The notes under the pieces were generated by a model. It searched no databases, was not told the origin of the DNA, and worked only from the letters and a program-made list of their open reading frames with translations. A stretch of DNA of 38,647 nucleotides from positions 1 through 38,647 of the forward strand of contig JAFSHA010000072.1 of assembly GCA_017440565.1 (NCBI GenBank), read 5' to 3'. Shown piece by piece: positions 1 to 38,647 of this stretch. Position numbers and translations under genes: made by a program. The DNA comes from Eggerthellaceae bacterium (GTDB taxonomy: Bacteria > Actinomycetota > Coriobacteriia > Coriobacteriales > Eggerthellaceae). Numbering within the stretch: the stretch's first letter is position 1; every line of letters begins with the position of its first letter.

Positions 1-243
1 ATGGGGCGGCGCGGCATCGGCAACAGGAACTCGCGGCGCGGCATCGGCAACAGGATGGGGCGGCGCGGCATCGGCAACAGGAACTCGCGGCGCGGCATCG
101 GCAACAGGAGAGAACGGCGCGGCATCGGCAACAGGAGAGAACGGCGCGGCATCGGCAACAGGAGAGAACGGCGCGGCATCGGCAACAGGAGAGAACGGCG
201 CGGCATCGGCAACAGGAACTCGCGGCGCGGCATCGGCAACAGG
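1..243 (+). repeat. 27-bp tandem repeat array, left part
   Basis: Nine 27-bp units sit head to tail, in three variants differing mainly in the last two codons (TGG GGC, ACT CGC, GAG AAC). The unit length is a multiple of three, so copy-number change keeps the frame. The same array ends the window at about 38497-38647. The copies abut without unique spacers, so this is not a CRISPR array. Confidence 0.9.
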
Positions 244-454
244 AAAAGAAGGAATTGCCGCAGCTCTTGGATATAACGGCCGCGCGAAAGGGGCGATAGG
301 ATGCTGGCTCATCCTAGCTGAACACGATGACTGGAACGGCGAGGTATATCCGATTAAAGACATCAAGACCTTCAAGGTTGATGGTGACGTAATACTCCCC
401 GACACATGGTATACTCTTAAAAATGGCGAGCCTGTAAAAATTGAAAACCTATGA
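1..454 (+). CDS. DUF7666-type repeat protein, C-terminal part (continues from the right end)
   Basis: The true frame starts at base 2 and runs to TGA 452-454. It begins with nine copies of a nonapeptide, G-A-A-S-A-T-G plus a variable pair (W-G, T-R or E-N), coded by a 27-bp repeat. A unique C-terminal domain follows, starting G-K-E-G-I-A-A-A-L-G-Y and ending in a tryptophan-rich part (CWLILAEHDDWNGEVYPI). I recall this C-terminus from gut-phage proteins with an N-terminal DUF7666 domain, and that N-terminal part is at 38171. Another open frame through the repeats (frame 1) ends at 276 and gives arginine-rich low-complexity peptide; I reject it. The repeats probably form a beta-solenoid. Function is unknown; its place between polymerase and primase suggests an early, non-virion role. 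Confidence 0.75.
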   Translation, partial: WGGAASATGTRGAASATGWGGAASATGTRGAASATGENGAASATGENGAASATGENGAASATGENGAASATGTRGAASATGKEGIAAALGYNGRAKGAIGCWLILAEHDDWNGEVYPIKDIKTFKVDGDVILPDTWYTLKNGEPVKIENL

Positions 455-606
455 TCAGGTTCGGCTTCGGGTTCCACGCGGACTGGCTGCTTGTCCTGCC
501 CTTGCTGACAATTCTGCAGGAAGGCGACGAAGAAACCACTATCACAATAGGATGGCTGAATTTCAGTCTATGCATCAATATCAAGAACACAAATGAAAAC
601 CTATAA
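451..606 (+). CDS. Small hypothetical protein (51 aa)
   Basis: This short frame starts at ATG 451, overlaps the previous stop in an ATGA junction, and ends at TAA 604-606, 14 bases inside the primase gene. The protein begins MIRFGFGFHADW and has a hydrophobic stretch (LLVLPLLTILQ) followed by an acidic turn and a polar end. Tight overlaps at both ends are the main support for a real, translationally coupled gene. I do not recognise the family. A single short membrane-associated helix is possible, but the hydrophobic run is only about 12 residues. Confidence 0.55.
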   Translation: MIRFGFGFHADWLLVLPLLTILQEGDEETTITIGWLNFSLCINIKNTNENL

Positions 607-2989
607 CATAACAACCGGACGCTCAAGGCTCGAGACAGAGTGGAAGAGGCGCGAGATCACGTGGCAGCAACTCTGCGCCATGCTCACCAAGGCAAAGCGC
701 ACCACCGAGTCCGTCGCGGAGTACAAGGCCATGACCAAGACCCAGCGAGGCAAGGTCAAGGATTGCGGCGGATTCGTAGGCGGAACGCTCCAGGGCGCAA
801 GGCGCAAGGCATCCGACGTCACCGGACGCTCCCTCGTCACCCTCGACATCGACTACGGCACCAGCAACACGCCCGAGGTCGTAGCGGACATGCTGGCCGG
901 CACAGCCTGGTGCCTATACACCACGCACAGCCACACGCCGAAGGACCCGCGCTTCAGGCTCGTCGTCCCACTGAGCCGAGAGGTAACAGCGGAAGAGTAC
1001 GGCCCGATCGCAAGACGCATCGCTGACGACATAGGCATCACGCTCTTCGACATGAGCACATACGAGCCGAGCCGCCTCATGTACTGGCCGAGCGCTTCGA
1101 GAGACGCCGAGTTCATAGGACTCACAGGCGAAGGCGACCCAGCCGACGCGGACGCGATCCTGAACTCCTACACCGACTGGCGCAACGTAGCCGAGTGGCC
1201 GGTGGATCCGAGAGGCATGCAGACCTCGGCCAAGGGAACGAAGCAGGAAGACCCGACCACGAAGACCGGCATCATCGGAGCCTTCTGCCGCTGCTACGGC
1301 ATCGCGGAAGCCATAGAGACATTCCTGCCGGGCGTATACACACCGACCGCACAGGAGGACCGCTGGACCTTCGCGGAAGGCTCGACACACGGCGGCATGG
1401 TAACGTACGACAACCTCTGGGCGTTCTCGCACCACGGCACCGACCCATGCGGAGGCAAGCTCTGCAACGCCTTCGACCTGGTACGCCTGCACCTGTACGG
1501 AGAGCTGGACAGCGACACGGATCCCGAGCTCACACCCGTAAACAAGCTCCCGTCGTTCGTGGAAATGGAGCGCCTCGCAAGGGACGACAGGAAGGTCAAG
1601 GGACAGAGAGCCAAGGAACGCATGCAGGAGCTCTCGGACGAGTTCGCAGACGTTCCGGACACCGAGGACACGGCATGGATGGAAGAGATGCAAATGGACG
1701 AGAAGCGCCGCCACTTCCTGTCCTCACCGTATAACTTCGGACTCATAGTCCGCAACGACCCGAACCTGCGCGACAAGGTAAGGCGCGACGCCTTCAGAGG
1801 ACGCGACTGCGTCTGCTCAGATCTTCCATGGAGGCCGGCAAGCGAAGCGGATCCGTTCTGGGGAAACAGTGACGACAACGGCTTGATTGATTATATAAGT
1901 AAGACCTACCAACTCACTGGCAAGCAGGCCCTTCTGGACGCGGCGGACCTCGCCATGAGCCAGCGCACCTTCCACCCGGTACGCGAGTGGCTCGAGAGCC
2001 TGACATGGGACGGCAAGGAACGGCTCGACACCCTGCTGGTCGACTACCTCGGAGCCGAGGACAACGACCTCACCAGGGCGATGACCCGAAAGCACTTCAC
2101 TGCCGCCGTGGCGCGCGTGATGAGACCGGGCTGCAAGTACGACTACATCCTCACGCTCATAGGCCCCCAGGGAATCGGAAAGTCCACCCTCGTCAAGATC
2201 ATGGGCGGCGACTGGTTCGACGACAGCCTCACAAGCATAGAAGGCAAGGAAGGCATGGAACAGGTCCGAGGCAAATGGCTCATCGAGTTCGGCGAGCTGA
2301 CCAACTACAAGAAATCCACCTCCGAGGCATACAAGGCCTTCATCAGCAAGCAGGAGGACTCATATCGCCCAGCGTTCGGCCGCAAGGTCGAGGTCTACCC
2401 AAGACAGTGCGTCTTCTTCGCCACGACGAACGAGCCCGCCTTCCTGAAGGGAGACACCGGAAACCGAAGGTTCTGGACCGTAGAGTGCGACAAGGACATC
2501 ATCTTCAAGGACGTATGGGAAACGCTGCCGGACGAACGCGAACAGATATGGGCCGAGGCCGTCCAGCGCTTCAGGCAGGGCGAAAGGCTCTATCTCCCTC
2601 GCGAGCTGGAGAAGGCGGCACGGCAGCGCCAGGAAGAGCACAACGAGGTCGCAGCAGACGAAAGGGCCGGCATCATCGAAGCCTTCATCCGGAAGGAGAT
2701 CCCGCAGGACTGGAAGGACATGAGCGCCAAGCAGCGCCGCGACTACTTCCAGTACGGAGACCACGGAGAGATCACGTCACTCGTGGAGAAGACCCGAAGG
2801 AAGACCATCACCGCCGTCGAGGTGCTCGCGGAATGCTTCGGGCAGCAGATAGACGAACGCACAAGGTACCGGACAAAAGAGATCAATCAGATCCTGCGGA
2901 GCTTCGGATGGCTGCGCTCGGTAGGCCTAAAAAGGAACGGGATTTATGGCGTACAAAGAACCTACGAAATCACCGAAAATGACATGTAA
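593..2989 (+). CDS. VapE-family primase-helicase (798 aa)
   Basis: Probable replication primase-helicase. The N-terminal half carries a primase-polymerase-like region: LDID at residues 84-87 supplies paired acidic metal ligands, and SHTPKDPRFR at 113-122 is the conserved basic patch. The C-terminal half is a VapE/VirE-type SF3-like ATPase with Walker A GPQGIGKST near 522-530, a Walker B-like segment KWLIEFGELTN near 561, and TTNEPAFLKGDTGNRRFW near 613-630 with the sensor and arginine residues. Length suits the two-domain phage form. It overlaps the 51-aa gene by 14 bases and lies just before the TGTAACAAT cluster, so it may load at an origin there. No truncation is seen. The family call is firm; the primase activity is inferred. 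Confidence 0.9.
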   Translation: MKTYNITTGRSRLETEWKRREITWQQLCAMLTKAKRTTESVAEYKAMTKTQRGKVKDCGGFVGGTLQGARRKASDVTGRSLVTLDIDYGTSNTPEVVADMLAGTAWCLYTTHSHTPKDPRFRLVVPLSREVTAEEYGPIARRIADDIGITLFDMSTYEPSRLMYWPSASRDAEFIGLTGEGDPADADAILNSYTDWRNVAEWPVDPRGMQTSAKGTKQEDPTTKTGIIGAFCRCYGIAEAIETFLPGVYTPTAQEDRWTFAEGSTHGGMVTYDNLWAFSHHGTDPCGGKLCNAFDLVRLHLYGELDSDTDPELTPVNKLPSFVEMERLARDDRKVKGQRAKERMQELSDEFADVPDTEDTAWMEEMQMDEKRRHFLSSPYNFGLIVRNDPNLRDKVRRDAFRGRDCVCSDLPWRPASEADPFWGNSDDNGLIDYISKTYQLTGKQALLDAADLAMSQRTFHPVREWLESLTWDGKERLDTLLVDYLGAEDNDLTRAMTRKHFTAAVARVMRPGCKYDYILTLIGPQGIGKSTLVKIMGGDWFDDSLTSIEGKEGMEQVRGKWLIEFGELTNYKKSTSEAYKAFISKQEDSYRPAFGRKVEVYPRQCVFFATTNEPAFLKGDTGNRRFWTVECDKDIIFKDVWETLPDEREQIWAEAVQRFRQGERLYLPRELEKAARQRQEEHNEVAADERAGIIEAFIRKEIPQDWKDMSAKQRRDYFQYGDHGEITSLVEKTRRKTITAVEVLAECFGQQIDERTRYRTKEINQILRSFGWLRSVGLKRNGIYGVQRTYEITENDM

Positions 2990-3232
2990 CAATAATTGTA
3001 ACAACCGCGCCGAGAGGTGTAACAATGTAACAATATCGCGCGGCATTGTTACAAAAATTGTTACAGAGATAATAAAAAGTAAATCAACAAATTAAGCGCA
3101 CGAGGTAACAATGTAACAATAAAAAAGGCTTGAAATTATAAAAATATGCAATTAGGCAGCAAAAGTGTCTGCACACGTACCTAAACGCGTATTATAGAGA
3201 TTCCATAGAAAAAAAATTGTTGCATTGTTACA
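2985..3232 (+). repeat. TGTAACAAT repeat cluster, candidate replication origin
   Basis: The gap between primase and nuclease (2990-3357) holds about nine copies of TGTAACAAT or close variants. Direct copies lie at 2985, 2997 (last base C), 3018, 3026, 3105 (first T missing) and 3112; inverted copies ATTGTTACA lie at 3045, 3057 and 3224. Two pairs overlap or abut. The surroundings are AT-rich. Iteron-like repeats beside a replication gene are typical of phage origins. They could instead be operators. No gene is evident in the gap. Confidence 0.6.
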
Positions 3233-3357
3233 CTGACCGAAATTTTAACAAAACACAGAACACCATGAGTAAGATGAAATAAACAGAACCGTCTGCAGAT
3301 GCGAAGACTGTGGACACAGGTGGCACCCCAAAGGAATGGATTTCTCATAGACGAAAT

Positions 3358-3672
3358 ATGAAACCGAAAGAAAGCGAAAAGACACTCGAGGCCCGACTGG
3401 TCCGAGAGATAGAGGCCCGAGGCGGAATGGCCCTGAAATACACGTCCCAGTTCCACCGAGGCATTCCGGACAGAATATGCCTGCTGCCCGGAGGACTCAG
3501 CATCTTCGTGGAACTCAAGAGCACCGGCAAGAAACCGACCAAGCTGCAGCAGCACGCCATGGAGCAGCTGGACCGCATGGGACACCCGAACGTGGTCGTC
3601 GACAGCACCAAGAAGCTCGAGGAAGTCCTGAAGATCCTAGACGAAGGCATCGCCAAATTTGCCAAAAACTGA
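3358..3672 (+). CDS. VRR-NUC domain nuclease (104 aa)
   Basis: Small stand-alone PD-(D/E)xK nuclease of the VRR-NUC family, common in phage replication modules and thought to act on branched or recombining DNA. The core is complete: EARLVREIEARGGMALKY, then GIPDRICLLPGG with the catalytic aspartate, then FVELKS with the E-x-K pair, and a C-terminal region binding the recombination substrate in relatives. I chose ATG 3358 because relatives begin just before this EKTLEARL helix and the upstream leader is A-rich; an in-frame ATG at 3310 would add 16 residues with no family support. It lies between the primase and the SNF2 helicase, its usual neighbours. Confidence 0.9.
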   Translation: MKPKESEKTLEARLVREIEARGGMALKYTSQFHRGIPDRICLLPGGLSIFVELKSTGKKPTKLQQHAMEQLDRMGHPNVVVDSTKKLEEVLKILDEGIAKFAKN

Positions 3673-3678
3673 CAAAAT

Positions 3679-3876
3679 ATGACACGATACAAGAACAGCA
3701 TATTGAAGCAGCTACAAGATCTCACAGTCGACGCGCTGAAAATTGCGATTGAAAACCTCAAACGCGAAAGGAACGAGGCAGTCAAAGAAGCGGAACGACT
3801 CAAGGAAGAGAACGCCGCGCTTCGCGCAACGATAGCGACCCTGTGTGGCGCAGAAAAACAAATCGAAAGGAAATAA
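3679..3876 (+). CDS. Small coiled-coil protein (65 aa)
   Basis: Mostly one amphipathic helix: residues 15-58 are rich in E, K, R, A and L with heptad spacing (LKIAIENLKRERNEAVKEA and onward), ending GAEKQIERK. It starts six bases after the nuclease stop, and its own stop overlaps the helicase ATG as TAATG, so the three genes form one operon with coupled translation. No enzyme motif is visible. It may be a dimerising accessory to the helicase or nuclease, but this rests on position alone. Confidence 0.7.
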   Translation: MTRYKNSILKQLQDLTVDALKIAIENLKRERNEAVKEAERLKEENAALRATIATLCGAEKQIERK

Positions 3877-5255
3877 TGCAATACAACCCGCACACATACC
3901 AGACCAGACTCAAGGACTTCATCATCGAGAACCGCTACGCCTTCCTGACCGTAGACATGGGACTCGGAAAGACCGTCACCACACTGACAGCAATCCGGGA
4001 ACTCCTGGAAGACTACCTCGAAGCCGAGCGCGTCCTGGTGATAGCCCCGAAGTCCGTCGCGGAGAATACATGGACGTCCGAGTGTGCCAAGTGGGACCAC
4101 CTGGCGCACCTGCGCGTCTCGGTCGTGATGGGAGACGAAAGACATCGCATCAAGGCACTTACCACACCTGCGGACATCTACGTCATCAACCGCGACAACG
4201 TACAATGGCTGGTCAACAGCCAGATGGGCTGGCCTTTCGATACCGTGATCATCGACGAATCCTCCAGTTTCAAGAATCCCCAGGCCCGACGCTTCAAGGC
4301 GCTGCGCAAGGTACGGCCGCACATCCGACGCATGATCCTGCTGACTGGAACGCCAAGCCCCAACGGACACATGGACCTCTGGGCGCAGCTATGGCTCCTG
4401 GACATGGGGCAGAGACTCGGACGGACCCTGACAAGCTACCGGACAAAGTACTTCAAGCCCGGACGCTCCAACGGGCACGTCGTATATGACTGGATCCTGA
4501 GACCCGGAGCCGGCGACGAGATAAGCGAGAAGATCCAGGACATCACCGTCAGCATGAAGGCGGAAGACTGGCTCGAGGTTCCCGATCTGATAGAGACCAA
4601 CATCAGGATCGCACTCTCCCCTTCCGAGTCCAGGGCGTACAAGGAATTCGAACGGGACCAGTTGCTGACACTCGAAGGGAAGGACATCGAAGCCGTCACA
4701 GCCGCCGCGCTGGCAAACAAGCTCCTGCAGTTCACGGGCGGCGCGATGTACGACACGGAGCATGGCTGGCACGTAATGAACGATGCGAAGCTCCGGGCGC
4801 TCGAAGACATCATCGAGACCGCGAACGAAGAGCCGGTCCTGGTATTCTACCAGTTCAAGCACGAACTCTCGCGATTATTGGAGCGTTTCAAGGCGTTACA
4901 GCCCGTAACGTTCTCCGGAGAGCCTGAGACACTACGCGAGTGGAACGAGGGCAAAATCCGCCTCCTTTTGTGCCAGCCGGCCTCGGTTCAGTACGGGCTT
5001 AACATGCAGAATGGCGGACATATTCTCGTTTGGTACACTCCGACGTGGAATCTGGAACAATACCAGCAGGCGAACGCACGCCTTCACAGGCAGGGCCAGG
5101 AACGCCCCGTCCTCTGCTACCGACTGATCTGCGAGGGCACCATCGACAACCGCGTAATCGACGCAATATCAGCGAAAGACACCGCCCAGGAGTCCCTGCT
5201 GGCAATAATACGCCGGATGCATGCAGAAAACTCAAATAAAACGTGGCGCCATTAG
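3876..5255 (+). CDS. SNF2-family DEAD/DEAH-box helicase (459 aa)
   Basis: SF2 ATPase of the SNF2 type, used by phages in DNA replication or remodelling. Motif I DMGLGKT is at residues 27-33. Motif II is DESS at 127-130, followed by SFKNPQARRF, as in phage SNF2 proteins. Motif III LLTGTP follows, and motif VI QANARLHRQGQ is near 397. Length is normal for the compact phage version, without extra DNA-binding domains. I start at ATG 3876 (TAATG overlap with the gene before) and not at the upstream in-frame ATG 3843, because relatives begin just before the Y-Q-x-R motif. Its last codons form part of a terminator hairpin at 5244. Confidence 0.92.
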   Translation: MQYNPHTYQTRLKDFIIENRYAFLTVDMGLGKTVTTLTAIRELLEDYLEAERVLVIAPKSVAENTWTSECAKWDHLAHLRVSVVMGDERHRIKALTTPADIYVINRDNVQWLVNSQMGWPFDTVIIDESSSFKNPQARRFKALRKVRPHIRRMILLTGTPSPNGHMDLWAQLWLLDMGQRLGRTLTSYRTKYFKPGRSNGHVVYDWILRPGAGDEISEKIQDITVSMKAEDWLEVPDLIETNIRIALSPSESRAYKEFERDQLLTLEGKDIEAVTAAALANKLLQFTGGAMYDTEHGWHVMNDAKLRALEDIIETANEEPVLVFYQFKHELSRLLERFKALQPVTFSGEPETLREWNEGKIRLLLCQPASVQYGLNMQNGGHILVWYTPTWNLEQYQQANARLHRQGQERPVLCYRLICEGTIDNRVIDAISAKDTAQESLLAIIRRMHAENSNKTWRH

Positions 5256-5268
5256 CGCCATTTTATTA
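5244..5268 (+). terminator. Rho-independent terminator ending the early operon
   Basis: Stem TGGCGC (5244-5249) pairs with GCGCCA (5255-5260) around loop CATTA, then TTTTATTA. The hairpin includes the helicase stop codon. It likely ends the early transcript that enters from the right end of the map. The terminator at 15823 has a very similar stem. Confidence 0.8.
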
Positions 5269-5336
5269 TATTCGCGGCACGAGGATTGCACAGCCAACCC
5301 GTGACGTCCGTAACCCGTAAAAAATTGAGAGCCAAG

Positions 5337-5612
5337 ATGAACGATGAATTCTTCAACGCCGGCGGAGATGCCGCCGAAGACTACGCGAGACTGCTCGGGC
5401 ACCGCGTAATAATTTATTACCAGGATCAGCGCGGCACGGACCGCAAGCTGGTCGGCAAGATTGTCGAGATAGACGGCGACCGCCTGTGGCTCGAGAACAC
5501 TCACAAGCGCACGGGCGAACTTTGGCGCGGAGCGATCAACTGCGCTCATTGCAAGATAGGCATCATCAGCACGATCCAGGGCTGGGGCGGCAGGGAGGAC
5601 GTCATGGCATGA
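5337..5612 (+). CDS. Hypothetical protein (91 aa)
   Basis: First gene after the terminator at 5244. The protein starts MNDEFFNAGGDAAEDYARLLG and continues with alternating beta-like segments (HRVIIYYQD, KLVGKIVEIDGDRLWLEN), reminiscent of a small SH3- or Sm-like barrel. One CAHC pair occurs near the end. Its stop overlaps the next ATG as ATGA, so it is coupled to the ParB/methyltransferase gene. ATG 5337 is preferred over the in-frame ATG 5286, since the extra residues lie in a leader close behind the terminator. Family not recognised. Confidence 0.7.
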   Translation: MNDEFFNAGGDAAEDYARLLGHRVIIYYQDQRGTDRKLVGKIVEIDGDRLWLENTHKRTGELWRGAINCAHCKIGIISTIQGWGGREDVMA

Positions 5613-7006
5613 GACACGATGAATTAGTGCATTATGAGGGTCAGGCGATTCAGACTCCTACCGTTTGGGTCAGCATTGACAAAGTGCGCCCTAATACCGG
5701 CCAGATTCAGGGGCTTCCTGCAAATCCTAGACAGTGGACTGATCACGAGCTCAAGCAACTGGCTAAGTCATTGAAGGAGACTCCTGAGCTCTTTGAATTG
5801 CGCCCTCTCATCTGCTACCAGTGTGACGAGGTCTTCGTAGTTCTCGGCGGTAACTTCCGCCTCGCTGGCGCTAAGTACAACAAGATGAGATTCGTCCCCG
5901 TGGTGACGGTGCCTTCGGATACTCCTGTGGAGAAGCTCAAGGAGATCGTCCTGAAGGACAACAGCTCGTTCGGTTCCTGGGATCTCAGCCTGCTCCGTAA
6001 GGACTGGAGCGAGTTTGACTTCGGCGACTGGGGCATCAACGTGACATGGGACACCGCAGGGCCGGCGCCCGACGCGTCCGTGAGCGAGACGCCGCAGGAG
6101 GAAATCGAACGCATGCAGAGAGAATTCAAGGAACGCATGGCGCGCGGCGAGATCTCGGAAGAGGACGAAGAGTACCAGGAATTCCTCGAAAAGTTCAAGC
6201 TCAAGAAGACCACGGATGACTGCTATACTCCCGCGCCCGTGTATGACGCCGTGGCGCGCTATGTGGAGCAGCAGTACGGGCTGGACCGTGCGAACTTTGT
6301 GCGCCCCTTCTATCCAGGCGGCGACTATCGAAACGAGAGCTATCCCGAGGGCTGCGTAGTGGTGGACAATCCGCCGTTCAGCATCCTGGCGGAGATCCTG
6401 CGCTTCTACGACAGCAAGGGCATCAAGTTCTTCCTGTTTGCTCCGACGCTCACGCTGTTCTCTTCTTCTTCTTCTGCCAGGACATGCACGGCGCTGCCTT
6501 GCACTCTCACTGTTATCTATGAGAACGGCGCCAGCGTCAACACTTCGTTCCTGACGAACCTCGAACCGCGCAGCATCCGATTCCGTTCGGCTCCGAAGCT
6601 GCAGGCGATGGTCCAGGAAGGCATCGACGAATTCACGAAGACCCTCAAGAAACAGCTTCCGAAGTACTCATACCCGCCATATATCATCACGAGTTCATGG
6701 GTGGGCATCCTGTCCCGTCTGGGCATTGAGTTCTGCGTGCCCGTGGCAGAGTCGGAAGGCATCAGTGTCCTCGATTCTCAGAAGGCCGCGGGCAAGGCCA
6801 TATATGGCAAGGGCTACATCGTGAGCGATAGAGTGAAAGCGGAACGGGAGAAAGCGGAACGGGAGAAAGCGGAACGGGAGAAAGCGGAACGGGAGAAAGC
6901 GGAACGGGAGAAAGCGGAACGGGAGAAAGCGGAACGCTGGGAACTCTCGGAACGCGAATTACAGATAATTGAACGACTTAACAAGCAACACCATGAGAAC
7001 GAGTAA
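5609..7006 (+). CDS. ParB-like/adenine methyltransferase fusion with KAERE repeats (465 aa)
   Basis: The N-terminal 150 residues look like a ParB/Srx-type domain: VWVSIDKVRPN, then LRPLICY, then VLGGNFRLAGAKY, which matches the ParB G-x-x-R-L-x-A core. The middle resembles an N6-adenine DNA methyltransferase: FVRPFYPGGD near 229 is a degenerate SAM loop and VVVDNPPFSIL (D253-F257) is the catalytic motif. A tail of seven KAER(E) units (409-443) forms a charged helix before a last polar helix. It sits right before terminase, a common site for phage ParB/methylase genes, and may mark DNA against restriction or assist packaging. The first 100 codons use more T-ending codons than neighbours, which hints at a separate source. 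ATG 5609 overlaps the prior stop as ATGA. Confidence 0.75.
   Translation: MRHDELVHYEGQAIQTPTVWVSIDKVRPNTGQIQGLPANPRQWTDHELKQLAKSLKETPELFELRPLICYQCDEVFVVLGGNFRLAGAKYNKMRFVPVVTVPSDTPVEKLKEIVLKDNSSFGSWDLSLLRKDWSEFDFGDWGINVTWDTAGPAPDASVSETPQEEIERMQREFKERMARGEISEEDEEYQEFLEKFKLKKTTDDCYTPAPVYDAVARYVEQQYGLDRANFVRPFYPGGDYRNESYPEGCVVVDNPPFSILAEILRFYDSKGIKFFLFAPTLTLFSSSSSARTCTALPCTLTVIYENGASVNTSFLTNLEPRSIRFRSAPKLQAMVQEGIDEFTKTLKKQLPKYSYPPYIITSSWVGILSRLGIEFCVPVAESEGISVLDSQKAAGKAIYGKGYIVSDRVKAEREKAEREKAEREKAEREKAEREKAEREKAERWELSERELQIIERLNKQHHENE
6835..6938 (+). repeat. 15-bp tandem repeat, seven copies
   Basis: GGAACGGGAGAAAGC repeats perfectly inside the ParB/methyltransferase gene, with GGAACG at 6841, 6856, 6871, 6886, 6901, 6916 and 6931. 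It codes K-A-E-R-E units. Fifteen bases keep the frame, so copy number can drift by slippage without breaking the gene. Confidence 0.9.
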
Positions 7007-7421
7007 AGTTGCAAGGAAATACAGGACAGCCAAGGACCGCGAGGCGGCCATGGCAGAATTCCTGGTAGCATACGAGAAGAGCCTCGGAGTGCTCAAGACC
7101 GCGTGCGAAGCCACCAACATGTGCCGCAAGACCATCTGGGAGTGGCGCAAGAAATACCCGGAGTTCGACAACGCCTGCCATGAGTGCGAAGAGGTCGCCA
7201 TCGACTTCGTGGAGTCTCGCATGTTCAAAAAGATAGAGCGAGGTGACAAGGGATCCGAGTCCCTCATGATCTTCTACTTGAAGACCAAAGCCAAGCACCG
7301 AGGCTATATCGAACGACAGGAGGTCGACATGAGCGCAGAGGTCAAGGGCGTAACGGTAAACGTGACGAACCCGGAGACTGCGCAAGTGCTCCAGGACATC
7401 ATGGACAAGGATAAACAATAG
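6993..7421 (+). CDS. terS: Terminase small subunit (142 aa)
   Basis: Likely DNA-recognition subunit of the packaging terminase. The N-terminal part is a helix-turn-helix: REAAMAEFLVAYEKSLGVLKTACEATNMCRKTIWEWRKKYPEF in pieces, with the recognition helix around CRKTIWEWRKK. An acidic helix and an oligomerisation-type region follow (FVESRMFKKIERGDKGSESLMIFYLKTKAKHRGY in pieces), a common terS pattern. It overlaps the methyltransferase gene by 14 bases; ATG 6993 is chosen over 6969 because the HTH begins soon after. The gene ends in TAG, after which the same frame stays open for 34 codons to TAA 7524. Position just before terL supports the call. Confidence 0.85.
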   Translation: MRTSKVARKYRTAKDREAAMAEFLVAYEKSLGVLKTACEATNMCRKTIWEWRKKYPEFDNACHECEEVAIDFVESRMFKKIERGDKGSESLMIFYLKTKAKHRGYIERQEVDMSAEVKGVTVNVTNPETAQVLQDIMDKDKQ

Positions 7422-7426
7422 AACAG

Positions 7427-7517
7427 CTCCCCAGGCGGCCGACGCGCTCCGAGCATGCCGCAGGGATTCCAGGGACGCCTGGAAGAGGCCACTCGGACGG
7501 GCCGCATACTTGGGGAG
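7427..7517 (+). other. Nested hairpin element between terS and terL
   Basis: Four helices nest in this 91-base gap: CTCCCCA 7427-7433 with TGGGGAG 7511-7517; GCGGCC 7435-7440 with GGCCGC 7500-7505; TCCGAG 7448-7453 with CTCGGA 7492-7497; TTCCAGG 7467-7473 with CCTGGAA 7478-7484 around loop GACG. GCC 7457-7459 can also pair with GGC 7487-7489. Together they make one long interrupted hairpin. It could be a structured RNA in the terL leader or a packaging recognition site. A 23-codon ATG frame at 7454-7526 lies in it and is probably not a gene. Confidence 0.55.
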
Positions 7518-7532
7518 ATCAAATAACAGGGC

Positions 7533-8735
7533 ATGGAGACGACACGAGTATTCGACGAAATCGCGAAGGCCTACAGGGACGGACTCAGAGGCGTGGACAG
7601 CCGCGGAGGTACGAGAAGCACAAAGACGTACAGCGCGCTGCAGTTCCTCGTGTTCCTCGCCGTAGGCCTTGCGCGTAAGCTCGTAATCTCGGTGGTTTCA
7701 GAGACCCTGCCGCACTTGAAGAAGGGTGCCATCCGAGACTTCGAAGAGATACTCCAGAAAGAGAAGATCATCGCGGGCACCCTGCTGGACGATCCGAGGT
7801 GGAACGCTACGGACCGCGTCTTCCGCTTCCCGTCCGGTACCATCATCGAGTTCTTCTCAGCGGATAGCCCTGGCAAGGTACACGGACCGTCCCGAGATAT
7901 TCTGTTCATCAACGAAGGCCAGAACATCCGCTGGGAAACAGCTCGCCAGCTCATGATCAGAACGCGCGAGTTCATCATCGTGGACTATAACCCGACGCAT
8001 GAGTTCTGGGTACACACCGAGCTCGCGACGGATCCGCGCTTCCGCACCATCGTCAGCACCTACAAGGACAACCGCTTCCTCACGCCCGCACAGGTAGAGG
8101 ACATCGAGCGTGGAAAGAAAAACGCCAACTGGTGGCGCGTCTACGGCCTCGGCGAGACAGGACAGCTCGAAGGCGTAATCTACCAGTTCGAACAGATAGA
8201 CGCCCTGCCGGACAACGCGGGCCTCGTACGCATCGGCGGCCTCGACTACGGCTTTACTAATTCCAAAGCGGCGGGCGTTTACATATTGGCCGATAAACGA
8301 AAACGGATCCTTTATCTGGACGAGATGTTCTATGGCCTGGGTATGCTAAACAGGGACATCGCGACAGCGCTCGCTGCCTACGGATTCCCGAAGAAAGGCC
8401 CGAGGCTATACGCGGATTGCGCAGAGCCTAAGTCTAACGCTGAACTCAAACTCTACGGATACAACATCTGGGCGTCCGACAAGAGCAAGGAAATCGTCGA
8501 CCAGATCGCATGGCTGTCCCAATGGGACATCTGCGTGACCAAGCGCTCGGTGAACATGATACACGAGTTCAGGAATTACCTCTGGGACACAGACAAGGAC
8601 GGCAACAAGCTGAATCAGCCTATCAAGGAATTCGACCACTGCATGGACGCCTTCCGTTACGCAGCATACGGCCAGCTCGCGGACTTCAGACCGCCAAAGA
8701 ACACGACAGTCAGAACAGGAAAACTGAAAAGATAA
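7533..8735 (+). CDS. terL: Terminase large subunit (400 aa)
   Basis: DNA-packaging motor with ATPase and nuclease domains. Walker A is GGTRSTKT at residues 25-32. Walker B is DILFINEG at 122-129, with the catalytic glutamate E128 region. The RNase H-like nuclease has its acidic residues in GGLDYGF (D238), YADCAEPKS (D295) and DHCMDAFRY (D368, D372). Length and motifs fit the Terminase_3 (PBSX/SPP1-like) group, which would go with headful packaging and a circularly permuted genome. ATG 7533 is chosen because it opens the conserved VFDEIAKAYRDG start. It follows the nested hairpin and precedes the neck/tail genes by one base. Confidence 0.95.
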   Translation: METTRVFDEIAKAYRDGLRGVDSRGGTRSTKTYSALQFLVFLAVGLARKLVISVVSETLPHLKKGAIRDFEEILQKEKIIAGTLLDDPRWNATDRVFRFPSGTIIEFFSADSPGKVHGPSRDILFINEGQNIRWETARQLMIRTREFIIVDYNPTHEFWVHTELATDPRFRTIVSTYKDNRFLTPAQVEDIERGKKNANWWRVYGLGETGQLEGVIYQFEQIDALPDNAGLVRIGGLDYGFTNSKAAGVYILADKRKRILYLDEMFYGLGMLNRDIATALAAYGFPKKGPRLYADCAEPKSNAELKLYGYNIWASDKSKEIVDQIAWLSQWDICVTKRSVNMIHEFRNYLWDTDKDGNKLNQPIKEFDHCMDAFRYAAYGQLADFRPPKNTTVRTGKLKR

Positions 8736-8736
8736 C

Positions 8737-9300
8737 ATGCAAAAGAGATTCAAGATGAAAACCGTGGCCGATGTGCTGCGCTGGGAGCCCTTCCTTGAGG
8801 CTGACCGGATAGACGCGCTGAAGGAAATCGCGCCACCCGCCCGTGTCGGGGGCAAAGAAGCCCCACAAGACCTTAACGACCTCACGCTGGGGCAACTTAT
8901 CCAGCTGGAGTCAATCGGGGCGGAAAAGGGCGTATTTGCCGCGATTGCCGTCGTGCTCCTGGGCAAGAGCGAAGACTGGGCCGCGAAGGCGCCCGCGATG
9001 GAGATGCTCGGATTGCGTAACATGGTAGTCAAGGAACAGGACCGGATCGCCGGACTCTTCCGTTCCCTGGCGCGCGATCCCGAGCCGGCGGAGATAATGG
9101 CGGGCATCGAAGGGCTCAACTTCGGCATGTTCGGCCTCGCGGACTGGTACGCCAGGCGCATGGGCATCAGCGACCACGACGACGCCTTCGACACGCCGTG
9201 GCTCCGCATCTGGCAGTGCCGCAAGAACGACATCGAAGAGGCGGAGTACCAGAAGCGCCTCCAGAACATAAGGACCAACATGGCGAAAGCCAAAAAGTAA
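8737..9300 (+). CDS. Hypothetical protein, possible tail assembly chaperone (187 aa)
   Basis: Mainly helical protein starting one base after the terL stop. The central part LNDLTLGQLIQLESIG, then VLLGKSEDWAAKAPAMEMLGL, resembles small gut-phage proteins that I recall near tail genes and associate with tail assembly chaperones; this is a weak memory of a pattern, not a match. The end is basic (IRTNMAKAKK). A chaperone usually sits right before the tape measure with a frameshift extension, while here two large tail genes intervene and I see no slippery site. The role remains open. Confidence 0.6.
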   Translation: MQKRFKMKTVADVLRWEPFLEADRIDALKEIAPPARVGGKEAPQDLNDLTLGQLIQLESIGAEKGVFAAIAVVLLGKSEDWAAKAPAMEMLGLRNMVVKEQDRIAGLFRSLARDPEPAEIMAGIEGLNFGMFGLADWYARRMGISDHDDAFDTPWLRIWQCRKNDIEEAEYQKRLQNIRTNMAKAKK

Positions 9301-9307
9301 CGACAGC

Positions 9308-9745
9308 ATGAACACCGACAGAGAAATCAAGCGAATCGCCCAGGAGATAACGCCGCATTACTGCTACGGCACTCCGTACTTCCTGAACACACAGACCGAC
9401 AGGATGCGCAGGGACAAGAAGATGCCGGCCTGCCTTCACATTCAGACGGCGGAGGGCTCCGAGGTGACCTCGGCGTCGCCATACTGGCAGACGGAGCTGC
9501 GGACGCGCCGCGTCCAGGTAGGATTCGCGGACACCGTGAAGTTCGACCAGGATCCCGAGAAGAGCATCGAGACCGTAGAGCGTCTGCTGGACATGGGCCG
9601 CGAGCTGATAAAGCGCATGAACGCAACGAACAAATGGGCGCAGATCGATTCCTTCTCGTACCAGGTATTATACAACACGCAGGACGGAAACCTTATCTGG
9701 GTGCTCCTGGACTTCAACGCTACCGAAATGCCACAGACATGCTGA
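9308..9745 (+). CDS. Hypothetical neck/tail protein (145 aa)
   Basis: Compact mixed alpha/beta protein. It has a polar start (NTDREIKRIAQEITPHYCYG), a central beta-rich part (YWQTELRTRRVQVGFAD) and then a helix (SIETVERLLDMGRELIKRM) and a hydrophobic end (NLIWVLLDFNATEMPQTC). Nothing marks an enzyme. Its stop overlaps the next ATG, and it lies between terL and an HK97 gp10-like gene, so a head-tail joining or tail-completion role is plausible. I do not recognise the family. Confidence 0.65.
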   Translation: MNTDREIKRIAQEITPHYCYGTPYFLNTQTDRMRRDKKMPACLHIQTAEGSEVTSASPYWQTELRTRRVQVGFADTVKFDQDPEKSIETVERLLDMGRELIKRMNATNKWAQIDSFSYQVLYNTQDGNLIWVLLDFNATEMPQTC

Positions 9746-10209
9746 GCGAAGAGATAAGACAGATCCTCCTGGAAGAGCTTGAGGACCTGAAGCGGCGCAT
9801 CACGGAGAACATGGGACGCGCGGATCAGATTGTCAGCGGCAAGACCAGAGATTCCATGCAAGCCAGCGTCCAGGGGAACGCCGGAGTCCTGACAGGACGT
9901 CAGGCCTTCGCCACCTTGGAAACCGGAAGCCGCCCATGGAGCCGCAAGCCGAAGCGCACGCCCAAATGGTTTGCAGATCTCATCGGAGAATGGATAGACC
10001 AGCGCGGGCTCGACCTTAACCAGTGGGCCGTCGCCCACACGATAATCCACAAGGGCTCGAAGCTCTACCGATCCGGAGGCCGCGCAGATATCTACTCTCC
10101 GGAATTACAGAAGTCCGTCGACCGCATCGGGGACCGGATCCTGGACCAGTACGCGGTGCTGGTTACTAACCGATTAACCATGAACGAACCAACCAAGATA
10201 GAAGTATGA
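9739..10209 (+). CDS. HK97 gp10-like neck/tail completion protein (156 aa)
   Basis: Resembles the HK97 gp10 group that joins head and tail: an N-terminal helix (LSEEIRQILLEELEDLKRRI), the signature TGRQAFATLETGSRPWSRKPKRTP in two pieces with its G-S-R-P-W, then WAVAHTIIHKGSKLYRSGGRADIY. The aromatic and basic residues here are typical of relatives from Bacteroidetes prophages. I start at ATG 9739, inside the stop of the preceding gene, because the upstream in-frame ATG 9634 would overlap that gene by over 100 bases. The stop overlaps the next ATG (ATGA). Confidence in the exact role is moderate. Confidence 0.65.
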   Translation: MLSEEIRQILLEELEDLKRRITENMGRADQIVSGKTRDSMQASVQGNAGVLTGRQAFATLETGSRPWSRKPKRTPKWFADLIGEWIDQRGLDLNQWAVAHTIIHKGSKLYRSGGRADIYSPELQKSVDRIGDRILDQYAVLVTNRLTMNEPTKIEV

Positions 10210-11552
10210 GATACATCGACACAACGATAGACGCCGCGCCAAGTCTTCTGCAGCTGCGCGTGGGATTCCCGGAATCCGTCGTCTTCATGTACTCGCGCCA
10301 GCCTCTGACAGTGGAAAGCCTGGGGCCAAGCGCCGGCAACCTTCCCGTCAGTCTGACCGTCACCCATGTGGCCAGCGGCAGACACCATACCGAGACCCGC
10401 TGGTTCTACCGTGAACGCGTCGAGTTCGACCTCAGCCGCATCATGCAGCTGCTGGCCCCTGACGTTGACAGCATCCTCAGCCGCGTGGACTACAACGAAG
10501 GCAAGACCCTCGCGGAAGTCTTCACGTGGCGCCTTGGCTACACGGACACGGACGGGGCGCTGTACAACATCAGATACTACCCGCAGACCGATACGATCAC
10601 AGCCATGTACGGGGCTCTCGACCAGACGGAGATCTACGGAGAGCACACCCAGCGACGCCTATGGGTCAACTTCCCGCAGACCATCGCGCTGTGGCGCAAC
10701 CGCTACAACGAGATAGCCTTTGTGACTGAAGACGCCTATCACATGCCTGACATCGCCCCTGGACAGGACGTGACCATCGGCGATGTATACCCGAATATCA
10801 CCCTACCCCCAGCCGTAATGGAGTGCGACATCATCGGCACCCTCGAGGCTGAAGGAGACACCGAGCTGCTGGCGAAACTCCGCAAAGGCATGGCCCTGCG
10901 CGACCTCGGTCTTACATGGCGCGCCCGAGTCGAGAACGGCAGCGCCACAGAGCAGGCCTATCGCCTCGTTACGCTTATACCGGACTGCTCTACGCGCGGC
11001 ACGTATCTGCGCTGGCTGAACCGACGCGGAGAAGTCAGCTACTGGCTCTTCGTACGTTCGCAGCTGCGTACCACGACGACCGTGCGGGAATCCTTCGTCC
11101 GCTACTATCCAGGTGACCCTGCAGCTCCGGAGAGCGACTCGATCTATACTAACAGCAGGAAGGCAGACTACCGAGAGGCACGAGAGATGGTGCTCGGAGC
11201 CGTAGGACTGAGCCGCGACGAGTATGAGGACCTGTGCGACCTCGCGACTTCTCCTGTCGTGGAGCGCTTGGTACCGGAGATCCCCGAGGAAGATACAGAG
11301 CTTAATGTAGCATACGACGGCGGCGACTCGACCACTACCGCCAGCACGGCCATCGAAGCGGCAGACGGAGCAGAGACTCAGGTGGAAGGCGGCGACGCCA
11401 CCACGAACGTGCGCGGCAGCGGACCGTACAGGTGGCAGCGCGTGACAGTGGCAGCTGGCACGTTCACCCGTAATATCAGGAGGGACACACCGAACAGGCA
11501 GGACCTCGAGTTTGTCATTGAGCTGCCGGAGCGTAACACCGTCAAGCTATGA
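10206..11552 (+). CDS. Putative tail protein (448 aa)
   Basis: Large, mostly beta-rich protein with no transmembrane or enzyme motif. It opens MRYIDTTIDAAPSLLQLRVG, has many aromatic residues in strands (WFYRERVEFDLSRIMQ, TLAEVFTWRLGYTDTDG), and ends with a low-complexity T/A/E-rich stretch near 375-410 followed by a beta segment (RWQRVTVAAGTFTRNIRR). ATGA overlaps on both sides link it to the gp10-like gene and the 601-aa gene. Position before the tape measure suggests a distal tail or baseplate part, though such genes normally follow the tape measure. Family not recognised with certainty. Confidence 0.65.
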   Translation: MRYIDTTIDAAPSLLQLRVGFPESVVFMYSRQPLTVESLGPSAGNLPVSLTVTHVASGRHHTETRWFYRERVEFDLSRIMQLLAPDVDSILSRVDYNEGKTLAEVFTWRLGYTDTDGALYNIRYYPQTDTITAMYGALDQTEIYGEHTQRRLWVNFPQTIALWRNRYNEIAFVTEDAYHMPDIAPGQDVTIGDVYPNITLPPAVMECDIIGTLEAEGDTELLAKLRKGMALRDLGLTWRARVENGSATEQAYRLVTLIPDCSTRGTYLRWLNRRGEVSYWLFVRSQLRTTTTVRESFVRYYPGDPAAPESDSIYTNSRKADYREAREMVLGAVGLSRDEYEDLCDLATSPVVERLVPEIPEEDTELNVAYDGGDSTTTASTAIEAADGAETQVEGGDATTNVRGSGPYRWQRVTVAAGTFTRNIRRDTPNRQDLEFVIELPERNTVKL

Positions 11553-13354
11553 GACGCGAACTGATCATCGACGGCCAGCATGTTGACCTGACCGACAAGA
11601 CCGACATCACCCTCGAGTACGTCAACAACCTGTTCGGAGACATCGGCAAGATAGAGCTCGCGAGGTCCTATACTCTGAAGCTGCCGAGGACCCTGCATAA
11701 TGCCAGGATCCTCGACGCACCGGAGATCCCGGCGCGCGAGTCTTCAAAGACACGCCGATTCCTTACTGCTCACTTCATCCAGAACGGCATCGACCTCCTC
11801 GGTCCCGCGCGTGCCTACATCCTCCGCACAACGTCAGAAGAATATGAAATCGCCCTGGTACGTGAAGCGCTCGAAGCCCTGCGAAGCCTGAGCGAGTCGA
11901 AGGCCACGCTGAACGATCTGCCTGATTTGCCGACCATGAGCAGGGTGCCTGTTGATTACAGCCCAGTGCCCGATGCGGATGTTTTCTTCGCTCGTTACAA
12001 CTCGGGCCTCGGAGGCAGGAGCTATCCGCAGGTCAACGCCACAACGCACCCCTGCGTCCGCCTTTCCTTCCTGCTGGACGCAGTTCTGAGAGGGGCGGGT
12101 ATTCCGTACGCGGTGTCGGACCGCGTGGCTTACTGGCTCCGAGAGACCGTTCTGCTTGCGGCACCGTCTCATAAGCCTAACAGGGCCATGGCACTGGAAT
12201 CGGGGTCTTCGTTTGCCGTAACATATACGGGCACCGATTCAAGTATATTGTTCGGTTCAGGAAAAGTTGACGGCTGGGACCCCCTTAATATGAGTCCGGA
12301 TGGCTACGGTTTCGATATAGAAGACGAGTCGCAGCAGCTGATACATATCAACATCGAGGTGCCTGAAGAATATCGGTCGATATTCCAGGACGTCCAGCTT
12401 CGAATCATCGGAGGGGGCGAGGGAGGATATGCTACCCTTGCCGAGATCAGGCTATCCGATAACGCCTATATTTTCGAGGGGGCCGTAGAGGTATCAGGCT
12501 TTCTTTGGTATAATCTAGAATTTTATCAGTCTGGGTTGCCTTACACTGGCCTCCCCTATGTAGAGTTCCTTGCTCATGACCCCGATAAGCCTCAGCTACA
12601 GATAGGCCGAGTGCGCGAAGAGTTAGACATCGCTCTCGACGGCGGGCGCTTCCCTATCGAGGGAAACCTTCCAGACATAGCGCAGTGGGACTTCGTGAAG
12701 GCTTGCATGGCACTGTTTGGACTCGTGCCGGTCATCAGAGACGGCGGGCTCTCTCTCGTCGAGTCCCGCGAGATATTGGACACGACAGACGCCTACGACT
12801 GGACATGTAAGGCGGAACTTCCGGAGGATGCCGAAGTGTCATACAGCATGGACGGATGGTCCCGCCACAACCGCATAGCGTTCGAAGAGAACACCGAACT
12901 CGAGGCCGATCCGGCGGCGGATATCCAAGTCGACGATGAGACACTGAAGGATGACCGCGAGTGGTATCAGCTCCCGTTTGCAGCATCTAACGAGGGCAAC
13001 GCCCTGCACTATCAGATTGAGGCCGACGGAAAGATCACTGATATCGACATGAATCCGAGGATCTTCCGAGTGACGACAGAGACAGCAGAAGACGGAACCT
13101 ACGAAGCCGCCCTGTACTATCCGGATGAGCTGCGCGGCGAGGGCCTTCGTGACACTTTCTACAAGGAACTGCAGGAGACTATCCGCAAGCCCGTGCGCCT
13201 CACTTGCCTGGTACGACTGAACGAGCTGGACCTGGCGGACATGGACCTGACGCGTGCCGTGTACCTGGGACAGACCGGGCGATACTACGCAATACTCAAG
13301 ATTCAGACGTCCGACACGGACCTCTGCAAAGTGGAACTCATACAAATCGCATAA
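11549..13354 (+). CDS. Putative distal tail protein (601 aa)
   Basis: Begins MRRELIIDGQHVDLTDKTDITLEY-type sequence, seen at the start of tail proteins of Bacteroidetes prophages, and continues as a multi-domain beta-rich protein. The segment coded at about 11930-12640 (residues 128-364) uses more T-ending codons and is AT-richer than its flanks, as if a domain had been exchanged there; this part has beta motifs such as LIHINIEVPEEYRSIFQDVQ. It probably forms part of the tail tip and may contact the cell surface. It lies directly before the tape measure with a three-base gap. Confidence 0.65.
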   Translation: MRRELIIDGQHVDLTDKTDITLEYVNNLFGDIGKIELARSYTLKLPRTLHNARILDAPEIPARESSKTRRFLTAHFIQNGIDLLGPARAYILRTTSEEYEIALVREALEALRSLSESKATLNDLPDLPTMSRVPVDYSPVPDADVFFARYNSGLGGRSYPQVNATTHPCVRLSFLLDAVLRGAGIPYAVSDRVAYWLRETVLLAAPSHKPNRAMALESGSSFAVTYTGTDSSILFGSGKVDGWDPLNMSPDGYGFDIEDESQQLIHINIEVPEEYRSIFQDVQLRIIGGGEGGYATLAEIRLSDNAYIFEGAVEVSGFLWYNLEFYQSGLPYTGLPYVEFLAHDPDKPQLQIGRVREELDIALDGGRFPIEGNLPDIAQWDFVKACMALFGLVPVIRDGGLSLVESREILDTTDAYDWTCKAELPEDAEVSYSMDGWSRHNRIAFEENTELEADPAADIQVDDETLKDDREWYQLPFAASNEGNALHYQIEADGKITDIDMNPRIFRVTTETAEDGTYEAALYYPDELRGEGLRDTFYKELQETIRKPVRLTCLVRLNELDLADMDLTRAVYLGQTGRYYAILKIQTSDTDLCKVELIQIA

Positions 13355-13357
13355 CCT

Positions 13358-15550
13358 ATGGCCGAAACAACGACAAAAATACTCGAGGTAGTCGTGGACA
13401 ACAACAAAGCCGTCAGCGCTATCTCAGAATACAATCGCTTGATTGATGAGCAGAAGGCGAAGCAAACCGAACTAGCAAAGGCCTACGCAGACGGCAAGAT
13501 CTCTCAAAGTGACTACTACAAAGCGATGGCGCAAAGTAAAGAAGTCACGAAGACATACAGCCGTCAAGTTCAGGAGCTCAGCAAGGAAATCCAGAATAAC
13601 ATCAAGATGGACACCGAGCAAGCCGGATCACTTCGCGCCCTCCGTGCCGAATTGAGCAACGTGACGAAACAGTACGACATGTTGTCGGAAGCCGACCGGC
13701 AGGCCGCGGACGGTTTGAAGCTCAAACAGCAGATCGAAGTGATCACAGCCCAGCTCAAGAACAGCGAGCAGGAGACTGGGCGGTTTTACCGCAACGTCGG
13801 AAACTACGCTAACGGATTCGTCGAGGCCTTCACGCGCATGGGCGGATCCATGGGCAAGATGCAAGGCCCGATGAACCTCGTAAAAAACGGGTTCAACGCA
13901 ATATCGGCCACCCCGCTGATTGCCATTCTAGGCGCCCTAGTGACCATAATTCAGAAAGTGATCCAGAACCTCAAGAGTTCCGAGGCGACTATGAACGCAG
14001 TGACAACCGCGCTCGCACCTTTGAACGCCGGAGGGCGACTGCTCACGAAGGTAATGCAGGCGCTTGGAAACGGAATCGCGAAGGTAGTAACGAAGCTGAC
14101 GTCATGGGCTGATAAGCTCGGACTGATAAACGAAGCCATGAAGGTCGAGCAACAGCTGACGAAGGACGCGATCGCCCTGCAGCTACGCGAACGCGAGGTG
14201 ATAAGACAGAACGCAGACAGCCAGCTCAAGGTCTCACAGCTACGCGCCCAGGCCGCTGACAAACTGAATTACAGCGCGAAGCAGCGCGTCGAATTCCTGG
14301 AGCAGGCGCTGGCCGAAGAAGAAGCAATCGCAAGACGCGAAATGGAACTGGCAAAGGAGCGCTACAGAATACAGGAAGAGCAATCGAAGCTGGCCGAGAA
14401 CAGCAAGGAAGAGAATGACCAGCTCGCACAGTCATACGCGGCGATGCGAGACGCGGAGCGCTCATACTACGATAAGTCCCGAGAACTGACCGCACAGCTT
14501 GTGGAAGCGAAGAAGCAAATCGCAGCCGAGGCCAAGGCCGCCGGAGACGCCAGCCTCAAAGCAACAGAGAATGAAATGAAGGCGCTGGCGAAGGCACAAG
14601 GTGCGACAGACGAGCAGATCCAGAAGCAGCTCGACATCAAGAAACGCGAAATCGAAGCGCGCCTTCGACTTGTCGAGGAAGGATCACTGGCCGAATTCCA
14701 GCTAAAACAGCAACAACTGCAGGTCGAATATGACATCGACATGCAGCGCCTCGCGAACGAAGAGGGCGCAGACGAGCTCATCAAGCTACGCCGCCAGCAG
14801 TTCACACAAGACATGACGGAGCTGGAGCGCACATGGGAGGAAGAGGCACAAGCCGTCGCAGACGAGCTGCTCCAGGCTAACCTCGACGCGATATTCGCGG
14901 AGCAAGAGGCTCGACGCGTAGCCTTCGAGGAACAGATAGCGCAGGAGAAGGCGAAGCAGGAAATGGCGGAAGAGACTGCGCTGGCATTTGCCAATGTAGC
15001 AGGAAGCATCGCCGGCATGCTGCAGACATTTGGCGAAGAAAATAAGGAGCTGACTCGTCTGTCAAAGGTAATCGCTCTCGCACAGATCGCAATCGAGACC
15101 GGAGTGGCCACCGCGAAGGGAATCAGCTCAGCGATGTCCGTCCCATTCCCAGCGAACCTCGCGGCCATAGCAACAACCATAGCGACCATTATCTCCGGAA
15201 TGACCTCGGCTATCTCGACAGTTAAGGGCGCCAAGTTCGCAACGGGCGGACTGGTAAGCGGACCAGGCACCGCAACCAGCGACAGCATCCCGGCAATGCT
15301 CAGCAATGGCGAAAGCGTGATGAACGCAAAGAGCACGGCGATGTTCGGGCCTTTGCTTTCAAGCCTGAACCAGGCAGGCGGAGGCATCGCCTTCAACCCG
15401 GCGGCAGGCGGGCAGCGCGAAGGTTACGAATTCCTCGCAAGCGCGGTGGCTGCTGGCATGAAGTCTGTAAAGCTCTCCGTAGCGGTGGACGAGGTCAGCC
15501 GAGTGCAGGGCCGAGTCGACGACATCAAGGACATCAGCACAATCGGATAA
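13358..15550 (+). CDS. Tail tape measure protein (730 aa)
   Basis: Long helical protein that sets tail length. Residues 1-150 and 260-560 are coiled-coil-like, rich in A, E, K and Q. A hydrophobic membrane-like segment lies near 185-205 (PLIAILGALVTIIQKVIQ). The end has a second hydrophobic region and a glycine-rich tail with the pattern TGGLVSGPGTATSDSIPAML-SNGESVMNAKS, typical of tape measures. At about 1.5 angstrom per residue the tail would be near 110 nm, a normal siphovirus length. No peptidase motif is seen. It closes the tail block, followed only by a 75-aa gene and a terminator. Confidence 0.9.
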   Translation: MAETTTKILEVVVDNNKAVSAISEYNRLIDEQKAKQTELAKAYADGKISQSDYYKAMAQSKEVTKTYSRQVQELSKEIQNNIKMDTEQAGSLRALRAELSNVTKQYDMLSEADRQAADGLKLKQQIEVITAQLKNSEQETGRFYRNVGNYANGFVEAFTRMGGSMGKMQGPMNLVKNGFNAISATPLIAILGALVTIIQKVIQNLKSSEATMNAVTTALAPLNAGGRLLTKVMQALGNGIAKVVTKLTSWADKLGLINEAMKVEQQLTKDAIALQLREREVIRQNADSQLKVSQLRAQAADKLNYSAKQRVEFLEQALAEEEAIARREMELAKERYRIQEEQSKLAENSKEENDQLAQSYAAMRDAERSYYDKSRELTAQLVEAKKQIAAEAKAAGDASLKATENEMKALAKAQGATDEQIQKQLDIKKREIEARLRLVEEGSLAEFQLKQQQLQVEYDIDMQRLANEEGADELIKLRRQQFTQDMTELERTWEEEAQAVADELLQANLDAIFAEQEARRVAFEEQIAQEKAKQEMAEETALAFANVAGSIAGMLQTFGEENKELTRLSKVIALAQIAIETGVATAKGISSAMSVPFPANLAAIATTIATIISGMTSAISTVKGAKFATGGLVSGPGTATSDSIPAMLSNGESVMNAKSTAMFGPLLSSLNQAGGGIAFNPAAGGQREGYEFLASAVAAGMKSVKLSVAVDEVSRVQGRVDDIKDISTIG

Positions 15551-15554
15551 GCCC

Positions 15555-15782
15555 ATGAAAAGATACGAACTCATAGAAAAACACGAACGCGTGCTGCAGG
15601 AGTGCGCCATGGCGGGAATCGCGGTCCAGGACTGGAAGAACGCCGAGATTTACCGATTCGTGCAGAAGCTGAAGGGCGACGGCAACAAGATGGACTACTG
15701 CGTCCATCAAGCCATGATCCGCTACGTCATATCGGAGGCGACGGTCTGGCGGATACTTCGAAGCATGGAGAAAACTATCTAA
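15555..15782 (+). CDS. Small hypothetical protein (75 aa)
   Basis: Starts four bases after the tape measure stop. The predicted helices (LIEKHERVLQECAMAGIAVQDW, EIYRFVQKLKGDGNKMDY in pieces) end in QAMIRYVISEATVWRILRSME, which resembles a helix-turn-helix with recognition helix EATVWRILRS. It could regulate late genes or be a small virion part. The gene is the last before two hairpins and the terminator at 15823. Family not recognised. Confidence 0.65.
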   Translation: MKRYELIEKHERVLQECAMAGIAVQDWKNAEIYRFVQKLKGDGNKMDYCVHQAMIRYVISEATVWRILRSMEKTI

Positions 15783-15788
15783 ATAGCT

Positions 15789-15849
15789 AACTATCACAAC
15801 TTGATAGTTGAAAAATCAAACAAAGTGGCGCCCAGTGCGCCACTTTTTG
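15789..15849 (+). terminator. Hairpin plus rho-independent terminator after tail genes
   Basis: A first hairpin, AACTATCA 15789-15796 with TGATAGTT 15802-15809, is followed by a strong terminator: AAGTGGCGC 15823-15831 with GCGCCACTT 15837-15845 around CCAGT, then a run of T. The second stem resembles the terminator at 5244. It splits the late region into a tail transcript and a head transcript, which therefore needs its own promoter within 15850-15883. Confidence 0.85.
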
Positions 15850-15883
15850 CGTTATTTGCAAAAAAAACAAATCAACGCGAGAC

Positions 15884-17053
15884 ATGATCCTGAAAGTTTA
15901 TAGCACGATAATGCCCGAAGAAGACCGCATGTATATGCAGTGGATGGGCCTCGACGGCGTATCATTCAACAGCATTGACGAGTTCATCGCCTCTATTCCG
16001 GAGGACGACGACACAATCGACATGCGCATCAACTCACCAGGCGGCTGCGTTCCGGAAGGCTGGGCGATCATAGACAAGCTCCGCGCGACCGGAAAGAAGA
16101 TCATCGCCACAATCGAAGGCGACGCCGCGTCCATGGCGGCAATCATACTGCTCGCAGCATCGGAGCGCAAGGCTTACAAGCACGCACGCCTTCTCATTCA
16201 TGACGCATATTTCCCAGAATACACCCTGGCGGGCGCATACCACAAGGAAGACCTGGAGAAGCTCGCAGCGTCACTTGACGAAGACAACCAGCGCGCCCTG
16301 GACTTCATGGTAGAGAGGACCGGCGCAGACCGAGAAACCCTCGAAGCGCTCATGAAAGAGGACAAATTCATCGACATGGAGCAGGCGAAGGAACTCGGCT
16401 TCATCCATGAGATCCTGGAACCGGCAAGCGCAAGCGTCAAGCCGAAGGCCTGGAAGCGTAAAGAAACCAATTCATCGACAGATATGGAAAACAAAAAGAC
16501 ACTCGCCTCAGCATTCAAGGCATTCGCTGAGGCTCTCGGCCTTTCAGTGAAGATGGAGGCTGACCCGGCCCCGGTAGGCTACGTGCTGGCCGCACAGGAC
16601 GGCACGGAGATTACAATCGACAAGCCGGAAGGCGAGGACCCTGCAGTGGGCGACGCCGCATCACCAGACGGAGAATTCCTCATGCCGGACGGTACCACCA
16701 TCGTAGTGGCTGACGGAGTAATCACAGAGATCCGTGACGCAGAGCAGGAGACTGATCCAGAAGACGAAGCGCACAAGGCGGAAATCGAGGCGAAGGACGC
16801 CGAGATCGCATCGCTTCAGGCGCGCATCCAGGAGCTCGAGGCGAACCAGATGACCGACGACCAGAAGGACATCGTGGCGAAGGTCACCAAGGCCGGCGGA
16901 AAGGCATGGCTTGACAAGACCCTCCAGTCGAACTACAAGCCGCAGCAGCGCCAGCGCAATCAGCAGACAGTGGAGCCCAAGGCTTCACAGATCAAATCAG
17001 ACCTCGACGCGATCAAGGAGCGCAGGAAAAGCCGCGCAAAGAAATCGGAATAA
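15884..17053 (+). CDS. ClpP-like prohead protease with scaffold-like C-terminus (389 aa)
   Basis: Serine peptidase of the ClpP/S14-like phage group that matures the prohead. INSPGG near 49-54 forms the oxyanion region, the nucleophile is S83 in GDAASMAAI, and the base is H106 in LLIHDAY. The peptidase domain ends near residue 195. Residues 200-389 are acidic and helical, with a coiled coil (AHKAEIEAKDAEIASLQARI) and a basic end, as in scaffolding proteins. An in-frame ATG at 16484 (residue 201, MENKKTLASAF) follows an A-rich leader and could yield the scaffold alone, as known for lambda C/Nu3. It directly precedes the capsid gene. Confidence 0.9.
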   Translation: MILKVYSTIMPEEDRMYMQWMGLDGVSFNSIDEFIASIPEDDDTIDMRINSPGGCVPEGWAIIDKLRATGKKIIATIEGDAASMAAIILLAASERKAYKHARLLIHDAYFPEYTLAGAYHKEDLEKLAASLDEDNQRALDFMVERTGADRETLEALMKEDKFIDMEQAKELGFIHEILEPASASVKPKAWKRKETNSSTDMENKKTLASAFKAFAEALGLSVKMEADPAPVGYVLAAQDGTEITIDKPEGEDPAVGDAASPDGEFLMPDGTTIVVADGVITEIRDAEQETDPEDEAHKAEIEAKDAEIASLQARIQELEANQMTDDQKDIVAKVTKAGGKAWLDKTLQSNYKPQQRQRNQQTVEPKASQIKSDLDAIKERRKSRAKKSE

Positions 17054-17077
17054 TAACCCCTTAACACACTGACATAT

Positions 17078-18142
17078 ATGGCAGGAATCGACTTCACATC
17101 ACTGACCCCGAAGAAAGGGGCTGTGCAGGACCTCGCGGAGCTCATCTTTTTGGAGCTCATCGAGGACGACAAGCTCGGACAGCTTGTCACATTTATGCCA
17201 CGCCAAGAAAACGGCAAGAAGCTGGGCTTCGTAGGCAAGGCCGGCCTCCTCGGTAAGAAGGCCAAGGGCTGCGACCCTGAATATGCAAAGAACCTCGTCC
17301 AGGCATCGGAGAAGACCTGGGACCTCCAGGAGTGGGAGATCGCAGAGGAAATCTGCTACAAGGAGCTTGAGAATACAATCGCCGAGCACTTCGCAGCTAA
17401 CGGCTCAGACATGGCCGACCTCACTTCAAGCGATTACATGGAGCAGGTTGTGCGCCCGATCCTCGAGCAGGCAATCCGCGACCTCATGGTGCGCTTCATC
17501 TTCTTCGGAGACAAGGACGCAGAAGGAACACTCAAGGACGGAGTGGATCCTGAATACTTCGACCTCATCGACGGAATCTTCAAGCAGCTCTTCGAGGGCG
17601 TGACAGCCGGCAAGACTACAAGAGTGACCATCGACGCGAACACCAAGACAACCGTCGCCGCCCAGTATGAGGCGATGCGCCAGCCAGGCGCTGCGACAGG
17701 TGTCCTGAACAACCTGATCATCAACACACCGATGAAGCTCCGCAGAATGGCGGACCGCGTGTTCATCGTAACGCAGGCGTTTGCGGACATGCTGAACCTC
17801 GACATCCAGGAGAACAACAAGGGAAGCGAACTTCAGTGGGAGTCTCTCTTTGCAGGCATCCAGAAGAGCAGCTACCAGGGCATCACACTCGTAGCAGTTC
17901 CGCAGTTCGACGAGATCATCCAGGAGTACCTCCTGAACACTACAAACGCGAACGCGTACGACAAGCCGTTCCGTGTAATCTACGGTGCGAAGGGCAACTT
18001 CCGCGCGGGTTCAAAGTCTACCGAGCAGGTCGCAGACCTCAAGGTTACATTCGACGACGTAACCCGCAAGAACTACCTCTATGCAGCGGACACACTCGGC
18101 GCCCTCGTACTTGCTGAGGAATACGCAGCGGTGGCTTATTAA
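17078..18142 (+). CDS. Major capsid protein (354 aa)
   Basis: Position right after the protease/scaffold gene, size, and an overall HK97-like layout support this call. The N-terminus (MAGIDFTSLTPKKGAVQDLAEL in pieces) could be a delta-like helical region. A beta-rich middle follows (GKKLGFVGKAGLLGKKAKG), then the long spine-like helices (YMEQVVRPILEQAIRDLMVRF) and a C-terminal domain with KPFRVIYGAKGNFRAGSKST. Codon use is strongly biased to C-ending codons, as expected for a highly made protein. No cross-linking lysine/asparagine pair can be assigned from sequence alone. Confidence 0.85.
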   Translation: MAGIDFTSLTPKKGAVQDLAELIFLELIEDDKLGQLVTFMPRQENGKKLGFVGKAGLLGKKAKGCDPEYAKNLVQASEKTWDLQEWEIAEEICYKELENTIAEHFAANGSDMADLTSSDYMEQVVRPILEQAIRDLMVRFIFFGDKDAEGTLKDGVDPEYFDLIDGIFKQLFEGVTAGKTTRVTIDANTKTTVAAQYEAMRQPGAATGVLNNLIINTPMKLRRMADRVFIVTQAFADMLNLDIQENNKGSELQWESLFAGIQKSSYQGITLVAVPQFDEIIQEYLLNTTNANAYDKPFRVIYGAKGNFRAGSKSTEQVADLKVTFDDVTRKNYLYAADTLGALVLAEEYAAVAY

Positions 18143-18153
18143 TCTCGTAAGAA

Positions 18154-18165
18154 AAGGAGGACGAC
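18154..18165 (+). promoter_or_regulatory. Strong Shine-Dalgarno site before the 196-aa virion gene
   Basis: AAGGAGG at 18154-18160 lies five bases before ATG 18166. Such a perfect site is rare in this genome, where most starts follow A-rich leaders or overlaps. It suggests high translation of the next gene, fitting an abundant virion protein. Confidence 0.7.
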
Positions 18166-18756
18166 ATGAGCATTTGCAACGGAATAATCAAGCAGGGCAT
18201 CCCGAAGGGGGACTGCGCGAACCTGCCTGCGAAGGGCTACGAACGCCTCGCCATCCTCATCAACCGTGAGGACATAGACTTCAACAACGTGACAATCTCC
18301 GAGGAACGTGCAAACGTAATCACATCGCTCGGACTGCTCGCGGGAAAGGTGGGCTACGAGATCCATCAGATGGGCGGCACGCCGTTCACTGGCACCAACG
18401 CAGCTCTCGAGGATAACGCTTATTACAGGAGCGTGACGAAGAACCTGGTCATCGCAGTCATCAACAACGACCGCGACGTATACGGCCAGTTCGTGGATCC
18501 GCTTTTAAACGGCGAGTTCGTGGCGATTGTTGAGCGCAAGGACAAAGGCAAGGACCATGCATCAGCCTTCGAAGTGCTGGGCTACCACAATGGCCTCACC
18601 CTGACAGCGCTGGACGAGAACGCATACGGTGATTACTATGGCGGTGGACTCTACACTCTCACAGAGACAGCCGCACCGGTATCCCGCATGTATCTCGGCG
18701 AAACCTACGAAGCAGGCAAGGCGCTTTTCGACTCAATCCTTGAGGCGGAGGCGTAA
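18166..18756 (+). CDS. Probable abundant virion protein, tail tube candidate (196 aa)
   Basis: Opens MSICNGIIKQGIPKGDCANLPAKG and continues with beta strands (RLAILINREDIDFNNVTISEE) and a loop GGTPFTGTNAALEDN, then YGQFVDPLLNGEFVAIVERKD. Size and beta content suit a major tail tube protein. The strong ribosome site and C-ending codons fit an abundant product. It lies between capsid and portal, though, so a head decoration or minor capsid protein is also possible. Similar proteins are common in Bacteroidetes prophages, but I cannot name the family. Confidence 0.7.
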   Translation: MSICNGIIKQGIPKGDCANLPAKGYERLAILINREDIDFNNVTISEERANVITSLGLLAGKVGYEIHQMGGTPFTGTNAALEDNAYYRSVTKNLVIAVINNDRDVYGQFVDPLLNGEFVAIVERKDKGKDHASAFEVLGYHNGLTLTALDENAYGDYYGGGLYTLTETAAPVSRMYLGETYEAGKALFDSILEAEA

Positions 18757-18774
18757 TATCTAACAGATTGCATC

Positions 18775-19203
18775 ATGGATTACCAGGAGGCAATGACACA
18801 ACTGACCCGTCTCCGCTCGCTGCTTGTAGCGGGTGGGGACGATTCAGTATTCAGCAGTGAAGACCGCCAGATCATAGAGGCCATCCACTGGGAAGAGACC
18901 GGCCGGAAGGTTCGGGAATGTGGATGCAAGGACAGATATGTCGACGCGGTCATTGAACTATACAGAAAACTCAAACGAACACAGACAATGACAAGAGACC
19001 AGAAATACATTCTCCGCCCGGGTGTCATTATATGGATCGGCACCGAGGCGTACTCGCGCCACAACCTGACAGACAAGGTCGCGAAGGCCTACCTGAAGGC
19101 GAATCCGGACGCGAGAAAGAAATTCGAGCGCGTGCCAGAAGAGCACGTGAGCCCTGCAGTGGCTAAACTTGTAAGCGAAAACCCAGACACGACGGAGGCA
19201 TAA
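18775..19203 (+). CDS. Hypothetical protein between tail tube and portal genes (142 aa)
   Basis: Two parts are visible. Residues 1-65 form a helical domain (DYQEAMTQLTRLRSLLV, HWEETGRKVRECGCKDRYVD in pieces) with a CGC motif. Residues 75-142 have a short beta part (YILRPGVIIWIGTEAYSRHN) and a helical, polar end. ATG at 18988 (MTRDQKY) could start the second part alone. The gene ends three bases before the portal gene. Placement suggests head assembly; function is not known. Confidence 0.65.
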   Translation: MDYQEAMTQLTRLRSLLVAGGDDSVFSSEDRQIIEAIHWEETGRKVRECGCKDRYVDAVIELYRKLKRTQTMTRDQKYILRPGVIIWIGTEAYSRHNLTDKVAKAYLKANPDARKKFERVPEEHVSPAVAKLVSENPDTTEA

Positions 19204-19206
19204 CCC

Positions 19207-20394
19207 ATGAAGCTGACAAACCTGCCAAAGGCGGAGCCCGCACTTGACCCGAAGTTCCTCAAGAACCTCGGCATCAAGTCGTACGACGCTGACAACCTGT
19301 ACCCGCAGAACGTGCGGAACATAGTGCTCAACTCGAAGACCGGCAACGGATGCCTCGAGAGATACACAGACTACATCGAAGGCCGCGGAATCGCATCCCA
19401 GCCTTTGGCCGGCTTTGTGGTAAACCTCGACGGCGAGACCCTCGCAGACCTGCACGCACAAGTGTCGAGCGACCTCGCCATGCATGACGGATTCGCAATC
19501 CATGTAAATTATGACATCGACGCGCACATCACCAGCCTGCACCAGGTACCGTTTGAAAACGTCCGAATCGCAGAGCCGGACGAGGAAGGAAACGTGCGCA
19601 AAGTAGCTCTGCACCCTGACTGGACCGGACAGCTAACCAGGAACGGAAAGCCGGTCAAGATCACGAAAGACACCGTCGACTATCTCGACGTATTCAACCC
19701 GGATCCCAAGGTCGTCCTGGCGCAGATGCAGGAAGCAGGCGGCCCGCAGTTCTACAAGGGCCAGGTTTACTACTATTCAAGCCTAGGCTTTTTGCTCTAT
19801 CCTTACTCGAAATTCCACGCCGTACTCGCGGACATGAGCACTGACGAAGGACTCAGTAACATCATGAACCGCAACGTCCGAAACAACTTCCTTCCGGCGG
19901 GTGCATTTGTACGCCTTAAGAGCCAAGGCGCTCCGTATTCAGGAGACGATGCAGACCTCGAGCCGCAGGTGGACGACAGCGAATACGCGGAGGACCTCGC
20001 GGCACTCCAAGGCGATACAGAAGCGCTCAAGTTCCTCGACATAACCGTAGAGAGCAAGGACGAGATGCCCGAGTTCATCAACATGCAGGGCAACAATTAC
20101 GACAAGGACTTCACAGCGACGGCAGCGGAAGTCAAGGACAGCATCTACGCGGCCTTCGGACAGGAGGGCTGGCTCGCGATACGAAACGGCAAGGTCGGCT
20201 TCAGCGGTACCCTTGTCGCAGACGTCGAAAGGGACTACGCGAAACGGCAGATCAAGACCCAGCGCGCGCTGACCAGATGCTACAAGACCCTTCTCCAGGT
20301 ATGGACGACGGCGCAGCCTCTGCCGGCGATGCCGGACGACGCCAACCTCGCGATCCTGCCGCTCGTAGACCTCACAACACCGACACAAGCATGA
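19207..20394 (+). CDS. Portal protein (395 aa)
   Basis: Twelve-subunit portal through which DNA enters the head. The layout fits phage portals: an N-terminal alpha/beta wing (YDADNLYPQNVRNIVLNSKTG in pieces, then SLHQVPFENVRIAEPDEEGNV), the stem region, and a C-terminal helical crown (EVKDSIYAAFGQEGWLAIRNG, then DYAKRQIKTQRALTRCYKTLL in pieces). The phrase HQVPFENVRI and the tyrosine-rich strand KGQVYYYSSLGF are typical of small portals from Bacteroidetes. Its stop overlaps the next ATG. Lying after the capsid gene instead of before it is unusual. Confidence 0.8.
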   Translation: MKLTNLPKAEPALDPKFLKNLGIKSYDADNLYPQNVRNIVLNSKTGNGCLERYTDYIEGRGIASQPLAGFVVNLDGETLADLHAQVSSDLAMHDGFAIHVNYDIDAHITSLHQVPFENVRIAEPDEEGNVRKVALHPDWTGQLTRNGKPVKITKDTVDYLDVFNPDPKVVLAQMQEAGGPQFYKGQVYYYSSLGFLLYPYSKFHAVLADMSTDEGLSNIMNRNVRNNFLPAGAFVRLKSQGAPYSGDDADLEPQVDDSEYAEDLAALQGDTEALKFLDITVESKDEMPEFINMQGNNYDKDFTATAAEVKDSIYAAFGQEGWLAIRNGKVGFSGTLVADVERDYAKRQIKTQRALTRCYKTLLQVWTTAQPLPAMPDDANLAILPLVDLTTPTQA

Positions 20395-20900
20395 GAAACC
20401 TGATTACATACGAAGAGATCACCCGACTGGCCCGCCCATGCACGACGGACCAGGAGATGGCGGAAGCCATGATCGCGGAAGCACAGCGCGTAGAGATCAA
20501 GCCGCGCCTCGGCGATGCGCTATATTTGAAGCTCATGGAAGAAACGCCCGAGGACCGCTTCAAGGTCCTACTGGAAGGCGGCGTCTGGGAGGACAGATGC
20601 GGCAGGAACCTGCTGACGGGAATCAAGACCGCGCTCGCCTACTACGCGCTGGCGCGGATCACAAGAGACGGAAACATCCAGGCCACAACATACGGCTCCG
20701 TGGTCAAAGACGACCAATACAGCGCGGACGCCGAACGGACCGAAAGACAGAGACAGTACAGAGAGCTTTTCAGTCAAGCGGACAGCTACATGGCGGAAGC
20801 CCTCGCGTACCTCACGAAGAACTGCGACACATTCCCTGAATATAAGTCCCAGGGCAAGATGCGAAGCAACAGAACGACAATCAAGATCATAGGCAAATAG
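20391..20900 (+). CDS. Head-tail connector-like protein, DUF6712-type (169 aa)
   Basis: Helical protein starting MRNLITYEEITRLARPCTTD, followed by KPRLGDALYLKLMEET and GIKTALAYYALARITRDGN. This arrangement, with I-x-x-x-LGD and A-Y-Y-A-x-A-R, resembles DUF6712 proteins of Bacteroidetes phages, which have the helical look of gp6-like head-tail adaptors. ATG 20391 overlaps the portal stop (ATGA). Confidence is good for the family type and fair for the adaptor role. Confidence 0.7.
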   Translation: MRNLITYEEITRLARPCTTDQEMAEAMIAEAQRVEIKPRLGDALYLKLMEETPEDRFKVLLEGGVWEDRCGRNLLTGIKTALAYYALARITRDGNIQATTYGSVVKDDQYSADAERTERQRQYRELFSQADSYMAEALAYLTKNCDTFPEYKSQGKMRSNRTTIKIIGK

Positions 20901-20902
20901 AC

Positions 20903-21544
20903 ATGGCACTCAAGATCATCAGGGCGCAGATGAAACAGCGCCGCGACACCGCCGCCAACTGGGCGGCTAACAATCCGGTTCTTCTGGAAGGAGAGCTGGG
21001 CTTCGTACTGGATCATCCGAACAGCTACAAGGTAGGCGACGGCTCAACTCCATGGAACAGCCTCCCACTTCGAGGCTTTGACGGTAACATCGTACAGGAG
21101 CTGGGCGACAGCGCCACTTCTGTAATAAGTCAGGCAGGGATCAGCGGACTCATCGGGGAACAGAACGCACAACTCGCCCAATTATCTCAAGAGTGGCAGG
21201 GTCTGCAAGAGCAGATACAGGATGCAGTCCTCAAGGTAGAGGTCGCACCACATATTGAGGTGGTTTCTGTGAGTGGCGGTGCTGCAATTCTGCAAACGGA
21301 CAAGCTCTATGACTTCGGAGAGGTTGCGACATTGGCGGTAGGTTTTGAGCCACCATTGGAGGGCAAGGCAGCCAACTACGCATTTCAGTTCAAGTGTCCG
21401 GCAGATGCTCCGACATCAGTAACCATGCCGGGTTCGGTGGTGTTCCCAGTTGAGTCATCCTCTATGTTTATTGTGAAAGCCGGAAGAACCTATCAAGTGA
21501 CAATCTTAAATAATCTTGCGGTTGCAACATCTTGGGAGGTGTAG
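20903..21544 (+). CDS. Tail fibre with Mtd-like N-terminal domain (213 aa)
   Basis: Residues 1-60 match the Mtd_N / hyaluronidase N-terminal pattern: QMKQRRDTAANWAANNPVLL, GELGF, then KVGDGSTPWNSLP. This knob trimerises and attaches receptor-binding proteins. A short coiled coil follows (IGEQNAQLAQLSQEWQGLQEQ in pieces), then a beta domain from about residue 115. From 21240 the codons become AT-richer, so the distal domain looks exchanged. No reverse transcriptase or template repeat was found, so this is not a diversity-generating retroelement. It opens the receptor and lysis block. Confidence 0.75.
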   Translation: MALKIIRAQMKQRRDTAANWAANNPVLLEGELGFVLDHPNSYKVGDGSTPWNSLPLRGFDGNIVQELGDSATSVISQAGISGLIGEQNAQLAQLSQEWQGLQEQIQDAVLKVEVAPHIEVVSVSGGAAILQTDKLYDFGEVATLAVGFEPPLEGKAANYAFQFKCPADAPTSVTMPGSVVFPVESSSMFIVKAGRTYQVTILNNLAVATSWEV

Positions 21545-21548
21545 AGAT

Positions 21549-22229
21549 ATGAGTGGATTAGGTCTAATATTTCTCCGTAGAGGAAACTTTGCGCATCCTA
21601 CGGAAAGTGGTTTGTCTGCTGCAGACTACATTCAAGATGGACTTCTCATGATGTTGGATGGAATAGAAGATGGAGGGGAAGATGGCAAATGGATGGATTT
21701 GGTCGGTGGCAATCACTTTGAAAATGTGAACGCAACGAAGATATCTAATGGGTATTCTTTTGACGGTACTCAATATCTTCAATGCGTGGGAGGTACTGTA
21801 TATCAATGGGGTTCGGCTGATGAAAGAGGAAGGACTTTTGAGATAGTCATAGAGTTCTATGGCAATAATGCTACGGAGGTCGCATTCATGATGCCGACAG
21901 GCATATCTTTCGGCAGAACAACTAAATCATTGCTTATCAACTCAGGTATAAATCAGCCAACATTTCCAGACCCATTTGCTCCTTTTGGCAAAGGAGTTAT
22001 GACCTTTTCAAGAAATAACGTAGAAGGAGCATACATCAATGGAGAGAAAGTTCTTTCAGACGGCTCAACAAATTTCGATGGAACTGGCTTAATCTTGTAT
22101 ATAGGTCGGAGACCAAGTGGCTCATACTTTAAAGGCATAGTCCATGCGATTCGTCTATACAACAGAGTATTAACAAAGGAAGAAATATTGTATAATCAAA
22201 CATTAGACAGTGCGAGATTTAGATTATAA
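21549..22229 (+). CDS. LamG/concanavalin-like tail fibre protein (226 aa)
   Basis: Starts MSGLGLIFLRRGNFAHPTES, a leader seen in tail-tip proteins of Bacteroidetes prophages. It continues with a jelly-roll lectin-like domain: YSFDGTQYLQCVGG, TFEIVIEFYG, AYINGEKVLSDG, LILYIGRRPSGSYFKGIVHA and IRLYNRVLTKEEI, the usual last strand and helix of LamG-like folds. It likely binds surface glycans. The gene is much AT-richer than the head genes, in line with recent exchange. ATG 21549 is preferred over 21516, which lies in the previous gene. Confidence 0.75.
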   Translation: MSGLGLIFLRRGNFAHPTESGLSAADYIQDGLLMMLDGIEDGGEDGKWMDLVGGNHFENVNATKISNGYSFDGTQYLQCVGGTVYQWGSADERGRTFEIVIEFYGNNATEVAFMMPTGISFGRTTKSLLINSGINQPTFPDPFAPFGKGVMTFSRNNVEGAYINGEKVLSDGSTNFDGTGLILYIGRRPSGSYFKGIVHAIRLYNRVLTKEEILYNQTLDSARFRL

Positions 22230-22240
22230 ATTAATTAATC

Positions 22241-22783
22241 ATGAAGATATACAGCAAGATAATAGATGGCAAGATCATCATAAAGAGAGCCGACGAGATA
22301 GTGGTTAAGGGTAATGGCTCGCAGACATTCAACCCTACCGAGTCAATGATTCTCGCAGACGGATGGACAGAGTATGTTGCTCCTGTCTATGAGCCTACAT
22401 TGGAGGATGTGAAGCAGGGCAAGATAGATGAGATTCTTGCCTACGATAGCAGCGAGGCGGTAAATGAGTTCAGCATTGGCGGTGTTCCGATGTGGCTTGA
22501 CAAAGCTACAAGAGCCGGACTGATGCTCCGTTTCCAAGCCGAGCAAGCGAAGGCAACCGCAGAGGATAACGAGACACCGATGACCACATTGTGGAGCAAT
22601 GGTCAGTCCTACACTCTGCCATTGCAGACTGCGCAGCAGATACTGATTGCTCTTGAGTTGTATGCTTCCGCATGTTATGACAATACACAGAGCCACATTG
22701 CAGAGGTGCAGAAGATGGAGAGCAAGGAAGCTGTGGAAGCCTACGATTATACAGGCGGTTATCCGGAGAAATTGAGCTTCTAA
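22241..22783 (+). CDS. DUF4376-type tail fibre assembly protein (180 aa)
   Basis: The C-terminal 110 residues match the DUF4376 pattern: KIDEILAYDSSEAVNEFSIG, VPMWLDKATRAGLMLRF, TTLWSNGQSYTLPLQTAQQI, LELYASACYDNTQSHIAEV and the end EAYDYTGGYPEKLSF. Such proteins lie next to fibre genes and are thought to help fibre folding or sit at the tail tip. Codon use is T-rich like the gene before it, so both probably moved together. It is followed by the lysis genes. Confidence 0.75.
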   Translation: MKIYSKIIDGKIIIKRADEIVVKGNGSQTFNPTESMILADGWTEYVAPVYEPTLEDVKQGKIDEILAYDSSEAVNEFSIGGVPMWLDKATRAGLMLRFQAEQAKATAEDNETPMTTLWSNGQSYTLPLQTAQQILIALELYASACYDNTQSHIAEVQKMESKEAVEAYDYTGGYPEKLSF

Positions 22784-22796
22784 TTAGGCGAGTTTT

Positions 22797-23015
22797 ATGG
22801 ATAAAATCAGAGAGAAAATAGGCAGATACCTACCATTTGCGTGGTGGGTTCTGCTGGCCCTTCTCACCCTTTGCGCGGCTATCTGTTGCACATCCCAAGC
22901 AGCCGCGAAGATAGGCGTATTCTGGGGCATTTGCGGTGCGGTAGGCACACTTATAGCCACAGTCATATTTGCCGTTCAGGCGTGGGGCGAATGGCTTGAA
23001 AAAGACAATTACTGA
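22797..23015 (+). CDS. Putative holin-like membrane protein (72 aa)
   Basis: Two transmembrane segments: residues 14-31 (AWWVLLALLTLCAAICC) and 39-60 (IGVFWGICGAVGTLIATVIF), with a charged start (MDKIREKIGR) and a charged end (EWLEKDNY). Size, topology and position just upstream of an amidase suit a small holin, which would open the inner membrane at lysis. Another two-segment protein follows, so which one is the holin cannot be told; one may be an antiholin. Confidence 0.65.
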   Translation: MDKIREKIGRYLPFAWWVLLALLTLCAAICCTSQAAAKIGVFWGICGAVGTLIATVIFAVQAWGEWLEKDNY

Positions 23016-23035
23016 CCATTAAACAACTTGACGAT

Positions 23036-23290
23036 ATGAAAAAACGCCACGCGGACAAGTATATATTCATCGTCTGCCTGATCATCGCAGCATCACTATT
23101 CATCGGAGGCTTCTTCTGCCCTCCGATGGGAGTGATTGACGGTTCCGTGCTCAAGGCTGGGGGAATCCTCCTCGGATTCGCTGCGTTAGGCATTGCCGGG
23201 CAGAACCTCGCAAACGGCAAGGAGGTGACCTTTCACCACGACAATACCGAGGTGACGATAGGAGATAATGATGAGGAGGATAACCGATGA
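23036..23290 (+). CDS. Second small membrane protein, holin or antiholin candidate (84 aa)
   Basis: Basic start (MKKRHADK), then two hydrophobic segments: 9-28 (YIFIVCLIIAASLFIGGFF) and about 36-57 (GSVLKAGGILLGFAALGIAG), and an acidic C-terminal tail (TIGDNDEEDNR). Its stop overlaps the amidase ATG (ATGA). Together with the 72-aa protein it forms a two-gene membrane pair before the endolysin. Family not recognised. Confidence 0.65.
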   Translation: MKKRHADKYIFIVCLIIAASLFIGGFFCPPMGVIDGSVLKAGGILLGFAALGIAGQNLANGKEVTFHHDNTEVTIGDNDEEDNR

Positions 23291-23895
23291 ATCTGCCGAT
23301 CATACTTATTGACAACGGTCACGGCAGGGAGACCGCAGGAAAGCGCAGTCCGTCCGGCAAGCTCCGAGAATACGCGTGGACGCGGGCTGTGGCCAGACGG
23401 ATAACGGAGGAACTGCGCGGGCATGATGTGTCTGCCTTCCTCCTTACTCCGGAAGATGTGGATGTCCCCCTCGCTACGCGCGTGAAACGTGTCGAGGCTT
23501 ACTGCCGCCAGTACGGAAAGAAGAACGTGATCCTGATTTCCGTTCATGTCAATGCTGCGGGAAATGGCGAGCACTGGCTGGCCGCAAAGGGATGGTCTGC
23601 TTACACGACACCGGGGACAACGGAATCGGATGAGGTGGCGCGATGCCTGTACGAGGCCGCGGTGTCCGCTTTCCCTGGCAGAAAGATCCGCATATATGCT
23701 AATCGTAAGAATCCCGACTTCGAGGCGAGCCTGTATATCCTTCGGAACACAAGCTGTGCCGCAGTCTTGACTGAAAACTTCTTCATGGACAACCTCGATG
23801 ACGTGGCTTTCCTTCTTTCCGATGACGGGAAAGAGGCCGTTGTTCGTTGTCATGTCAATGGAATCATAGAATATATACGCAACGCTTATGAATAG
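23287..23895 (+). CDS. N-acetylmuramoyl-L-alanine amidase, endolysin (202 aa)
   Basis: Amidase_3-type zinc enzyme that cuts the bond between glycan and stem peptide. Zinc ligands are H12 in IDNGHG, E28 in LREYAW and H87 in ISVHVNA; the catalytic glutamate is E163 in LTENFFMDN. The single domain has no signal peptide, so it needs a holin. Length matches single-domain phage amidases. It sits between the membrane pair and the spanin, with ATGA overlap in front and an eight-base overlap behind. Confidence 0.92.
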   Translation: MNLPIILIDNGHGRETAGKRSPSGKLREYAWTRAVARRITEELRGHDVSAFLLTPEDVDVPLATRVKRVEAYCRQYGKKNVILISVHVNAAGNGEHWLAAKGWSAYTTPGTTESDEVARCLYEAAVSAFPGRKIRIYANRKNPDFEASLYILRNTSCAAVLTENFFMDNLDDVAFLLSDDGKEAVVRCHVNGIIEYIRNAYE

Positions 23896-24373
23896 GGCTT
23901 TGATTTGCGCGTTTGCTGCGCTTGTGACGGCCTGCGCTGCTCCAAGGGCCGTGCAGGATTATCAGAGGGATTCCGTGGCCGTAATCGTGCGGGATTCGGT
24001 CGTTTTCCGCGATTCGGTCGTGCTTGTTCAGGTGCCGGAAGGAACGGACAAGGCTGTGCTACCTGATACCGATACGTCAAGGCTTCGCACATCGGTTGCG
24101 GAGTCGGAGGCATGGGTAAAGGATGGAAGACTGCACCACACCCTCAAGAACAGAACCGATGCAATGCTCCCGGTGAGCATCCGTCTGCCGGAACGTCTGC
24201 ATTATGAGGAAAAGGGACTGACCAGATACCTGCGGACTGTTGAACGTGTCGAGGTGGAGAAGGAGCTGAACAGGTGGCAGCAGTTCGTCATGACGTTGGG
24301 GTATGCCGTTCTCGTTTCGGCCGCAGCATGGCTGGCGTGGAAGCTGTCGAAGATTGCAAGATTTGCAAATTAA
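23888..24373 (+). CDS. Unimolecular spanin candidate (161 aa)
   Basis: The N-terminus is a lipoprotein signal: hydrophobic ALICAFAALVTA then lipobox cysteine C16 (LVTAC). The C-terminus has a transmembrane helix near 132-153 (FVMTLGYAVLVSAAAWLAW) with basic residues after it. The part between is periplasmic and beta-rich (RDSVAVIVRDSVVFRDSVVL). An outer-membrane lipid anchor plus an inner-membrane helix in one chain is the layout of u-spanins such as T1 gp11, which fuse the membranes in the last lysis step. It overlaps the amidase gene by eight bases and ends the lysis block. Confidence 0.75.
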   Translation: MNRALICAFAALVTACAAPRAVQDYQRDSVAVIVRDSVVFRDSVVLVQVPEGTDKAVLPDTDTSRLRTSVAESEAWVKDGRLHHTLKNRTDAMLPVSIRLPERLHYEEKGLTRYLRTVERVEVEKELNRWQQFVMTLGYAVLVSAAAWLAWKLSKIARFAN

Positions 24374-24456
24374 TTGACATTATATGCAATTACGGAGCGG
24401 TTCTCGGATGGGAATCGCTTTTTTTGATAAAAAATCACAAATTTCTTTGAAAAAAA

Positions 24457-24487
24457 TTGCAGGAATCAAAAAGAAGTGTTATATTTG
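24457..24487 (+). promoter_or_regulatory. Bacteroidetes-type promoter, cassette 1
   Basis: TTG at 24457-24459, 20 bases, then TATATTTG at 24480-24487, fitting the -33 TTG and -7 TAnnTTTG boxes of Bacteroidetes. An A-rich leader follows to ATG 24514. AAGTGTTA before the -7 box is shared with the promoter at 28545. Confidence 0.7.
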
Positions 24488-24513
24488 CATTGACAAATTA
24501 AAACAACAACGAC

Positions 24514-24822
24514 ATGACACTATATCACGGAACATCACAGGAAACGCCTAACGGAATAAGCCTATATATGACATCTTCAATCGAAGAAGCAAAGCAATAT
24601 GCATTAGGTCTCAACGATATGGGAGAATACAATGATGAATCGTATATATATATGATGGAAGTTGATGCTACTGATATGGAAATCGTGGAGGACTTCATGG
24701 AGTTCGATGGCATGAAATACACGGAAGATATTAATCATGTTGTATTCAACCCTGAAACTGGGTGGTACATCGTGCCGAATGTAAATCTTGTATTGGTAGA
24801 GAATTTCAAAAATGAATTATAA
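24514..24822 (+). CDS. Small YHGTS-motif protein, possible ADP-ribosyltransferase-like fold (102 aa)
   Basis: Begins MTLYHGTSQETPNGISLYMTS, then SIEEAKQYALGLND. A start of the form x-L-Y-H-G-T/S followed by a second block Y-M/F-T-x-S with A-x-x-Y-A is typical of ART-fold proteins, in which the histidine and later tyrosine hold NAD. The rest is acidic (EVDATDMEIVEDFMEFDGM). The protein is shorter than most such enzymes. It has its own promoter, AT-rich codons unlike the head genes, and a stop that overlaps the next ATG (TAATG). It could be a toxin or anti-host factor paired with the ribbon-helix-helix protein; that is inference. Confidence 0.65.
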   Translation: MTLYHGTSQETPNGISLYMTSSIEEAKQYALGLNDMGEYNDESYIYMMEVDATDMEIVEDFMEFDGMKYTEDINHVVFNPETGWYIVPNVNLVLVENFKNEL

Positions 24823-25004
24823 TGAATCGCGGTGGATCAAGACCAGGTGCCGGTCGCAAGAAGATGACCGACACCGTGCCTGTATGCTGGAGGATCAGCA
24901 GGGAATCAAACGAGTGGATCAGGAAGCAGGCAGATGAGCATGGAGTGACTATCGCAAGGATAGTCGATGAACTGGTCTCGGTTTTTGAAAACGTGGCACG
25001 ATAG
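24822..25004 (+). CDS. Ribbon-helix-helix protein with GGSRPGAGRKK tail, copy 1 (60 aa)
   Basis: A basic glycine-rich N-terminal tail (MNRGGSRPGAGRKK) precedes a ribbon-helix-helix fold: strand TVPVCWRI, helix SRESNEWIRKQADEHG, helix TIARIVDELVSVFENV. Such dimers bind DNA through the strand. Copy 2 at 28798 has the same layout with about half its core residues alike. TAATG overlap couples it to the gene before. It probably represses its own promoter; an antitoxin role is possible. Confidence 0.7.
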   Translation: MNRGGSRPGAGRKKMTDTVPVCWRISRESNEWIRKQADEHGVTIARIVDELVSVFENVAR

Positions 25005-25062
25005 ATGCTATAAGGAAGAACGACAATAACTATGTAAGACGCTTCATATAAGTTCGTAAGAT

Positions 25063-25088
25063 GGGATGCAGTGATGCATCCCTTTCTT
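25063..25088 (+). terminator. Terminator after cassette 1
   Basis: GGGATGCA 25063-25070 pairs with TGCATCCC 25075-25082 around GTGA, then TTTCTT. It lies about 60 bases after the RHH gene and closes that cassette. The bases from here to 25187 hold no gene that I can support. Confidence 0.75.
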
Positions 25089-25187
25089 GTTTGATGAGTT
25101 GGATATATCGTGATTTCGAGAATGGCGCAGGCCTTGCCATTGTTCAGATGCACGCGTGTAGTTAGTAAGTGTAACATTAGCAAACAA

Positions 25188-25296
25188 ACAAATGGAGACT
25201 CAGAAAATCTATTTGGCCGGAAATTCCGGCAATGGAAGCCCGACAAGCAGGGGGGCTTGGCACAGGGCGCCTCAAAAGGGTGCCCTTTTTTACGTT
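25188..25296 (+). ncRNA. Candidate small RNA of three hairpins and a T-run
   Basis: Three hairpins follow in close order: GCCGGA/TCCGGC around AAT near 25215-25229; AAGCCC/GGGCTT near 25238-25260; and AGGGCGCC/GGTGCCCT (one G-U pair) near 25264-25286 followed by six T. The last looks like a terminator. A possible -7 element (TAACATTAG) lies near 25168. The segment can be read as an N-terminal extension of the next gene from ATG 25192, but that extension is glycine/serine-rich and lacks family support. No known RNA family is recognised. Confidence 0.45.
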
Positions 25297-25317
25297 TTGG
25301 CACGCGATGTGGAAAGC
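25297..25317 (+). promoter_or_regulatory. Sigma-54-like repeat motif, copy 1
   Basis: TTGGCACGCGAT, then G, then TGGAAAGC. The -24 part TGGCACG is as in sigma-54 promoters; ten bases after its GG comes GG where GC is expected. A copy with one change is at 31371. ATG 25339 of the next gene lies 22 bases downstream. Use as a promoter is inferred. Confidence 0.4.
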
Positions 25318-25338
25318 GAAAGGAAACGAACGAGACAC

Positions 25339-25644
25339 ATGGACAGCTTATCAGATTACAAGGCCGTTCTGGCCGCCGTTTCCAGGGCCACAGGCATCCC
25401 GGAAGCCTTCATCTTTTCAAGGCGCAAAGGACAGATCTACTATGACGCCCGCTGGATAGCTGTGCGACTTCTAGCGGACCTCGGTTATTATTCCGGACAG
25501 ATAGCAGAACTGACCGGAATGACACAGCGGAACATAAACCGCATAATCAGCACGATCCAATTCCGCGAATTTTCGACCTGGCGACAATTCGGAAACGAAT
25601 TGGACGCATGCCGGAAAGCGCTGGGAATTACTGCTGCCTCATAG
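25339..25644 (+). CDS. DnaA domain IV-like DNA-binding protein (101 aa)
   Basis: The core DYKAVLAAVSRATGIPEAFI, then SRRKGQIYYDARWIAVRLLA, then YYSGQIAELTGMTQRNINRI follows the pattern of the DnaA C-terminal DNA-binding domain: helix, S-R-R, A-R-x-I-A-x-x-L, and an HTH with a recognition helix before I-x-x-I. There is no ATPase part. Start ATG 25339 is preferred, since the region upstream looks like an RNA with terminator. It may bind an origin or act as a regulator. The sigma-54-like motif lies just before it. Confidence 0.65.
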   Translation: MDSLSDYKAVLAAVSRATGIPEAFIFSRRKGQIYYDARWIAVRLLADLGYYSGQIAELTGMTQRNINRIISTIQFREFSTWRQFGNELDACRKALGITAAS

Positions 25645-25669
25645 GTTCGGAGATTGTAAGAGTTCCACT

Positions 25670-25687
25670 GGGAGCAATGTCGCTCCC
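25670..25687 (+). other. Hairpin in the leader of the 225-aa gene
   Basis: GGGAGC 25670-25675 pairs with GCTCCC 25682-25687 around AATGTC. No T-run follows, so it is not a standard terminator. It lies 17 bases before ATG 25705 and may act in the leader of the four-gene block. Confidence 0.4.
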
Positions 25688-25704
25688 GGTAAAACTATAC
25701 ATAT

Positions 25705-26382
25705 ATGGAACCTATCATCAAAGAGACACAGGTCATTAGAGACCACGGCGGATGGGAAGGTAACACCAGCTCACGTTCAAAATGGGCGCTCGGCCTTGGC
25801 ATCGCTGGAACCGTTCTCGGCGGCGCCGCACTCGCAAGACAGGGAGGCATCGGCGGAATCGTAGGAACAGGCGCGCCTTCTAACACGGTAGTCTACACTG
25901 GACCCGCAACCTGCCCGGGCGCCGCGTTCGAGAAGGAATGCAACGACATTCTTAACGTGACAAAGGGCATGTACGACCTCTTCATCGTGGGCCAGCAGAG
26001 CGCCGCGAAGGCAAGGGAAATCGACGTGGCCGAGAAGTTCGGTCTGTACGTGAACAACAGGGACAACATCGACAGAGTCAACGGACGCATCAACGACGAG
26101 CTCTTCAGCCTGTACAAGTACACACGCGACAAGGACGACGAGACCAACGCGAAGATCTACGACCTCGCCCAGCAGGTAGCAATCAGCACTGCAGTACGCC
26201 CTTACCAGGACAAGCTCATCCAGTGTAAGATTGACGAAGTCTACACAGCACTCGTCAACTACGTGGACCGTAAGACTTGCCGACTCATCCCGGGACGCCT
26301 CGTGCTCCCTAGCACACCCACCATCACAGGCTATTCGGCAGATTGCCCGTGCCCAGGTACAGCCGCAGAAGCGGGCGCGTAA
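25705..26382 (+). CDS. Conserved gut-phage protein of unknown function (225 aa)
   Basis: An N-terminal polar segment is followed by a glycine-rich hydrophobic stretch at 27-55 (WALGLGIAGTVLGGAALAR). A helical coiled-coil-like part comes next (VNNRDNIDRVNGRINDELFSL in pieces, then KIYDLAQQVAIS). The end has cysteine pairs (KTCRLIPGRLVLPSTPTITG, then DCPCPG). I recall proteins with this AVRPYQDKLI and LPSTPTITGY ending in many gut phages, in a block of unknown genes, some thought to be virion parts. It heads the block 25705-27647. Confidence 0.75.
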   Translation: MEPIIKETQVIRDHGGWEGNTSSRSKWALGLGIAGTVLGGAALARQGGIGGIVGTGAPSNTVVYTGPATCPGAAFEKECNDILNVTKGMYDLFIVGQQSAAKAREIDVAEKFGLYVNNRDNIDRVNGRINDELFSLYKYTRDKDDETNAKIYDLAQQVAISTAVRPYQDKLIQCKIDEVYTALVNYVDRKTCRLIPGRLVLPSTPTITGYSADCPCPGTAAEAGA

Positions 26383-26417
26383 ACGTTTGAAGCGTGTAAT
26401 TACTAATTGAAGACGCC

Positions 26418-26930
26418 ATGTCAGGAATCAATTTCAACTTTAACCGGGGCACGGATCCATTACTGGGGTCCGGCCCTGATTACTCCGCCCACCTTGCGGA
26501 GCTTGAACAGGCACAGAAAGCCATCGAGCAACAGAGACAAAGCATTCTGAAACTCGCGCAAAACACTCAGAACCCTGAAGCAACACCAACCAGCCCGACG
26601 CCAATCTGGGACCATATCGACACGCTGACCGATAACATGACGGCCGCGGAGTTCCAGGCAATGCAGGCAGACCCAAGCTACCAGAAGAGCCTCGGCGAAC
26701 TCATGGAATACGTCGCAGCCGTACAGCTCCAGCTGATACGTCCGCGCATCGAAGCCAACCCGGAAGGCAAGAAGCTGCTCGAGCAGCATCTGACTAACGT
26801 CAAGTTCCTGCGTAAAGCCGCAGCAGACAACGTGGACAAGAGACTTGCTGACTTCGATGACTACACGAAGAACTACAGCCACATGAGCTGGGAGGAATAT
26901 CTCAAGACCAAGGGAGGACAGAAGAAATGA
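26418..26930 (+). CDS. Hypothetical protein in four-gene block (170 aa)
   Basis: Starts MSGINFNFNRGTDPLLGSGP, then a coiled coil (LAELEQAQKAIEQQRQSILK), a proline/threonine-rich hinge, and a helical end (TAAEFQAMQADPSYQKSLGE and LEQHLTNVKFLRKAAADNVD). No enzyme motif or membrane segment is seen. It overlaps the next gene by four bases (ATGA), and codon use is as in the head genes. Family not recognised; a virion or DNA-binding structural role fits the block. Confidence 0.7.
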   Translation: MSGINFNFNRGTDPLLGSGPDYSAHLAELEQAQKAIEQQRQSILKLAQNTQNPEATPTSPTPIWDHIDTLTDNMTAAEFQAMQADPSYQKSLGELMEYVAAVQLQLIRPRIEANPEGKKLLEQHLTNVKFLRKAAADNVDKRLADFDDYTKNYSHMSWEEYLKTKGGQKK

Positions 26931-27355
26931 AGACCTCAGACATCAGCGCCTTCAAGGGTAAGGCAAAAGACGCAATCCTCGCATGGGCTGGCGAACAGAT
27001 CGACCAGCTGCTGCCAAACAAAGTCGCAGCCCGGGCAATGCTGAAGAACGCCGCCGCTAACATCGTGGAGCGCTTCAATCACAAGATAGACCAAGGCGTC
27101 GACGCCGCCTTCCTCATGCTGGGAGACGCGCAAGGGAACATCGACAGCGACAGCCTCGTCGACCTGGTATGCGACATGCTGAAGGAGATGCCTCCGACAG
27201 ACTACGCCCTCGGCCCGATAGGCGCGGTCGTAGGCAAAGGAGAGATCTGCCTGCAGTTCCCGGGCGGGCTTATCAGCGACCTCATCATCGGCGGTCTGGG
27301 TGGGGCACGAATCACGACCGCAGACATTCAGAAAATAAAGACTTTAATCATCTAG
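26927..27355 (+). CDS. Hypothetical protein in four-gene block (142 aa)
   Basis: Mostly helical with a mildly hydrophobic middle (LPNKVAARAMLKNAAANIVE), an acidic region (DAQGNIDSDSLVDLVCDMLK) and a glycine-rich C-terminal segment (LISDLIIGGLGGARITTADI) that could pack against a membrane or another protein. It is coupled to the genes on both sides by overlap or short spacing. Not recognised. Confidence 0.7.
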   Translation: MKTSDISAFKGKAKDAILAWAGEQIDQLLPNKVAARAMLKNAAANIVERFNHKIDQGVDAAFLMLGDAQGNIDSDSLVDLVCDMLKEMPPTDYALGPIGAVVGKGEICLQFPGGLISDLIIGGLGGARITTADIQKIKTLII

Positions 27356-27359
27356 CATT

Positions 27360-27647
27360 ATGGACCAGGAAACAATGAAATTCATGGGAGAACTCCAGGA
27401 GTTCGTCCACAAGGCCCAGAAGTTCCTCCAGAGCTCCGGCGGAAACTTCGGACAGCGCACCGACTACTACGGCATGCGTGACAACGGGAACCAGGGCGGC
27501 CAAGGTTACAACCAGGGCGGAGGTTCCAGCAACTACGGCCAGCGCGAACAGCCGTGGATGCACCCGGGCCCGCAGAGCTTCCCGAATCAGGGATGGGGCG
27601 GCGGAGGATATCCAAACTATCCGAACATTGACCCGCGCCTCTTCTAG
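27360..27647 (+). CDS. Glycine/asparagine/glutamine-rich low-complexity protein (95 aa)
   Basis: After a short helix (QETMKFMGELQEFVHKAQKF), residues 25-95 are G, N, Q, Y and P-rich (NQGGQGYNQGGGSSNYGQ and GWGGGGYPNYPNIDPRLF), likely unfolded. Such a chain could bind other proteins, nucleic acid or form condensates, but nothing specific is shown. It is the last gene of the block, followed after nine bases by a terminator. Confidence 0.65.
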   Translation: MDQETMKFMGELQEFVHKAQKFLQSSGGNFGQRTDYYGMRDNGNQGGQGYNQGGGSSNYGQREQPWMHPGPQSFPNQGWGGGGYPNYPNIDPRLF

Positions 27648-27655
27648 GCAGCATC

Positions 27656-27684
27656 GAAGGGCGGCGAAGGTCGCCCTTCTTTTA
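27656..27684 (+). terminator. Terminator after the four-gene block
   Basis: GAAGGGCG 27656-27663 pairs with CGCCCTTC 27672-27679 around an eight-base loop, followed by four T. It ends the 25705-27647 transcript. Confidence 0.75.
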
Positions 27685-27706
27685 CAAGATAAAACAAGAG
27701 ACAGTC

Positions 27707-28087
27707 ATGAACATGTATAACACACCGGCGAAGGAAATATACATCGCAGAAAACGGAGGATGGCACTTCAATAAGAAGGCCTGCGATTACGCCGTACAGA
27801 ACCTCCGAGGCATGGACAACAAGCCGATCAAGCCGCTGAGCAAAGAAGAGGTGGACGCGATGCTCGCGAAGTACGGAGTCAAACTTCAAAAAAACAAGGG
27901 CTTGGATTACGTCTACGCCGCCAACATGGGAAAGTCGGACATGGACAGCAGCGACGAGAAAAGCCTGGCACAATATGTAAAGAGAGCCGTCGATGACCCT
28001 GACGCAGCCGACGGAGAACTGATGGGATGCTGGTACACGAAGATGATCTTCCGACGTATCCCTGTAGATTGGGAAATGTTCCTATGA
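27707..28087 (+). CDS. Conserved gut-phage protein, DUF7841-like (126 aa)
   Basis: The middle reads LSKEEVDAMLAKYGVKLQ, then DYVYAANMGKSDMDSS, and the end QYVKRAVDDPDAADGE and IPVDWEMFL. I recall gut-phage proteins of this kind (DUF7841) with D-x-V-Y-x-A-N-M and V-D-D-P-D followed by I-P-x-D-W-E. Function is unknown. It is coupled by an ATGA overlap to the next gene, with a zinc-protease motif, a pairing I also recall in such phages. ATG 27713 is an equally possible start. Confidence 0.7.
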   Translation: MNMYNTPAKEIYIAENGGWHFNKKACDYAVQNLRGMDNKPIKPLSKEEVDAMLAKYGVKLQKNKGLDYVYAANMGKSDMDSSDEKSLAQYVKRAVDDPDAADGELMGCWYTKMIFRRIPVDWEMFL

Positions 28088-28503
28088 TCCAGCGCACGTT
28101 TTACATTCCACAGCACGACTGGACCTTCCGAGTCTACGTCCCGATATCATGCTTCTGGACGGGCGAGATCATCCGTCACCTTTGGAGGCTGGGCGCCACG
28201 GACGAGATCCTGCGAAGCGCGGCCACGAACATGCAATGCGGAAAGCTGAACAACGGGCTCACCTATGCCAGCCTGAAAGAGAGGGAGACCCTGGTGGTCG
28301 TCGGACAGACCACGACCGCCGCGGAGCTTTTCAACAGCGTAGTGCATGAGCTGGACCATGCCGCGCTTTTCACCTTTCCGCTCATTGGAATAGAACCCGG
28401 AACAGAAGAGGCGGCGTACTTCAAGGGCGGAGTCGCCCGCGAGATTTTCCCGATGATACAGCCGTATCTCTACGACTGCTGCAGACGAAAACGAACCAAG
28501 TGA
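28084..28503 (+). CDS. Small zincin-like protein with HELDH motif (139 aa)
   Basis: The motif VVHELDHAAL gives H88, E89 and H92 of a metallopeptidase HExxH site; a third ligand may be E108 or E109 in PGTEEAAYFKGG. Before it lie short strands (YIPQHDWTFRVYVPISCFW, ETLVVVGQTTT). The protein is very short for a zincin but keeps the key residues. I start at ATG 28084, which overlaps the previous stop. It may cut a host or phage protein, or use the fold only for binding. Confidence 0.7.
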   Translation: MIQRTFYIPQHDWTFRVYVPISCFWTGEIIRHLWRLGATDEILRSAATNMQCGKLNNGLTYASLKERETLVVVGQTTTAAELFNSVVHELDHAALFTFPLIGIEPGTEEAAYFKGGVAREIFPMIQPYLYDCCRRKRTK

Positions 28504-28525
28504 CGAGAAATCGTCACTTTTTTTG
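28498..28525 (+). terminator. Terminator after the zincin gene
   Basis: AAGTGACGA 28498-28506 pairs with TCGTCACTT 28511-28519 around a GAAA tetraloop, followed by a long T-run. It overlaps the 3' end of the gene and is one of the strongest terminators here. Cassette 2 starts right after it. Confidence 0.85.
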
Positions 28526-28544
28526 CAAAAATTTTGAAATACTA

Positions 28545-28575
28545 TTGCGCAATTCAAAATAAAGTGTTACCTTCG
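28545..28575 (+). promoter_or_regulatory. Bacteroidetes-type promoter, cassette 2
   Basis: TTG at 28545-28547, 20 bases, then TACCTTCG at 28568-28575, close to TAnnTTTG. AAGTGTTA and the A-rich leader match the promoter of cassette 1 at 24457, so the two are probably related. Confidence 0.65.
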
Positions 28576-28602
28576 CATCAACAAATAAAAACAACACGAA
28601 CC

Positions 28603-28791
28603 ATGAGAACAGCAGACCTTACAAAATTCCAGATCGCAAAAGAAACCGAGACCGCAATATATATTAATTGCTACACAGCATTCGGAGACAAGGCCTGCTG
28701 GTCACTAGTTAGAGTTCCAAGAACCGAAATCCACAACGGTATTATAACCGCTGACTTTGTAGCAAAGAAACAAATCATCGTAACAAGATAA
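28603..28791 (+). CDS. Small hypothetical protein of cassette 2 (62 aa)
   Basis: MRTADLTKFQIAKETETAIY begins a compact chain of likely beta strands (IYINCYTAFGDKACWSLVRV, IITADFVAKKQIIV). It is unlike the first-gene protein of cassette 1 in sequence, yet holds the same place: own promoter, A-rich leader, then an RHH gene. No motif gives a function. It starts at ATG 28603, about 28 bases after the -7 box. Confidence 0.65.
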   Translation: MRTADLTKFQIAKETETAIYINCYTAFGDKACWSLVRVPRTEIHNGIITADFVAKKQIIVTR

Positions 28792-28797
28792 GACGCT

Positions 28798-28989
28798 ATG
28801 AACACACACGGAGGAGCAAGGGCGGGAGCCGGGCGCAAGCGCTCGCCCCGCGAAACGAAGACAGTCAGCTGGAGGCTGAGCAGCTACGCGCGCGAATGGA
28901 TCACCAGACAGGCAGCAGAACAGGGAGTCACCTCGGGCGAAATCATAGACGCACTGATCCGGAGCTTCGAAGACCAAAACAACGACTGA
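28798..28989 (+). CDS. Ribbon-helix-helix protein with GGARAGAGRKR tail, copy 2 (63 aa)
   Basis: Same layout as the protein at 24822: a glycine/arginine tail (NTHGGARAGAGRKR), strand TVSWRLSS, helix YAREWITRQAAEQG and helix TSGEIIDALIRSFEDQ. The shared residues include W-R-x-S, E-W-I-x-x-Q-A-x-E-x-G-V-T and the I-x-x-x-x-x-S-F-E end. It is a likely DNA-binding dimer that controls its own cassette. It is the last rightward gene before the lysogeny module. Confidence 0.7.
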   Translation: MNTHGGARAGAGRKRSPRETKTVSWRLSSYAREWITRQAAEQGVTSGEIIDALIRSFEDQNND

Positions 28990-29002
28990 AAACGGCAAAA
29001 AA

Positions 29003-29040
29003 AGGACTAAATCGGGCGCTTTAATCCTCGATTTAGTCCT
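29003..29040 (-). terminator. Terminator of the leftward integrase transcript
   Basis: AGGACTAAATCG 29003-29014 pairs fully with CGATTTAGTCCT 29029-29040. On the minus strand it is followed by seven T (the A-run at 28997-29003), so it fits a terminator for integrase mRNA. It may also stop rightward RNA. Confidence 0.7.
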
Positions 29041-29054
29041 ACACATTTATAACT

Positions 29055-29069
29055 CGTTGATAATCAACG
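29055..29069. other. Perfect inverted repeat, candidate attP core
   Basis: CGTTGAT-A-ATCAACG is a 15-base palindrome with one central base, 147 bases from the 3' end of the integrase gene. Tyrosine integrases bind such inverted core sites, and attP normally lies beside int. The gap 28990-29215 holds no gene, so it is the natural place for attP. The host site is unknown. Confidence 0.4.
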
Positions 29070-29191
29070 CAGGTTGTAGCCCCGAGCAGAATCACAATAA
29101 TATGCAGCACACGACAAGACACGACAATACGCGCGTTTACTTCATATTTACTCGTAACTTACTCGGCAGGCAAAGGACACAAAAGGCAACG

Positions 29192-29219
29192 AAAGTGGGC
29201 GTTTAGTCCCACTTTTTAC
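29192..29219 (+). terminator. Rightward terminator facing the integrase gene
   Basis: AAAGTGGG 29192-29199 pairs with CCCACTTT 29208-29215, followed by T bases that overlap the integrase stop. It would stop rightward RNA before it enters int antisense. Confidence 0.7.
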
Positions 29220-30508
29220 TTTTTGTCAAATTTCGACATTTCCTGGACCTTGACCGAGTCCGCGATTGCAATGTAGGGCTTCATGGAATTGTAGTCGGCA
29301 TGGCCCGTCCAGCGCATCACGACATTAGGCGGAATGCCCATCATGAGCGCATTGCTTATGAAGGTACGACGCCCGGCATGCGTGCTCATGAGCTGCCACT
29401 TCGGAAGCAGAAGGTCCACACGGCGGCCGTTCTGGTATTCAGTGACGCGGACCAGCCGACAGATGCCCGCAAGCCGGCACAGCTCCTTCAGGCGGACGTT
29501 CATCTTCTGATTGCTCAGGACCGGGAACACCTTATCATCAGGGAAAGCCTCGTCGACATAACGGCCCAGGATTTCCTCGCTGTATTTATTCAGCTCGATA
29601 ACGAGATCGTCCGAGGTCTTGACGGTAGTCACGCGTATATAGGTATCATGGACATCGGCCCAGCGCAGACCATATACGTCCGAGTATCGGAGCGACGTGA
29701 AGGCGCAGAAGCAGAAGACATCCCGGACCGGACGCAGGGCGCGATGCTTTTCCGGTATTTCAAAATTCAGCAGGCCCATGAGCTCCTCCCAATCCAGGAA
29801 GATAATCGGATCGTCCATCTTCTGGAGCTTCGGCTTGAATTCCAGGTAATCCTTATAAGGCAGGAGGCCGCGGCGGTCCGCCCAGATAAGGAACCAGCGG
29901 AGCGCGGAGATGTTCTTCTCGACCGTGGTGTCCTTTATAGAGGTAACACCGGACGCCGCCCGTTTATTTACGCGCGTCTGGGAGCGCAGGTGCGCGACAA
30001 ACCGATACAGCCCCTCTTCTTTGAAGCCTTGCCAGGTAAGGTCCGGATCCCACGCCAGCAAATGATTTTTGACTCCCCAGAGCTTCTGGTAGGTACGATG
30101 CGTCCAGCAGTTCCGGGAACCGCGTTCGGCTACGAATATATCGAAGGCACGGAAGACGCCCACGTCCTCGGAACTGGCGAGGCCCAGGGTCTCGGTCAGC
30201 TTGGACCGGAACTCGTCCTTCGAAGGCACGACGCCCTGGGCGTCGAAGGAATCGAAGGCATCCTCGACCGCGTCGGCATACCGGTCGATCTCGGCGTTGA
30301 TGGACGCCGCGGAGATACGACGCGCCCCATGGAAGGACCGAGGGATGCAGCGCTGCGCTTCAGGATCCCAGCGGGATACGTTGACACGACAGCCCACGTT
30401 CAGAGCGACGATGCGCCGGCTGCCTTCCCATTTGACGCGAAGGCGGACACGGGCCTCGTCGGAGTCGGGAACGCGGTCCAGGACAAAAGCGGTGATATGC
30501 TTAATCAT
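29216..30508 (-). CDS. int: Tyrosine integrase (430 aa)
   Basis: Site-specific recombinase that inserts and excises the prophage. The N-terminal arm-binding part and the SAM-like core-binding domain (near 118-215) are of the Bacteroidetes type. The catalytic set is complete: R274 in TSLRYSDV, H377 and R380 in THAGRRTF, H403 in GHADYNSM and Y412 as nucleophile. Length is usual. The gene overlaps the CI-like HTH gene by eight bases and shares its leftward transcript. An open frame on the other strand covers nearly the whole gene and is a shadow. Confidence 0.95.
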   Translation of the reverse strand: MIKHITAFVLDRVPDSDEARVRLRVKWEGSRRIVALNVGCRVNVSRWDPEAQRCIPRSFHGARRISAASINAEIDRYADAVEDAFDSFDAQGVVPSKDEFRSKLTETLGLASSEDVGVFRAFDIFVAERGSRNCWTHRTYQKLWGVKNHLLAWDPDLTWQGFKEEGLYRFVAHLRSQTRVNKRAASGVTSIKDTTVEKNISALRWFLIWADRRGLLPYKDYLEFKPKLQKMDDPIIFLDWEELMGLLNFEIPEKHRALRPVRDVFCFCAFTSLRYSDVYGLRWADVHDTYIRVTTVKTSDDLVIELNKYSEEILGRYVDEAFPDDKVFPVLSNQKMNVRLKELCRLAGICRLVRVTEYQNGRRVDLLLPKWQLMSTHAGRRTFISNALMMGIPPNVVMRWTGHADYNSMKPYIAIADSVKVQEMSKFDKK

Positions 30509-30752
30509 GCATCCGACCCTCCCCGGTCAGGAGCCAGGCGGCATTGATACCGAAGTCGCGGACGAGATACGTCAGCCAGGCCGCCTTGAAATCATTTGTG
30601 CCGGGCGTGACCTGCAGCCGGCGTAGGCTGCGGCGATTGATACCGTAGCGATCCGTGAAGGTCTTGATCCCGCGGATCTGGCGGGACTCCTTCAACCAGG
30701 CCAGCGCTTCGAAGAACCGGCCAACGATAAGATCATGCTCCTCCTGCGTCAT
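30501..30752 (-). CDS. CI-like helix-turn-helix protein (83 aa)
   Basis: Reads MTQEEHDLIVGRFFEALAWL, then IKTFTDRYGINRRSLRRLQ and FGINAAWLLTGEGRMHD. The last phrase, G-I-N-x-x-W-L-L-T-G-E-G, is typical of phage CI-type repressor N-terminal domains, in which an HTH precedes it. No C-terminal peptidase part exists, so it may be an excisionase-like or auxiliary regulator of int. It overlaps int by eight bases and the HNH gene by four. Confidence 0.7.
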   Translation of the reverse strand: MTQEEHDLIVGRFFEALAWLKESRQIRGIKTFTDRYGINRRSLRRLQVTPGTNDFKAAWLTYLVRDFGINAAWLLTGEGRMHD

Positions 30753-31342
30753 CCTATTTTATTTGATTTTTCGAGATTACACTTCTGACACAACAGCTGC
30801 AGATTTTCCAGGGAAGTGGCGCCACCCTTCGAAAAAGGAATGATATGATCCAGTTGGAGATTTTCAGTCGAGCCGCAGTACACGCAACGGGCGCCGTCGC
30901 GGCGATAGACGGCATCGACAACCTCGCGCGGAATCGGCGGGCGCTTCGGCTGATCCCCGAAGAGTTCCCCGGAATCGATAAGTTCCATCCGGACCTGCTC
31001 TTCAAGCTCGCGACGGCGCTGCCTTTCCTTCAGCTTCGAGGCTATCTTGGCTTTTTCGCGTTCCAAAGCCCGCTCTTTTTCAGCGGCCTCACGTGCAGGG
31101 CGCTCTGCCTCCCAGCGCTCGCGTTCCTGCCTCTTTTCTTCCAAAAGCTCCTGGTACCTACGCTGCCTTTCCTCGTGTTCAATTTTATGCTGACGCCAAA
31201 ACTCCGCCGAGCGTTCTTCTTCCAGGCGTTTTTTCTCCGCCTCTTCTTTTTGCAAGAGCTTCAACATACGACGGGCGCGAAGCCAAGCCCAGATGCGCCA
31301 GATACACCATACAAAGAACAGCGTCGAAAGAATTTCCCACAT
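30749..31342 (-). CDS. Membrane-anchored coiled-coil HNH nuclease (197 aa)
   Basis: Three parts are visible. Residues 1-22 (MWEILSTLFFVWCIWRIWAW) are one transmembrane segment followed by arginines, so the body is cytoplasmic. Residues 25-120 are a long charged coiled coil rich in E, K and R. Residues 140-197 form a full HNH domain: CVYC at 153-156, LDHIIPF with D165/H166, N180, and CQKCN at 185-189. Lysogeny modules often carry superinfection-exclusion or defence genes, so this may cut incoming DNA at the membrane; that is inference. It is co-transcribed with the CI-like gene and int. Confidence 0.8.
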   Translation of the reverse strand: MWEILSTLFFVWCIWRIWAWLRARRMLKLLQKEEAEKKRLEEERSAEFWRQHKIEHEERQRRYQELLEEKRQERERWEAERPAREAAEKERALEREKAKIASKLKERQRRRELEEQVRMELIDSGELFGDQPKRPPIPREVVDAVYRRDGARCVYCGSTENLQLDHIIPFSKGGATSLENLQLLCQKCNLEKSNKIG

Positions 31343-31370
31343 AAAAATATTTATTTTTCAAATTATCGAT

Positions 31371-31391
31371 TTGGCACGCGATATGGAAAGC
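31371..31391 (+). promoter_or_regulatory. Sigma-54-like repeat motif, copy 2
   Basis: TTGGCACGCGAT, then A, then TGGAAAGC, differing in one base from the motif at 25297. It lies between the repressor and HNH genes. On the plus strand ATG 31420 is 28 bases downstream; on the minus strand the HNH start is at a like distance, so direction is uncertain. Confidence 0.35.
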
Positions 31392-31419
31392 CCGAAAATC
31401 AACGGACAAACACATAGAC

Positions 31420-31578
31420 ATGAACGCGCTAATTTTCAGCAGAATCCTCGGCCTCCTTTGGGCCACAGAACCTATCCAGGACACGATCCATCTGTTCCTG
31501 AGCCTTGCTGACCTGTTTAATGGTAAGCAGGAGCTGCTCGTCCTTCATTTTCAGAAGCTCAAGCACGCCCGGATCTGA
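31420..31578 (+). CDS. Possible antisense small ORF within the repressor gene (52 aa)
   Basis: An ATG frame on the strand opposite the repressor codes MNALIFSRILGLLWATEPIQ and a leucine-rich rest, ending at TGA 31576. It stands after the sigma-54-like motif much as the DnaA-like gene does at 25339. Against it: it lies wholly in another gene's coding strand, where leucine-rich antisense frames are common by chance. Kept only as a possibility. Confidence 0.2.
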   Translation: MNALIFSRILGLLWATEPIQDTIHLFLSLADLFNGKQELLVLHFQKLKHARI

Positions 31579-31842
31579 CGAGACGTTCGAGTAATTGCCG
31601 GCCACCTGCGTCACCTGGGTATTATTGTCCCCTACCGACTGCACAGGACCGAACGCTTCTCCATAGAAAAATGACAGCGGGCGATTCATGGCCTCCGCGA
31701 CTCTTTCCAAAAGCCCCGTTTTTATATCTTCTTTACTCAGGGAACAAGTCAAGTTTTGCTGCGTAGTCCCGAGACGACGGGCGACCTCCGCAACGGATAA
31801 TCCTTCAGCGAGGATCATCTTTTTCAAAGTATTTCCAGTCAT
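31429..31842 (-). CDS. XRE-family repressor (137 aa)
   Basis: Probable lysogeny repressor. An N-terminal HTH covers about residues 5-55: TLKKMILAEGLSVAEVARRLGT then QQNLTCSLSKEDIKTGLLER, ending NRPLSFFYGE. A linker with NNTQVTQVAGNYSNVS, common in Bacteroidetes prophage repressors, leads to a coiled-coil C-terminus (ELLKMKDEQLLLTIKQVSKA), probably for dimerisation. No peptidase site is seen, so induction is not by LexA-like self-cleavage. ATG 31842 is chosen; ATG 31869 would add MLNLVKAIT. Its divergent start faces three palindromes and the early promoter. Confidence 0.8.
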   Translation of the reverse strand: MTGNTLKKMILAEGLSVAEVARRLGTTQQNLTCSLSKEDIKTGLLERVAEAMNRPLSFFYGEAFGPVQSVGDNNTQVTQVAGNYSNVSSDPGVLELLKMKDEQLLLTIKQVSKAQEQMDRVLDRFCGPKEAEDSAEN

Positions 31843-31871
31843 AGTAATCGCTTTTACAAGGTTTAACATTC

Positions 31872-31947
31872 AATAAAAGTAAATGCTTTTATTGAAGCCA
31901 CAAGTTTTTGCAAACTTTTTAAAGTATTCGCTTGTAGTTTAAAACTA
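31872..31947. promoter_or_regulatory. Divergent switch region with three palindromic operators
   Basis: Between repressor and early genes lie AATAAAAG-N6-CTTTTATT (31872-31893), AAGTTT-TTGC-AAACTT (31902-31917) and TAGTTT-A-AAACTA (31935-31947). The last two share AGTTT/AAACT half sites; the third covers the spacer of the early promoter. They fit operators for the repressor and perhaps a Cro-like factor. Confidence 0.65.
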
Positions 31948-31961
31948 AATGCTTATATTTG
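31932..31961 (+). promoter_or_regulatory. Early rightward promoter
   Basis: TTG at 31932-31934, 19 bases, then TATATTTG at 31954-31961. This is a good Bacteroidetes promoter and is followed by an A-rich leader to ATG 32023. Operator TAGTTT-A-AAACTA lies between its boxes, so a bound repressor would block it. Confidence 0.75.
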
Positions 31962-32022
31962 CAGAAACAAACAAACAAACACACTAACAAATATAGGTAA
32001 AACCTTTTAAACTCAAAACATC

Positions 32023-32271
32023 ATGACACAGGAAATCAAAAACCAGATCGCAGAATTCGAAGAGATGATCGCCGGAATCGACAGCCAGCTTGACGACCTC
32101 GAGGCAAACTTCGACAGACTCCACGCACAGAAGGTGGCAGCAGTAAAGGCCAAGAACATCGCGGAAGCCGACAGGATCATCGACAGACTCCACGACATGC
32201 AGGACGAATACAGAGGCCTCATGGACGAGCGCCACATGTACGAAGACATGATCGAAAAACTTAATGCATAA
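32023..32271 (+). CDS. Small coiled-coil early protein (82 aa)
   Basis: First gene of the early operon. Almost the whole chain is helical with heptads: IAEFEEMIAGIDSQLDDLEA and onward, then AEADRIIDRLHDMQDEYRGL. No HTH is evident, so it is not a clear Cro, although its place suggests an early regulatory or anti-repressor role. The stop TAA overlaps the Shine-Dalgarno of the next gene. Not recognised. Confidence 0.65.
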   Translation: MTQEIKNQIAEFEEMIAGIDSQLDDLEANFDRLHAQKVAAVKAKNIAEADRIIDRLHDMQDEYRGLMDERHMYEDMIEKLNA

Positions 32272-32284
32272 GGAGGGCCGAGAC

Positions 32285-32473
32285 ATGACACAATATTACG
32301 AGGTGGCAATTAAGAATATACGCGGCAGAGTTAGAAAATACAAAACGCTTAAAGCCGCACTGGCTTATTATGAGAAACACGCACCCGGAGCGCAATACGC
32401 GAGCCTCATCGAAGTACATGAGGACGGATTCGGACGCTTCGTCAAATTAAGATCTCGCGCGGACATTAGATAA
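32285..32473 (+). CDS. Small hypothetical early protein (62 aa)
   Basis: ATG 32285 is chosen because AGGAGG at 32271-32276 lies eight bases before it; ATG 32264 upstream overlaps the prior gene and has no such site. The chain starts MTQYYEVAIKNIRGRVRKYK and includes LKAALAYYEKHAPGAQYASL, a pattern of strand-helix-strand rich in basic residues. It could bind nucleic acid. A short GC-rich hairpin (GGGCC/GGCCC) lies after it at 32481-32494. Family not recognised. Confidence 0.65.
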   Translation: MTQYYEVAIKNIRGRVRKYKTLKAALAYYEKHAPGAQYASLIEVHEDGFGRFVKLRSRADIR

Positions 32474-32512
32474 ACACCCCGGGCCTCCGGGCCCCACTAA
32501 ATACACAGAGAC

Positions 32513-32740
32513 ATGGAAATCATCAAATCAGCAAAGGGAAAGAACAAAGGCAGAATCAGCGTCATGAAGACGCTCGCCACCATGAGAAAACGAGAGAAAT
32601 GGGAGGCCGACGCGGCCGAGGTAAATGTCGGCTACGTACGCGAGTGCGCGAGCAAATTCTCCAAGACTATGGGCCGCGAATTCAGCGTATCGCACACCGT
32701 AGAGATGGACGACAAGATAGTAATCATTAGAACAGCATAG
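32513..32740 (+). CDS. Small basic early protein (75 aa)
   Basis: Starts MEIIKSAKGKNKGRISVMKT, then a helical part (TMRKREKWEADAAEVNVGYV, ECASKFSKTMG) and ends in strands (FSVSHTVEMDDKIVIIRTA). It is net basic and may bind DNA or RNA. It stands alone after the GC-rich hairpin and is followed by a tiny membrane protein three bases on. I do not recognise it. Confidence 0.6.
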   Translation: MEIIKSAKGKNKGRISVMKTLATMRKREKWEADAAEVNVGYVRECASKFSKTMGREFSVSHTVEMDDKIVIIRTA

Positions 32741-32743
32741 ACA

Positions 32744-32896
32744 ATGAAAGCCTGGACCATCACATGGGGCATCATGGCAGCCATCTGCCTGATCGCGGTA
32801 CTCACCGGAGCAACCCACCACTTTATGACATTCGGAATCAGCCTCGCCATGTGCCTGGCTTTTCGGACAGAAGAAAACGAAGAAGACAATGCATGA
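32744..32896 (+). CDS. Tiny membrane protein (50 aa)
   Basis: MKAWTITWGIMAAICLIAVL begins a first transmembrane helix; FMTFGISLAMCLAF is a shorter second hydrophobic stretch; the end RTEENEEDNA is acidic. ATG 32744 follows the previous stop by three bases and the stop overlaps the next gene's start, so it belongs to the operon. It could alter the host membrane or exclude other phages; nothing in the sequence shows which. Confidence 0.55.
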   Translation: MKAWTITWGIMAAICLIAVLTGATHHFMTFGISLAMCLAFRTEENEEDNA

Positions 32897-33068
32897 ATAT
32901 CCCGACCCAATCCTCTGCCCCGAATGTGGCGGCACAGGACTCCACCCGTGGAAGAATAGTACCTGCCCGAAATGCAAAGGTACTGGAGAGCTGACTGATG
33001 ACGTATACGACGATCGATACACAAAACACGTGTACAGGGCAACACGCGGATGTTTTGAATCATTATAG
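32889..33068 (+). CDS. DnaJ-type zinc-ribbon mini protein (59 aa)
   Basis: Two Cys motifs of the DnaJ kind, CPECGGTG (residues 10-17) and CPKCKGTG (26-33), make one likely zinc site. The start is MHEYPDPIL and the tail is polar (TDDVYDDRYTKHVYRATRGC). ATG 32889 lies eight bases before the end of the membrane-protein gene. It is a common type of small phage protein; a role in binding another protein or nucleic acid is likely but unproven. It is the last gene before the tRNA region. Confidence 0.65.
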   Translation: MHEYPDPILCPECGGTGLHPWKNSTCPKCKGTGELTDDVYDDRYTKHVYRATRGCFESL

Positions 33069-33104
33069 TGTTTGTTTGACCGGCGGGGCCCTGCCCGCCA
33101 CCAT

Positions 33105-33178
33105 GGGAGGATGGCCGAAAGGATAGACATCCGGCTGCAACCCGGAGCATGTGGGTTCGAGTCCCACTCCTCCCTCCA
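33105..33178 (+). tRNA. tRNA-Cys (anticodon GCA)
   Basis: A full cloverleaf: acceptor GGGAGGA 33105-33111 with TCCTCCC 33168-33174, discriminator T, and an encoded CCA 33176-33178. The anticodon stem is CCGG/CCGG around the seven-base loop CTGCAAC, giving anticodon GCA. The T arm is GTGGG/CCCAC with TTCGAGT. It may raise cysteine tRNA for phage genes or replace tRNA cut by host defences. A GGCGGG/CCCGCC hairpin lies just upstream. Confidence 0.85.
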
Positions 33179-33224
33179 AAAGCCGCCCGAGACGGGTCGC
33201 GAGTTTACGTGATAATTTGTCAAA

Positions 33225-33259
33225 GGCCCCGAGCGACTGACTACCGCCCGGGGCCGCCA
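33225..33259 (+). other. tRNA-like minihelix ending in CCA
   Basis: GGCCCCG 33225-33231 pairs with CGGGGCC 33249-33255, then G and CCA 33257-33259, like an acceptor stem with discriminator and 3' end. Only 17 bases lie inside, so it is no normal tRNA. It sits between the tRNA-Cys and the tRNA-like gene at 33399. It may be a tRNA remnant or a chance hairpin. Another stem, CTTGCCGA/TCGGCAAG at 33284-33318, follows. Confidence 0.35.
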
Positions 33260-33398
33260 AAAGACCGGAAGAGTTCTTCAAGCCTTGCCGACGAGTTCCC
33301 GGCCGCAGACTCGGCAAGATTCCATAATCAACCAACGCCGTGAGGCGCGGAGCTTTTCACGCACAAAACATTGAAAGAGGGCCGGAAGGCCCTCACCT

Positions 33399-33490
33399 GA
33401 CCGGATAGCTCTACAGGCAGAGCCCCTCGACAGCAACATCGACCATGCGACACGAGGACGACGAAGGTTCGACCCCTTCTCCGGTCGCCA
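33399..33490 (+). tRNA. tRNA-like gene with a 23-base anticodon loop
   Basis: Most of a class I tRNA is clear: acceptor GACCGGA 33399-33405 with TCCGGTC 33480-33486, discriminator G and encoded CCA; D arm GCTC/GAGC 33408-33423; T arm GAAGG/CCTTC with TTCGACC; five-base variable region. The anticodon stem CCTCG 33425-33429 with CGAGG 33453-33457 closes a loop of 23 bases in place of seven. No anticodon can be assigned. A 16-base insert or intron, a broken tRNA, or a decoy are possible. A GAGGGCC/GGCCCTC hairpin with GGAA loop precedes it at 33377-33394. Confidence 0.6.
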
Positions 33491-33508
33491 AACAAAACAA
33501 GACACGAC

Positions 33509-33796
33509 ATGATACATCAAGACACAAGGATCATCGACCTCACCGTAGCACAGCTCGCAGAGGTAATCGACAAGGCCGTAGAGGAATCCCTCGGACGCCG
33601 CCAGCAGACACAAGACAACGCGCCGCGATTCGTACACGGAATCAAGGGCATCGCCGGCATCTTCGGCGTAAGCGAACGACAGGCCCGATACATCAAGAGC
33701 TCAGGCGTAATCAACAAGGCAATCAAACAGCAGGGCCGCACGATCATCACAGACGCCCACATGGCCCTCGAACTCTTCGGAAAAAGACATTCATAG
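33509..33796 (+). CDS. DUF3853-type helix-turn-helix protein (95 aa)
   Basis: The second half is a winged-HTH/excisionase-like domain: FVHGIKGIAGIFGVSERQAR, then YIKSSGVINKAIKQQGRTII and ALELFGKRHS. This matches the DUF3853 type found widely in Bacteroidetes mobile elements, where I-K-G-I-A-x-x-F-x-V-S leads to a recognition helix. The N-terminal helix is acidic. It probably regulates the early genes or acts in excision. It starts 18 bases after the tRNA-like gene. Confidence 0.75.
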   Translation: MIHQDTRIIDLTVAQLAEVIDKAVEESLGRRQQTQDNAPRFVHGIKGIAGIFGVSERQARYIKSSGVINKAIKQQGRTIITDAHMALELFGKRHS

Positions 33797-33836
33797 ACTC
33801 GCCAAATCCAAAACACTTTATAAAACTCGTTTTAAT

Positions 33837-34280
33837 ATGGACCCAATCAAAATCAACGTAAATGTCGAGGTCGGCCTGAAGCATACCACCCTCGAAGCAC
33901 TCGCGCGGATCTTCGGGACCGCTATGATCGTAGCACAACCGGAAGCGACACCTGCTCCAACTACGGAAATGCAGCCTGAACCAAAGCGCAAGCCAAAGAA
34001 AGCGGAGCCAGCACCAGAACCCGAGGCTCCAGCTCCGGATCCTGAACCAGCTCCAGCTGACGATGACGGCCTGCCACCAGACGACGCGCCGGCTCCAAAA
34101 AAGGCCACACCGACCGAGGACGACGCAAGACAGGCAGTCAAGGCCGCACGATCACGCGGAGTCCCTGCAAAGACCATCAAGGAGTACATGCAAAACTCGT
34201 TCAACATCGCGTCCAGCGTAGAGTGCCCGGCAGAGAGACGCCAGGAGCTTATCGACGGACTCAACAAACTGGCAGCATAA
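33837..34280 (+). CDS. Proline/alanine-rich linker protein of the replication module (147 aa)
   Basis: A short beta N-terminus (DPIKINVNVEVGLKHTTLEA) is followed by a long P/A/E-rich linker (residues 38-95) and a helical C-terminal domain (ARQAVKAARSRGVPAKTIKE, then CPAERRQELIDGLNKLAA). The layout, two small domains joined by a flexible linker, fits an adaptor that bridges replication proteins. It overlaps the DUF2800 gene as TAATG. I do not recognise a named family. Confidence 0.7.
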   Translation: MDPIKINVNVEVGLKHTTLEALARIFGTAMIVAQPEATPAPTTEMQPEPKRKPKKAEPAPEPEAPAPDPEPAPADDDGLPPDDAPAPKKATPTEDDARQAVKAARSRGVPAKTIKEYMQNSFNIASSVECPAERRQELIDGLNKLAA

Positions 34281-35488
34281 TGGGAGCGCACGCACTACTC
34301 GCACCGTCATCCGCCAAGCGGTGGATGACATGCACCCCCAGCGCGAGACTGGAGGCGACCGTGCCGAACAAAGACACCGCCTACACCCGCGAGGGAACCA
34401 TCGCCCATGCAATGGCCGAGGCAATGCTGCTCCACCTTCTGAGCATTGACGCCGAAGCCGTGCCGGACTACGCAGACTTCATGCTCAGCGGAGGCGAAGT
34501 ACGAGTCCTGCACCAGATCAACGACTGCAATGAAGAGAAGCTCGACTGGAAGGAAATGGCCGAGACCGTATACGACAACTACGTCCGCCTTGTATATGAA
34601 TCCTACCTCGGCGCAAAGCTCGAAGACCCGGAAGCCGTCCTGCTCATAGAATCGAAACTCCAGCTGGCGGAGTTCATACCGGAAGGCTTCGGATCAAGCG
34701 ACGCCGTACTGATATACGGAACCACCCTCGAGGTCTTCGACCTGAAATACGGCAAGGGCGTCAAGGTAGAGGCGGAAGAGAACGCACAGATGATGTGCTA
34801 CGCGCTGGGGGCCTACTGCGGGCAGGGTGAATTCTACGACATCGCAAACGTTCGCATGACGATCATCCAGCCAAGACTCCGACACGAATCAAGCTGGGCC
34901 ATGACAGCGCCGGACCTTCTGAACTGGGCGCACAACAAGCTCAAGCCCGCAGCCGAGAAGGCATGGAAAGGCGAAGGCGAACAGACCCCAGGCGAACACT
35001 GCCGCTTCTGCAAGGTAGCAGCGAAATGCAAGGCCCTCGCAAACTACACCCTCTCAGTCACAGAAGACAAGACGGAGCCGGGCCTCATGAGCCTCGAAGA
35101 GATAGCCGAGCTCCTGCCGCACTTCGCAACGATAAAGAGCTGGATCAGCAGCGTTGAAGAGTTCGCGCTCGAAGCCGCCCTGGAAGGCGACACCATACCA
35201 GGATACAAAGTCGTAGAGGGCCGAAGCGTACGCAAGATCAGCAACGTGGCCGAAGCGATGGCAAGGCTCGAAGGCAACGGCATCCCTGCCGAGAACTACC
35301 TCAAGCCGGCGGAGCTCAAGACCATAACCGACCTCGAGAAGACCCTGACGAAAAAGGGATTCAAGACGATCCTCGGCGACCTGGTAATCAAGCCGGAAGG
35401 CAAGCCGACACTCGTGGAAGAGGCCGACCCACGCGAGCCGTTCAGCAAAGCGAAAAACGACTTCAAAGACATAATCGAAAACCTTTAA
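34280..35488 (+). CDS. DUF2800 RecB-like nuclease (402 aa)
   Basis: PD-(D/E)xK-type protein of the DUF2800 group, which stands beside DUF2815 and polymerase in many phages. The start MGAHALLAPSSAKRWMTCTP is characteristic, with EGTIAHAMAEAML as the RecB-like first motif. The catalytic region is GFGSSDAVLIYGTTLEVFDL then KYGKG. A cysteine group (HCRFCKVAAKCKA) near 233-246 resembles the metal or iron-sulphur site of Cas4/AddB-like nucleases. It probably processes DNA ends in recombination. ATG 34280 is the family start and overlaps the gene before. Confidence 0.88.
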   Translation: MGAHALLAPSSAKRWMTCTPSARLEATVPNKDTAYTREGTIAHAMAEAMLLHLLSIDAEAVPDYADFMLSGGEVRVLHQINDCNEEKLDWKEMAETVYDNYVRLVYESYLGAKLEDPEAVLLIESKLQLAEFIPEGFGSSDAVLIYGTTLEVFDLKYGKGVKVEAEENAQMMCYALGAYCGQGEFYDIANVRMTIIQPRLRHESSWAMTAPDLLNWAHNKLKPAAEKAWKGEGEQTPGEHCRFCKVAAKCKALANYTLSVTEDKTEPGLMSLEEIAELLPHFATIKSWISSVEEFALEAALEGDTIPGYKVVEGRSVRKISNVAEAMARLEGNGIPAENYLKPAELKTITDLEKTLTKKGFKTILGDLVIKPEGKPTLVEEADPREPFSKAKNDFKDIIENL

Positions 35489-35500
35489 TATTTGACAATC

Positions 35501-36091
35501 ATGGCAAATCCTACTATCACCAAGTGCCTCATCGGCGAGGCAAGAATGAACTTCGCGCACGTATTCACTCCGGATTCATTCGACGACAAGAGCGACCCGA
35601 AGTACTCGGTCGTCCTTTCATTCCCAAAGAGCGACAAGAAGCTCTACAAGACAATCGAAGCCGCAATCAATGAGTGCGTCGAGAAGGCAAAGTCACAATA
35701 CGGCGGTGCCCTTCCGAAGAAGTTCAACATCATCGAGATCCAGGACGGCGCGGACTGGGACGAGAAGTTCGAGCTCGAGGACTTCTACGTAATCAAGGCT
35801 TCGAGCTCCTACAAGCCCGAGGTCGTAAAGAAGGCCAAGGTCATGGGCAAGGTTCAGCTCGTACCAATCACAGACGAGGACGAATTCTACTCAGGCTGCT
35901 ACGGCTACGCCAGCGTCACCTTCTACAAGTACGACACCGGCGTCAGCAAGGGAATCACCTGCGGCCTTAACAGCCTCCTCAAGAGCCGCGACGGCGAAAA
36001 GCTCGGCACCGGATCCGGAAGCGCAGAGGCGGACTTCGCAGGAGTACTCGACGACATCGAGGACCCATTCGAGGACGACGATGTAGTCTAA
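35501..36091 (+). CDS. DUF2815 single-stranded DNA-binding protein (196 aa)
   Basis: Phage SSB-like protein. It starts MANPTITKCLIGEARMNFAH, followed by PKYSVVLSFPKSDKKLYKTI and YVIKASSSYKPEV, then FYSGCYGYASVTFYKYD, and ends in an acidic tail (DDIEDPFEDDDVV), as SSBs do for partner binding. The order DUF2800-DUF2815-polymerase is a standard phage module. ATG 35501 is preferred over a possible TTG at 35492. A strong hairpin follows at 36103. Confidence 0.88.
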   Translation: MANPTITKCLIGEARMNFAHVFTPDSFDDKSDPKYSVVLSFPKSDKKLYKTIEAAINECVEKAKSQYGGALPKKFNIIEIQDGADWDEKFELEDFYVIKASSSYKPEVVKKAKVMGKVQLVPITDEDEFYSGCYGYASVTFYKYDTGVSKGITCGLNSLLKSRDGEKLGTGSGSAEADFAGVLDDIEDPFEDDDVV

Positions 36092-36102
36092 AGATCTACG
36101 AC

Positions 36103-36162
36103 ATCTACGACAAGGCAGGTTTGTCGTAGATAACAGCTCCAGGGCGGCTGACCCTGCCCTGG
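36103..36162 (+). other. Two hairpins between SSB and polymerase genes
   Basis: ATCTACGACAA 36103-36113 pairs with TTGTCGTAGAT 36121-36131 (11 bp), and CCAGGGC 36139-36145 with GCCCTGG 36156-36162. A direct copy of ATCTACGAC lies just before. No T-run follows the second stem, so these are not clear terminators. They may slow transcription or protect mRNA ends. Confidence 0.5.
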
Positions 36163-36196
36163 GGCACCCAGTAATAAAATAATAAAGTAATAACCC

Positions 36197-38164
36197 ATGA
36201 CAAACAACAGACTGCACATCGACATCGAGACGTACTCACCGGAAGCGCTGGCAGACTGCGGCGTGCATAGATACGCAGCACATCCGGACTTCAGGATCCT
36301 GCTCTTCGCGTACGCCTTCGGAGACAACCCCGTCACAGTCATAGACCTCGCCCAGGGCGTGACACTGCCGGCACCCGTACGCAGAGCGCTGATCGACCCG
36401 AAGATCACCAAGGTCGCGCACAACGCAACGTTCGAACGCACCTGCATCGGCGCAATGCTGGGCCAGAAGCTCGACCCGGAGCAATGGGAATGCACCATGA
36501 TACAATGCGCCCGCTGCGGCCTTCCGATGAGCCTCGGCGAAGCCGCGAAGGCGCTCGGCCTTGAAGCGCAGAAGATGACAGAAGGAAAGAAGCTCATCAA
36601 GCAGTTCTGCACCTACCACGAAGCCCCTGCCGGACTCTTCGGATCGCAGGGCGGACCGATGAAGCCGACCGACGACCCGAAAGGCTGGGAGACCTTCAAG
36701 GAATACGGCCGCATGGACGTCGAGGTGGAGCGCGAAATCGACAAGGCCCTCGCATGGCTCGAACCGACCGAGACCGAGAAGAAGCTCTACGCGATAGACC
36801 AGGAAATTAATGACTACGGCGTAAAGGTAGACATCGAGCTCGTAGACAACGCCGTACGAATCGACAACATCTACAAAGCCCGCCTGAACGTAGAAGCCCA
36901 GCGCATCACCGGACTCAGCAACCCGAACAGCGCGGCACAGCTCAAGACTTGGATCAAGGACCGCACAGGGCTCGAGCTTGACACACTCCGAAAGGACGAC
37001 CTGCCGGACATCAAGAACGCCACAGACGACGAGGACGTACGCAGGGTCCTCGACATCCGCGCGAAGATGAACAAGACCAGCACGACGAAATACGAGACCA
37101 TGCAGAAGGTCGTGGGAAGGGACGGACGTGTACGCGGACTCCTCCAGCATCACGGCACACGCACCGGACGCTGGGCCGGACGCCTCGTCCAGATGCAGAA
37201 CCTCCCGCAGAACCACATCAGCGACATCGACCTCGCACGCGAGCTCCTGAAAGAAGGCGACCTCGACACCATCGAGCTCTGCTACGGCAACGTTCCGGAC
37301 ACGCTGAGTCAGCTGATCAGAACGGCGTTCGTAGCACCGGAAAGCAAGACCTTCGCAGTCTGCGACTTCAGCGCCATCGAGGCCCGAGTCCTGGCATGGC
37401 TGGCAGGCGAAGAGTGGGTCCTTGAGGTATTCCGCGGACATGGTAAGATCTACGAAGCGACCGCCGCCCAGATGTACGGCTGCCCGATAGAAGAGATCAC
37501 GAAGACCGACCCGAGGCGACAGAAGGGCAAGATCGCCGTCCTTGCCCTCGGCTACGGCGGAGGCACAGGAGCACTCGCAGCAATGGGCGGAGCGCGCATG
37601 GGACTGACAGAGGACGACATGGCGGGCATCGTGAACGACTGGCGCAAGGCCAACCCGCACATCGTGAAGACCTGGAGCAAGCTCGAGACAGCCGTCAAGC
37701 GCTGCTGCACCACCGGGCTCGACCAATCAACCTGCGGGTTGATTTTCCACAGAAGAGCAGAGGACGGAACACTGACCGTCGAGCTCCCGTCAGGACGCCT
37801 GCTCTGCTACCGCAACATGACACTCGGAACGAACCGATGGGGCAAGGAAAGCCTCAAATACATGGGCACCAACAGCACCACCAAGCGCTGGGAATGGATA
37901 GAGACCTACGGCGGCAAGCTGACCGAGAACGTCGTCCAGGCAATAGCCCGAGACTGCCTCGCCCACACGATGACCCTGATGTACAACAACGGATATAACA
38001 TCGTCTTTCATGTACACGACGAAATAGTGAGCGAAGTGACCGAGGTAATGGCGAAGGAAGAACTCGAAGACATCCAGGCGATCTTCAAAAACACACCAGC
38101 ATGGGCTGACGGACTGCCACTCAAGGGCGCCGGATATATAACACCGTACTATCTTAAAGATTAA
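36197..38164 (+). CDS. Family A DNA polymerase with 3'-5' exonuclease (655 aa)
   Basis: Replicative polymerase. The exonuclease motifs are HIDIETYS (D9, E11), VAHNATFE near 73-80 and YGRMDVEVE near 172. The polymerase motifs are A, DFSAIEARVLAWLAGE near 390; B, RRQKGKIAVLALGYGG near 440; and C, VHDEIV with D608. All catalytic acids are present, so proofreading and synthesis should both work. Length and motif spacing fit the phage DnaPol-A group next to DUF2800/DUF2815. No SD is seen; the leader is A/T-rich (AATAAAATAATAAAGTAAT). Confidence 0.95.
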   Translation: MTNNRLHIDIETYSPEALADCGVHRYAAHPDFRILLFAYAFGDNPVTVIDLAQGVTLPAPVRRALIDPKITKVAHNATFERTCIGAMLGQKLDPEQWECTMIQCARCGLPMSLGEAAKALGLEAQKMTEGKKLIKQFCTYHEAPAGLFGSQGGPMKPTDDPKGWETFKEYGRMDVEVEREIDKALAWLEPTETEKKLYAIDQEINDYGVKVDIELVDNAVRIDNIYKARLNVEAQRITGLSNPNSAAQLKTWIKDRTGLELDTLRKDDLPDIKNATDDEDVRRVLDIRAKMNKTSTTKYETMQKVVGRDGRVRGLLQHHGTRTGRWAGRLVQMQNLPQNHISDIDLARELLKEGDLDTIELCYGNVPDTLSQLIRTAFVAPESKTFAVCDFSAIEARVLAWLAGEEWVLEVFRGHGKIYEATAAQMYGCPIEEITKTDPRRQKGKIAVLALGYGGGTGALAAMGGARMGLTEDDMAGIVNDWRKANPHIVKTWSKLETAVKRCCTTGLDQSTCGLIFHRRAEDGTLTVELPSGRLLCYRNMTLGTNRWGKESLKYMGTNSTTKRWEWIETYGGKLTENVVQAIARDCLAHTMTLMYNNGYNIVFHVHDEIVSEVTEVMAKEELEDIQAIFKNTPAWADGLPLKGAGYITPYYLKD

Positions 38165-38170
38165 ATAATT

Positions 38171-38647
38171 ATGAAAAAGTTTTACAAAGGATTCAACGAA
38201 GACCTCACATGCCGGGGCTTCCAGTATGAAGAAGGCAAGACCTACGAAGAAAACGAAGCAAGCCTTTGCCACAAAGGTTTCCACGCCTGCGAAGATCCTC
38301 TGGATTGCTTTAATTACTACACGCCCGCATCTAGCCAGTTCAGAGAAGTCATCCTTGACGGTATCAGCGACCAGAGAGAAGACGACAGCAAGGTTTGCGC
38401 TAAGAAGATCACGATCGGCGCCCGTCTCAACTTCTCAGAAATGGTAAAGGCAGCCTTTGAATTCAGGTGGTCCAAGACTACCCTCGAGCCTGGCTCATCG
38501 GCAACAGGAGAGAACGGCGCGGCATCGGCAACAGGAGAGAACGGCGCGGCATCGGCAACAGGAACTCGCGGCGCGGCATCGGCAACAGGAGAGAACGGCG
38601 CGGCATCGGCAACAGGAACTCGCGGCGCGGCATCGGCAACAGGAGAG
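38171..38647 (+). CDS. DUF7666-type repeat protein, N-terminal part (continues at base 1)
   Basis: Starts MKKFYKGFNEDLTCRGFQYE, then EGKTYEENEASLCHKGFHAC and DCFNYYTPASSQFREVIL, the DUF7666 domain with its G-F-H-A-C-E core, as I recall from many gut phages. After residue 105 the chain enters SSATG and then G-A-A-S-A-T-G nonapeptides, with five full units before the window ends on a codon boundary. The same repeat and frame resume at base 2, after a gap of 2 bases modulo 3; a 23-base gap would restore one unit. The gene directly follows the polymerase and would be followed by the 51-aa gene and primase. Confidence 0.8.
   Translation, partial: MKKFYKGFNEDLTCRGFQYEEGKTYEENEASLCHKGFHACEDPLDCFNYYTPASSQFREVILDGISDQREDDSKVCAKKITIGARLNFSEMVKAAFEFRWSKTTLEPGSSATGENGAASATGENGAASATGTRGAASATGENGAASATGTRGAASATGE
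38497..38647 (+). repeat. 27-bp tandem repeat array, right part
   Basis: Five full 27-bp units after one degenerate start, with variable pairs E-N, E-N, T-R, E-N and T-R, cut in a sixth. It is the same repeat as at 1-243. Together at least 14 units exist; the real number is unknown because the assembly ends inside the array. Confidence 0.9.

Follow-up and report, generated by a model that had tools for sequence, protein, structure and literature searches.

A candidate prophage HNH nuclease with a probable membrane anchor, from a Bacteroidota family with exchangeable N-terminal parts

We found that the minus-strand gene at 30749-31342 of the analysed DNA, hereafter the window (the whole 38,647-nt contig JAFSHA010000072.1 of assembly GCA_017440565.1, labelled as an Eggerthellaceae bacterium), encodes a 197-residue protein with an intact HNH nuclease domain at its C-terminus, a predicted long charged helix before it and a probable membrane anchor at its N-terminus. 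Homologues occur in Bacteroidota phages and MAGs. We tentatively read the protein as a prophage-expressed, membrane-tethered nuclease that would cut DNA entering at the membrane and whose N-terminal part would act as an exchangeable targeting device. This interpretation is built on sequence comparison and on analogy with a known system, and we give it somewhat less than an even chance.

The complete HNH domain proposed for this ORF was borne out. Residues 153-195 (30758-30886, minus strand) match PF01844 with 58 bits (E 1.1e-15) against a cut-off of 21.4, and an alignment of 16 relatives shows D165-H166 (H166 codon at 30845-30847), N180, N189 and the zinc pairs C153/C156 and C185/C188 to be invariant. 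Judged by Pfam, the alignment and pN/pS, the active site is intact and under purifying selection. By its motif, catalytic histidine and CxxC zinc pairs the protein is placed in the HNH endonuclease superfamily, and nuclease activity is predicted. Since AlphaFold2 modelled the HNH part poorly from the single sequence, a run on the alignment of relatives was used instead, in which the HNH fold is confident (mean pLDDT 94). The nearest solved structures found by Foldseek, all of them weak matches, were the GmeHNH nickase (4h9d), Cap5, the ZRANB3 HNH domain and Cas-associated HNH domains.

The N-terminus of the protein is Trp-rich and hydrophobic (ILSTLFFVWCIWRIWAWLR), and residues 3-21 (31280-31336, minus strand) are helical in the AlphaFold2 model. 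On the Wimley-White octanol scale residues 4-22 reach a minimum of -14.5, which is the most hydrophobic N-terminus among the 45 genes of the window, the next being -5.9. With R16 interrupting the hydrophobic stretch, the same segment does not exceed 1.36 on the Kyte-Doolittle scale and so stays below the usual cut-off of 1.6. The transmembrane anchor of the original prediction is thus backed by the octanol value and weakened by the Kyte-Doolittle value, and we consider a single-span anchor at residues ~3-22 probable, not certain. The C-flank of the segment holds nine K/R against six D/E residues, and this basic flank favours a topology in which the HNH domain would face inside; we infer both the membrane insertion and this topology.

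Residues 22-124 (30971-31279, minus strand) form the charged stalk, which consists of 57% E/K/R and 19% large hydrophobics. About 95 residues of charged coiled coil had been proposed here, and this part of the prediction failed: the stalk lacks a 3.5-residue periodicity (the observed level occurs in 41% of shuffles), and the coiled-coil reading was rejected for want of a heptad pattern. Helix-type salt bridges are instead commoner than in shuffles (p 0.03), and the alignment-based AlphaFold2 model has a single continuous helix from residue 2 to 124, with pLDDT mostly 97-99. The stalk is therefore better read, from composition and model, as a charged single helix than as a demonstrated coiled coil.

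The HNH gene lies in a minus-strand row that runs from a repressor-like (Cro/CI-type) gene through the HNH gene and a small phrog_9710 gene to the integrase and a terminator-like stem-loop. The first gene (31429-31869) encodes a putative phage repressor with an HTH, a GDNN turn and a further helix, matching the transcriptional regulator phrog_2439 (E 5.5e-8). The small regulator-like protein at 30501-30752 matches phrog_9710 (E 1.2e-23), and its gene overlaps the HNH gene by ATGA; its relative in locus L002 additionally matches the repressor families phrog_8 and phrog_4. The tyrosine integrase at 29216-30508 (PF00589, phrog_1) has relatives in Porphyromonas, Bacteroides and Cellulophaga phages, and a search of the viral_contigs collection confirmed no relative of it. 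For the stem-loop just past int (29192-29215) the argument is its position, the count of such sites in the region being no higher than in shuffles. No terminator-like site was found between the repressor and the HNH gene or before the end of int, so the gene order suggests that the HNH gene would be co-expressed with int in the lysogen. The placement in a lysogeny operon was confirmed in the sense that the gene stands between a Cro/CI-type regulator and the integrase. As regards the prophage expression that superinfection exclusion calls for, gene order puts the HNH gene behind the repressor here, and the arrangement is repeated in relatives.

The contig itself is probably a Bacteroidota phage put in the wrong bin. 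The assembly's RpoB most resembles Actinomycetota chains, whereas the HNH relatives come from Bacteroidota records and the integrase relatives from the phages named above. A 27-nt tandem repeat is common to both contig ends (15-325 and 38442-38644), which would be the case if a circular genome had been opened within the repeat; the contig therefore probably represents a whole circular phage genome, with the break inside a gene that bears the repeat. Searches of the assembly's own family, class and order found no close homologue, which is uninformative on the true host group given an Actinomycetota assembly with a Bacteroidota-type phage. Several other features were seen in this phage. A candidate Bacteroidota-type -7 element (TAnnTTTG), TATATTTG at 31954-31961, was noticed by eye upstream of the rightward early genes, and the early region carries a plus-strand tRNA-Cys gene at 33105-33178. 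Within the ParB/methyltransferase-like gene at 5486-7006, seven copies of a 15-nt repeat (6820-6954), read by eye as KAERE, give this phage another strongly charged helix.

Comparison with relatives showed where the conservation lies. The family as we define it has 14 members: the window protein, L002, L005, L006, L007, Bacteroides phage BS-TP3 gp27, L013, L014, L015, L054 and L118-L121. L047 and L049, TM-HNH proteins of other lineages with a more distant HNH domain, were left out. The C-terminal module comprises about 100 residues (helix end and HNH) and is 49-90% pairwise identical across the members; in the window protein it is the last 101 residues (30752-31054, minus strand), made up of the helix end, a K-R-x-P-I-P linker, the HNH domain and a terminal SNKIG. 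Its pN/pS is 0.18-0.28 in the five members compared at codon level, with synonymous sites near saturation. In close relatives conservation is limited to these last ~100 residues, and the preceding parts are unrelated except within sub-groups. VWCIWRIW was among the search patterns and no confirmed locus matched the N-terminal part of the query. A search recentred on a Rikenellaceae MAG gave a match in 6 of 393 genomes, that MAG included.

The front ends are diverse. Hydrophobic helices or TM2 hairpins stand at four of the 14 N-termini and the other ten have no hydrophobic N-terminus, as counted in sampled collections. The window protein has its hydrophobic helix and charged stalk, L002 a TM segment (KD 2.52) followed by FtsK-gamma, L119 a TM2 domain (PF05154) followed by FtsK-gamma, and L006 two TM segments (KD 2.49). 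FtsK-gamma occurs in six members (L002, L119 and also L005, L014, L118 and L120; Pfam E 4.6e-10 to 3.5e-27) and an FtsK/SpoIIIE domain in one (L007, E 4.9e-19); BS-TP3 gp27, L013/L015/L054 and L121 carry other parts without an assigned family. In L007 (5314-6303) the Walker A (GQGKV) and Walker B (GEF) motifs of the FtsK/SpoIIIE-like domain look degenerate by eye, and the domain might imitate FtsK for docking. A hydrophobic N-terminal helix is missing from the close nuclease homologues L005, L014, BS-TP3 gp27, L013, L015 and L054, a finding that the original prediction itself had named as counting against it, and membrane tethering is thus no hallmark of the family. Since only the C-terminal module is conserved and the front parts are unrelated, the better reading of these alignments is a constant cutting module with an exchanged N-terminus.

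The position of the gene recurs with the module. It lies directly behind a phage repressor in the window, L002, BS-TP3, L013 and L054, and one gene later in L006 and L015. The repressors were recognised by phrog_4 or phrog_8 in five of these seven loci and by phrog_2439 in the window, and L013 has a C-terminal S24-like piece that shares 38% identity with the repressor of L002. They are diverse, often only 22-48% identical or without detectable similarity. Homologues occupy the slot behind the repressor in six or more further phages or prophages, which fits a function of the HNH gene in the prophage state. Cassettes with a related integrase fill the slot differently: that of Porphyromonas phage005b has a repressor, a second small repressor and the integrase with nothing between, and in that of vB_RanS_PJN03 the slot codes for a TM-helical protein and for a secreted one. 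The phrog_9710 gene occurs without the HNH gene in both of these cassettes, and the HNH gene occurs without phrog_9710 in the neighbourhoods of L006, L054 and BS-TP3. Since no obvious phage genes are seen around L118-L121, the family does not serve prophages alone. A small lipoprotein gene adjoins the HNH gene in L002, L006, L014, L015 and L054, which is compatible with a lysogenic-conversion region. At L102 (6377-10038) a large helicase-like gene follows a TM-HNH protein of another lineage, possibly as a defence pair.

The closest functional parallel is SNIPE, a membrane-bound GIY-YIG nuclease with DUF4041 (PMC13190303, Nature 2026), which has a TM segment near its N-terminus and a cytoplasmic C-terminal nuclease, the nuclease being conserved and the N-terminus hypervariable (PMC13190303). 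A TM segment is present in 66% of SNIPE homologues, and SNIPE cleaves phage DNA as it is injected and becomes toxic when its TM segment is removed (PMC13190303). With its probable anchor, the window protein is predicted to share this plan of N-terminal membrane segment, helical part and C-terminal cytoplasmic nuclease, and its family likewise combines a constant nuclease with a variable N-terminus. It differs in having HNH in place of GIY-YIG, a charged helix in place of DUF4041 and a site behind phage repressors. Pfam gave HNH families only, with no GIY-YIG and no DUF4041 match at E 0.1, and no separate domain for binding DNA or the injection machinery was recognisable. Because DUF4041 and GIY-YIG are absent, the window protein is not a SNIPE member; by analogy it may work like one. 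Cutting of entering DNA at the membrane, which had been put forward as an undescribed mechanism, is already what SNIPE does by means of GIY-YIG (PMC13190303).

Nearer in sequence is gp27 of BS-TP3 (XPO95380.1, annotated as an HNH endonuclease), which is 79.5% identical to the window protein over the last 78 residues and is likewise encoded directly behind the repressor and upstream of the integrase on the same strand; its N-terminal 115 residues are unrelated and have no hydrophobic helix. The FtsK-gamma-HNH proteins of Bacteroidota carry the C-terminal module of the window protein (49-75% identity to it), but start with an FtsK-gamma winged helix, with TM segments in two. We found no description of this fusion in the literature, where candidate papers were judged by title. 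The TerD and cyanobacterial fusions (L020, L017, L058) have a related HNH tail C-terminal to unrelated domains, and differ in their TerD or unassigned N-terminal parts, lower similarity and lack of a charged stalk. GmeHNH, CBASS Cap5 and EcoKMcrA share the HNH fold at weak similarity, but are soluble and have other or no partner domains. Literature searches for membrane-anchored HNH nucleases in anti-phage defence or superinfection exclusion returned nothing or SNIPE. Among defence models, PADLOC gave partial matches of HNH length without substantial coverage (PtuB, PDC-M01B, type II REase, Cas9), and a known PADLOC system was rejected on that ground. A terminase-associated HNH protein of the HK97 gp74 type was rejected because TerL (7533-8735) is far from the HNH gene. 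A free-standing phage homing endonuclease was also rejected, since Pfam found no NUMOD/AP2 or other DNA-binding repeats and the gene sits in the lysogeny cassette and neither interrupts nor adjoins a conserved essential gene or intron; the predicted unlikeness to homing HNH enzymes therefore holds by context.

With the SNIPE-like plan in view, entry-site cutting is the most economical reading. The C-terminal ~100 residues would do the cutting, the N-terminal part would set the location of the enzyme and differ between phages, and the nuclease would be made alongside the repressor in the lysogen. There it would cut DNA entering at the membrane, whether from a rival phage or mobile DNA of another kind. 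As in SNIPE, either distance or an inhibited state would protect the chromosome. An anchor on a long stiff helix suggests, and does not prove, a guard of the host against incoming DNA, and lysogenic expression, cutting and protection are all what we infer. Membrane-type N-termini that arise independently on the same module (L002, L006, L119) support this reading. Its extension to the family, which we think somewhat unlikely, would be a Bacteroidota-wide nuclease, often behind a phage repressor, that combines one HNH module with exchangeable guides (an anchor on a rigid helix, a TM2 hairpin, FtsK-gamma, a dead FtsK motor domain), placed where foreign DNA enters or moves, and that represents a second, independently evolved case of SNIPE-like entry cutting, used by prophages for superinfection exclusion.

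Against the membrane reading stand the ten relatives without a hydrophobic N-terminus, the borderline Kyte-Doolittle value with R16 inside the segment, and the FtsK-gamma versions, which would be expected on DNA rather than on the membrane. The first two points would suit a soluble or peripherally membrane-bound prophage defence nuclease, whose helix served protein interaction or oligomerisation and which told foreign DNA apart otherwise than by location; we consider this unlikely, as the octanol value and basic C-flank are typical of an anchor and other members have clear TM segments. The third would suit a nuclease acting on chromosomal or prophage DNA, guided by its N-termini to chromosome-processing or septal sites, for example in excision, dimer resolution or induction. 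In FtsK itself the gamma domain recognises sequences that mark the orientation of the chromosome, and it switches on XerD; seven members carry it or the FtsK/SpoIIIE domain, and the HNH gene of the window is two genes from int. We nevertheless judge such a role quite unlikely, since the window protein itself contains no FtsK piece, no phage genes lie near the chromosomal members for them to serve, the Walker motifs of L007 appear degenerate and related cassettes manage without an HNH gene.

HNH effectors such as Cap5 kill through genome degradation. Cap5 is among the nearest weak structural matches, and the translational ATGA overlap could point to the phrog_9710 gene, or another adjacent small gene, as the control partner of a nuclease toxin that belongs to an addiction or abortive-infection unit and kills the host when it is infected. 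Each of the two genes occurs without the other in the loci given above, and we regard this explanation as improbable. Very improbable, in our view, is a selfish or homing HNH gene fused to a resident ORF: phage homing genes often encode HNH domains and the module sits on many unrelated N-termini, but the gene's position is kept behind the repressor instead of beside or within conserved essential genes, DNA-binding repeats are missing, and the module invariably forms the very end of an intact longer protein and is constrained together with its linker helix.

If entry-site cutting by this family is true, DNA cutting at entry would have arisen in two or more unrelated nuclease folds, and Bacteroidota prophages, for which few superinfection-exclusion mechanisms are known, would use it against rivals. 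The constant nuclease with its exchangeable N-terminus would then allow one to test directly whether location by itself is enough to tell self from non-self.
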